From: a virus
Length of the DNA: 30,222 nucleotides
Reading direction: 5' to 3' (one strand)
IMG/VR virus record: IMGVR_UViG_3300032282_005105
Span: 1 to 30,222 of that record
The notes beneath the pieces were generated by a model that saw only the letters and a list, made by a program, of their open reading frames with translations, ran no database searches and was not told the DNA's origin. This document shows positions 1-30,222 of the stretch, piece after piece. How positions within the stretch are numbered: the stretch's first letter is position 1; each line of letters opens with the position of its first letter. The position numbers and the translations under genes are program-made.

Positions 1-2
1 AA

Positions 3-539
3 GTCTTGGATATTTCTCGTAAAGTTCCTGTGGTATGGATTCGGGGAAATCATGACGAGTTTTTACATGACTTCATGCACATGCATCTAGGCAAATTACA
101 AATAGAAGAATATTACATTTTAGATTTAGGACCGGGTAAAAAGTATTTTATTTTTCACGGTGATATTCTTGATGTGTTTATTACCAAGTGGAAATGGGTG
201 GCAAAGATAGGTGCCGTGGGATATGACATGGCGTTGAAACTCAACACCCTATATAATAGATGGAGAAAGTGGAGAGGGTTATCATATTATTCCATCTCAA
301 AGGATATTAAGAAAGGTGTAAAGGCGGCAGTCAACTACATCACAGATTTTGAAGTCAGTGCAGTGAAGTTGGCAGCAAAGCATCAGTGTGATGGAGTGAT
401 ATGTGGACACATTCATCAACCTTCTGACAGACAAATCGCTGGCGTGCATTACTTGAATTCAGGTGATTGGGTGGAAAATTTAACTGCCATTCTTATTGAC
501 CATGACAACAACATTACTATTAAGGAGTTTCATAAATGA
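3..539 (+). CDS. Metallophosphoesterase, LpxH-like (5' truncated by window)
   Basis: The reading frame is open from the first bases, so the start and the first metal-binding motifs lie outside the window; a TTG at 6 is only an internal codon. Seen: GNHDEF near the beginning (the GNH[DE] metal motif), then CGHIHQP and NSGDW near the C-terminus. This order is typical of the calcineurin-like family closest to UDP-2,3-diacylglucosamine pyrophosphatases (LpxH-like). The family hydrolyses phosphoester or pyrophosphate bonds using two metal ions. Whether the phage enzyme acts on lipid A precursors is not shown; phage members may act on other phosphoesters. The stop overlaps the thioredoxin start (ATGA at 536-539), indicating translational coupling. 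Confidence 0.8.
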   Translation, partial: VLDISRKVPVVWIRGNHDEFLHDFMHMHLGKLQIEEYYILDLGPGKKYFIFHGDILDVFITKWKWVAKIGAVGYDMALKLNTLYNRWRKWRGLSYYSISKDIKKGVKAAVNYITDFEVSAVKLAAKHQCDGVICGHIHQPSDRQIAGVHYLNSGDWVENLTAILIDHDNNITIKEFHK

Positions 540-802
540 TTACAGTAATGAGATTTACCGCAGGTTGGTGTGCACCGTGTAGAATGATTACTCCTATCTT
601 CAAGCAATTACAAGAAGAATTGACAGATGTAACATTTGAAACTGTGGACATTGACGCAACACCAGAAATGGCAACAATGTACAAAGTTCGTTCTGTCCCA
701 ACCGTTATAATTTTCAAAGATGGATCGGATGTTGTCTCATTGACAGGAGCAGCGTCAAAACGACAGTATTTAGATTTGATTGAGGAAGCAAAAAATGCTT
801 AA
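536..802 (+). CDS. Thioredoxin
   Basis: A protein of 88 residues with the redox motif WCAPC at residues 11-15 and the conserved cis-proline region SVPTVIIF near residue 53. These mark a thioredoxin fold slightly shorter than the roughly 105-residue bacterial protein. It should reduce protein disulfides in the cytoplasm; in phages such proteins often serve ribonucleotide reductase or other redox enzymes. No reductase gene is visible here. The start overlaps the preceding stop and the end overlaps the dUTPase start, so it sits in a tight nucleotide-metabolism operon. Confidence 0.9.
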   Translation: MITVMRFTAGWCAPCRMITPIFKQLQEELTDVTFETVDIDATPEMATMYKVRSVPTVIIFKDGSDVVSLTGAASKRQYLDLIEEAKNA

Positions 803-1217
803 AGTTAAAAAGGTTGTTGACCACGCCGTATTGCCTACCAAAGCACACAGTGGTGATTTGGGATATGATTTATACGCAGCGGAGCAGGTCACAATATACG
901 CGGGTGAAACCCGGTTAATTCCAACGGGAATTTCTGTACAGTTCCCCGCCGGATATGGTGGATTAATCCGTGACCGTTCCTCCGTTGCTACTAAACGATA
1001 TTTATTTAATGTAGCGGGAGTTATTGATAATGGATATACTGGTGAAATCAAAGTTGCATTATATAACTCCACGGATGCGTTTCAAACTATTTATAGAGGT
1101 GATAAGATTGCACAAATGATTCTTATCCCTACCGTCGATTTCAAGGTAGAAGAGGTCACAGAAATTACATCGCAAGATGGAAGGGGGTCCAATGGATTCG
1201 GTTCAACAGGAAACTGA
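795..1217 (+). CDS. dut: dUTPase (deoxyuridine 5'-triphosphate nucleotidohydrolase)
   Basis: All five motifs of trimeric dUTPase are present: AHSGDLGYDLYA (residues 17-28), DRSS (60-63), GVIDNGYTGEI (75-85, with Asp78 as the expected catalytic base), GDKIAQMIL, and the C-terminal GRGSNGFGSTG lid. It converts dUTP to dUMP and pyrophosphate, keeping uracil out of phage DNA and feeding dTMP synthesis. ATG 795 is chosen over the upstream TTG at 780 because GAGGAAG (784-790) is a good ribosome-binding site for 795. The length of 140 residues is normal. It overlaps the end of thioredoxin, and the next gene begins inside its 3' end. Confidence 0.95.
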   Translation: MLKVKKVVDHAVLPTKAHSGDLGYDLYAAEQVTIYAGETRLIPTGISVQFPAGYGGLIRDRSSVATKRYLFNVAGVIDNGYTGEIKVALYNSTDAFQTIYRGDKIAQMILIPTVDFKVEEVTEITSQDGRGSNGFGSTGN

Positions 1218-1542
1218 GTTTAACGTTACGTTTACCAAAGCGGCACTTGGGGAAATGAAAAAGTTTGCAGAAGCAGAAGGAGTAAATCATTTCCGTATCG
1301 CAGTACTGCCAGGTGGATGTTCGGGATTCAAATATGATTTTACATTGGTTGATAATCCAGAACCAGATGATGTTGTGGTTGAACAGGAAAATGGATTGAA
1401 AGTTGTAGTAGATCCATTTTCCAGTTCGTATCTTAACGGTACATTAGTCCATTATGTAATGGATATGATGGGGTCTGGTTTTACATTTAAAAATCCAAAT
1501 GCAACAGCAAAGTGCGGATGTGGTAGCAGCTTCTCCGCATAG
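1192..1542 (+). CDS. IscA/ErpA/HesB-type iron-sulfur carrier
   Basis: An A-type Fe-S carrier of 116 residues. The three cysteines expected to hold the cluster are Cys43 (PGGCSGFKY) and Cys108/Cys110 (KCGCGSSF). The family transfers Fe-S clusters to apo-proteins; HesB-like genes recur in T4-like phages of aquatic bacteria. Possible clients in this window are the Cas4-like nuclease at 18702, with its likely Fe-S cysteines, and iron enzymes in general; this is inference. ATG 1192 is preferred over 1177 because the purine-rich stretch 1180-1188 (GAAGGGGGT) is well placed for it. It overlaps the dUTPase 3' end by 26 bases. Confidence 0.88.
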   Translation: MDSVQQETEFNVTFTKAALGEMKKFAEAEGVNHFRIAVLPGGCSGFKYDFTLVDNPEPDDVVVEQENGLKVVVDPFSSSYLNGTLVHYVMDMMGSGFTFKNPNATAKCGCGSSFSA

Positions 1543-1551
1543 GGAGTGGTT

Positions 1552-2118
1552 ATGAGTTCACCGGTTACACATTGGTTATTCGCAACACCCGTATCAGTAT
1601 TTGACTTGTCAAGATTTGTTACGGAAGAAGTAAACCACGCATTACAAAAAATTGGATATACCCAAAATGATTTGGTCGAAGGTATTCGTGGAGATGAGGA
1701 TCCTAGTAAAATTCTAGCACTCAAACCACTATACGATGAATTCCAAACGTGTATTGATATATTTTCGTCCGAAATGGGTATATCCAGTAGTTACATCTAC
1801 GAAAGTTGGATGAATATTTTATCAATGCATGGTTCTGTTGGTGTACATCGACATTACGATAGTGTTATCAGCGGAGCATACTATCCGTATGTAGACGAAG
1901 GTAGCGCACCAATTGTTTTTGTTAGTGCAACGGAAGGATTCCGAATGATGGACGTTCAGGCGGCTGTTCCAAATGGTCCTGGAATGTATTCATCAAATAT
2001 TGATAAGATTGAGGCAAAAACAGGTAGATTGGTTTTGTTTCCTAGTTGGGTTCAACACTACGTTCCTCCCAACAAAACTAATATGAGAATCACGTTAAGT
2101 TTTAACACCAAATACTAA
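1552..2118 (+). CDS. Putative 2-oxoglutarate/Fe(II)-dependent oxygenase
   Basis: The 188-residue protein has the double-stranded beta-helix facial triad in the expected order: His101-x-Asp103 (VHRHYDSV), His169 (WVQHYVPPN) and a 2-oxoglutarate-binding arginine at about Arg179 (MRITLSFN). It resembles the putative 2OG-Fe(II) oxygenase family (PF13759 type) that is common in cyanophages and other aquatic T4-like phages. Such enzymes hydroxylate a substrate using O2 and 2-oxoglutarate; the substrate is unknown. The start is ATG 1552, preceded by AGGGAG; the GTG at 1546 lies inside that site. It directly follows the Fe-S carrier gene. Confidence 0.8.
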   Translation: MSSPVTHWLFATPVSVFDLSRFVTEEVNHALQKIGYTQNDLVEGIRGDEDPSKILALKPLYDEFQTCIDIFSSEMGISSSYIYESWMNILSMHGSVGVHRHYDSVISGAYYPYVDEGSAPIVFVSATEGFRMMDVQAAVPNGPGMYSSNIDKIEAKTGRLVLFPSWVQHYVPPNKTNMRITLSFNTKY

Positions 2119-2140
2119 CATATGAACCTTTTTATTACGT

Positions 2141-2527
2141 ATGACTCGTAAGAAAAAAGAAACACGAGTTACGGATAACAAAATTGAAAAAACGGTTTCG
2201 AATATATTAACAAGACTAAATTTACCATTTGAACAACAAGTATCGGTGGATAAATATACTGTTGACTTTTTGGTAGATAATAAGTATATTGTTGAATGTT
2301 ACGGTGACTTTTGGCACTGTAACCCACAGCAATATACTTCGTCGTATTTTAATCGTGGTAAAAAGAAAACCGCAGAAGAAATATGGCAACGGGACACAGA
2401 AAGAAAAAAGAAGTTTGAGCAATTGGGTTATAAATTTCTATGTTTGTGGGAAGATGACATTAGAAACAATCCAAAGATTGTGCAGTCAAAAATAAAAAAA
2501 CATATAAAATTGGATGGTAGGTTATGA
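2141..2527 (+). CDS. Vsr-like endonuclease, possible free-standing homing endonuclease
   Basis: A basic 128-residue protein with a Vsr/PD-(D/E)XK-like core: VDFLVDN with Asp42, then YIVECYGDFWHC (residues 49-60), then WQRDTERKKKFEQLGYKFL and LWEDDIR (102-108). The GDFWH and GYK-LWE-D pattern is known from very-short-patch-repair nucleases and from phage Vsr-like homing endonucleases of the I-Bth0305I type. It should nick or cut DNA. It is a stand-alone gene squeezed between the oxygenase and the APS-kinase gene, overlapping the latter by four bases, which fits a mobile intruder. A repair role remains possible. A promoter-like sequence lies within it at 2262-2290. Confidence 0.72.
   Translation: MTRKKKETRVTDNKIEKTVSNILTRLNLPFEQQVSVDKYTVDFLVDNKYIVECYGDFWHCNPQQYTSSYFNRGKKKTAEEIWQRDTERKKKFEQLGYKFLCLWEDDIRNNPKIVQSKIKKHIKLDGRL
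2262..2290 (+). promoter_or_regulatory. Possible promoter inside Vsr-like gene
   Basis: TTGACT, a 17-base spacer, then TATATT. It has the same layout as the other promoter copies in this window but lies early in a coding region, about 230 bases before the APS-kinase start, so chance is a real alternative. Confidence 0.4.
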
Positions 2528-3330
2528 GAATTTTACTATTTGGATTACCTGGTTCTGGAAAGACTACATTGGCTGAAAAGCTGGTAAATTTACTTCCTGA
2601 CGCCGGGCATTTGAACGCCGACGCGATTCGCAAAGCATTCGACGATTGGGATTTCAGTCCAGCAGGTAGAGCAAGACAAGCGCTTCGTATGAGAACAATG
2701 TCGGATAATCTACTACAAGAACATACAGTGAAGCATGTCGTTGCAGACTTTGTTGCTCCAACCCGTGAACTTCGGGCAATCTACGAAGCAGACTTTTCCA
2801 TTTGGATGGACACGATTGCCGAGGGGCGTTTCGAAGATACCAATAAAGCATGGCAAGTACCAAAAGAGGACGAATACAACATTCGTATTACAGAATTTAA
2901 TTCAGATGTGGAGGCGGAACGGTTATGCAATTTAATTCAAAAGCATCAACAAAGAAAAAACACAGAGGTGAACATGCAGTTTAACCCCAAAGCACCCACT
3001 GGACTTATGGTGGGAAGATATCAACCCTGGCACAAAGGTCATCGTGCTCTATTTGAAAAGATTTTGTCTATTGCCGGACAAGTATGTATCGGCGTTCGTG
3101 ATACTCACGGAACAACCGAAAAAGACCCATTGCCAATCGAAGATGTTATTTCTAGAATCCACGAAGATTTAGAACAAGATTACGCAGGTAAGTATACCAT
3201 TTGGCAATTGCCAAATATTTCTGGTGTATATTATGGTCGTGATGTTGGGTATAAAGTCGAACAAATTAAATTGGATGATGAAATTGAATCAATTAGTGCA
3301 ACCCAAATTCGTAAGGAACTCGGAATATGA
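2524..3330 (+). CDS. Adenylylsulfate kinase-like / HxGH nucleotidyltransferase fusion
   Basis: Two domains in 268 residues. Residues 1-145 follow APS kinase (CysC): P-loop GLPGSGKTT (7-15), NADAIRKAF in place of the usual DGDNVR, DFSPAGR in place of GFS..DR, and FVAPTRELR in place of FISPFR. APS kinase makes PAPS, the sulfate donor for sulfotransferases, from APS and ATP. Residues 151-268 are a small cytidylyltransferase-like domain with GRYQPWHKGH (HxGH at 170-173) and ISATQIR (257-263), the signatures of adenylyl/cytidylyl transfer. The order kinase then HxGH domain echoes eukaryotic PAPS synthetase, but the second domain is much shorter than ATP sulfurylase. ATG 2974 has its own AGAGGTG site, so the second domain might also be made alone. 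Confidence 0.78.
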   Translation: MRILLFGLPGSGKTTLAEKLVNLLPDAGHLNADAIRKAFDDWDFSPAGRARQALRMRTMSDNLLQEHTVKHVVADFVAPTRELRAIYEADFSIWMDTIAEGRFEDTNKAWQVPKEDEYNIRITEFNSDVEAERLCNLIQKHQQRKNTEVNMQFNPKAPTGLMVGRYQPWHKGHRALFEKILSIAGQVCIGVRDTHGTTEKDPLPIEDVISRIHEDLEQDYAGKYTIWQLPNISGVYYGRDVGYKVEQIKLDDEIESISATQIRKELGI

Positions 3331-3983
3331 TTATAAATGATACGAACGGTAACCAGTGGTGCTATGTAAAAATACCACGAACTGGTACGAAAGAATATAC
3401 CAGTTTATTTGATGAATCATTTGCAAATGAATTAAAAAATAACAAATTTTATCCGCAAGGACACGCACCGTATAGTGCATTGTCAACTGTTAACGATAGT
3501 TCTGTTAAATATTTTACCGTAGTCAGAAATCCTGTTGATAGATTTATTTCTTCGTTACGTTATATGTTTGAACGTAAAGCAACGGATTCTAGAATTTCTT
3601 TCGATATTCCAAACGATACAATTCATAATATGGTGAGTTTTTTCTACGAAAATTTTGATAGAAATTGCCAACCAAAAGGAAAAACATTAGCAGACATATT
3701 CACTGCAAATAATGAATGGTTCATTGGTGCATTTTTTAAAACACAAACCTTTTGGGCAAGTGACGCATCCATCACAGTGTTTAAATACGAAAACATAACA
3801 GAATTCAATGATTGGTTAACAAATAATTTTACATATGATATCAGTAAACTGCAAACATTAGATTTAATAGAAACCGATATGTTAACGCATTTGGATTTTT
3901 CAGACCCAGAGTTTGTTCAGTTGGTAGAACATTTGTTCTATGAAGATTTTACCACATTCAATTATCCATTAAGTAACTCATAA
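3327..3983 (+). CDS. Sulfotransferase family protein
   Basis: 218 residues. KIPRTGTKEY near residue 15 matches the 5'-phosphosulfate loop of PAPS-dependent sulfotransferases (usually KxPKTGTTS). VVRNPVDRFISSLRYMF near residue 65 matches the 3'-phosphate-binding segment. It should move sulfate from PAPS to a hydroxyl of a sugar or other acceptor; the acceptor is unknown. No signal peptide or membrane segment is evident, so it probably acts in the cytoplasm. It starts at an ATGA overlap with the APS-kinase-like gene, a direct hint that donor synthesis and use are coupled. Confidence 0.75.
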   Translation: MIINDTNGNQWCYVKIPRTGTKEYTSLFDESFANELKNNKFYPQGHAPYSALSTVNDSSVKYFTVVRNPVDRFISSLRYMFERKATDSRISFDIPNDTIHNMVSFFYENFDRNCQPKGKTLADIFTANNEWFIGAFFKTQTFWASDASITVFKYENITEFNDWLTNNFTYDISKLQTLDLIETDMLTHLDFSDPEFVQLVEHLFYEDFTTFNYPLSNS

Positions 3984-3984
3984 T

Positions 3985-4200
3985 ATGATTCATCCTAAGA
4001 GACATATTGCAAAGGCTATTAGTTGGCGTATCGTGGGTAGTATAGATACGATGGTCGTTGCTGGTTTATTAACTGGTAATTGGAAACTTGGCTTATCTAT
4101 TGGTGGTGTGGAAGTTATTACTAAAATGATATTATATTACTTCCATGAACGATTCTGGTACAACTATATCAAGTTCGGAGTTGACAAAGACGCCGATTGA
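3985..4200 (+). CDS. DUF2061 family small membrane protein
   Basis: 71 residues. The pattern AISWRIVGSIDTMVVAG, then ITKMILYYFHERFW, is the DUF2061 signature (Trp-Arg near the start, tyrosine-rich helix ending HERxW). Two hydrophobic helices are predicted by eye, at about residues 17-30 and 37-53, so it is probably in the inner membrane. Its function is unknown. From memory, DUF2061 genes often sit beside sulfate-activation genes (cysC, cysD, cysN) in bacteria, so its position after an APS-kinase-like gene and a sulfotransferase gene looks meaningful. The gp43 promoter lies in its last codons. Confidence 0.82.
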   Translation: MIHPKRHIAKAISWRIVGSIDTMVVAGLLTGNWKLGLSIGGVEVITKMILYYFHERFWYNYIKFGVDKDAD

Positions 4201-4209
4201 GGATATATT
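4181..4209 (+). promoter_or_regulatory. Promoter for gp43 (sigma70-like)
   Basis: TTGACA, 17-base spacer, TATATT followed by TAAAG. It overlaps the 3' end of the DUF2061 gene. Transcription would begin near 4216, leaving a leader of about 20 bases before the gp43 ATG at 4239. That excludes the TTG at 4197 as a start on this transcript. Confidence 0.72.
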
Positions 4210-4238
4210 TAAAGAGACTATCAAGGGAGAACTCTTTA

Positions 4239-6761
4239 ATGTATCAAAATATTTTTATTGAAGATGGTGAGGGTCGTGGTATAGTGCATCTTTGGGATGA
4301 CCAAGAGGGCTATACCACGTTGCCGTTTTCACAGTTTGATTATGCATACAAGGCTGACAGCAATGGGTCTAAGCTGAGTATGACAGGTGTTCGGGTCAGT
4401 AAAACCAAAATGTATAAGTGGGATGACCCAACTTTATTTGAGAGTGACATTCCCCGTGAAACTCGTGTAATTACAGATTTATATTTGGATAGTGACGAAC
4501 CATCTAAGGGTCACAAAATTATTTTCTTTGACATCGAGGTGTCAATGGAAAATGGTATTCCGAATATTGAGAACCCAAACAACGAAGTTACAGCCGTTAC
4601 CCTTTATGATAATGTCACGAAGGAATATACGGTATTGGTACTAGACAAAACAGGGTCTCGACAAAACTACAAGAAGAATGATATTGACACCTACTTCTTC
4701 GATAACGAACTTGATCTACTTTACAAATTCATTGACGTATACGAAGCTATCGGTCCCACTATTATCACGGGATGGAATAGTGATTATTTTGACGTACCCT
4801 ATCTTTACAATCGGTTGAAGCAGCAGTGTGGAAACGGTATTGCAAACCGACTGTCTCCAATTGGAAAGTTGAAGTATTCCAAGTTTCGTAAGAAATGGAT
4901 GATTGCTGGTGTGACCTCTCTTGACTATCTTGATCTATACAAGAAGTTTACTTACGGACAGCAGCAAAACTATCGTCTAGATACTATCGGTCGGATTGAA
5001 GTTGGTATGGGAAAGGTTGAATATGAAGGGTCGCTGGATGATCTTTTTGAGAATGACCTTGACAAGTTTATTGATTATAACGTACAAGACGTACGTATTA
5101 TCGTTGAAATTGACAAGAAGATGAAGTTGATTGAGCTGGTTCGTGGTATTTGTCATGTGGGACACGTACAGTACGAAGATTATTGTTACAGTTCCAAGTT
5201 CCTTGAAGGGACAATCATTACCTATCTTCATCGCAAGGGATTAGTGGTGAGTAATAAACCCGCCGATGGACGGCAGTTGATGAATGACCGTGTGGAAAAT
5301 AATGATGAAGGGTTTTCGGGTGCATATGTTAAACCACCTGTTCCTGGGTTGTACGATTGGATTTATTCACTTGACTTGCAATCTCTGTATCCAAGTATCA
5401 TTATGAGTCTCAACATTAGCCCAGAGACTAAACGTGGGTTTGTGACCAACTGGGATGTTGAGAAGCATCGCAAGGGTGAAATTGATCTCTATCTCCTGCG
5501 TGAGAAAGAAACTGATACTATTGTTCGGTTACCTCGTGAAAACTTTATTAAGTTTATGGAAGCGGCAAATATGTACATCAGTTCAAATGGTGTATTATAT
5601 GATGCCAATAAAATGGGTATTATCCCAGAAGTACTTGACCGCTGGTTCGCGGAACGAGTTGAGTATAAGAACTTGATGAAGAAGTATAAGAACGAAGGTA
5701 ATGCAGAATTGGCGGATTATTACGATCGTCGCCAACATATTCAAAAGATTTTCTTGAACTCGTTGTATGGGGTTCTGGGACTTCCTATCTTCCGATTCTT
5801 TGATATTGATAACGCATTGGCCGTTACGGCAACCGGTCAAGATGTTATTAAGAATAGTGCAGAGTTTGCAAATAATTTGTATAACGACAGACTGAAAGAC
5901 GATAAGGATTATTGTATCTATATTGATACAGATTCATTGTATTTTTCATCCAAAGCACTACTACCAGAAAACGCAGAACCAAAGGACTTTACTATTAAAT
6001 TGGCTCGTGCAGTAGAAAAGAAGTTGAATGATTATTATAATGTAATGTCAAAGGAACTATTCTTCTGTGATAAGCATCGGTTCTATATCAAGGGTGAATC
6101 GGTCGCCAGTAAAGGTGTATGGATTGCAAAGAAACGATATGCTATGAATGCGGTGTATGATTTGGAATCTAATCTTGATGTAGATAATAAAATCAAGATT
6201 AAGGGATTAGATGTGGTAAGGTCAACGTTCCCACCAGCATTCCGTACATTTATGAATGGTGTATTAAAGGATGTACTAGGTGGTATTACGAAAAGTGATA
6301 TGGATAAGAAAGTATTGGCGTTTAGAACGGCACTGGATAATGAAAATTATATCAATGTCGCCAGAAATACATCGGTGAAAAATATTTCCGAATATGAAAA
6401 GGGTGCTGGAAAGCAGCTCGGTGAATTTAAGAAAGGAACACCGGCGCACGTGAAGGCATGTATCACATACAACAGAATGTTACATCACTTCAAGATTCAG
6501 AATAAATATGAAAAAATTTCAGATGGTGAAAAGATTAAGTATGTATATCTTAAAACAAATCCGTGGAACCTTGAAACTATTGCTGTAAAGGGATATAACG
6601 ACCCCAAGGAAATTATAGATATCGCATCACAGTATATTGATTACGAAGCACTGTTTGTTAATGAGTTAAAAACTAAATTGGAAGATTTTTATAGTGCATT
6701 GGGTTGGGGACTTCTTCCCACCGATGTCAATCAAAAAGCAGATGAATTCTTTTCATTCTAA
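4239..6761 (+). CDS. 43: DNA polymerase, T4 gp43-like family B
   Basis: An 840-residue replicative polymerase. Proofreading exonuclease motifs: FFDIEV (Asp98/Glu100), WNSDYFDVPYL (Asp185) and YNVQDV (Asp284). Polymerase motif A is DLQSLYPSI (Asp379), motif B KIFLNSLYGVLG (about 503-514) and motif C YIDTDSLY (Asp563/Asp565). All catalytic acids are present and the frame is intact, with no intein or intron. The C-terminus ADEFFSF is hydrophobic-aromatic, like the sliding-clamp-binding tail of T4 gp43. ATG 4239 with AAGGGAGA at 4223-4230 is chosen over TTG 4197, which has no such site and lies upstream of the likely transcription start. It works with gp45 and gp44/gp62 encoded downstream. Confidence 0.97.
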   Translation: MYQNIFIEDGEGRGIVHLWDDQEGYTTLPFSQFDYAYKADSNGSKLSMTGVRVSKTKMYKWDDPTLFESDIPRETRVITDLYLDSDEPSKGHKIIFFDIEVSMENGIPNIENPNNEVTAVTLYDNVTKEYTVLVLDKTGSRQNYKKNDIDTYFFDNELDLLYKFIDVYEAIGPTIITGWNSDYFDVPYLYNRLKQQCGNGIANRLSPIGKLKYSKFRKKWMIAGVTSLDYLDLYKKFTYGQQQNYRLDTIGRIEVGMGKVEYEGSLDDLFENDLDKFIDYNVQDVRIIVEIDKKMKLIELVRGICHVGHVQYEDYCYSSKFLEGTIITYLHRKGLVVSNKPADGRQLMNDRVENNDEGFSGAYVKPPVPGLYDWIYSLDLQSLYPSIIMSLNISPETKRGFVTNWDVEKHRKGEIDLYLLREKETDTIVRLPRENFIKFMEAANMYISSNGVLYDANKMGIIPEVLDRWFAERVEYKNLMKKYKNEGNAELADYYDRRQHIQKIFLNSLYGVLGLPIFRFFDIDNALAVTATGQDVIKNSAEFANNLYNDRLKDDKDYCIYIDTDSLYFSSKALLPENAEPKDFTIKLARAVEKKLNDYYNVMSKELFFCDKHRFYIKGESVASKGVWIAKKRYAMNAVYDLESNLDVDNKIKIKGLDVVRSTFPPAFRTFMNGVLKDVLGGITKSDMDKKVLAFRTALDNENYINVARNTSVKNISEYEKGAGKQLGEFKKGTPAHVKACITYNRMLHHFKIQNKYEKISDGEKIKYVYLKTNPWNLETIAVKGYNDPKEIIDIASQYIDYEALFVNELKTKLEDFYSALGWGLLPTDVNQKADEFFSF

Positions 6762-6770
6762 GAGGTTATT

Positions 6771-7628
6771 ATGGAACGACCAAATAAGATTACGTTTTAC
6801 AGAAATTTTAAAAATAAACTGATACCTGGTTGGAATGTTCGTTCTGCTTCACCAAAACGTGACTGGATGGATGAGTACAAGCACATGTATCGGTGCCTTC
6901 CAATGACCATCGCCAACCAGAATGGGTGGGTTATTGAATGTCCATGTGATATTAGTGTTGTTTGGTTTGGTGGGCAAGACAGACGTAGCATGCACTTCTG
7001 GTTGGATCCAGAATATAACGTAGCAAATCAGTGGGTTAAGTGTCACTTTGTTGGTGGTGTTGTTACGTTTGAATTTGATTTCTTAGTTAAGACTAATGAA
7101 AAAGTTAATATGTTAGTTCGTGGTGCACCAAACTTTTTTATTAATGGAGCACATCCACTTGAAGGTGTAGTAGAAACCGATTGGTTGAATTATACGTTTA
7201 CGATGAATTGGAGAATTACCGAACCGAACAAGATTGTGAAGTTCAAGAAAGGTGACCCAATTTGTTTTATTCAACCTATTCCTCATAATTACGCTGAGAC
7301 ATTTGATTTCAATATTGAATATCTAGAAGATAATCCAGAGTTGCACGAAAAGTTCCATGCCTATAACGACTCACGTAGGAAATTCAGCGATGACAAGGTT
7401 ATGGGTAAGCACAATGAAGAATGGCAAAAGCACTACTTCAACGGACGAGATGTACGAGATAGTACGGAAATTGGAGAGGATAGACACGCTATTAAATTGA
7501 ATTTGGTGGACCCAAAAGATCAGAAACTACAAACAGTACCAGTTATTGTTACATCAACAACAACGATTGCCGATGCTAAACACATCGCTCATACGGATAC
7601 TGTACGACCGTTTTCTATTATTAAATAA
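6771..7628 (+). CDS. DUF6065 family protein
   Basis: 285 residues. Seen: LIPGWNVRSASP, then YRCLPMTIANQNGWVIECP (about residues 40-58), GVVETDWLNYTFTMNWRI (about 140-157) and KKGDPICFIQPIP. This matches my memory of DUF6065, a family of unknown function found in bacteria and phages. No catalytic motif, signal peptide or membrane segment is recognised. It starts nine bases after gp43 and probably shares its transcript. The last 60 residues are polar and may be a separate tail. Confidence 0.7.
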   Translation: MERPNKITFYRNFKNKLIPGWNVRSASPKRDWMDEYKHMYRCLPMTIANQNGWVIECPCDISVVWFGGQDRRSMHFWLDPEYNVANQWVKCHFVGGVVTFEFDFLVKTNEKVNMLVRGAPNFFINGAHPLEGVVETDWLNYTFTMNWRITEPNKIVKFKKGDPICFIQPIPHNYAETFDFNIEYLEDNPELHEKFHAYNDSRRKFSDDKVMGKHNEEWQKHYFNGRDVRDSTEIGEDRHAIKLNLVDPKDQKLQTVPVIVTSTTTIADAKHIAHTDTVRPFSIIK

Positions 7629-7642
7629 TATTTAGTATATAC

Positions 7643-7670
7643 TTGACAAAATATAACAATGTGTTATATT
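7643..7670 (+). promoter_or_regulatory. Promoter for DNA ligase
   Basis: TTGACA, 16-base spacer, TATATT followed by TAAAA. It is in one of the few true intergenic gaps (7629-7699), about 30 bases before the ligase start, so its position is as expected for a promoter. Confidence 0.75.
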
Positions 7671-7699
7671 TAAAATATACTTTGTTATATGGAGAATAA

Positions 7700-8800
7700 A
7701 TGCAAATCATCAAGTCTAGTGATACATTGATTGCCGAAAACAAAAATGGTGGTAAGAAGTTTTGGCAATGTTACATTGTAAATGACGGAGATAAATTCTA
7801 CACACAGACCTCGTGGTATCAGATTACCAAAACAGGTCGTCCTACCAAAGTACAATATTCCGAACCGTATTTTGCCGCTCCTACAAATGTGGGTCGTGCA
7901 AACGAACGGAATAGTGAAGAACAGGCATATTTTGAGTTTGATGCTATTATCAAGAAGCAACGGGACAAAGGTTTCTTATATGAAGGTGAAAAGTCCAAGT
8001 CACATCCAATGCCAATGTTGGCACATAAGTTTCGTGACCATATGGACAAGGTGGAATGGCCTGTATATATTCAACCTAAGTTGAATGGTATGCGAATGTT
8101 GTTTGATGGTACGGTGGGGTGGAGCCGTGGAAACAAGGCAGTCATTCCAGAAGTTATTCAACACTTGCAATTTAACACGGATGGCAATGTTCTTGATGGT
8201 GAACTAATGTTGCCCGGCAATCTTCTACTACAAGAAAGTATGACGGCAATTAAAAAATTCCGTCCCGAACTGTCACCAACGTTACTATATCACGTATATG
8301 ATGTAGTAGACAATACAATTCCGTATGCAGCACGTTTGGAAATTATTAAAGAAGTGTGCAAGAATGCTCCACCAAATGTAAAGGTAGTTAATACACTACT
8401 ATGCAAGACGGAAGAAGAAATTAACAAGAACCACAAACGGTTTGTAACCGATGGTTATGAAGGTACGATGATTCGTAATCCGCATATGGTGTACGAGATT
8501 GGAAAACGTTCATATTCACTACTCAAATTAAAGGATTTCCAAGATGCTGAATATCGTATTGTTGATATTGTTGATGGTGATGGAAGTGATAAGAATCTGG
8601 CCATTTTTATATTGGAGACTGATTCTGGACAGCGCTTCAATTGTCGCCCAGAGGGTAATCAAGAAAATCGGGCCGAACTTTATATCAATCGCACTAAACT
8701 AATTGGGAAGTATTTGACTGTTCGGTTCTTTGAATTGAGTAAGGATGGAATTCCCATTTTCCCTGTTGGTGTTTCGATTCGGGAGTGGGGAGAATTTTAA
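7700..8800 (+). CDS. ATP-dependent DNA ligase
   Basis: 366 residues. The nucleotidyltransferase core has motif I QPKLNGMRM (Lys127 as the expected adenylated lysine; KLNG instead of the usual KxDG), motif III LDGELM, motif IV DGYEGTMIRNP and motif V SLLKLKDF. A C-terminal OB-fold follows. The first 100 residues carry a WGR-like segment (KFWQCYIVNDGDKFYTQTSW, then GRANE) that is seen in other phage ligases and may help DNA binding. It seals nicks, probably Okazaki junctions. The start is fixed by GGAG at 7691-7694. Asn replacing Asp in motif I is a conservative but noteworthy change. Confidence 0.93.
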   Translation: MQIIKSSDTLIAENKNGGKKFWQCYIVNDGDKFYTQTSWYQITKTGRPTKVQYSEPYFAAPTNVGRANERNSEEQAYFEFDAIIKKQRDKGFLYEGEKSKSHPMPMLAHKFRDHMDKVEWPVYIQPKLNGMRMLFDGTVGWSRGNKAVIPEVIQHLQFNTDGNVLDGELMLPGNLLLQESMTAIKKFRPELSPTLLYHVYDVVDNTIPYAARLEIIKEVCKNAPPNVKVVNTLLCKTEEEINKNHKRFVTDGYEGTMIRNPHMVYEIGKRSYSLLKLKDFQDAEYRIVDIVDGDGSDKNLAIFILETDSGQRFNCRPEGNQENRAELYINRTKLIGKYLTVRFFELSKDGIPIFPVGVSIREWGEF

Positions 8801-8806
8801 AATAAA

Positions 8807-8923
8807 GGCGGTGCAGTCGGTCGGGACGACGGTGGTAATTTGGGCTCGCTACTTGTTACAACCTTTACCATGCTAGCCAAGGACTTAGGGAAACCTTTGT
8901 GGGGTTCGAATCCCCCACCGCCA
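8807..8923 (+). ncRNA. tRNA-like RNA, unusual (about 117 nt)
   Basis: The ends are tRNA-like: GGCGGTG (8807-8813) pairs perfectly with CACCGCC (8916-8922) as a 7-bp acceptor stem, and GGGG-TTCGAAT-CCCC (8901-8915) is a classic T arm. GTCG/CGAC (8816-8819/8827-8830) around a 7-base loop resembles a D arm. The middle is too long for a normal tRNA. TGGTAA (8833-8838) pairs with TTACCA (8865-8870), and GGCTcGC (8843-8849) pairs with GCtAGCC (8872-8878) in crossed order, which would make an H-type pseudoknot. AAGG/CCTT (8879-8882/8894-8897) may be a variable arm. After the discriminator A the sequence is CTA, not CCA. No clear anticodon arm is found. It could be a decayed or intron-bearing tRNA, or a distinct tRNA mimic. 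Confidence 0.6.
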
Positions 8924-8936
8924 CTATGAGGTGATT

Positions 8937-9521
8937 ATGGCATTAGAGAATTATTTTGTAGAACATATTAGTTTCTCAGAAACAGTTAGAAATTTTCTTC
9001 GTCGTTGGCATTATTCAGATTATGTGAATATTCAAGAAAAAGAAACATTCGGACTATTTCGTGAAGGCATATTCCTACCAGAACTGGTGGGTGTTTGTGT
9101 TTATACCCGTCCAGCCGGTGCAGCTGCCGCACAGAAATATTATCCTCAAGATCCCGACAAGTGTTTGGAACTTCGTAGATTGTGTTTAATTGATGACACA
9201 CCAAAGAACGCTGAAAGTTTCTTTGTTGGTAGAACCTTGAAATGGTTACGAAAGAATAGTGGATGGAAGTTCGTTGTCAGTTATGCCGACGAACAACAAG
9301 GACACAAGGGGATTATTTATAAAGCAGCAAACTTTACATATGAAGGTATGACTGCGCCTGGAACCACATTGATGGTAGATGGAAAACCATTTCATGTCCG
9401 CACATTAACTATGTTAGATAGACCCTATGGAGTTGAAATTAACAATAGGTACAAACGTGGTGATCCTGGTGTACAGATAATTAAAACTAAACCAAAACAT
9501 ATCTATACCTACGCATTATGA
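8937..9521 (+). CDS. Mom-like DNA adenine modification protein (copy 1)
   Basis: 194 residues. Seen: RRWHYSDY (residues 22-29), ELVGVCVYTRP, LELRRLCLIDDTPKNAESFF and the hallmark VVSYADEQQGHKGIIYKAANF (about 113-133). This pattern is that of the phage Mu Mom family, a GNAT-like fold. Mu Mom turns adenine in DNA into a carbamoylmethyl derivative and so protects phage DNA from restriction. Whether this protein makes the same group is unknown. The ATG at 8937 follows GAGGTG at 8928-8933; the GTG at 8931 is part of that site. It comes just after the tRNA-like RNA and overlaps the next gene by four bases. A second Mom-like gene lies at 15152. Confidence 0.82.
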   Translation: MALENYFVEHISFSETVRNFLRRWHYSDYVNIQEKETFGLFREGIFLPELVGVCVYTRPAGAAAAQKYYPQDPDKCLELRRLCLIDDTPKNAESFFVGRTLKWLRKNSGWKFVVSYADEQQGHKGIIYKAANFTYEGMTAPGTTLMVDGKPFHVRTLTMLDRPYGVEINNRYKRGDPGVQIIKTKPKHIYTYAL

Positions 9522-9889
9522 GTGACGAGAATAAAAATCCCAATGCGTTGACATATGGAATAACACCCAGCACGCCTGCGACAATACATCCCGTGGATAT
9601 TGATTCGTGGAGAGCAGAGGTATCACCGACATTTAAACATTATTTTAAAGAACGGTACGATGAGATTGTACGAGAATATGAAAACTTGGTAAAGGAATAT
9701 AATATTAATAGAATGTTATATGAAAGTACACTAAGTTTTAAACCGAATATAGGTGATACATACTATCTATATAGGAAGGATGACGGTACCGCATTTCTAT
9801 CCTTGGTGAATCCAACACACGCATTTTGGAAAGGATATATCGGTGCGTTCAAATTAAACGCCCAATACGCATGGGAAGAGGTTTTATGA
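9518..9889 (+). CDS. DUF2452-like protein
   Basis: 123 residues. The start NPNALTYG and the end, GDTYYLYRKDDGTAFLSLVN followed by GAFKLNAQYAWEEV, fit DUF2452, a bacterial family of unknown function. The central part (about residues 30-70) is rich in charged residues and probably helical. No enzymatic motif or membrane segment is seen. It is joined to both neighbours by ATGA overlaps, so it is co-translated with the Mom-like gene and the HEXXH protein. Confidence 0.6.
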   Translation: MSDENKNPNALTYGITPSTPATIHPVDIDSWRAEVSPTFKHYFKERYDEIVREYENLVKEYNINRMLYESTLSFKPNIGDTYYLYRKDDGTAFLSLVNPTHAFWKGYIGAFKLNAQYAWEEVL

Positions 9890-10743
9890 CAGATATTGAT
9901 TATAGTAGAATTATCCAGGCACAACCGGATGGATATGATATCACGGTATTCAAGAAGATTAAAGAACAACGTGGATACGTAAAAAAAGATTTCCCGGTCA
10001 AGAAAGTTTCTGGAATGTATGTGCATGGGTGGAACAAACCCGCATTGCCAACGGCGTTCGTAGACGATGATAACAATTTACGTACTTTGGAAAATACCGC
10101 TCCCACCATCGTCCCGGACATTTGGAATACCATTACACAATTGGTGGACGTTTTCACACCTATCGTTATTGCGGAAGATTCTAATGAATTCTCGTGTCAA
10201 TTAGCATCCGCGGAATATAGAAATTCGTGGATTGTGATGGCTCCACTGACAAACGATCCCGTGATAACTGTTCGTAATTTATATCACGAGATGATTCACT
10301 GGAAATTTACGGCGTTGGGATTTGGAAAAGGATGCACACCCGAAGTATTTGATATGTTAGAACATAATAACGAATTTGTTCTCAATCCAATTGATGAATT
10401 GGTGCACTCAATCGTTAACAGTTATCCAGACACCGCCCAGCCAGCCGTGGGAAATAAACCAACCGGCCGCCCAATCAGTGCATCTATTCACGCATATGGC
10501 TCCTTTTTAGGAGAAGCACACGTAGCATTACAATTTGCACGATACGATATCAATCGTTATTATAACTGGATGGTATATGCAAAGAAATGGGGTGATCGGT
10601 TGGATGAGTCCTTAGAACAATTATTGCTTCGTGCAAAGACTACACCAAAGGGTGCACAACTTTTGTTGGGGTTGTATAAGTGGACACGGGAATATCAAGA
10701 AGAATATAAAGATACAATCAAGACACTTAGTAAACTTATGTAA
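9886..10743 (+). CDS. Putative HEXXH metallopeptidase-like protein
   Basis: 285 residues. NLYHEMIHWKF places an HEXXH zinc motif at residues 134-138 (His134, Glu135, His138). A later segment, SFLGEAHVALQFAR, offers a possible third ligand. There is no signal peptide, so it would act inside the cell. No closer family is recognised; it may be a true protease or a zinc-dependent protein of another function. ATG 9886 is chosen because it overlaps the preceding stop (ATGA) and has GAAGAGG upstream; the in-frame ATG at 9826 lies well inside the preceding gene. Confidence 0.6.
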   Translation: MTDIDYSRIIQAQPDGYDITVFKKIKEQRGYVKKDFPVKKVSGMYVHGWNKPALPTAFVDDDNNLRTLENTAPTIVPDIWNTITQLVDVFTPIVIAEDSNEFSCQLASAEYRNSWIVMAPLTNDPVITVRNLYHEMIHWKFTALGFGKGCTPEVFDMLEHNNEFVLNPIDELVHSIVNSYPDTAQPAVGNKPTGRPISASIHAYGSFLGEAHVALQFARYDINRYYNWMVYAKKWGDRLDESLEQLLLRAKTTPKGAQLLLGLYKWTREYQEEYKDTIKTLSKLM

Positions 10744-10764
10744 TTAAATAGCAGAGATTAACGT

Positions 10765-11124
10765 ATGGGATTATACGATACAATTAAAGTAGAACTGCAA
10801 TTACCAGGATATTCATTTATTACTGATGCGGAATTTCAAACCAAATCATTTGATAATGTAATGGAAAATTATGTAATTACTAAAAATAACGAAATATATC
10901 GTGAAAAGTGGCAATATGAATGGATAGATATAACTGATAATTTTTTAGGTGGGCGTCTAAAAAAAATAGAAGATAGTTATCGTCGTGAGTACTTGACAGA
11001 TTTGCACGGAGATATTATATTTTACAACGGTGATGTAATAGGTGGTAAACGATATAATTACTTTGCAAGATTTAGTTATGGTAGGTTAGACCAAATTTGG
11101 TCACGAGAATGGGATAGATGGTAA
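10765..11124 (+). CDS. Conserved small phage protein, unknown
   Basis: 119 residues beginning MGLYDTIKVELQLPG, a start seen in many small phage proteins of unknown role. It is rich in Tyr, Asp and Trp, with no membrane segment or cysteine motif. The ribosome-binding site is weak (AGAGATTA). The gp45 promoter lies in its last third (10993-11021), so its 3' end has two jobs. Confidence 0.6.
   Translation: MGLYDTIKVELQLPGYSFITDAEFQTKSFDNVMENYVITKNNEIYREKWQYEWIDITDNFLGGRLKKIEDSYRREYLTDLHGDIIFYNGDVIGGKRYNYFARFSYGRLDQIWSREWDRW
10993..11021 (+). promoter_or_regulatory. Promoter for gp45, inside the upstream gene
   Basis: TTGACA, 17-base spacer, TATATT followed by TTAC. It is preceded by AC, as in most other copies. 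It lies within the coding region ending at 11124 and would give a leader of about 135 bases before gp45. Confidence 0.62.
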
Positions 11125-11161
11125 TCAAAGATTTAATTAAAACAACAGAGGTCAAACGGTT

Positions 11162-11881
11162 ATGGAAAAGTCAAAGCTAGAGAAGTTCATAAGTAAGTAC
11201 AATCTTGGTGGTTCGTGTGAAAGTGTTCTGTGGAAGTCGGATGGTACTGACATCACTGTTAAGTGTATCTCCGATGACAAGAATGTTTTAGGTATTGTCA
11301 CTGTTAAGGATGCAAAGTTGGACGAAGGTGATTATGGTATCTTCGATACTAAGCAGCTTTCATCAATGCTCTCGGTTCTTGGAGATACTGTCAAGATTAC
11401 TACCAAGAAGGTAGGTGACAGAGTATCTGCTATTCACCTTACCGATGATAATGTAAAGGTTGATTATGTTTTGGCGGACTCGGCAGTTATCCCAGCTGCA
11501 CCAGAGTTGAAGCAGCTTCCCGCATTTGATGTCGAAATCAAATTAGATCAGAAGGTAATGAATACTTTCTTGAAGGCACGGGGTGCATTGTCCGATGTTG
11601 AGACTTTCACTGTACTCAGTGATGGTGAATCGGCACAGATTGTTCTTGGCTATTCTGATATGAATACCAATCGTATTACACTTGATGTAGAAACTATCAA
11701 GACCACAAAGGTAACGCCTATTAATTTCTCCGCACGATACTTCAAGGAAATTATCGCAGCAAATAAGGAAGCTGCTAGTGGTGTATTGAAGGTGAGTAGT
11801 AAGGGACTTGCATACGTCAAGTTTGGCGTCACCGACTATAATACTGACTACTACCTCGTCCAGATTCAGACAGCTTCCTAA
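11162..11881 (+). CDS. 45: Sliding clamp, T4 gp45-like
   Basis: 239 residues, close to the 228 of T4 gp45. It has the two-domain, beta-rich composition of the clamp, with SDVETFTVLSDGESAQIVLGY near the domain junction and ARYFKEIIAAN in the second domain. It lies next to the loader gp44. The trimeric clamp ties gp43 to DNA and in T4 also activates late transcription. The call rests on overall resemblance and replisome context, since clamps lack short catalytic motifs. The start follows ACAGAGGT at 11145-11152. Its stop overlaps the start of the next gene by one base. Confidence 0.9.
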   Translation: MEKSKLEKFISKYNLGGSCESVLWKSDGTDITVKCISDDKNVLGIVTVKDAKLDEGDYGIFDTKQLSSMLSVLGDTVKITTKKVGDRVSAIHLTDDNVKVDYVLADSAVIPAAPELKQLPAFDVEIKLDQKVMNTFLKARGALSDVETFTVLSDGESAQIVLGYSDMNTNRITLDVETIKTTKVTPINFSARYFKEIIAANKEAASGVLKVSSKGLAYVKFGVTDYNTDYYLVQIQTAS

Positions 11882-13317
11882 TGTCATTCTTTGAGTTCAA
11901 CGATACTCCAAAGCAAGTACAACATACACCCCCTTCTGCGAAGAAACCGCCGAAGGGTGGTGTTGTCTTGAACACTAGTGCCACTGATTTTTTTAGTGGT
12001 GAAGGTGCATCGTTTGAGTTTGACATAGAAAAAAATAAGTTTATTCAACATATGGGTATGTTGAAAAATCAATCGGTGCAGGAAAACACTTTATATAAGA
12101 AGTGGAAAGAATTAACTGGTGACTACAATAATACAAAAGACATCCAACTAGCACAGATTGTCGAAGCCAAGATTTGGCGACCAACCGATATTCACAACAA
12201 AGATTTAACTATTGATGAAATTAATAAGTTAGATCCAGAAGTTGTTATTGTTGAACCAGACAATGTTTCGTTGTTCAATGATTGGAAATATCTTCGAGTC
12301 ATGTGCTCAACATTTGAATTCACAGCAAATCCAGGTCGTCTTGTTCGTATTCTTATTCGTGACAAGAGTTCTGGTAAGTATCTTGGTGTTTGTGCATTAG
12401 GATCAGACGTTGCCTCTGTTGGTGTACGTGACAAATGGATCGGGTGGACTAAGGAGAATAAATTTGAAGATGGCTTACTCAACTCAACATCAATCGGAAC
12501 CACCATTGTACCGACGCAACCGTTCGGGTATAATTTCCTCGGTGGTAAATTGGTTGCATCGTTGTTGGCAACGAAGTCTGTCCGTGATTATTGGAAGTCT
12601 AAATTTGGAAATACACTTGTGGGATTAACCACAACATCGTTATATGGTTCACATAGTATGTACCAACGAATTCCATTTTGGAAAGAATTGGGAGTTACCG
12701 CAGGGAAGATTGCACTGAAACCAGACGATGATATTTTTCAAGAATGGGCAAATTATCTGAAAGTTAATCATTCAGAAGGATTTGATAAAGCAACTATTCC
12801 TTATGTTGCAGATATTACACAAGAAGGTGAAGAGTGGGTTTGTACCGATGAGTTTGTTCACATCACCGCATCATCACGGGAAGAGTTAGTTTCCAAATTG
12901 GAAAACGATAATTATTCCGTTCATAGTAATGGTGAAGTTTACGATAAAAAATCACGACACAAGTTCCCACCGACAGGACCAAAACAACAGACGATGTTAT
13001 TATTGTTTAAGGTACTTGGTATTAAAGCAGGTGATTATGAACATGGATTTCAACGTGGTGTATATTTTGCACCAATGTATGAAAATACTCGTGAGTATCT
13101 CCGTGGAGAAATAACAGATAATAATTTGATATTGTCTCCAAAGTTGACAAACGATGTACAGAGTGTTATGTTATGGTGGAGAGAAAAAGCAATCAAAAGA
13201 TATTTGAATCTATTTGATAATAACCGTTTAAATGGTGATACGTTGTATTATAGAAAAATGGTTCAAATGACTTGGGACGAAACCAAGAACACTTACTTGA
13301 CTGAGGTTGGACGATAA
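11881..13317 (+). CDS. DUF4338/DruA-like protein
   Basis: 478 residues. The middle (about 150-275) follows the DUF4338 pattern: LVRILIRDKSSGKYLGVCAL, then VRDKWIGWT, LNSTSIGTTIVP, LASLLATKSVRDYWKSKFG and SMYQRIPFWKELG. DUF4338 includes DruA of the Druantia anti-phage system; its biochemical role is unclear to me. Here it is a phage gene between clamp and clamp loader, so a role in replication, repair or counter-defence is more likely than host defence. The N-terminus MSFFEFND looks like a short clamp-binding peptide, followed by a Pro/Lys-rich linker. It overlaps gp44 by one base (TAATG). Confidence 0.72.
   Translation: MSFFEFNDTPKQVQHTPPSAKKPPKGGVVLNTSATDFFSGEGASFEFDIEKNKFIQHMGMLKNQSVQENTLYKKWKELTGDYNNTKDIQLAQIVEAKIWRPTDIHNKDLTIDEINKLDPEVVIVEPDNVSLFNDWKYLRVMCSTFEFTANPGRLVRILIRDKSSGKYLGVCALGSDVASVGVRDKWIGWTKENKFEDGLLNSTSIGTTIVPTQPFGYNFLGGKLVASLLATKSVRDYWKSKFGNTLVGLTTTSLYGSHSMYQRIPFWKELGVTAGKIALKPDDDIFQEWANYLKVNHSEGFDKATIPYVADITQEGEEWVCTDEFVHITASSREELVSKLENDNYSVHSNGEVYDKKSRHKFPPTGPKQQTMLLLFKVLGIKAGDYEHGFQRGVYFAPMYENTREYLRGEITDNNLILSPKLTNDVQSVMLWWREKAIKRYLNLFDNNRLNGDTLYYRKMVQMTWDETKNTYLTEVGR
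13144..13172 (+). promoter_or_regulatory. Promoter for gp44, inside the DruA-like gene
   Basis: TTGACA, 17-base spacer, TATGTT. It lies about 145 bases before the gp44 start, almost the same distance as the gp45 promoter from gp45. The -10 box is one base from the usual TATATT. Confidence 0.52.
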
Positions 13318-14231
13318 TGATTGATAATACCATTTGGGTAGAACGTTACCGACCTGATACATTGGAAAATTATATTGGTAATGAACACGTAAAGAATAAA
13401 CTAACTCAGTTTATTACTGAGAATGATATTCCACATCTTTTGTTCTGTGGCACTGCTGGAACTGGCAAGACAACAGCTGCAAAGATTCTAGTCAAGAATA
13501 TTGACTGTGATTATTTGTTCATCAATGCATCCGATGAAAATTCAGTGGATACCATTCGTACAAAGATTAAGAATTTTGCATCAACGATGAGTTTTAAACC
13601 GTTGAAGATTATCGTACTTGACGAGGCAGACTACATCACTCCGCAAGCACAGGCTGCGCTTCGTAACTTGATGGAAGTATTCAGTAAGAATACACGGTTC
13701 ATTCTTACCTGTAATTACGTGGAACGTATCATTGACCCACTGATTAGTCGGGCACAAGTATTTAAGTTAACTCCACCGTCCAAAAAGGAAGTGGCTGTCC
13801 ATTTAATGAAGATCTTGGAGAAGGAAAATGTTGGATTTGATAAGTCTGTTATCGCAACCTTGGTTAACGCGTACTACCCAGATATTAGGCGGATTATTAA
13901 TACTTCGCAAAATCAAACAACTGGCGGTAGACTCGAACTCAACGTTGAGGAAGTAATCGCTGGGGATTATAAGTTGAAGGTGTTGGATGTTTTGATGAGT
14001 AATCTTCCGTTGAAGGATAAGGTTAATGAAACAAGACAGATTGTGGCAGATAGTAATGTAAAAGATTTTACGGAATTGTACAGACTACTCTTTGATAAGG
14101 TAACAGATTACGCACCGTCTAAGGTACCACAAAGTATTCTGGCAATCGCAGAAGGACAATATCGTGATAGTTTTGTAGTAGATAAGGAAATTAATTTCGT
14201 AGCAACGTTGTATAACATTTTAAATGGTTGA
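13317..14231 (+). CDS. 44: Clamp-loader large subunit, T4 gp44-like
   Basis: 304 residues, an AAA+ ATPase of the RFC-small/gp44 type. WVERYRPDTLENYIG at the start is the classic RFC box, followed by Walker A GTAGTGKTT (45-53), Walker B VLDEAD (100-105) and sensor 1 FILTCNYV (128-135). The arginine-finger box is SRA (144-146), where most relatives have SRC. The C-terminal third is the helical collar. With gp62 it opens the gp45 ring and loads it on primed DNA. In T4 gp44 and gp62 are adjacent; here gp62 is about 2.4 kb downstream. Confidence 0.96.
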   Translation: MIDNTIWVERYRPDTLENYIGNEHVKNKLTQFITENDIPHLLFCGTAGTGKTTAAKILVKNIDCDYLFINASDENSVDTIRTKIKNFASTMSFKPLKIIVLDEADYITPQAQAALRNLMEVFSKNTRFILTCNYVERIIDPLISRAQVFKLTPPSKKEVAVHLMKILEKENVGFDKSVIATLVNAYYPDIRRIINTSQNQTTGGRLELNVEEVIAGDYKLKVLDVLMSNLPLKDKVNETRQIVADSNVKDFTELYRLLFDKVTDYAPSKVPQSILAIAEGQYRDSFVVDKEINFVATLYNILNG

Positions 14232-14237
14232 GGAATT

Positions 14238-14555
14238 ATGTCAAAGAATAACCGATTTGGTGGACCACCACCGCAACAGCCACAGTTGAATGTGGATTTG
14301 TCAAAAGCAGATGATATTACTTGTGAGCGTTGTGGTAATTACACCTTTGAGCAAGTAATGTTAATGAAACGGATGTCCGCACTTATTTCACCAACTGGTA
14401 AGGAAGCCGTTGTTCCAATTCCTACGTTCTCTTGTAATGCATGTGGTCATATCAACAAGGCATTTCTTCCTGTAATTCCCAAGGGAATGGAAGAGGAAAC
14501 TGTCGCCGAAGCGGAAAACGCTCCGAGCAAGCCTTCTCTCATTTTAGACAAGTAA
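14238..14555 (+). CDS. Small zinc-ribbon protein
   Basis: 105 residues. Two CxxC knuckles, Cys29/Cys32 (CERCGNYTF) and Cys66/Cys69 (SCNACGHIN), should bind one zinc. The N-terminus is Gly/Pro/Gln-rich and the C-terminus acidic; both are probably disordered. Small zinc ribbons near the replication genes of aquatic T4-like phages are common but uncharacterised as far as I know. It could bind DNA, RNA or a polymerase. GAGGA lies a few bases before the ATG. Confidence 0.7.
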   Translation: MSKNNRFGGPPPQQPQLNVDLSKADDITCERCGNYTFEQVMLMKRMSALISPTGKEAVVPIPTFSCNACGHINKAFLPVIPKGMEEETVAEAENAPSKPSLILDK

Positions 14556-14556
14556 T

Positions 14557-15144
14557 ATGCCAAAGACCACCAACGCAGTAGCACCGGTCGTGTCCACGCC
14601 GGCGCCACCAGTATCAACGATGCGAGATGCTGGGATTTATTATCTGTGTGACGAGTTTAATACCAACGTGGCAAAGGATGTTGTTACGTGGATTCTGGAT
14701 TCAAACATTCAGAAGAGTAAGAAGCACGACCATCTTACACTGATGATTACAAGTTACGGTGGTGATTTGTCGGCAGCGTTTTCTATCATTGACGTAATGC
14801 GGGGTAGCGCAATCCCGGTTCGTACAGTTGGTCTTGGGTGTATCGCATCAGCAGGGTTGTTGACATTTATCTCTGGTCAGAAGAAGCATCGTATCATCAC
14901 TCCAAACACTAGTATTCTTTCACATCAGTGGTCGTGGGGTCAAGTCGGAAAGGAACACGAACTTATCGCAACGATGCGTGAATTCGAATTGACTACGATT
15001 CGTATGATTAACCACTATAAGAAGTGTACGGGATTGAAGGATAACGTTATTCGTGAACGACTTCTTCCTCCACAAGATGTGTGGTTGTCACCACAAGAAG
15101 CTTTGAAGTATAAGTTATGTGATGCAGTAAAGGATATTAAGTGA
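14557..15144 (+). CDS. clpP: ClpP-like ATP-dependent protease subunit
   Basis: 195 residues with the full ClpP triad: Ser98 in GCIASAGLL, His123 in ILSHQWSWG and Asp174 in PQDVWLSPQEAL. The preceding ITSYGGDLSAA is the glycine-rich oxyanion strand. ClpP forms a double-heptamer chamber that degrades proteins fed by ClpX or ClpA; no unfoldase gene is visible here, so it would use the host's. A phage copy might mature virion proteins or redirect host proteolysis. The first 20 residues (Ala/Pro/Val-rich) are an unusual N-terminal extension where ClpP normally carries its propeptide or axial loop. Confidence 0.9.
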   Translation: MPKTTNAVAPVVSTPAPPVSTMRDAGIYYLCDEFNTNVAKDVVTWILDSNIQKSKKHDHLTLMITSYGGDLSAAFSIIDVMRGSAIPVRTVGLGCIASAGLLTFISGQKKHRIITPNTSILSHQWSWGQVGKEHELIATMREFELTTIRMINHYKKCTGLKDNVIRERLLPPQDVWLSPQEALKYKLCDAVKDIK

Positions 15145-15151
15145 GGATTTG

Positions 15152-15979
15152 ATGGAAACAATGTTCGTTGATACATCCCGTGTCTCAGTTAGAGAAATCA
15201 GCAAGGCTGTGGCACGGGATTTTATCGAAAAGCATCATTATACAAAAAAAGCCAGTTCCACACGATATGCCCTAGGGATTTTTTATCGGGAAGATACTGA
15301 ACATATGTTCTTTGCTGGTGAGAACGAACAACTTATTGGATGCATGACATATGGACATCCTGTAAGTAATAGAACCGTTGATAGTATTGTAGATGGTTTG
15401 AAGTTGGATGAAGTATTGGAACTCACTAGATTAGTTATTCTTGACGGATACGGAAAGAATATTGAAAGTTATTCTATTGCACAATCATTTCAGTGGATGC
15501 GAGATAATGACCCACGAGTAAAGGTGTTGGTCAGTTATGCAGATCCAGAACAATCACATACTGGTGGCATTTACCGAGCAACTAACTGGATATATCAAGG
15601 ATGTGGATATTCCAAGTTAATGCCAGATTTCTCACTTCTATTAGAAGAAGGAGGATTGTGGATGCACTCACGAACTGTGGGAGCAAAATTTGGTAACAAG
15701 TCGGTAGAAAATTTGGCAAAACGAATCGGTCGCACCTTCTGGCGAAAGGAAGAAACCGCTAAGCATCGGTATATTTATTTTCTCTGTGATAAGAAAGAAA
15801 AGAAACGGATGATGAAGAACTTAAAAATTCCAGTTATACCGTACAACGATATTAAAGAATATGTACAGTTGATTCAAAAGGTCAATGTAAACAATGGTGT
15901 CGTTGAAAATATTGAAGTTATTCAAGGTGTAGATAATGGGTGGACGCCTCAAAAAGTACAATTGAAGGAGAGTGTATGA
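15152..15979 (+). CDS. Mom-like DNA adenine modification protein (copy 2)
   Basis: 275 residues. FIEKHHYTKKASSTRYALGIF at the start, then LIGCMTYGHPVSN, VLELTRLVI and VLVSYADPEQSHTGGIYRATN (about 125-145), follow the same Mom-family pattern as the gene at 8937. The two differ widely, and this one carries about 80 extra C-terminal residues, so they are divergent paralogues or separate acquisitions. It is expected to modify a DNA base. A GNAT enzyme with another substrate is the main alternative. ATG 15152 follows GAGGA at 15143-15147; ATG 15161 is also possible. Confidence 0.75.
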   Translation: METMFVDTSRVSVREISKAVARDFIEKHHYTKKASSTRYALGIFYREDTEHMFFAGENEQLIGCMTYGHPVSNRTVDSIVDGLKLDEVLELTRLVILDGYGKNIESYSIAQSFQWMRDNDPRVKVLVSYADPEQSHTGGIYRATNWIYQGCGYSKLMPDFSLLLEEGGLWMHSRTVGAKFGNKSVENLAKRIGRTFWRKEETAKHRYIYFLCDKKEKKRMMKNLKIPVIPYNDIKEYVQLIQKVNVNNGVVENIEVIQGVDNGWTPQKVQLKESV

Positions 15980-16722
15980 GAGTAGCTATTGTTTCGACCC
16001 CACGTACGTGTTCAAGTATGTTGGGAACTCTTTTCTCTACAAAGTTTAACTTAACAGATTATTCGGAATTGTTTTCCGAAGGTCCGGTTGTAAAACCTGT
16101 GGAAGAAAAATTACATATGATGACGCACACTGACGATTTTTCTGTAAAGATTACCAGTACTACGTTAACATTTTATAAGGACGTATTCGATTATCAGACG
16201 TTTCCGTGGCACGCATTTGATAGGATTGTGTTAGCCGAACGACTGGACATTGCTCAACAGGCAGCAAGTTGGTTACTATTATCATATTCACAGTCAAATG
16301 GTAATAGTGAACATAACGAATTGGTAAAATTTTTAACGGAAGAATTAAAAACACCGGAAAATATTCCACTTAATAGAAGTTTATTAAAATATATTTTAGA
16401 AACTATTCTATATTATTATGATGTAATTAAACCTCATTTGTTAAAGTCTGGATTGCACGTTAGTGTTGTTGACCATGAGTTGATGCAGAAAACGTCCGTA
16501 GAATATCTACCTGAATTAAATGAACGGTTGGGTATTAATTTTACACAAGAAGATGTTGACAAAATATCAAATCCAACGTATATTGATTATACGCCCTTCA
16601 TAGAAGCCCACAAACTTCGTGATGTAATAGAAGAAATTAAACAAGAGTTAACTAATGCCACCGAAGAAGAAACAAGTACAGACGAAGGAAACGAACCAGT
16701 CGAAAACGAAGGGACTGTTTGA
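15976..16722 (+). CDS. Stf0-like sulfotransferase (putative)
   Basis: 248 residues. VAIVSTPRTCSSMLGTLF at the start resembles the PAPS-binding loop of Stf0-type sulfotransferases (STPRTGSTLL). Near residue 90, IVLAERLDIAQQAASWLLL resembles the R-x-D-x-x-x-Q-A-x-S-W segment of that family. It may transfer sulfate from PAPS and is a second likely PAPS user besides the protein at 3327. Cys-Ser replacing Gly-Ser in the loop weakens the case. The acidic tail (EETSTDEGNEPVENEG) overlaps the start of gp62. The ATG at 15976 has AAGGAGAG at 15965-15972. Confidence 0.58.
   Translation: MRVAIVSTPRTCSSMLGTLFSTKFNLTDYSELFSEGPVVKPVEEKLHMMTHTDDFSVKITSTTLTFYKDVFDYQTFPWHAFDRIVLAERLDIAQQAASWLLLSYSQSNGNSEHNELVKFLTEELKTPENIPLNRSLLKYILETILYYYDVIKPHLLKSGLHVSVVDHELMQKTSVEYLPELNERLGINFTQEDVDKISNPTYIDYTPFIEAHKLRDVIEEIKQELTNATEEETSTDEGNEPVENEGTV
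16556..16584 (+). promoter_or_regulatory. Promoter for gp62, inside the upstream gene
   Basis: TTGACA, 17-base spacer, TATATT. It lies inside the sulfotransferase-like gene, about 70 bases before the gp62 start, and would let gp62 be made independently of the long upstream transcript. Confidence 0.62.
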
Positions 16723-17134
16723 TCACATAGATCAAATTTATGTTGGTCAAAACCCAGAATACTTTGATACGTTGTCTGATGCAGACAAGAAATCGTATAG
16801 TGTGTATATGGTCAATAAATTTTTAAGTATGAATCCACATCAATTACCGTTTGTGAATGAGATTCAGAAGTACGCACTACCAAGTGATACACACTATACT
16901 TTCTTCAGCCGAGTTATTCCGAAGGGGCGGCAGTTTAATAAGTACATTAAGAGTAAAAAGGAGTCCGTATATGAGTCGTGGATGGTTGACTTGGTTAGGA
17001 GACATTATGATGTTAGCGCAGCAGAAGCTACAGAATACATCGAAATCTACTACAAGCACAACAAAGACGAATTACGAAAGTTGTGCCAAATGTACGGAAC
17101 AGAAGAAAAAGTAATTAAGAAGGCTAAACTATGA
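16655..17134 (+). CDS. 62: Clamp-loader small subunit, T4 gp62-like
   Basis: 159 residues. The core follows T4 gp62: KSYSVYMVNKFLSMNPHQLP corresponds to the YSKFMVENALSQFP region. THYTFFSRVIPKGRQFNKY corresponds to AHFNYLMAAVPRGKRYGKW, and VDLVRRHYDVSAAEATEYIEI to the LAKRYQVNTNDAINY region. gp62 lacks ATPase motifs and completes the loader with four gp44 subunits. The lysine-rich N-terminus (MPPKKK) overlaps the preceding gene by 68 bases in another frame. A later start is unlikely because the next in-frame Met lies inside the conserved core. Confidence 0.85.
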   Translation: MPPKKKQVQTKETNQSKTKGLFDHIDQIYVGQNPEYFDTLSDADKKSYSVYMVNKFLSMNPHQLPFVNEIQKYALPSDTHYTFFSRVIPKGRQFNKYIKSKKESVYESWMVDLVRRHYDVSAAEATEYIEIYYKHNKDELRKLCQMYGTEEKVIKKAKL

Positions 17135-17613
17135 CTACTGCCGAGGAACTTATAAAAATGGTTGATTTGAGTTGGGCTAGATATTTTCGTGGAATTGCCG
17201 GACACGTAAAGCAAAAGTCAAAGGACAAATACACACAAATCGGCGCAGTGATTGCAGGTCCAGATAATGAAATTGTTTCTACTGGATACAATTCATTTCC
17301 TCGCGGTATTGATGATAGTGTTCTAGAACGTCAAGAACGTCCTGAGAAGTATTTTTGGTTTGAACACGCTGAACGAAATGCTATCTATAATGCAGCACGG
17401 ATTGGTGTATCCACAAAAGGATGCACAATGTATCTTACGTGTGGAATGCCATGTGCCGATTGTGCGCGTGGAATTATCAACGCTGGTATTAAAAAAGTTT
17501 ATATTGAACAGTTTAGTCAAGATGGTGCAAAGGGTTCGATGTGGGAAGAGAGTATTAAACGAAGTATGATTATGTTCAGTGAAGCTGGTGTGGAGGTAAG
17601 TTATTATGAGTAA
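17131..17613 (+). CDS. dCMP deaminase (cytidine/deoxycytidylate deaminase family)
   Basis: 160 residues with both zinc motifs: HAE at 79-81 (FEHAERNAIYNAA) and PCxxC at 107-111 (CGMPCADCARGII). Glu81 is the expected proton shuttle. It should deaminate dCMP to dUMP, which together with the dUTPase supplies dTMP precursor. It is shorter than T4 dCMP deaminase (193 residues) and nearer to ComE-type deaminases, so another cytosine nucleotide cannot be excluded. It overlaps both neighbours. Confidence 0.92.
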   Translation: MTTAEELIKMVDLSWARYFRGIAGHVKQKSKDKYTQIGAVIAGPDNEIVSTGYNSFPRGIDDSVLERQERPEKYFWFEHAERNAIYNAARIGVSTKGCTMYLTCGMPCADCARGIINAGIKKVYIEQFSQDGAKGSMWEESIKRSMIMFSEAGVEVSYYE

Positions 17614-17881
17614 TGGAAAAGGTGATTCACCAAGACCACTGAGTGTAGACCAAGAAACATTTAAAAATAATTGGGATAGAGTATTTGGTCCGAAAAAAAT
17701 TGACGATGGTTATGGTCAATATGTAAAGGAACTGCATACGGGAATGTTTTTTGAATGGTATCCTGGATTATCCGGTGATTGGGAAAAAGATCAACTTCGT
17801 TGGACATTGGTGAAACTAACCAAAGAAGCACAACAAATGGGACTATACAATGCACCACGGAAAGAAAAAGGGAACGACTGA
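17606..17881 (+). CDS. Conserved small phage protein, unknown
   Basis: 91 residues. The start MSNGKGDSPRPLSVDQETFKN, then WDRVFGPKK, is a motif I recall from many small phage proteins (GKGD.PRP...N.D.iFG). Its function is unknown. It is polar, with no membrane segment or cysteines. It overlaps the deaminase by eight bases in another frame; the start is supported by GAGGTAAG upstream. Confidence 0.65.
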   Translation: MSNGKGDSPRPLSVDQETFKNNWDRVFGPKKIDDGYGQYVKELHTGMFFEWYPGLSGDWEKDQLRWTLVKLTKEAQQMGLYNAPRKEKGND

Positions 17882-18074
17882 CACAGGTTGTTGGTATTCC
17901 ATACTTCAAGAAAATAATATATTTCATATAAGTGTTGGTAAGGGTGATTTTGTAATATACGAATGTTTTGAGAATCCACCGAGTCTAGAATTTCTAGACA
18001 ATAATGTATTATTACTGGAACAACAGTTATACGATAAATTTCCAATAGGTTCAAAAATAGATATTATTGCTTAA
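17850..18074 (+). CDS. Small hypothetical protein
   Basis: 74 residues, overlapping the preceding gene by 32 bases. Seen: GCWYSILQENNIFHISVGKG and an acidic C-terminal half. No motif is recognised. The ribosome-binding site is poor, so it relies on coupling or may start elsewhere. The absence of another gene in 17882-18074 and its clean fit between neighbours are the main support. Confidence 0.45.
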   Translation: MHHGKKKGTTDTGCWYSILQENNIFHISVGKGDFVIYECFENPPSLEFLDNNVLLLEQQLYDKFPIGSKIDIIA

Positions 18075-18094
18075 CCCACTTGACTTCGAGTGGG
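18075..18094 (+). terminator. Hairpin overlapping a promoter (possible terminator)
   Basis: CCCACT (18075-18080) pairs with AGTGGG (18089-18094) across an 8-base loop, right after the stop at 18074 and followed by a T-rich stretch (GTTTGTATTATATT). The loop contains most of the -35 box of the next promoter. A second site at 22162-22179 has the same design. Confidence 0.45.
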
Positions 18095-18108
18095 GTTTGT
18101 ATTATATT
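18080..18108 (+). promoter_or_regulatory. Promoter for the 18138 operon
   Basis: TTGACT, 17-base spacer, TATATT, in an intergenic gap, about 30 bases before the next start. The -35 box lies in a GC-rich hairpin. Confidence 0.7.
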
Positions 18109-18137
18109 ACATCTATACTATTCTAAGAGGAAATTAT

Positions 18138-18497
18138 ATGGTTACGGGGTTTGTTAATTATAAAGGATATACACGAGAAGATGCACTGGCAAGTGTTGGT
18201 GCTGGGTGGGCTGGTCTAATCAATCGTGTATTTGATGTATTAGAATCTATTAAAGGTGAAGTAAAGATTGTACAAGTCAAAGAAAAGTTTGGAGGACTTC
18301 GTATCTACACCGATTATGGTAACGATGAACTTGATCAAGTAATTCGTGAAGTGGGATATGAAAGTGTTAAAATTTGTGAAACCTGCGGCAAACCTGGTGA
18401 AGTACGAGGTAAGGGGTGGTATTATACATCGTGTGTTAAACATGCAAAACCTAGTGACCTTAAACACGGAGGTAACGATGCCGAAGAAGAAACCTGA
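18138..18497 (+). CDS. Conserved phage protein with cysteine motif
   Basis: 119 residues. GAGWAGLINRVFDVLESI, then VQVKEKFGGLRIYTD, then ESVKICETCGKPGEVR and YTSCVKHAK, form a pattern found in many small phage proteins of unknown function. CxxC plus a later Cys and His could bind zinc. ATG 18138 is chosen because AAGAGGAA (18125-18132) is well spaced and the promoter lies just upstream; the frame continues further 5' only as untranslated sequence. It overlaps the next gene by 20 bases. Confidence 0.68.
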   Translation: MVTGFVNYKGYTREDALASVGAGWAGLINRVFDVLESIKGEVKIVQVKEKFGGLRIYTDYGNDELDQVIREVGYESVKICETCGKPGEVRGKGWYYTSCVKHAKPSDLKHGGNDAEEET

Positions 18498-18705
18498 TAA
18501 GGAACTAAAATTACAGTTTACGGGTAAGATGAGTATACTTGTTGAATTGGAAGACCACGGACCAATTCAATGGCGCATTAATGATAAAGATACTACGATG
18601 GAAGTAGTCCGAGTGTTACTTAATATGAATAACATTACATCTGTTGATGGGTACGATAAGCGGGAACAAAAAACCTTTGAGAAGATTTTGGATGGTATTG
18701 AATGA
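18478..18705 (+). CDS. Small hypothetical protein
   Basis: 75 residues, starting MPKKKPDKELKL. It is basic at the N-terminus, with no recognised domain. ATG 18478 has GGAGGT just upstream, a strong site. It overlaps the previous gene and the nuclease gene, and so is held within a coupled operon with them. Confidence 0.6.
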   Translation: MPKKKPDKELKLQFTGKMSILVELEDHGPIQWRINDKDTTMEVVRVLLNMNNITSVDGYDKREQKTFEKILDGIE

Positions 18706-19607
18706 ATAAGATTTCCTACTCGCAGTATTCGTTGTGGGCAAACTGTCCACTCTCGTGGAAACTTCGTCATGTAGATAAAATTAAATTTGATGATAATACA
18801 ATAAATCTCATTTTTGGAACTGCTATGCACGAAGTAATCCAAGAGTGGCTGGAACAATATCATTACGCGGGTAAGGACAATCTTGCAAAGAGTGTGGACC
18901 TCAGTGAACCCCTCAAAACAAAGTTCATTACATTGTTCCAAGAAAACACTACGGTTGATGCAAACGGGAATAAAGTATTCTTGTGTGATAAGAAAACCCT
19001 AATGGAGTTTTACAATCAAGGGTGTGAGATTCTGTCGTATGTACAGCAACATCGTAATAAGATTTTCCCGTCAAAAGACACCGTACTTGCGGGTATTGAA
19101 TATCCTATTGAAACGGAAGTTCGTCCTGGTGTGACCTTTATTGGGTATGTGGATATCATTACCAAGAATGAAAAGACGGGCAAGGTTACAATTATTGATT
19201 TGAAAACTTCACGGTCTGGATGGACGCAGGCACAGAAGAGTGACCATATTAAACTGAATCAGATTTTGTTGTACAAGAAGTTTATCTCTGAGAAGTTTAA
19301 TACTCCACTGGAAATGATTGGGACGGAGTTTATTATTCTCAAGCGTACTATTAGTGAGAATAGTCCATATCCCATTCCTCGTGTGAGTACCTTCGAACCG
19401 TCTAACGGAAAACCTTCGGTTAACCGTGCATGGGGACATATTGAAAAGTTCTTGAATGAGTGTTTTGATGGTGAAGGAAACTATCGTACGGATTTGATTA
19501 CCGCGACACCAAGTAAAGATAGTTGTAAGTATTGTGTGTATAACGATAAGGAAACGTATTGTTCTGAATCATTTTACAAAATCAAAAAGGTTAAAGTACT
19601 TACATGA
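18702..19607 (+). CDS. PD-(D/E)XK nuclease, Cas4/RecB-AddB type
   Basis: 301 residues. The Cas4/RecB-type nuclease pattern is complete: GTAMHEV (His43), GYVDIIT (Asp151), VTIIDLKTSRSGW (Asp166, Lys168) and a following Gln-rich helix. Cys15 near the N-terminus plus three C-terminal cysteines (CKYC and a Cys after eight residues) match the four ligands of the AddB/Cas4 Fe-S cluster. It is probably an exonuclease used in recombination, end processing or host DNA breakdown. The Fe-S carrier at 1192 might serve it. No cas genes or CRISPR repeats are nearby, so a CRISPR role is not suggested. Confidence 0.82.
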   Translation: MNKISYSQYSLWANCPLSWKLRHVDKIKFDDNTINLIFGTAMHEVIQEWLEQYHYAGKDNLAKSVDLSEPLKTKFITLFQENTTVDANGNKVFLCDKKTLMEFYNQGCEILSYVQQHRNKIFPSKDTVLAGIEYPIETEVRPGVTFIGYVDIITKNEKTGKVTIIDLKTSRSGWTQAQKSDHIKLNQILLYKKFISEKFNTPLEMIGTEFIILKRTISENSPYPIPRVSTFEPSNGKPSVNRAWGHIEKFLNECFDGEGNYRTDLITATPSKDSCKYCVYNDKETYCSESFYKIKKVKVLT

Positions 19608-19819
19608 AATATTTTACCATAGCAGAACCCACATCGTTATCTGACAGTACACCAATATATACTACTTATTCGGAAGAAGAAATTTTACAAATGTATTGGG
19701 ATTACTGGTATGACAGAATGTGTAATAAGTTTGGTAAAGATGAAGTGGATAGTAAATATTCCAGACAAGATTGTATTGATGATTGGGCAATTAGTAACTG
19801 GGCATGGGAATCTAATTAG
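19604..19819 (+). CDS. Small acidic, Trp/Tyr-rich phage protein
   Basis: 71 residues. YSEEEILQMYWDYWYDRMCNKFG, followed by CIDDWAISNWAWES, resembles a small protein often seen in cyanophage-type genomes, function unknown. It is highly acidic and aromatic, a composition seen in protein inhibitors and DNA mimics; that link is only a guess. It overlaps the nuclease stop by four bases, which ties the two together. Confidence 0.62.
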   Translation: MKYFTIAEPTSLSDSTPIYTTYSEEEILQMYWDYWYDRMCNKFGKDEVDSKYSRQDCIDDWAISNWAWESN

Positions 19820-19827
19820 GAGTAACT

Positions 19828-20430
19828 ATGGAAAACCCAATGGTGAATTATTCTAAAATCATTGCTGAAACAAATAGTAAGATGTTTAACGTCCGAGATG
19901 AGTATAAGGATAATACCGTTGAAGAAAATGGAGAAATTTGCAAGGTGGACCGCTTGCCATTCTCGGTGGGATGTATTAATATTACAGGAGAGCTGAATAT
20001 TGGTATGATGATTCGGTCTGCCTCTTTGATGGGCGCAGAAAACTTCTATATTTTTGGGCGCAAGAAGTTTGATAAGCGGTCAACAGTAGGTGCAGAGAAG
20101 TACATGAACATTGTTCAATATCCGTTTGATGACCCGCTGACGGCTGATGAGGATATGTGTGATACGTTGTGTGCGCTACAAATGACGAAGAATTATCATA
20201 TTGTATTATGTGAACACGGAGGCAGGTCAATGAGTTTGAGTTGTAACACATGGTGTGATGTGAAGAATCCACTGTTTCTATTCGGAAGCGAATCACATGG
20301 TATTCCCGAAGTGATTTACAAACAATTTGATAGCGTGACGATTCCCCAACGTGGAGTGCTTCGGAGTTTCAATGTGAGTGCGGCAATGAACATCATTTGT
20401 TGGGATTACATTAAGGAGATGCATCTATGA
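19828..20430 (+). CDS. SpoU/TrmH-family RNA 2'-O-methyltransferase
   Basis: 200 residues with the three SPOUT motifs: NIGMMIRSASLMGAENFYIFG (about 57-77), LFLFGSESHGIP (about 148-159) and VTIPQRGVLRSFNVSAAMNI (about 171-190). The knotted fold binds S-adenosylmethionine and methylates ribose in tRNA or rRNA. The target is unknown; the tRNA-like RNA at 8807 or host tRNAs are possible. About 50 residues precede the core. The start has TAGGAG upstream. It overlaps the next small gene by four bases. Confidence 0.88.
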   Translation: MENPMVNYSKIIAETNSKMFNVRDEYKDNTVEENGEICKVDRLPFSVGCINITGELNIGMMIRSASLMGAENFYIFGRKKFDKRSTVGAEKYMNIVQYPFDDPLTADEDMCDTLCALQMTKNYHIVLCEHGGRSMSLSCNTWCDVKNPLFLFGSESHGIPEVIYKQFDSVTIPQRGVLRSFNVSAAMNIICWDYIKEMHL

Positions 20431-20579
20431 CACCAGAACTTAAAGAACTATTAATCACGGCACATAAATCTACTCTTGAAGCCATCAATCGTCGGTGGGA
20501 ATATTTGACATTGCCATTAGACGAACGATATAAAATCATGCAGGATTATATTAAGGAAAATCTATTTAAAGATATATGA
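20427..20579 (+). CDS. Small hypothetical protein (50 aa)
   Basis: Begins MTPELKELLITAHKSTLEAI and is wholly helical in appearance. ATG 20427 overlaps the methyltransferase stop (ATGA), with AAGGAGA at 20413-20419 as a strong site. The next gene begins at another ATGA. No family is recognised. Confidence 0.6.
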   Translation: MTPELKELLITAHKSTLEAINRRWEYLTLPLDERYKIMQDYIKENLFKDI

Positions 20580-20725
20580 GTAAAAAAATAAAAGAATTAC
20601 AACATGACATTGAGATGGCTGACAAAGTGTATTCAATGAACTACGCAGATGATGCACGATTGACTCTTCTTGAAAGCAAGGTTACCGCAATTATTGAATA
20701 TTTGCTTAACACAGAAAGTAATTAA
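20576..20725 (+). CDS. Small coiled-coil-like protein (49 aa)
   Basis: Begins MSKKIKELQHDIEMADKVYS; leucine and isoleucine spacing suggests a coiled coil over most of its length. It starts at an ATGA overlap with the gene before. TAAGGAAAA lies some 20 bases upstream. Small proteins of this sort are common in phage early regions. Function unknown. Confidence 0.55.
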   Translation: MSKKIKELQHDIEMADKVYSMNYADDARLTLLESKVTAIIEYLLNTESN

Positions 20726-20748
20726 ATAATGTATAATACATACCCCAC

Positions 20749-20777
20749 TTGACAAACGTTGCAACATAGGTTATATT
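20749..20777 (+). promoter_or_regulatory. Promoter for the 20837 gene
   Basis: TTGACA, 17-base spacer, TATATT followed by TAAG, in the gap 20726-20836. The leader is about 50 bases, AC-rich and unstructured by eye, ending in AAGGAGT. This is the best match to consensus in the window. Confidence 0.78.
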
Positions 20778-20836
20778 TAAGTATGTTCAAGAACGAACAA
20801 AAAACACCACAAAACACCATACAAGGAGTAACACAC

Positions 20837-21175
20837 ATGAAGTACATCATTGAAATGACGCCAGTTGGTTCCGCTACAACCGCTGACACCGCGATCAACC
20901 TCGGTCGTCCTGTATTGATTACCACTGCACATCGTGGTGTGTTCTTTGGATACTCGCATGATACGAGTGGGGAGACGGTGAAACTGTCTCGCGCCCGTCT
21001 CTGTGTCTACTGGTCCGAGGATTGCAAGGGCTTCACGGGTCTGGCGTCTACTGGTCCCACGGCAAACTGCCGTATTGGTGAACCCGCTGACATTGAACTC
21101 CGCAATGTCACCTCGGTAACGGAAGTGACGGCAGTTGCCGTTACACAGTGGGAAGCTGGTCACTGGTCGAAGTAA
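20837..21175 (+). CDS. DUF6948-like phage protein
   Basis: 112 residues. GRPVLITTAHRGVFFGYSHD, then TVKLSRARLCVYWSEDCKGF and GLASTGPTANCRIG, followed by ELRNVTSVTEVTAVAVTQWE, fit a common small phage family that I remember as DUF6948. Function unknown. It has its own strong promoter and ribosome-binding site (AAGGAGT, 20823-20829) and is followed by a strong hairpin, so it is a single-gene transcription unit and may be highly expressed. It is richer in GC than its neighbours. Confidence 0.68.
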   Translation: MKYIIEMTPVGSATTADTAINLGRPVLITTAHRGVFFGYSHDTSGETVKLSRARLCVYWSEDCKGFTGLASTGPTANCRIGEPADIELRNVTSVTEVTAVAVTQWEAGHWSK

Positions 21176-21186
21176 TGGCACCAATG

Positions 21187-21228
21187 TAACGGGGTGGCGT
21201 ACGAGTATATTCTACGCCACCCCCGTTA
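21187..21228 (+). terminator. Strong hairpin, probable terminator
   Basis: TAACGGGGTGGCGTA (21187-21201) pairs with the complementary strand at 21213-21228 with one bulged C: a 15-bp stem and an 11-base loop. It lies 11 bases after the stop at 21175. The tail, TGTTATATCCTT, is only modestly T-rich, so it may end transcription or protect the 3' end of the transcript. Confidence 0.7.
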
Positions 21229-21246
21229 TGTTATATCCTTATAAGA

Positions 21247-21279
21247 GACATCCTATGAACATTCCTGATTGGACGAATA
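21247..21279 (+). repeat. Direct repeat, copy A (translation-start region)
   Basis: 33 bases covering the start codon and first codons of the Gly/Tyr-rich gene. It matches copy B at 21519-21551 at 31 of 33 positions; the first 22 bases are identical. Confidence 0.85.
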
Positions 21280-21530
21280 CTAACACTGGCTACGGCGACG
21301 GCTACGGCGACGGCTACGGCGACGGCTCCGGCCTCGGCTACGGCAATGGCGGCGGCAGCGACGAGGGCATCGGCTACGGCTTCGGCTACGGCGTCGGCTC
21401 CGGTTACGGTGACGGCGGCGGCCTCGGCTACGGCTACGGCTACGGCTACGGTGACGGCGCCGGCGGCTCCGGCCTCAGCTACGGCTACAGCAATGGCTAC
21501 GGCGACGGCTTCGCCGAGGACATCCTATGA
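21255..21530 (+). CDS. Gly/Tyr-rich low-complexity repeat protein
   Basis: 91 residues. After MNIPDWTNTNT the sequence is almost entirely Gly, Tyr, Asp and Ser in GYGDG-type repeats, beginning with three exact copies of a 12-base unit (GGCTACGGCGAC) at 21288-21323. The body is very GC-rich against an AT-rich genome. Glycine-rich repeats of this sort occur in phage virion or tail-associated proteins and in phase-separating proteins; no function is assigned. The alternative frame is also open (Ala/Thr-rich), as expected for such repeats. GAGA a few bases before the ATG is a weak site. The stop overlaps the next start. Confidence 0.68.
   Translation: MNIPDWTNTNTGYGDGYGDGYGDGSGLGYGNGGGSDEGIGYGFGYGVGSGYGDGGGLGYGYGYGYGDGAGGSGLSYGYSNGYGDGFAEDIL
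21288..21510 (+). repeat. GC-rich imperfect tandem repeat
   Basis: Degenerate GGCTACGG/GGCGACGG hexamer and 12-mer units make up the body of the Gly/Tyr-rich gene. The block could expand or contract by slippage. Its base composition contrasts sharply with its surroundings. Confidence 0.8.
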
Positions 21531-21551
21531 ACATTCCTGAATGGGCGAATA
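21519..21551 (+). repeat. Direct repeat, copy B (translation-start region)
   Basis: Second copy of the 33-base repeat. It contains the stop of the Gly/Tyr-rich gene and the start of the membrane-protein gene, giving both proteins the N-terminus MNIP(D/E)W. Confidence 0.85.
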
Positions 21552-21820
21552 TTATGAAAAAAATCAAAGAAGCCGCAACATTATTTTTCATCCAGCTCCT
21601 GAGTTATACCGTTTGGTGTGTTAACTTTCGTGCTGTGGCTGACGCTCATTATCATACCGCCGCAATGAGCGACTTCATGATTGCATCTATAAATTTCTTT
21701 GTGATTCGTAGAATTGCACATGGGCAAGATCATCTACATCAGTGGTTAGGTTATGCATTAGGAAGTGTGGCAGGAAGTTATTTAGGTATTTGGTTATCAT
21801 CATCATTTCTAGGTGGTTAG
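21527..21820 (+). CDS. Small membrane protein, three hydrophobic segments
   Basis: 97 residues. Hydrophobic stretches at about 17-33 (TLFFIQLLSYTVWCVNF), 46-60 (MSDFMIASINFFVIR) and 73-94 (WLGYALGSVAGSYLGIWLSS) predict three inner-membrane helices. Size and topology would allow a holin, but no endolysin is nearby and the WLGYALGSVAGSYLGIWLS region fits other small phage membrane proteins as well. The start shares the duplicated initiation region with the gene before it and overlaps its stop. Confidence 0.68.
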   Translation: MNIPEWANIMKKIKEAATLFFIQLLSYTVWCVNFRAVADAHYHTAAMSDFMIASINFFVIRRIAHGQDHLHQWLGYALGSVAGSYLGIWLSSSFLGG

Positions 21821-21821
21821 T

Positions 21822-21953
21822 ATGCACTTGACAAGAGAACAACTGTTGTTTATGTTAAAGGAGGCATATCTACGCGGTACATGGGATATGATAATGTTCA
21901 AGGTGAGTTTGCCGTTAACACATCTGGTGAGCAGTTATGTGCTCCATGCTTAA
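21822..21953 (+). CDS. Possible small ORF (43 aa)
   Basis: Begins MHLTREQLLFMLKEAYLRGT with AGGTGG five bases upstream of the ATG. The first half looks like protein, but the second half overlaps the zinc-binding gene at 21881 in another frame. It may be a short leader or a decayed gene. Confidence 0.35.
   Translation: MHLTREQLLFMLKEAYLRGTWDMIMFKVSLPLTHLVSSYVLHA
21828..21856 (+). promoter_or_regulatory. Possible promoter for the 21881 gene
   Basis: TTGACA, 17-base spacer, TATGTT. It is followed at once by AAAGGAGG (21857-21864), a perfect ribosome-binding site but 16 bases from the ATG at 21881. Confidence 0.5.
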
Positions 21954-22159
21954 AACAATATATTCATCAATTAGATTTGCCAATGGGTAATTGTGAATTA
22001 TGTGATAATAGAAATGTAAACATAATTGATTTTCATTGGAGTAATTGGAATAGAAAAATAACCATTATGTTTTTATGGCATTGGTGGAATGGCAGAAATT
22101 ATTGTTTAACTTGTGTGGATGACCTACTGGATACAGGAAAGGTAAGAAATACCTATTAA
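21881..22159 (+). CDS. Small cysteine-rich, probably zinc-binding protein
   Basis: 92 residues with three CxxC pairs: Cys20/Cys23 (CAPC), Cys38/Cys41 (CELC) and Cys75/Cys78 (CLTC), plus several His and Trp residues. It may bind one or two zinc ions. A hydrophobic, aromatic stretch (IMFLWHWW) lies between. No family is recognised. The start is uncertain: the strong AAAGGAGG is rather far upstream, and an ACG at 21872 would be better spaced but is a rare start. Confidence 0.6.
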   Translation: MGYDNVQGEFAVNTSGEQLCAPCLKQYIHQLDLPMGNCELCDNRNVNIIDFHWSNWNRKITIMFLWHWWNGRNYCLTCVDDLLDTGKVRNTY

Positions 22160-22161
22160 TA

Positions 22162-22179
22162 GGGGACTTGACTTTCCCC
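22162..22179 (+). terminator. Hairpin with promoter elements (possible terminator)
   Basis: GGGGA (22162-22166) pairs with TCCCC (22175-22179) across an 8-base loop holding the -35 box of the next promoter, just after the stop at 22159; TTAATTGTGTTGTATTT follows. Confidence 0.45.
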
Positions 22180-22195
22180 TTAATTGTGTTGTATT
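22168..22195 (+). promoter_or_regulatory. Possible promoter before the 22294 gene
   Basis: TTGACT, then TGTATT at 16 bases (or TATTTC at 18). Weaker than the others, but it has the same ACTTGACT context and hairpin as the promoter at 18080. Confidence 0.45.
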
Positions 22196-22199
22196 TCAG

Positions 22200-22307
22200 T
22201 ACAAGGAGTTATACGCTGGGGCGACTGTTGATGAGTTTGTAACATTTATTGAAGAGTGTGGTGGAAACGTTTATTTTCCCAAGGAGAAAGATTATGGAAC
22301 AACGTGA
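22200..22307 (+). pseudogene. Open frame without a start codon, possible gene remnant
   Basis: The frame reads YKELYAGATVDEFVTFIEEC and continues to a TGA at 22305-22307; it looks coding but has no ATG, GTG or TTG upstream in frame. AAGGAG at 22203-22208 looks like a ribosome-binding site for a start codon that is missing. It may be the tail of a decayed gene or the result of a single-base error. Confidence 0.3.
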
Positions 22308-22539
22308 TAGATTTATGCTGGAAAACATGATGAACCAGTGCTGGCATATCACAGATGACTTGCATACGATTGCGAGTTATGTTGCGGGGCAAGGCGATAT
22401 TCCGCCGAAACATCAAGATGAAATTATGAATATGTTGTTTGGGATGAAGTCACTCTACAATCAACGGTTCAGTGATATGATGGATTTGTTTGGTGAGATG
22501 ATTCAGAACGGACACATTGAGGGGAAGAATGTATACTAA
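22294..22539 (+). CDS. Small helical hypothetical protein
   Basis: 81 residues, Met- and Asp-rich (MLENMMNQCWHITDDLHTIA), predicted helical. ATG 22294 has AAGGAGA at 22281-22287, a strong, well-spaced site. No domain is recognised. It overlaps the next gene by 11 bases. Confidence 0.62.
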   Translation: MEQRDRFMLENMMNQCWHITDDLHTIASYVAGQGDIPPKHQDEIMNMLFGMKSLYNQRFSDMMDLFGEMIQNGHIEGKNVY

Positions 22540-22738
22540 ATATAAGTTCAACGAATTGACGTTGACTGCATCAAGTTACAATAGAAAAATCAGTATTGAA
22601 ATTCCTATGGATAGTACTGCAAATGAAGTGTTCGAGGCATTTAAAACCTTGATGGTCGGCCTAACGTTTCCTGAAGGGGCATTTGATGACGTAGTAGTAA
22701 ATTACTTTTATGAAAATGACTTAAACAAAGATGAATAA
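22529..22738 (+). CDS. Small hypothetical protein
   Basis: 69 residues. YKFNELTLTASSYNRKISIE, then STANEVFEAFKTLMVGLTFP, look like a beta-strand pair followed by a helix, as in small phage proteins of unknown function. ATG 22529 with GAGGGGAAG just upstream is preferred over TTG 22517. The metallophosphoesterase follows after nine bases. Confidence 0.6.
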   Translation: MYTKYKFNELTLTASSYNRKISIEIPMDSTANEVFEAFKTLMVGLTFPEGAFDDVVVNYFYENDLNKDE

Positions 22739-22747
22739 GGAAACAAT

Positions 22748-23425
22748 ATGATTTTACTATTAGGTGACATTCACGGTGATTACAGAGTAATGCAGAGAGC
22801 GATTGATTTGGCTGGTGAAGTTGGCGCCACCGCTATTATTCAAGTGGGCGATTTTTGTCTGTTCCGTGGATATGGAATGCCGAACGAACAGCAATTTATA
22901 GAGGTATTACGCACCTCAAAGATACCCGTATATTTTATTGATGGAAACCACGATGATTGCACCCGCTGGATTTGTTATACGGAAGTATCACAAATTTATC
23001 CAGACATTCCCTTCTATTACATCCCTCGTGGTACCGTAATGGAACTGGATGGTCGGACAATCGCATTTATGGGTGGTGCCGCATCCATTGATAAGAAATG
23101 GAGACTTGCGGACGGAATGCATTGGGATGAAAACGAACTTATCAGTTATGAACAATATGCCCGTATGCGTGATAATGCAGAGGGTAAAACTATTGATATG
23201 TTTATTACACATTGTCCACCGAGTAGTGTTATCGAAGAACATTTTGATAATCGTGCAAAACTGCAATTTGATGTAGGACTGAATTGGGAAGATCCTACAC
23301 AAAAGCAAATTGAAGAATTGTGGCATGCAATGGGTACGCCAATGATTTATTCTGGACATATGCATAGGGTTGTTAAGGGAATGACATATAGAATTTTGGA
23401 TATAAACGAGTTATTAGCCGTCTAA
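22748..23425 (+). CDS. Calcineurin-like metallophosphoesterase
   Basis: 225 residues with all five metal motifs: GDIHGD (6-11), VGDF (about 38-41), DGNHDD (about 65-70), THCPP and SGHMHR. The two-metal centre should be complete. It should hydrolyse phosphomonoesters or diesters, or possibly phosphoprotein or nucleic-acid phosphates, as in lambda phosphatase-like enzymes. It belongs to a different branch from the truncated LpxH-like protein at the window start. TAAGGAAAC precedes the ATG. Confidence 0.88.
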   Translation: MILLLGDIHGDYRVMQRAIDLAGEVGATAIIQVGDFCLFRGYGMPNEQQFIEVLRTSKIPVYFIDGNHDDCTRWICYTEVSQIYPDIPFYYIPRGTVMELDGRTIAFMGGAASIDKKWRLADGMHWDENELISYEQYARMRDNAEGKTIDMFITHCPPSSVIEEHFDNRAKLQFDVGLNWEDPTQKQIEELWHAMGTPMIYSGHMHRVVKGMTYRILDINELLAV

Positions 23426-23444
23426 ATTTGCTGTTTTCACGAAG

Positions 23445-23476
23445 TTCTATATACTTATATATAAATGTATATAGAA
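23445..23476 (+). promoter_or_regulatory. Hairpin enclosing a late-promoter-like box, before homing endonuclease
   Basis: TTCTATATAC (23445-23454) and GTATATAGAA (23467-23476) form a perfect 10-bp stem with a 12-base loop. The loop and the first base of the 3' arm contain TATAAATG (23460-23467), seven of eight matches to the T4 late promoter TATAAATA. On long transcripts the hairpin would fold just before the ATG at 23482; a transcript starting at the late box would lack the 5' arm. Confidence 0.6.
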
Positions 23477-23481
23477 ACTAT

Positions 23482-24171
23482 ATGAATTCAGCAAATTTTT
23501 ACATTTACGCACATTACATACCAGGAGAAACTTTACCTTTTTATATAGGTAAAGGTTCTGGATACAGAATGACCAGAAGAAATGATAGAAGTATCTGGTG
23601 GAAGCGGATAGTAAATAAGTACGGATTTGAAGCAAAATTATTACACGAAAATTTAAGTTATTCTGAAGCAAATATTCTAGAAAAAAAATTAATTAAAGAG
23701 TTTGGACGCCGTGACATAGGTACTGGTACATTAATAAATCATACTGATGGTGGAGAAGGAATTGCCAATCCTTCCAAGGAAGTTCGTAATAAAATTAGTG
23801 AGTCAAATCGTAAGCGAGTGGTGTCAGAAGAAACCAAAAGAAAAATAAGTCAATCCAGCAAAGGACATAAGTTGTCCGAACATACCAAATCAAAAATGAA
23901 AGGTAGAGTTCCGTGGAATAAAGGTATGAAAGGTATATCAGGTACTCCTCATACCGAAGAAACTAAACAAAAAATATCTGACACAAAACGAAAAGTAAAG
24001 GAACATTATATGGAAAACAAATCAAAATATACTACCATATTGATTAGCAAAGAAATAAATAAGCATATACGAGAATTCTGTGACAAGAATTTTGTAAATG
24101 CCGGCCCATTAACAGAGATGTTATGGTCTAATTTTATTTCTTCTAGTGTGAGCGGTAGTATAGTCCTATAA
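23482..24171 (+). CDS. GIY-YIG homing endonuclease with NUMOD3 repeats
   Basis: 229 residues. The N-terminal catalytic core has FYIYAHYIPGETLPFYIGKG (residues 6-25), which carries the spaced GIY and YIG strands as variants Y-I-Y and Y-I-G, then a basic helix. The middle has NUMOD3-type DNA-binding repeats: SEETKRKISQSSKG, SEHTKSKMKGRVPWNKG and TEETKQKISDTKR. This is a free-standing T4 Seg-like mobile gene; it cuts DNA lacking it and spreads by repair. The upstream frame to 23428 is excluded because it lies inside the regulatory hairpin. No strong ribosome-binding site is seen. Confidence 0.88.
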   Translation: MNSANFYIYAHYIPGETLPFYIGKGSGYRMTRRNDRSIWWKRIVNKYGFEAKLLHENLSYSEANILEKKLIKEFGRRDIGTGTLINHTDGGEGIANPSKEVRNKISESNRKRVVSEETKRKISQSSKGHKLSEHTKSKMKGRVPWNKGMKGISGTPHTEETKQKISDTKRKVKEHYMENKSKYTTILISKEINKHIREFCDKNFVNAGPLTEMLWSNFISSSVSGSIVL

Positions 24172-24180
24172 GAGAATATT

Positions 24181-24963
24181 ATGGCCGAACCTACATCATC
24201 ACAACCGTCCGCATCTATAAAAAATATACAGACTTCTGGTGTCACGCGTATCGCAGCAAATCAAGAGTTTCAATTCACTTACGCAACAACAGAACTTCGT
24301 TCTGGTGGTGTTGGCCCCAGCGAACTTGTTAATATGATTGACGATCACTTGAATATGAAGTTTGATCCTCAAGCACAACGTGGTCGGGAAGATGCTACCG
24401 CCAAAAAAGGTAATCGGGTATTTGCCGAAGATGTCGGTACACCAATTTACGATTATTTGGATACAATTTATTGGCGTAGAATTGTTGAGTGGGTAGAATA
24501 TCGTGACGCACCAATCAGAGCAATGGCACGAGAAGCTTTGGCTGCGGCACAAGCAACCGCTGCAGCAGCGGCCGCTGCAGCACAGACCGCACAGGCGGCA
24601 TTGAATCGAGCTATGACACCGGGACCACCGGGACCGCCAGGACCAGCAGGGGCTACTGGTGCAACTGGCGCAGCGGGTCACACCGACACTTATGTTGCAT
24701 CACACGCAGATACCACACACGCGGACACAACTCACACAGATACACCACATTCAGATACAACTCACACAGACGCATCACACTCGGATACTGCTGGACACGA
24801 CGATACATACGTACCACAACATACCGATACACCACATTCGGATATACCACACTTCGATACCGAAATAGTTCCTCATACCGACATGTATACTCCGCATAGT
24901 GATTTTGGCGGAGGAGGAGGTGGCGGAGGAGGTGGTGGTACTAATAGTGAAACATTTTTCTAA
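24181..24963 (+). CDS. Collagen-like protein with His-Asp repeats, probable virion/tail fibre protein
   Basis: 260 residues in four parts. Residues 1-120 are a globular head with no recognised family. About 121-145 is an alanine-rich helix. About 147-166 is a short collagen-like run of Gly-X-Y triplets (GPPGPPGPAGATGATGAAG), which favours trimers. About 167-241 is a striking repeat of HTDT/HSDT/HADT units. A Gly stretch and TNSETFF end it. Trimeric, collagen-containing proteins in phages are usually tail fibres or baseplate parts. The His-x-Asp spacing could bind metal ions in a trimer. Placement just before glycosyltransferases is suggestive. AAGAGAA precedes the ATG. Confidence 0.75.
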   Translation: MAEPTSSQPSASIKNIQTSGVTRIAANQEFQFTYATTELRSGGVGPSELVNMIDDHLNMKFDPQAQRGREDATAKKGNRVFAEDVGTPIYDYLDTIYWRRIVEWVEYRDAPIRAMAREALAAAQATAAAAAAAAQTAQAALNRAMTPGPPGPPGPAGATGATGAAGHTDTYVASHADTTHADTTHTDTPHSDTTHTDASHSDTAGHDDTYVPQHTDTPHSDIPHFDTEIVPHTDMYTPHSDFGGGGGGGGGGGTNSETFF

Positions 24964-24979
24964 ATAAGAGGGTTTTGTA

Positions 24980-26380
24980 ATGAAAGCAGGTTATATACCA
25001 AAAGATAAACGAAAGAAAATTTTATTCCTATCGGATGACATACGTGTTACGTCTGGTGTAGGAGTAATGTCACGAGAAATTGTAGAAGGTACTGCACACC
25101 GGTATAATTGGGTGCAGGTCGGCGCCGCGGTATCACATCCAGAGGCCGGTAAAGTAGTTGATTTGTCGGAAGCGGTAAATAATGAACTTGGGATGACTGA
25201 TGCTTCCGTCAAGATATATCCGTACAATGGATACGGTGACAGTCGGTTAATTCGTCAATTGATGGAAATTGAGAAACCCGATGCTATTCTCCATTTCACC
25301 GATCCTCGATATTGGATTTGGTTGTACCAGATTGAACATGAAATTCGGCAGCAGATTCCAATGTTCTTCTATGCAATTTGGGATGACCTTCCATATCCAT
25401 TCTACAACGAAAACTACTATCGTTCCGATGATTGGATTGGATGTATTAGTAAGCAAACCTATAACATCGTCAAACACGTATCACGTAAGGAACCACGAAC
25501 ACCGTGGTCGTTATCATACGTTCCGCACGGCATCAATACCAAAAACTTCCACCCACTACCAGCAGATGATAAGGACATGCTGGAACTACGTGAACGTTTG
25601 TTTGCGGGACAAGATGTTAAGTATGTAGTATTCTACAACAGCCGTAACATTCGTCGTAAGCAGACTTCCGATGTTATGTTAGCATTTAACACCTTCATGA
25701 AGAAGTTATCGGAAGAAGAACGTTCGAAATGTCGCTTACTATTACATACACAGCCTGTAGACGAACACGGCACTGATTTACCAGCGGTTATTCGTGATGT
25801 AATGCCAGATATGGAAAAATATATTATTTTTTCGAATGAGCGAATTGAGGCAAAGCATATTAATATGTTGTATAACATCGCAGACGTTACCATTAACATG
25901 TCCAGTAATGAAGGATTTGGATTAGGTACATGCGAAAGTTTGATGGCAGGAACACCAATCATTGTAAATGTCACAGGTGGATTGCAAGACCAATGCGGAT
26001 TTAAAAATGACGATGGTGAATACCTTGACCCTGAACGTGATTTTACGTATGATTGGGGTAGTAATCACGATGGACGGTTCAAGAATCATGGTGAGTGGGC
26101 ATTTCCATTATTCCCTGTTAGTCGTTCACTTCAAGGATCACCACTCACGCCGTACATCTTTGACGATCGGTGTTCGTGGGAAGATGCGGCAGAGAAAATT
26201 ATGGAACTATATAAGATGACTCGTGAAGAACGTAAACGTAGAGGTGAAGCAGGTCGCCAGTATGCATTGGGACCAGGTCAATTTACGGCAGAACGTATGT
26301 GTGAATTGTTCATCGAACATATGGAAAATGCGTGGGAAAATTGGACCCCACGGGAACGCTTTACTTTGGTGAAGGGATAA
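24980..26380 (+). CDS. Glycosyltransferase, GT4-like (GT-B fold), first copy
   Basis: 466 residues. ILFLSDDIRVTSGVGVMSRE at the start is the N-terminal nucleotide-sugar enzyme pattern. SYVPHGINTKNFHPL and VFYNSRNIRRKQTSDVMLAF are typical of the linker and second domain. NEGFGLGTCESLMAGTPIIV (about 313-332) carries the donor-binding E-x7-E of GT4 enzymes. It transfers a sugar from a nucleotide donor; donor and acceptor are unknown. It has no signal peptide or membrane helices. It begins a cassette that continues to the window end, with one base between it and the next gene. Confidence 0.88.
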   Translation: MKAGYIPKDKRKKILFLSDDIRVTSGVGVMSREIVEGTAHRYNWVQVGAAVSHPEAGKVVDLSEAVNNELGMTDASVKIYPYNGYGDSRLIRQLMEIEKPDAILHFTDPRYWIWLYQIEHEIRQQIPMFFYAIWDDLPYPFYNENYYRSDDWIGCISKQTYNIVKHVSRKEPRTPWSLSYVPHGINTKNFHPLPADDKDMLELRERLFAGQDVKYVVFYNSRNIRRKQTSDVMLAFNTFMKKLSEEERSKCRLLLHTQPVDEHGTDLPAVIRDVMPDMEKYIIFSNERIEAKHINMLYNIADVTINMSSNEGFGLGTCESLMAGTPIIVNVTGGLQDQCGFKNDDGEYLDPERDFTYDWGSNHDGRFKNHGEWAFPLFPVSRSLQGSPLTPYIFDDRCSWEDAAEKIMELYKMTREERKRRGEAGRQYALGPGQFTAERMCELFIEHMENAWENWTPRERFTLVKG

Positions 26381-26381
26381 T

Positions 26382-27689
26382 ATGACAGGAAAACCGTTAT
26401 GTATAGTTCGGGCTCCCTGCCAGACTCGTTCTGGTTATGGTGATATGAGCCGTGACATCATTCGTCACATTATTGAATGGGACAAGTTTGATGTAAAGAT
26501 TCATTCTGTTCCTTGGGGTGATACTCCAATGAATGCATTGGATGAAAGTAATCCAAAAGATAAAATGATTCTCGACAGAATTATTAAGAGTGGACAATTA
26601 TCACAACCAAGTTTGTATGTAACCATTACCATTCCAACGGAATTTGAACCGTTGGGTAAATATAATATTGGTATCACCGCGGGAATTGAAACTACGGTTG
26701 CGTCAGCGCAGTGGGTAGATGCCTGTAATAAGATGGATTTGGTTTTGACTATTTCGGAACATTCAAAGAATGTATTCCATTTTTCAAAGTACACACAGCA
26801 AGACCAGGCAGGTAACAAAACAGGAGAATTAGTTATTACCAAGCCTGTTGAGGTATTGCATAATTGTATTGACAATAATATCTTCAAGAAGTTGGAGTAT
26901 GATGTTGAATTAGAACCTACGATACGTGAAACCTTAGATAGTATTCCAGAAAAATTCTGTTATCTATTTGTTGGACACTGGTTACGTGGTGAATTTGGCG
27001 AGGACCGTAAAAACGTATCACTCCTCGTTAAGATATTCTTGGAAACGTTTAGACAAGTATCTGAAAAAGACAAGCCGGCGTTAATCTTAAAGACAAGTAG
27101 TGCTGGGTTTTCAATCCTCGACCGTGAGGAAATCTTGAAGAAAATTCAACAGATTAAAGATTCTGTTGTATTAGAGGTGGGACAGATGATGCCTAATATT
27201 TATTTATTGCATGGTGAATTGACCGACAAGGAAATGAATTCATTATACAATCACTCCAAGGTCAAGGCACACGTTAGTTTCACTAAGGGTGAAGGATTCG
27301 GTCGCCCACTATTGGAAGCAAGTGTAAGTGGTAAACCAGTCATTGCCTCTGGATGGAGTGGTCAATTAGACTTCTTGGATAAAGATAATTCTGTATTGGT
27401 TGGTGGTGAATTAAAACCCATCCACGAAAGTTCTGTGTGGGATGGTGTGTTGATTCGTGAATCGACCTGGTTCGCACCAGACATGAATCAGTGTGCAAAT
27501 GCGTTATATGCTGTCTTTAAAAACTATTCTAGTTTTAAAAAGAAGGCTAATATATTAGCAAAGGAAAATACCAAGAAGTTCTCATATCAAACTATTTTTA
27601 ACAGAACAGTTGAACTGTTAGACAAGTATGTTCCACAATTTTCTGTTGAAACTAAATTGGTTCTTCCCACATTAAAGAAGATTAAATAA
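26382..27689 (+). CDS. Glycosyltransferase, GT4-like (GT-B fold), second copy
   Basis: 435 residues. PCQTRSGYGDMSRDIIRHI at the start, VEVLHNCIDNNIFKKL in the middle and GEGFGRPLLEASVSGKPVIA (about 303-322) mark a retaining GT-B enzyme with the E-x7-E donor site. It differs clearly from the first copy, so the two probably add successive or different sugars. No membrane anchor is seen. The stop overlaps the start of the following small gene by one base. Confidence 0.88.
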   Translation: MTGKPLCIVRAPCQTRSGYGDMSRDIIRHIIEWDKFDVKIHSVPWGDTPMNALDESNPKDKMILDRIIKSGQLSQPSLYVTITIPTEFEPLGKYNIGITAGIETTVASAQWVDACNKMDLVLTISEHSKNVFHFSKYTQQDQAGNKTGELVITKPVEVLHNCIDNNIFKKLEYDVELEPTIRETLDSIPEKFCYLFVGHWLRGEFGEDRKNVSLLVKIFLETFRQVSEKDKPALILKTSSAGFSILDREEILKKIQQIKDSVVLEVGQMMPNIYLLHGELTDKEMNSLYNHSKVKAHVSFTKGEGFGRPLLEASVSGKPVIASGWSGQLDFLDKDNSVLVGGELKPIHESSVWDGVLIRESTWFAPDMNQCANALYAVFKNYSSFKKKANILAKENTKKFSYQTIFNRTVELLDKYVPQFSVETKLVLPTLKKIK

Positions 27690-28072
27690 TGGCAATAGAA
27701 GAGTATAAAGGTACGTTGGGTATTCGTACCTTCGTTTCTCGAAAAGATTTAACTACTGGCAAAGTGGTGCAGTTTACTTACGATAACGAGCAAAAATATG
27801 CACTCGTACTTAATCCCAATTGGGAAGGTAAAATGCACGCTTTGTCATTAGGTTCTCTGACCCCAGAAAAACTTGGTCAAATATTTAAATTGATTGACGG
27901 AGAAACAGATACTCAAATAATTTATGACCGTTTCAAAAACTCAAATTTCGTTGGTGACAGACCCTATCGAACCTATTTATTAACAAAGATATCTACGTTA
28001 CGTGAAGTATTCATTAAGAAAACTGTGTTAAAACCAGAAGAAAACGTAACGGAGAATATGTATGGGGAATGA
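27689..28072 (+). CDS. Conserved phage protein, unknown
   Basis: 127 residues. VQFTYDNEQKYALVLNPNWE, then GKMHALSLGSLTPEKL, looks like a small phage family present in T4-like genomes (a strand pair with NPNW.GK.H), function unknown to me. The C-terminal 25 residues are basic, then acidic. It sits between glycosyltransferase and epimerase genes but shows no link to sugar metabolism. Confidence 0.62.
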   Translation: MAIEEYKGTLGIRTFVSRKDLTTGKVVQFTYDNEQKYALVLNPNWEGKMHALSLGSLTPEKLGQIFKLIDGETDTQIIYDRFKNSNFVGDRPYRTYLLTKISTLREVFIKKTVLKPEENVTENMYGE

Positions 28073-28214
28073 TGTTATAAAAGAACATCCACCAACAGAA
28101 TTAAAACACGATAGAATAAATTTAAAAAAATATATGCCCGAAAAAGAATGGTGGACCGTTTGGTACTATATCTGTACGGGTAGAAAAGTGACAGTAGCAA
28201 AAGAACAAAACTAA
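28062..28214 (+). CDS. Small hypothetical protein (50 aa)
   Basis: Begins MGNDVIKEHPPTELKHDRIN and contains KEWWTVWYYICTGRK. GGAGAA at 28051-28056 precedes ATG 28062. It overlaps the previous gene by 11 bases and fills the gap up to the epimerase. Basic and aromatic; no family is recognised. Confidence 0.5.
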   Translation: MGNDVIKEHPPTELKHDRINLKKYMPEKEWWTVWYYICTGRKVTVAKEQN

Positions 28215-28232
28215 TACAATAGGAAGGGTTAT

Positions 28233-29252
28233 ATGACAGAAGAAGGTAATGTTAGTAAAAAACCACTGAGCACAGCGGATAAAGTCGCTGTGGTACTCGG
28301 TGGTTGTGGTTTTATAGGACATCATCTTGCACGAAGATTACAGAAAGAAGGATACTGGGTTCGTGTAGCCGACATTAAACTTCCAGAACATTGTGATGTA
28401 AATACATTTGCAGACGATTGTTTCATTGGTGATTTGGCAGATTACAGTACATGTGTAGAAGCATTAAACCTCGGTAGAAGTGATGTAGAAGTATATCAAT
28501 TGGCCGCCGATATGGGTGGAGCGTCATACATTTTTACTGGTGAACATGATGCAAACGTAATGACGAACTCCGCGTTGATTAATTTAAATACATTACGAGC
28601 AATGGTACGTTTCGGTATCAAACGAGTATTCTACTCATCGTCCGCATGCATCTACCCAGAACACAACCAGATGGATCCAGATAATCCAAATTGTGAAGAA
28701 GGTTCCGCATACCCTGCAAATCCCGATTCTGAATACGGATGGGAGAAGTTGTTCAGTGAACGTTTGTATATGTCGTATAAGCGTAACTTCGGTATCGAAC
28801 CACGCATTGCCCGTTTTCATAATGTATATGGTGTGGAAGGGACATGGGAAGGTGGTCGTGAAAAGGCACCCGCTGCGATGTGTAGGAAGATTGCACAAGC
28901 ACCAGAAGGTGGTTCAATTGAAATGTTTGGTGATGGAAAGCAGACTCGTTCATTCCTTTATGTGGACGAGTGTGTAGAAGGTATCTTACGATTAACACAT
29001 TCAGACTTCACTGGTCCTGTTAATATCGGGTCAGAAGAAATGATATCAATTAATGATTTTGCTTATATGATTATGGGAATCGCCGGTAAGCAGTTAACTA
29101 TTAATCACATTCCAGGCCCATTGGGTGTCCGTGGACGTTCCTCTGACAATCGTTTAATTCGACAGGCATTAGGATGGGAACCCAACTCACCGTTAATTGA
29201 TGGTATTCGTAAAACACATCATTGGATTAATGAGCAGGTTAAATCTTTATGA
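28233..29252 (+). CDS. GDP-mannose 3,5-epimerase-like SDR enzyme
   Basis: 339 residues. GGCGFIGHHLA (23-33) is the NAD-binding loop, YSSSACIYPE (134-143) and YGWEK (Tyr168, Lys172) are the catalytic set of extended short-chain dehydrogenases. The stretches ARFHNVYGVEGTWEGGREKA, PAAMCRKIA, GDGKQTRSFLYVDECVEG, GPVNIGSEEMISIND and IPGPLGVRGRSSDNRLI follow GDP-mannose 3,5-epimerase very closely. That enzyme makes GDP-L-galactose (and GDP-L-gulose) from GDP-mannose. The first 15 residues are an unstructured addition. GAAGGG precedes the ATG. It overlaps the GT11-like gene by four bases. Confidence 0.9.
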   Translation: MTEEGNVSKKPLSTADKVAVVLGGCGFIGHHLARRLQKEGYWVRVADIKLPEHCDVNTFADDCFIGDLADYSTCVEALNLGRSDVEVYQLAADMGGASYIFTGEHDANVMTNSALINLNTLRAMVRFGIKRVFYSSSACIYPEHNQMDPDNPNCEEGSAYPANPDSEYGWEKLFSERLYMSYKRNFGIEPRIARFHNVYGVEGTWEGGREKAPAAMCRKIAQAPEGGSIEMFGDGKQTRSFLYVDECVEGILRLTHSDFTGPVNIGSEEMISINDFAYMIMGIAGKQLTINHIPGPLGVRGRSSDNRLIRQALGWEPNSPLIDGIRKTHHWINEQVKSL

Positions 29253-30085
29253 TTACGCATGTAGGGATAGGAAACTCTGGACGATTTGGGAATCAAATGT
29301 TCCAAATGGCTGCACTCGTTGGTATCGCAGAAAAAAATGGATATGATATAAAAATTCCAATAGAAAATACTGGTGATAACTTTGTATTTTATGACTTGGC
29401 AAAGCAACAAGCAGAACCCACGGGTATGGAACTTCGTAGACCGTTCAATATTCCAGACCACTATTTCGCACCGATGGAAGAGATTTCATCTGTTGTCAAG
29501 CAACGATACCAAGAACAATTCTTTCATTTTAATGGTGCTGCATTAGACATTCCAGATAATATTGATATTGCTGGGTTCTTTCAAAGTGAAAAGTATTTCA
29601 AACATGCAGAACAAAACGTCCGTGAAGTATTTACCTTCCGTCCAGAAATTCGACAGCAAGCTGAATTAGAACTGACAAAGGTAAAGGATGATGCACCACG
29701 AGTATCTATCCACGTTCGTCGTGGAGATTATGTGGCAAACTCGGCAAACCATACGGTCACTGGAATGGAATACTATGCGGAGGCTATCAACAAGTTCTTC
29801 TCGAAAGAACCTTATCGGTTTGTAGTATTCTCCGATGATCCAGAATGGTGTAAGGAAATGTTCGAAGGTGGATATATTGTAGATATCAATAACTCATATG
29901 TAGAAATGTGTATGATGAGTATGTGTGACCATCACATCATTGCAAATAGTTCATTTAGTTGGTGGGGAGCTTGGTTAAATCCAAACCCCAAGAAGATTGT
30001 CGCCGCACCGTCACAGTGGTTCGGACCAAACCTTCGTCATAACAGTATTATAGACCTTCTACCAAGTGAGTGGTTTTGGATATGA
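29249..30085 (+). CDS. GT11 alpha-1,2-fucosyltransferase-like glycosyltransferase
   Basis: 278 residues. GNSGRFGNQMFQMAAL (8-23), SIHVRRGDYV (153-162), FVVFSDDPEWCKEMF and NSSFSWWGAWLNPNPKKIVAAPSQWFG near the C-terminus are the four conserved blocks of GT11; the HxRRxD segment binds GDP. The usual donor is GDP-L-fucose, but the neighbouring epimerase would make GDP-L-galactose, a near-identical sugar with one more hydroxyl. Transfer of L-galactose is therefore plausible. No membrane anchor is seen. It is coupled to its neighbours by ATGA overlaps on both sides. Confidence 0.9.
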   Translation: MITHVGIGNSGRFGNQMFQMAALVGIAEKNGYDIKIPIENTGDNFVFYDLAKQQAEPTGMELRRPFNIPDHYFAPMEEISSVVKQRYQEQFFHFNGAALDIPDNIDIAGFFQSEKYFKHAEQNVREVFTFRPEIRQQAELELTKVKDDAPRVSIHVRRGDYVANSANHTVTGMEYYAEAINKFFSKEPYRFVVFSDDPEWCKEMFEGGYIVDINNSYVEMCMMSMCDHHIIANSSFSWWGAWLNPNPKKIVAAPSQWFGPNLRHNSIIDLLPSEWFWI

Positions 30086-30222
30086 GATTAAAAGAATTTT
30101 ACTACCAGATGGAAGATATTCCTGACATTGGTTTGTCTGACAAAGGAGATAGACATCCATTACATAAGCATTTTTATATTGATACATATGATGCATTATT
30201 CTCTGCATGGAAAGATGAACCT
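30082..30222 (+). CDS. Probable class I methyltransferase (3' truncated by window)
   Basis: Only 47 residues are visible. After MRLKEFYYQMEDIPDIGLSD comes KGDRHPLHKHFYIDTYDALF, which resembles the start of small SAM-dependent methyltransferases of glycan clusters (DKG..H.Y...Y..LF). The SAM-binding motif would lie beyond the window. It overlaps the GT11-like stop (ATGA), so it continues the cassette and may methylate a sugar. Confidence 0.5.
   Translation, partial: MRLKEFYYQMEDIPDIGLSDKGDRHPLHKHFYIDTYDALFSAWKDEP

Follow-up and report, generated by a model that had tools for sequence, protein, structure and literature searches.

A phage kinase-nucleotidyltransferase pair encoded beside sulfotransferases, a probable source of a PAPS-type donor for sulfation

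Can a phage carry both the enzymes that activate sulfate and the enzyme that transfers it? The question was raised by a locus in a freshwater virus of bacteria, a tailed phage whose replication genes resemble those of T4. Its 30-kb record (IMGVR_UViG_3300032282_005105, positions 1 to 30,222) is here called the window. An earlier note on this DNA had described three tightly linked genes, encoding an APS-kinase-type kinase fused to an HxGH nucleotidyltransferase domain, a sulfotransferase with PAPS motifs, and a DUF2061 protein. The three ORFs (268, 218 and 71 aa, respectively) were indeed found in that order on the + strand, tightly packed between a Vsr-like gene and a family-B DNA polymerase gene, and each had a Pfam score above the curated cut-off. 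The features discussed below are the following.

2141-2527: Vsr-like gene, 5' flank of the three-gene block
2524..2967, + strand: APS-kinase-type P-loop kinase domain without the usual lid, residues 1-148 (Pfam, profile and fold)
2925..2984, + strand: domain junction, with an apparent remnant of the HxGH-gene start (2925-2951) followed by an apparent GIY-YIG endonuclease 3' tail (2951-2984) (sequence comparison)
2964..2976, + strand: AGAGGTGA, Shine-Dalgarno-like sequence and internal ATG (2974) (sequence)
2974..3330, + strand: compact HxGH nucleotidyltransferase domain, residues 151-268 (motifs GRYQPWHKGH and GRDVGY...ISATQIR)
3327..3983, + strand: sulfotransferase, Sulfotransfer_2 type (Pfam, 26.7 bits; cut-off, 22)
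3985..4200, + strand: DUF2061 small predicted membrane protein (Pfam, 81 bits; cut-off, 23.1)
4197-6761: family-B DNA polymerase, 3' flank of the block
15976..16722, + strand: candidate second sulfotransferase, unconfirmed (Sulfotransfer_1, 14.3 bits, below the cut-off of 22)

The kinase and HxGH domains

PHROG family 10255 spanned the entire 268-aa protein (200 bits), under an annotation that reads only "kinase" and states no link to sulfation. With Pfam, the ORF at 2524-3330 matched APS_kinase at 28.2 bits (cut-off, 21.1); among its relatives, several distant or bacterial ones scored 35 to 54 bits. In a PDB search with a 33-member profile of the kinase family, APS kinases were retrieved (2e-19 to 2e-10) ahead of PSTK (6e-7), the metabolite-kinase family that came next. 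In agreement with this, when the AlphaFold2 model of the fused protein (mean pLDDT, 91) was realigned against the PDB, the 23 best matches were APS kinases or chains containing one (Z, 15.6 to 17.2), and gluconate kinase tied with the lowest of them (Z, 15.6). T4 Pnk had topped the Foldseek search, but with a TM of 0.29, an rmsd of 18 and a forced two-domain alignment; on realignment it was displaced and APS kinases came first. The N-terminal domain is thus an APS-kinase-type kinase, as the note had claimed, and groups with APS kinases instead of polynucleotide kinases.

In the CysC of Mycobacterium tuberculosis, APS is contacted by Asp480, the likely base; by Arg483 and Arg497, which bind the phosphosulfate; and by Phe492, which stacks on the adenine (PMC4373884). 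Alignment with a bacterial CysC placed these residues at D33, R36, R49 and F44, respectively. D33, R36 and R49 were present in all 33 kinase sequences, and position 44 was aromatic in every one (F in 30, Y in 3). The phage kinase therefore has in common with CysC (PF01583) the P-loop, the catalytic Asp, both phosphosulfate Arg residues, the adenine-stacking aromatic and the fold (Z, 17). It differs from it in three respects: the Asn three residues after Arg497 is Gln in 26 of the 33 sequences, Ala, Cys or Tyr takes the place of Ser in the ISP motif, and the lid measures 34 residues between conserved prolines, versus 58 in a bacterial CysC. As a result of this 24-residue deletion, the catalytic Lys562 of the M. 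tuberculosis lid and its Arg559 have no counterpart, and the domain is best termed APS-kinase-like, not a canonical CysC. An Arg immediately preceding the F/Y at the lid end, found in 32 of 33 sequences, may, judging from the alignment, replace the missing residues.

For its part, the HxGH domain matched Pfam CTP_transf_like at 22 bits (cut-off, 21). Its best profile match was archaeal NMN adenylyltransferase (7.6e-11), with which it shares the NadM motifs GRFQPFHxGH and ISxTxIR, and the profile search yielded no match to ATP sulfurylase. A separate model of the domain (pLDDT, 90) was matched equally by the PPAT and NMNAT folds (Z, 10 to 10.8); ATP sulfurylase 1v47 was 17th in the Foldseek list (E, 0.012; TM, 0.50), level with other HIGH enzymes. 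Matches in BFVD, all of them weak, were restricted to generic cytidylyltransferases and phage NMN adenylyltransferases. The invariant or nearly invariant residues comprise GR-x-Q...H-x-GH, an Arg, a Pro, YGRDVG and IS-A-T..R. The Sat motifs QxRNPxHxxH and GRDHAG are missing, and GR[FY]QP-x-H-x-GH and GRDVGY are found instead. The note had suggested that the fusion of the domain to the kinase echoes PAPS synthetase, with the domain far too short for a standard ATP sulfurylase: the shortness (∼115 aa) was borne out, whereas no likeness to ATP sulfurylase was detected by sequence, PF01747 (ATP sulfurylase, Sat) giving no match in the window or in 19 related records. The HxGH domain is consequently the only candidate APS source found there.

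The domain is no typical NMN adenylyltransferase either, since it scored 26.6 bits with the NCBIfam equivalog, against a cut-off of 181.2. In the profile alignment, residues 76 to 108 of MJ0541 (∼33 residues), which we take to be the part holding the nicotinamide (NMN) pocket, are reduced to ∼8, so that the phage domain is ∼25 residues shorter than NadM at the expected pocket. It is, then, a compact nucleotidyltransferase of the HIGH superfamily that fits the family definition of neither ATP sulfurylase nor NMNAT. A pocket with no room for NMN would suit a small acceptor such as sulfate.

Scans for the kinase and the HxGH domain recovered 68 viral loci and a few bacterial ones; clustering at 95% identity gave 48 groups, almost all viral. 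In nearly every viral locus, divergent clades included, the two were fused, overlapping or adjacent. The fusion reported in the note is present in ORF 2524-3330 but is not general in this phage group, since close relatives encode the two domains as separate ORFs. In some loci (L004-L008, L012, also L029 and others) a GIY-YIG endonuclease gene sits between them. The junction of the window was compared with L029, in which the endonuclease is present, and with loci in which it is absent (L038, L056 and others). The 27 nt at 2925-2951 correspond to the former start of the HxGH gene, and the next ∼34 nt are identical to the end of the endonuclease gene. Owing to this tail, the fusion is best read as a deletion scar; from the sequence comparison, it looks like the mark of a lost GIY-YIG homing endonuclease whose loss created the in-frame fusion. 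ATG 2974 lies within the endonuclease-derived stretch, and the separate HxGH ORF of relatives begins at the same ATG. The presence of AGAGGTGA ahead of it suggests that this start still permits the HxGH domain to be synthesized by itself. The other fusions (Casjensviridae, phage DLP_6 and many IMG/VR contigs) showed no sign of an endonuclease-loss event.

Sulfotransferases and other genes beside the pair

Relatives of the window repeated the order kinase, HxGH, sulfotransferase, DUF2061 and DNA polymerase, so that the linkage extends beyond this record. The protein encoded at 3327-3983 has in common with the Sulfotransfer_2 family (heparan 2-O-sulfotransferase type) the motifs K-x-P-x-T-x-T and R-x-P-x-x-R-F-x-S: K15, P17, T19 and T21, and R67, P69, R72 and S75, were invariant in 10 relatives. 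This conservation of the putative PAPS loops, together with the Pfam score, agrees with the note's assignment. The protein belongs to a short, highly diverged phage branch, and a PDB profile search with its family reached heparan 2-O-sulfotransferase only at 0.02.

This family was found beside the kinase/HxGH pair as 10 distinct sequences, and another group of neighbors (cluster 21) was Sulfotransfer_2-like (1.3e-4). In the L080-L089 clade, a Sulfotransfer_3 gene (80 bits) lies directly upstream of the kinase, giving the order sulfotransferase, kinase, HxGH, DUF2061. In L073, a weak Sulfotransfer_3 match (17 bits) adjoins a UDP-galactopyranose mutase gene. Two bacterial contigs have a Sulfotransfer_1 gene directly upstream of the pair: one is assigned to a Planctomycetaceae MAG (48.9 bits), and the other, 447 kb long, comes from a different bacterial genome (94 bits). 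Yet another bacterial genome has a kinase that lacks an HxGH partner, and the gene after it matches a sulfotransferase weakly (14.5 bits). Genes of three Pfam sulfotransferase families thus accompany the pair again and again, in contexts unrelated to one another.

The association was also evident in gene density. Within 2.5 kb of the pair (223 kb surveyed) there were 25 sulfotransferase-like ORFs, or 0.11 per kb, versus 5 at 2.5 to 8 kb (381 kb), or 0.013 per kb; counting Pfam-supported families alone, the figures were 11 and 5. A scan for the window's sulfotransferase that was independent of the kinase detected 43 loci, about half of them on contigs where the pair had already been found, an overlap to which shared ancestry contributes. 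Many of the groups come from one freshwater phage lineage, and hence their linkage is not independent. Among 23 records picked mostly for having no sulfotransferase alongside the pair, 8, phage DLP_6 included, had a Pfam sulfotransferase elsewhere. Three complete Casjensviridae genomes with the fused protein contained no sulfotransferase recognizable by the three Pfam families. These genomes, together with a NADAR domain gene (91.6 bits) directly upstream of the fused protein in the Casjensviridae phage Suzuki (L017:5556-5996), are the main contrary evidence.

Two further candidates are less firmly assigned. At 15976 the note had seen a further sulfotransferase, one like Stf0; the reading frame exists, and its identity as a sulfotransferase is unconfirmed at the score given above. 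It was found in only five contigs, of near-identical phages, and did not match the family that we call ST4. ST4 genes, 17 distinct sequences beside the pair, are tentatively sulfotransferases: one gave an Stf0 match at 0.029, there was none in the PDB, and profile comparison lent no support. PAP phosphatase (Inositol_P) was absent from the 18 records searched.

DUF2061 was present in 21 of the 48 kinase/HxGH groups, often immediately beside the pair. The note had called it a neighbor of sulfate-activation genes in bacteria, which rarely held. DUF2061 occurred in 64 of 299 sampled Pseudomonadota-type genomes; among the neighbors scanned there was no enrichment of sulfur genes, and it was next to CysC in a single genome of the 63 DUF2061-bearing ones tested, within a run of sulfite reductase, CysH, CysC and DUF2061. 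That bacterial locus (L250:6736-10231) carries sulfite reductase-like, CysH-like and CysC genes with the DUF2061 match just downstream.

Genes for glycan synthesis are found in the window at 24980-30085 (two group-1 glycosyltransferases, an epimerase and a GT11 family gene), and relatives carry UDP-sugar dehydrogenase, aminotransferase and carbamoyltransferase genes; a glycan is therefore the simplest guess for the acceptor. At L073:5400-7971, a TET-associated-glycosyltransferase-like gene (just under the cut-off), the UDP-galactopyranose mutase gene and the weak sulfotransferase gene stand in a row before the kinase, and a DNA-linked glycan is a possible acceptor at that locus.

The window holds other genes of interest in their own right: a DruA (Druantia) family protein carried by a phage (11881-13317; 82.7 bits), two different Mom-family DNA modification genes in one phage (8931-9521 and 15149-15979; 124 and 160 bits, respectively), a collagen-like GPPGPPG protein with HTDT repeats (24181-24963) and a glycine-rich ORF with a GYGDG repeat (21135-21530).

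A predicted donor pathway and its alternatives

Gene content, family membership and recurrent linkage were observed directly; the enzyme reactions are predicted. The cassette is probably a phage supply of a PAPS-type donor for sulfation. Acting on an adenylyl substrate, most probably APS, the kinase domain would phosphorylate its 3'-OH and so yield PAPS, a step deduced from its family, its fold and the conserved APS-site residues. The neighboring sulfotransferase would then use PAPS to sulfate an acceptor, as its motifs and the nearby glycan genes suggest, most likely a glycan made by the phage glycosyltransferases or present on the host surface. The HxGH domain, found with the kinase in almost every case, would supply the adenylyl substrate, and DUF2061 would be an accessory membrane protein.

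The likeliest HxGH reaction would be the formation of APS from ATP and sulfate, in which case the 268-aa protein would amount to a minimal PAPS synthetase; granted the rest of the explanation, this step could go either way. Like PAPS synthetase (human PAPSS1/2, or the ATP sulfurylase-APS kinase of Aquifex), the phage protein combines APS-kinase-type and HxGH domains in one chain, with the kinase first, as in human PAPSS. It is much smaller (268 aa versus about 520 to 630 aa), its HxGH domain comes from another branch of the superfamily, its kinase has no lid, and its APS formation is a prediction. A bolder proposal, which we offer tentatively and consider rather less than an even bet, is that the HxGH domain arose from the NMN-adenylyltransferase branch and adds to Sat and CysDN a third kind of ATP sulfurylase, one of compact size. 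No complete PAPS synthetase would then be smaller than the 268-aa protein or its two-gene counterpart, and viruses would carry it to power their own sulfation, whether of glycans or of other targets in the virion, the host or DNA.

The donor might be a compound other than PAPS. In the O-methyl phosphoramidate pathway of Campylobacter, the CDP-phosphoramidate kinase is a relative of CysC, and an enzyme named cytidine diphosphoramidate kinase appears in the literature; by analogy, the HxGH domain would make, e.g., CDP- or ADP-phosphoramidate, the kinase would 3'-phosphorylate it, and a transferase with the sulfotransferase fold would use the product. The dissimilarity of the HxGH domain to ATP sulfurylase fits such a route, as do the altered lid of the kinase and its Gln in place of Asn. 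Yet both phosphosulfate-binding Arg residues of CysC are invariant in the phage kinases, and no known phosphoramidate-route gene was seen among the scanned ORFs adjoining the pair, which cover part of the neighbors. We regard this route as unlikely.

A role in NAD+ salvage or repair, in which a mononucleotide-making kinase and an NMN adenylyltransferase would act in NadR-like fashion, perhaps countering an NAD-depleting defense, agrees with the nearest solved relatives of the HxGH domain and with the NADAR gene of phage Suzuki. It is improbable in view of the shortened region of the presumed NMN pocket and of the kinase profile, which finds APS kinases and not NadR-type ribosylnicotinamide kinases (no NadR chain was among its 60 best PDB matches), and it leaves the adjoining sulfotransferases, bacterial ones included, unexplained.

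Alternatively, the kinase could raise PAPS for reduction to cysteine, with the sulfotransferase unrelated to it. Phage cysC genes are already known, are transcribed in lakes and have been interpreted as assimilatory (PMC10914622, PMC8190135). A PP-loop gene lies beside many copies of the pair, but it is QueC-like in the two members scanned and not a PAPS reductase; this, and the recurrence of several sulfotransferase families beside the pair, make an assimilatory role improbable. The PP-loop protein, which bears a C-terminal Cys motif, was found at L028:8781-9344 and in relatives (24 loci, sometimes in two copies). Finally, a CoA synthase-like pair, with a PPAT-type HxGH domain and a 3'-OH kinase acting on dephospho-CoA, would account for the PPAT fold matching as well as NMNAT but is highly improbable, given that the kinase matches APS kinase and that dephospho-CoA kinase was absent from its 50 best structural and 60 best profile matches.

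The supply of a PAPS-type donor for sulfation thus being the preferred reading, the cassette bears on how phage cysC-like genes are understood. The current interpretation of these genes is that they aid sulfur assimilation; a widespread kinase/HxGH family wired to sulfotransferases would serve sulfation instead. We found no description of the kinase/HxGH/sulfotransferase module in the open-license papers searched, and sulfation as a phage modification had little precedent there. If the HxGH domain makes APS, the two domains, ∼260 aa together, would constitute a minimal pathway to activated sulfate of a new kind, with uses in biochemistry and engineering. The finding raises the question of what phages sulfate, and of what effect this may have on adsorption, defense evasion or the virion surface.

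Follow-up and report, generated by a model that had tools for sequence, protein, structure and literature searches.

A homing endonuclease gene of a T4-like phage fragment starts inside a nested hairpin that encloses a candidate late-type promoter box, a putative translational gate apparently taken from the invaded gene

The question raised by this locus is whether a free-standing homing endonuclease gene in a phage distant from T4 is restrained by the kind of leader that is known from T4 and its relatives. In I-TevI, I-TevII, I-TevIII, segB and mobE a hairpin hides the ribosome-binding site and a late promoter bypasses that hairpin (PMC2988022, PMC3014915); the DNA-binding domain of I-TevI moreover lets the protein repress the late promoter of its own gene (PMC2988022). 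A first-pass annotation had proposed that the same logic recurs before a GIY-YIG gene in the stretch of DNA analysed here (the window), a 30.2 kb viral fragment with T4-like phage gene content: it has a gene for a family B DNA polymerase and others that, judged by where they lie and how they look, encode clamp and clamp loader. The isolate with the nearest polymerase, at 43.7% amino acid identity, is Microcystis phage Mel-JY01, and a comparison at the DNA level to phage records returned no match and no near-identical record. On the profile matches given in Table 1 the gene in question is predicted to encode a homing endonuclease. Elsewhere in the window we noted a 128-amino-acid ORF (2141-2527) with a by-eye likeness to Vsr/PD-(D/E)XK endonucleases, which contains the window's longest inverted repeat (2282-2339), and a repetitive Gly-Tyr-rich ORF (21135-21530, GYGDGYGDG...) that lies in a GC-rich island. 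In relatives, two other GIY-YIG genes (L027:1300-1420 and L011:4110-4230) have a different strong GC-rich hairpin 5' of each; these hairpins have in common CCCC(C/U)AUGAGUA ... AAAGU(G/A)GGGG, and an Rfam search with them returned no matching family.

The endonuclease start codon at 23482 was found to lie inside a nested stem spanning 23424-23498, which is built from two perfect 10-bp inverted repeats. The inner repeat is present where the first-pass annotation had placed it, directly before the ATG, at a distance of five bases and not six, and the outer repeat surrounds both the inner one and the octamer TATAAATG at 23460-23467. The leader was folded with and without its 5' arm, as the annotation had proposed: the full leader has a predicted free energy of -28.1 kcal/mol (z -5.4, with none of 200 shuffles equally stable), and its 3' part alone has no predicted fold. 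When the 36 gene starts of the window were compared by fold, 23482 reached a z of -6.5 with the runner-up at -1.8, and it is the sole strongly structured start among them. A single 10-bp repeat is not rare, as the window holds 8 against 1.9 expected from shuffles; the nested pair was seen in 3 of 200 shuffles. The leader fold is beyond chance but the octamer is not, TATAAATG/A having 4 sites in the window as compared to 7 for a reversed control pattern. An Rfam search with the leaders of the window and its relatives returned no known RNA family. The earlier view that the stem hides a ribosome-binding site falls, as the search for a Shine-Dalgarno sequence before the window ATG, and hence for a consensus one within the stem, found none, and it is the start codon region that is closed in the fold; the endonuclease leader of the relative L009 does have such a sequence, GGGAG.

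Table 1. Coordinates of the features at and around the endonuclease leader in the window
Feature	Position	Strand	Basis or remark
Sigma-70-like promoter, possible source of a read-through transcript	21828..21856	+	TTGACA-17-TATGTT, 10/12; promoter scan as a whole not above chance
Upstream metallophosphoesterase gene	22748..23425	+	Pfam Metallophos E 9.4e-15; same direction as the endonuclease gene
Outer stem 5' arm AAATTTGCTG	23424..23433	+	Fold; perfect repeat; overlaps the phosphoesterase stop codon
UUCA pairing with UGAA 23483-23486 (U and G of the start codon)	23436..23439	+	Fold
Inner stem 5' arm TTCTATATAC	23445..23454	+	Perfect repeat; fold
Proposed clade-type late box TACTTATA	23452..23459	+	Clade motif; leader alignments; 30 nt before the ATG
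Degenerate first copy TATATAAA of tandem palindrome TCTATAGA	23458..23465	+	Ungapped 20/25 match, by eye, to L114 TACTTATCTATAGAACTCTATAGAA; overlaps TATAAATG
Inner stem 3' arm GTATATAGAA	23467..23476	+	Perfect repeat; contains the degenerate second palindrome copy
Degenerate second palindrome copy TATATAGA	23468-23475	+	Same L114 alignment; 10 bp from the first copy
GIY-YIG/NUMOD3 homing endonuclease	23482..24171	+	phrog_314 E 6.5e-21; NUMOD3 above cut-off
Outer stem 3' arm CAGCAAATTT	23489..23498	+	Fold; perfect repeat; within the first endonuclease codons
Small repressor-like ORF fused in frame to the endonuclease	24010..24171	+	Standalone relatives; resumed homology

Analysis of related genomes pointed to a candidate promoter motif other than that of T4. 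In G001, a relative of 104.9 kb, the octamer most often seen ahead of genes is TATTTATA, read on the coding strand, and the forms TATTTATA and TACTTATA that occur in this clade represent the reverse complement of T4 TATAAATA. Genes preceded by TATTTATA on the coding strand as compared to the reversed orientation numbered 9:0 in G001, 6:1 in G006, 3:0 in G005, 11:2 in G011 and 8:2 in Mel-JY01; in the control P-SSM7, a marine cyanophage with gp55, the ratio was 0:6, the opposite orientation that is expected from the published late box NATAAATA. The late-type box has this coding-strand reading in G001 (L067-L072), G005 (L085-L088), G006 (L078-L084), G011 (L089-L094) and Mel-JY01 (L073-L076). The boxes sit 18-41 nt 5' of the gene starts in G001; in Mel-JY01 they sit 31-44 nt before several genes, among them those for terminase and tail tube, while the capsid gene has no box in front. 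Published work was searched for TATTTATA in the role of a phage promoter, with no relevant result. In the leader alignment the window octamer TACTTATA, a variant that departs from the consensus, falls on TATTTATA of L009 and also aligns with TACTTATC/A/T (TACTTAT) of the repressor-gene leaders L176, L230 and L238, and it is located between the hairpin arms.

Pairing across this box was then followed through the related leaders. The L009 endonuclease leader folds at -34.4 kcal/mol (z -5.65) with its AUG fully paired, and its outer 5' arm, AAATTCGTTG, keeps the helix with a single two-sided change, C-G to U-A, and a single mismatch as compared to the window; the UUCA/UGAA pairing has its counterpart in UUCAU/AUGAA. 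As the search for endonuclease relatives with the same leader returned only L009 and identical copies, just two independent endonuclease leaders are available, and the covariation that the first-pass annotation had looked to for support comes down to a single compensatory change in the outer stem, set against that one mismatch. When the 40 nt before the box were paired with the region after it for each boxed gene of four genomes, the window (z -6.6), L009 (-4.9) and the repressor gene of G001 (-4.4) stood apart from the remaining 38 boxed genes, all at -2.4 or above. On swapping arms between leaders, with counts that ignore the relatedness of the leaders, the observed mean pairing was reached in 0 of 50000 permutations for all 17 leaders, and in 7 (wider segments) or 241 (tight segments) of 50000 for the 15 repressor leaders alone, while a control segment 60 nt further upstream gave no signal (7502 of 50000). 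Among the small-gene leaders, L006, L233, L236 and L238 have a clear stem, whereas in others it is weak or missing, and no convincing stem was seen in L025, L027 and L230.

The history of the locus could be read from these relatives. The endonuclease gene reads in frame into a 53-residue domain that is encoded by a separate small gene in relatives, with standalone forms of 52-56 amino acids in L006, L233 and L238. In a number of relatives (L006, L018, L020, L024, L025 and others) the small gene directly follows the phosphoesterase gene with no endonuclease between; L009 and its copies have a truncated GIY-YIG gene at this place, followed by the small gene as a separate gene. DNA homology between the window and L238 breaks off at the stop codon of the phosphoesterase gene and is found again from about 24002, shortly before the start and ribosome-binding site of the small gene, which places the insert between the leader repeat and that ribosome-binding site; the small ORF of the window retains its own ATG, with AAAGGA just 5' as ribosome-binding site. 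Because the small gene has its leader, consisting of box and palindrome, in relatives without the endonuclease, it appears that the endonuclease captured this leader, in other words that the leader was apparently inherited from the gene that it invaded. In the window, the small gene is most similar to those of L238 and L233 (85% and 81% amino acid identity) and the upstream gene to that of L006 (86% at the nucleotide level), a mosaic ancestry that would suit co-conversion beside a homing endonuclease. The region 23425-24171 has a mosaic appearance, as if the endonuclease and its 3' neighbour had arrived together.

Several other accounts of the leader have to be weighed against a gate. The first-pass annotation had taken TATAAATG for a gp55-dependent late promoter of T4 type with starts near 23473, in keeping with its position in the loop, one base off TATAAATA, with the marine cyanophage late box being NATAAATA (PMC2984593), and with an RNA beginning at 23473 that is predicted to be unfolded. 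In the relatives, however, TATAAATA is not enriched on the coding strand before genes and its reverse complement is, and TATAAATG aligns with the first palindrome repeat and not with the box, which leader comparisons put at 23452-23459; on these grounds TATAAATG was dropped as promoter. The annotation had also proposed to look for TATAAATG-like boxes before structural genes; before the terminase and tail tube genes of Mel-JY01 the box is TATTTATA. Profiles of gp55 and gp33 moreover had no match in G001, G005, G006, G011, G012 or the complete Mel-JY01, yet matched the positive control P-SSM7 at 2e-67 and 1.4e-35, the absence resting on Mel-JY01 and the large relatives, since the record that holds the window is itself a fragment of 30 kb; two further sigma profiles likewise had no match in G001, G006, G011, G012 and Mel-JY01. 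A T4-type promoter at this position is accordingly very unlikely, and the different motif of the relatives refutes the T4-type box at the leader while sparing the logic of the hairpin gate. The stem itself might have other origins. Correction of quasi-palindromes by template switching is established for T4 mutation hotspots, and such events in replication could hold the repeat perfect with no role for RNA and yield the single two-sided change seen; this is improbable, as arms on either side of the box are seen in the two endonuclease leaders and at the G001 repressor gene and at no other boxed gene, and as arm sequences vary between lineages while the pairing persists. That the stem is a transcription terminator or processing stem of the phosphoesterase gene, as its position after the stop codon and the run of the 3' arm into TTTTT might suggest, we consider least credible, given an AT-rich stem with a 55-nt interior and an L009 stem that has no comparable T-run; a terminator at 23424-23498 was rejected, the terminator scan having made no call there.

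A weightier alternative concerns the repeats as DNA. In front of the small repressor-like gene the tandem palindrome TCTATAGA follows the box, and nearly all repressor-gene leaders have it or a close variant directly after the box. Among 80 loci read from a scan with the palindrome pattern, a box-like word lies just upstream in 4 (L114, L131, L155 and L176), and in all of these with the exception of L155 a gene for a relative of the small protein follows immediately; viral contigs often contain the tandem palindrome by itself, and it is uninformative without a box. The repeats may be an operator of tandem 8-bp palindromes, 10-11 bp apart, bound by the Arc/MetJ-like neighbour and overlapping the promoter start, with the RNA fold a by-product of palindromic sequence. 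A spacing of 10 bp fits ribbon-helix-helix binding, as known from MetJ, and 7 of 10 members of the small-protein family match the Arc-like repressor phrog_582, albeit weakly (best E 2.9e-4). The repressor is putative by fold, however, as a PDB search with the small protein returned no match, and its monomer model, with helices only, is of low confidence (pLDDT 68); that model was set aside as too weak to use. The repeats of the window are also degenerate, and an operator accounts for the inner repeat and leaves unexplained the outer pair of arms, one on each side of the box, whose pairing involves endonuclease codons or a ribosome-binding site. We regard an operator as a real possibility, somewhat less likely than not, and as compatible with a translational gate, so that both could hold.

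The best explanation, and in our judgement a probable one, is a translational gate with an internal late promoter that was captured by the homing endonuclease. Building on the observed fold, clade box motif, leader homology and insertion, we infer its timing, start site, translational effect and repressor binding as follows. The box and tandem repeat would first have served the small Arc-like repressor gene, whose relatives share this box in their leaders and, in a number of cases, have a predicted stem over the ribosome-binding site; insertion between the tandem repeat and that ribosome-binding site would have brought the endonuclease under the captured leader, so that the outer arm may now pair with endonuclease codons. 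Read-through RNA from the upstream genes would fold into the stem and close the endonuclease start region, so that little endonuclease protein would be made early. Late in infection transcription would begin from the box at about 23465, some 13 nt past its first base, a position taken from the T4 spacing of about one helical turn below the box (PMC2988020), and the resulting RNA, having lost the 5' arms, would be open and translatable. With a start at that position -15..+12 is predicted to be more open, the mean going up from 0.22 to 0.48 for the window and from 0.26 to 0.50 for L009, although the window start codon itself goes from 0.35 to 0.17 unpaired and only the surrounding region relaxes. 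The main weakness of this reading is that the window copy of the leader has no Shine-Dalgarno sequence, so that the gate could guard an already weak start.

The principle of hairpin gating is already established, and what differs here is the box, the apparent derivation of the leader from the invaded gene and the small domain fused to the endonuclease. Like the leader of I-TevI in the T4 td intron, with its start hairpin on early and middle read-through RNA and an internal late promoter that omits the 5' arm, the window leader combines, by fold and comparison, a start-enclosing hairpin with a late-type box inside, and to this extent the proposed I-TevI-like logic survives with a box other than TATAAATG. 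I-TevI is intron-encoded, however, whereas the window endonuclease is free-standing, has a box of reverse-complement type and no ribosome-binding site, and is fused to a domain that belongs to a neighbouring small gene. T4 segB and Aeh1 mobE are likewise free-standing homing endonuclease genes with a start hairpin and late promoter (PMC2988022, PMC3014915), but the window leader also occurs in relatives without an endonuclease, before the gene that was invaded. The late promoters NATAAATA of marine T4-like cyanophages are similar in being 8-bp AT-only boxes shortly before late genes (PMC2984593); here the word is reversed on the coding strand, in a clade whose complete member has no recognisable gp55 or gp33. 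With MetJ/Arc/CopG-type autoregulators the locus has in common a small protein encoded directly behind tandem 8-bp palindromes, although the sequence match of the small protein is weak and its repressor role putative. More speculatively, and on present evidence rather doubtful as a whole, the endonuclease may have taken over the entire control unit of the invaded gene, comprising late box, operator, hairpin and fused repressor domain, the fusion protein may silence the promoter of its own gene, as I-TevI does by means of another domain, and the clade may run its late genes from the reverse complement of the T4 box without gp55.

If the captured gate is real, hairpin gating of homing endonucleases would reach a distant T4-like clade, and a selfish gene could gain such gating by inserting into a leader that was already gated. 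The reverse-complement box combined with the lack of recognisable gp55 and gp33 makes the way in which late transcription is specified in this clade directly testable.
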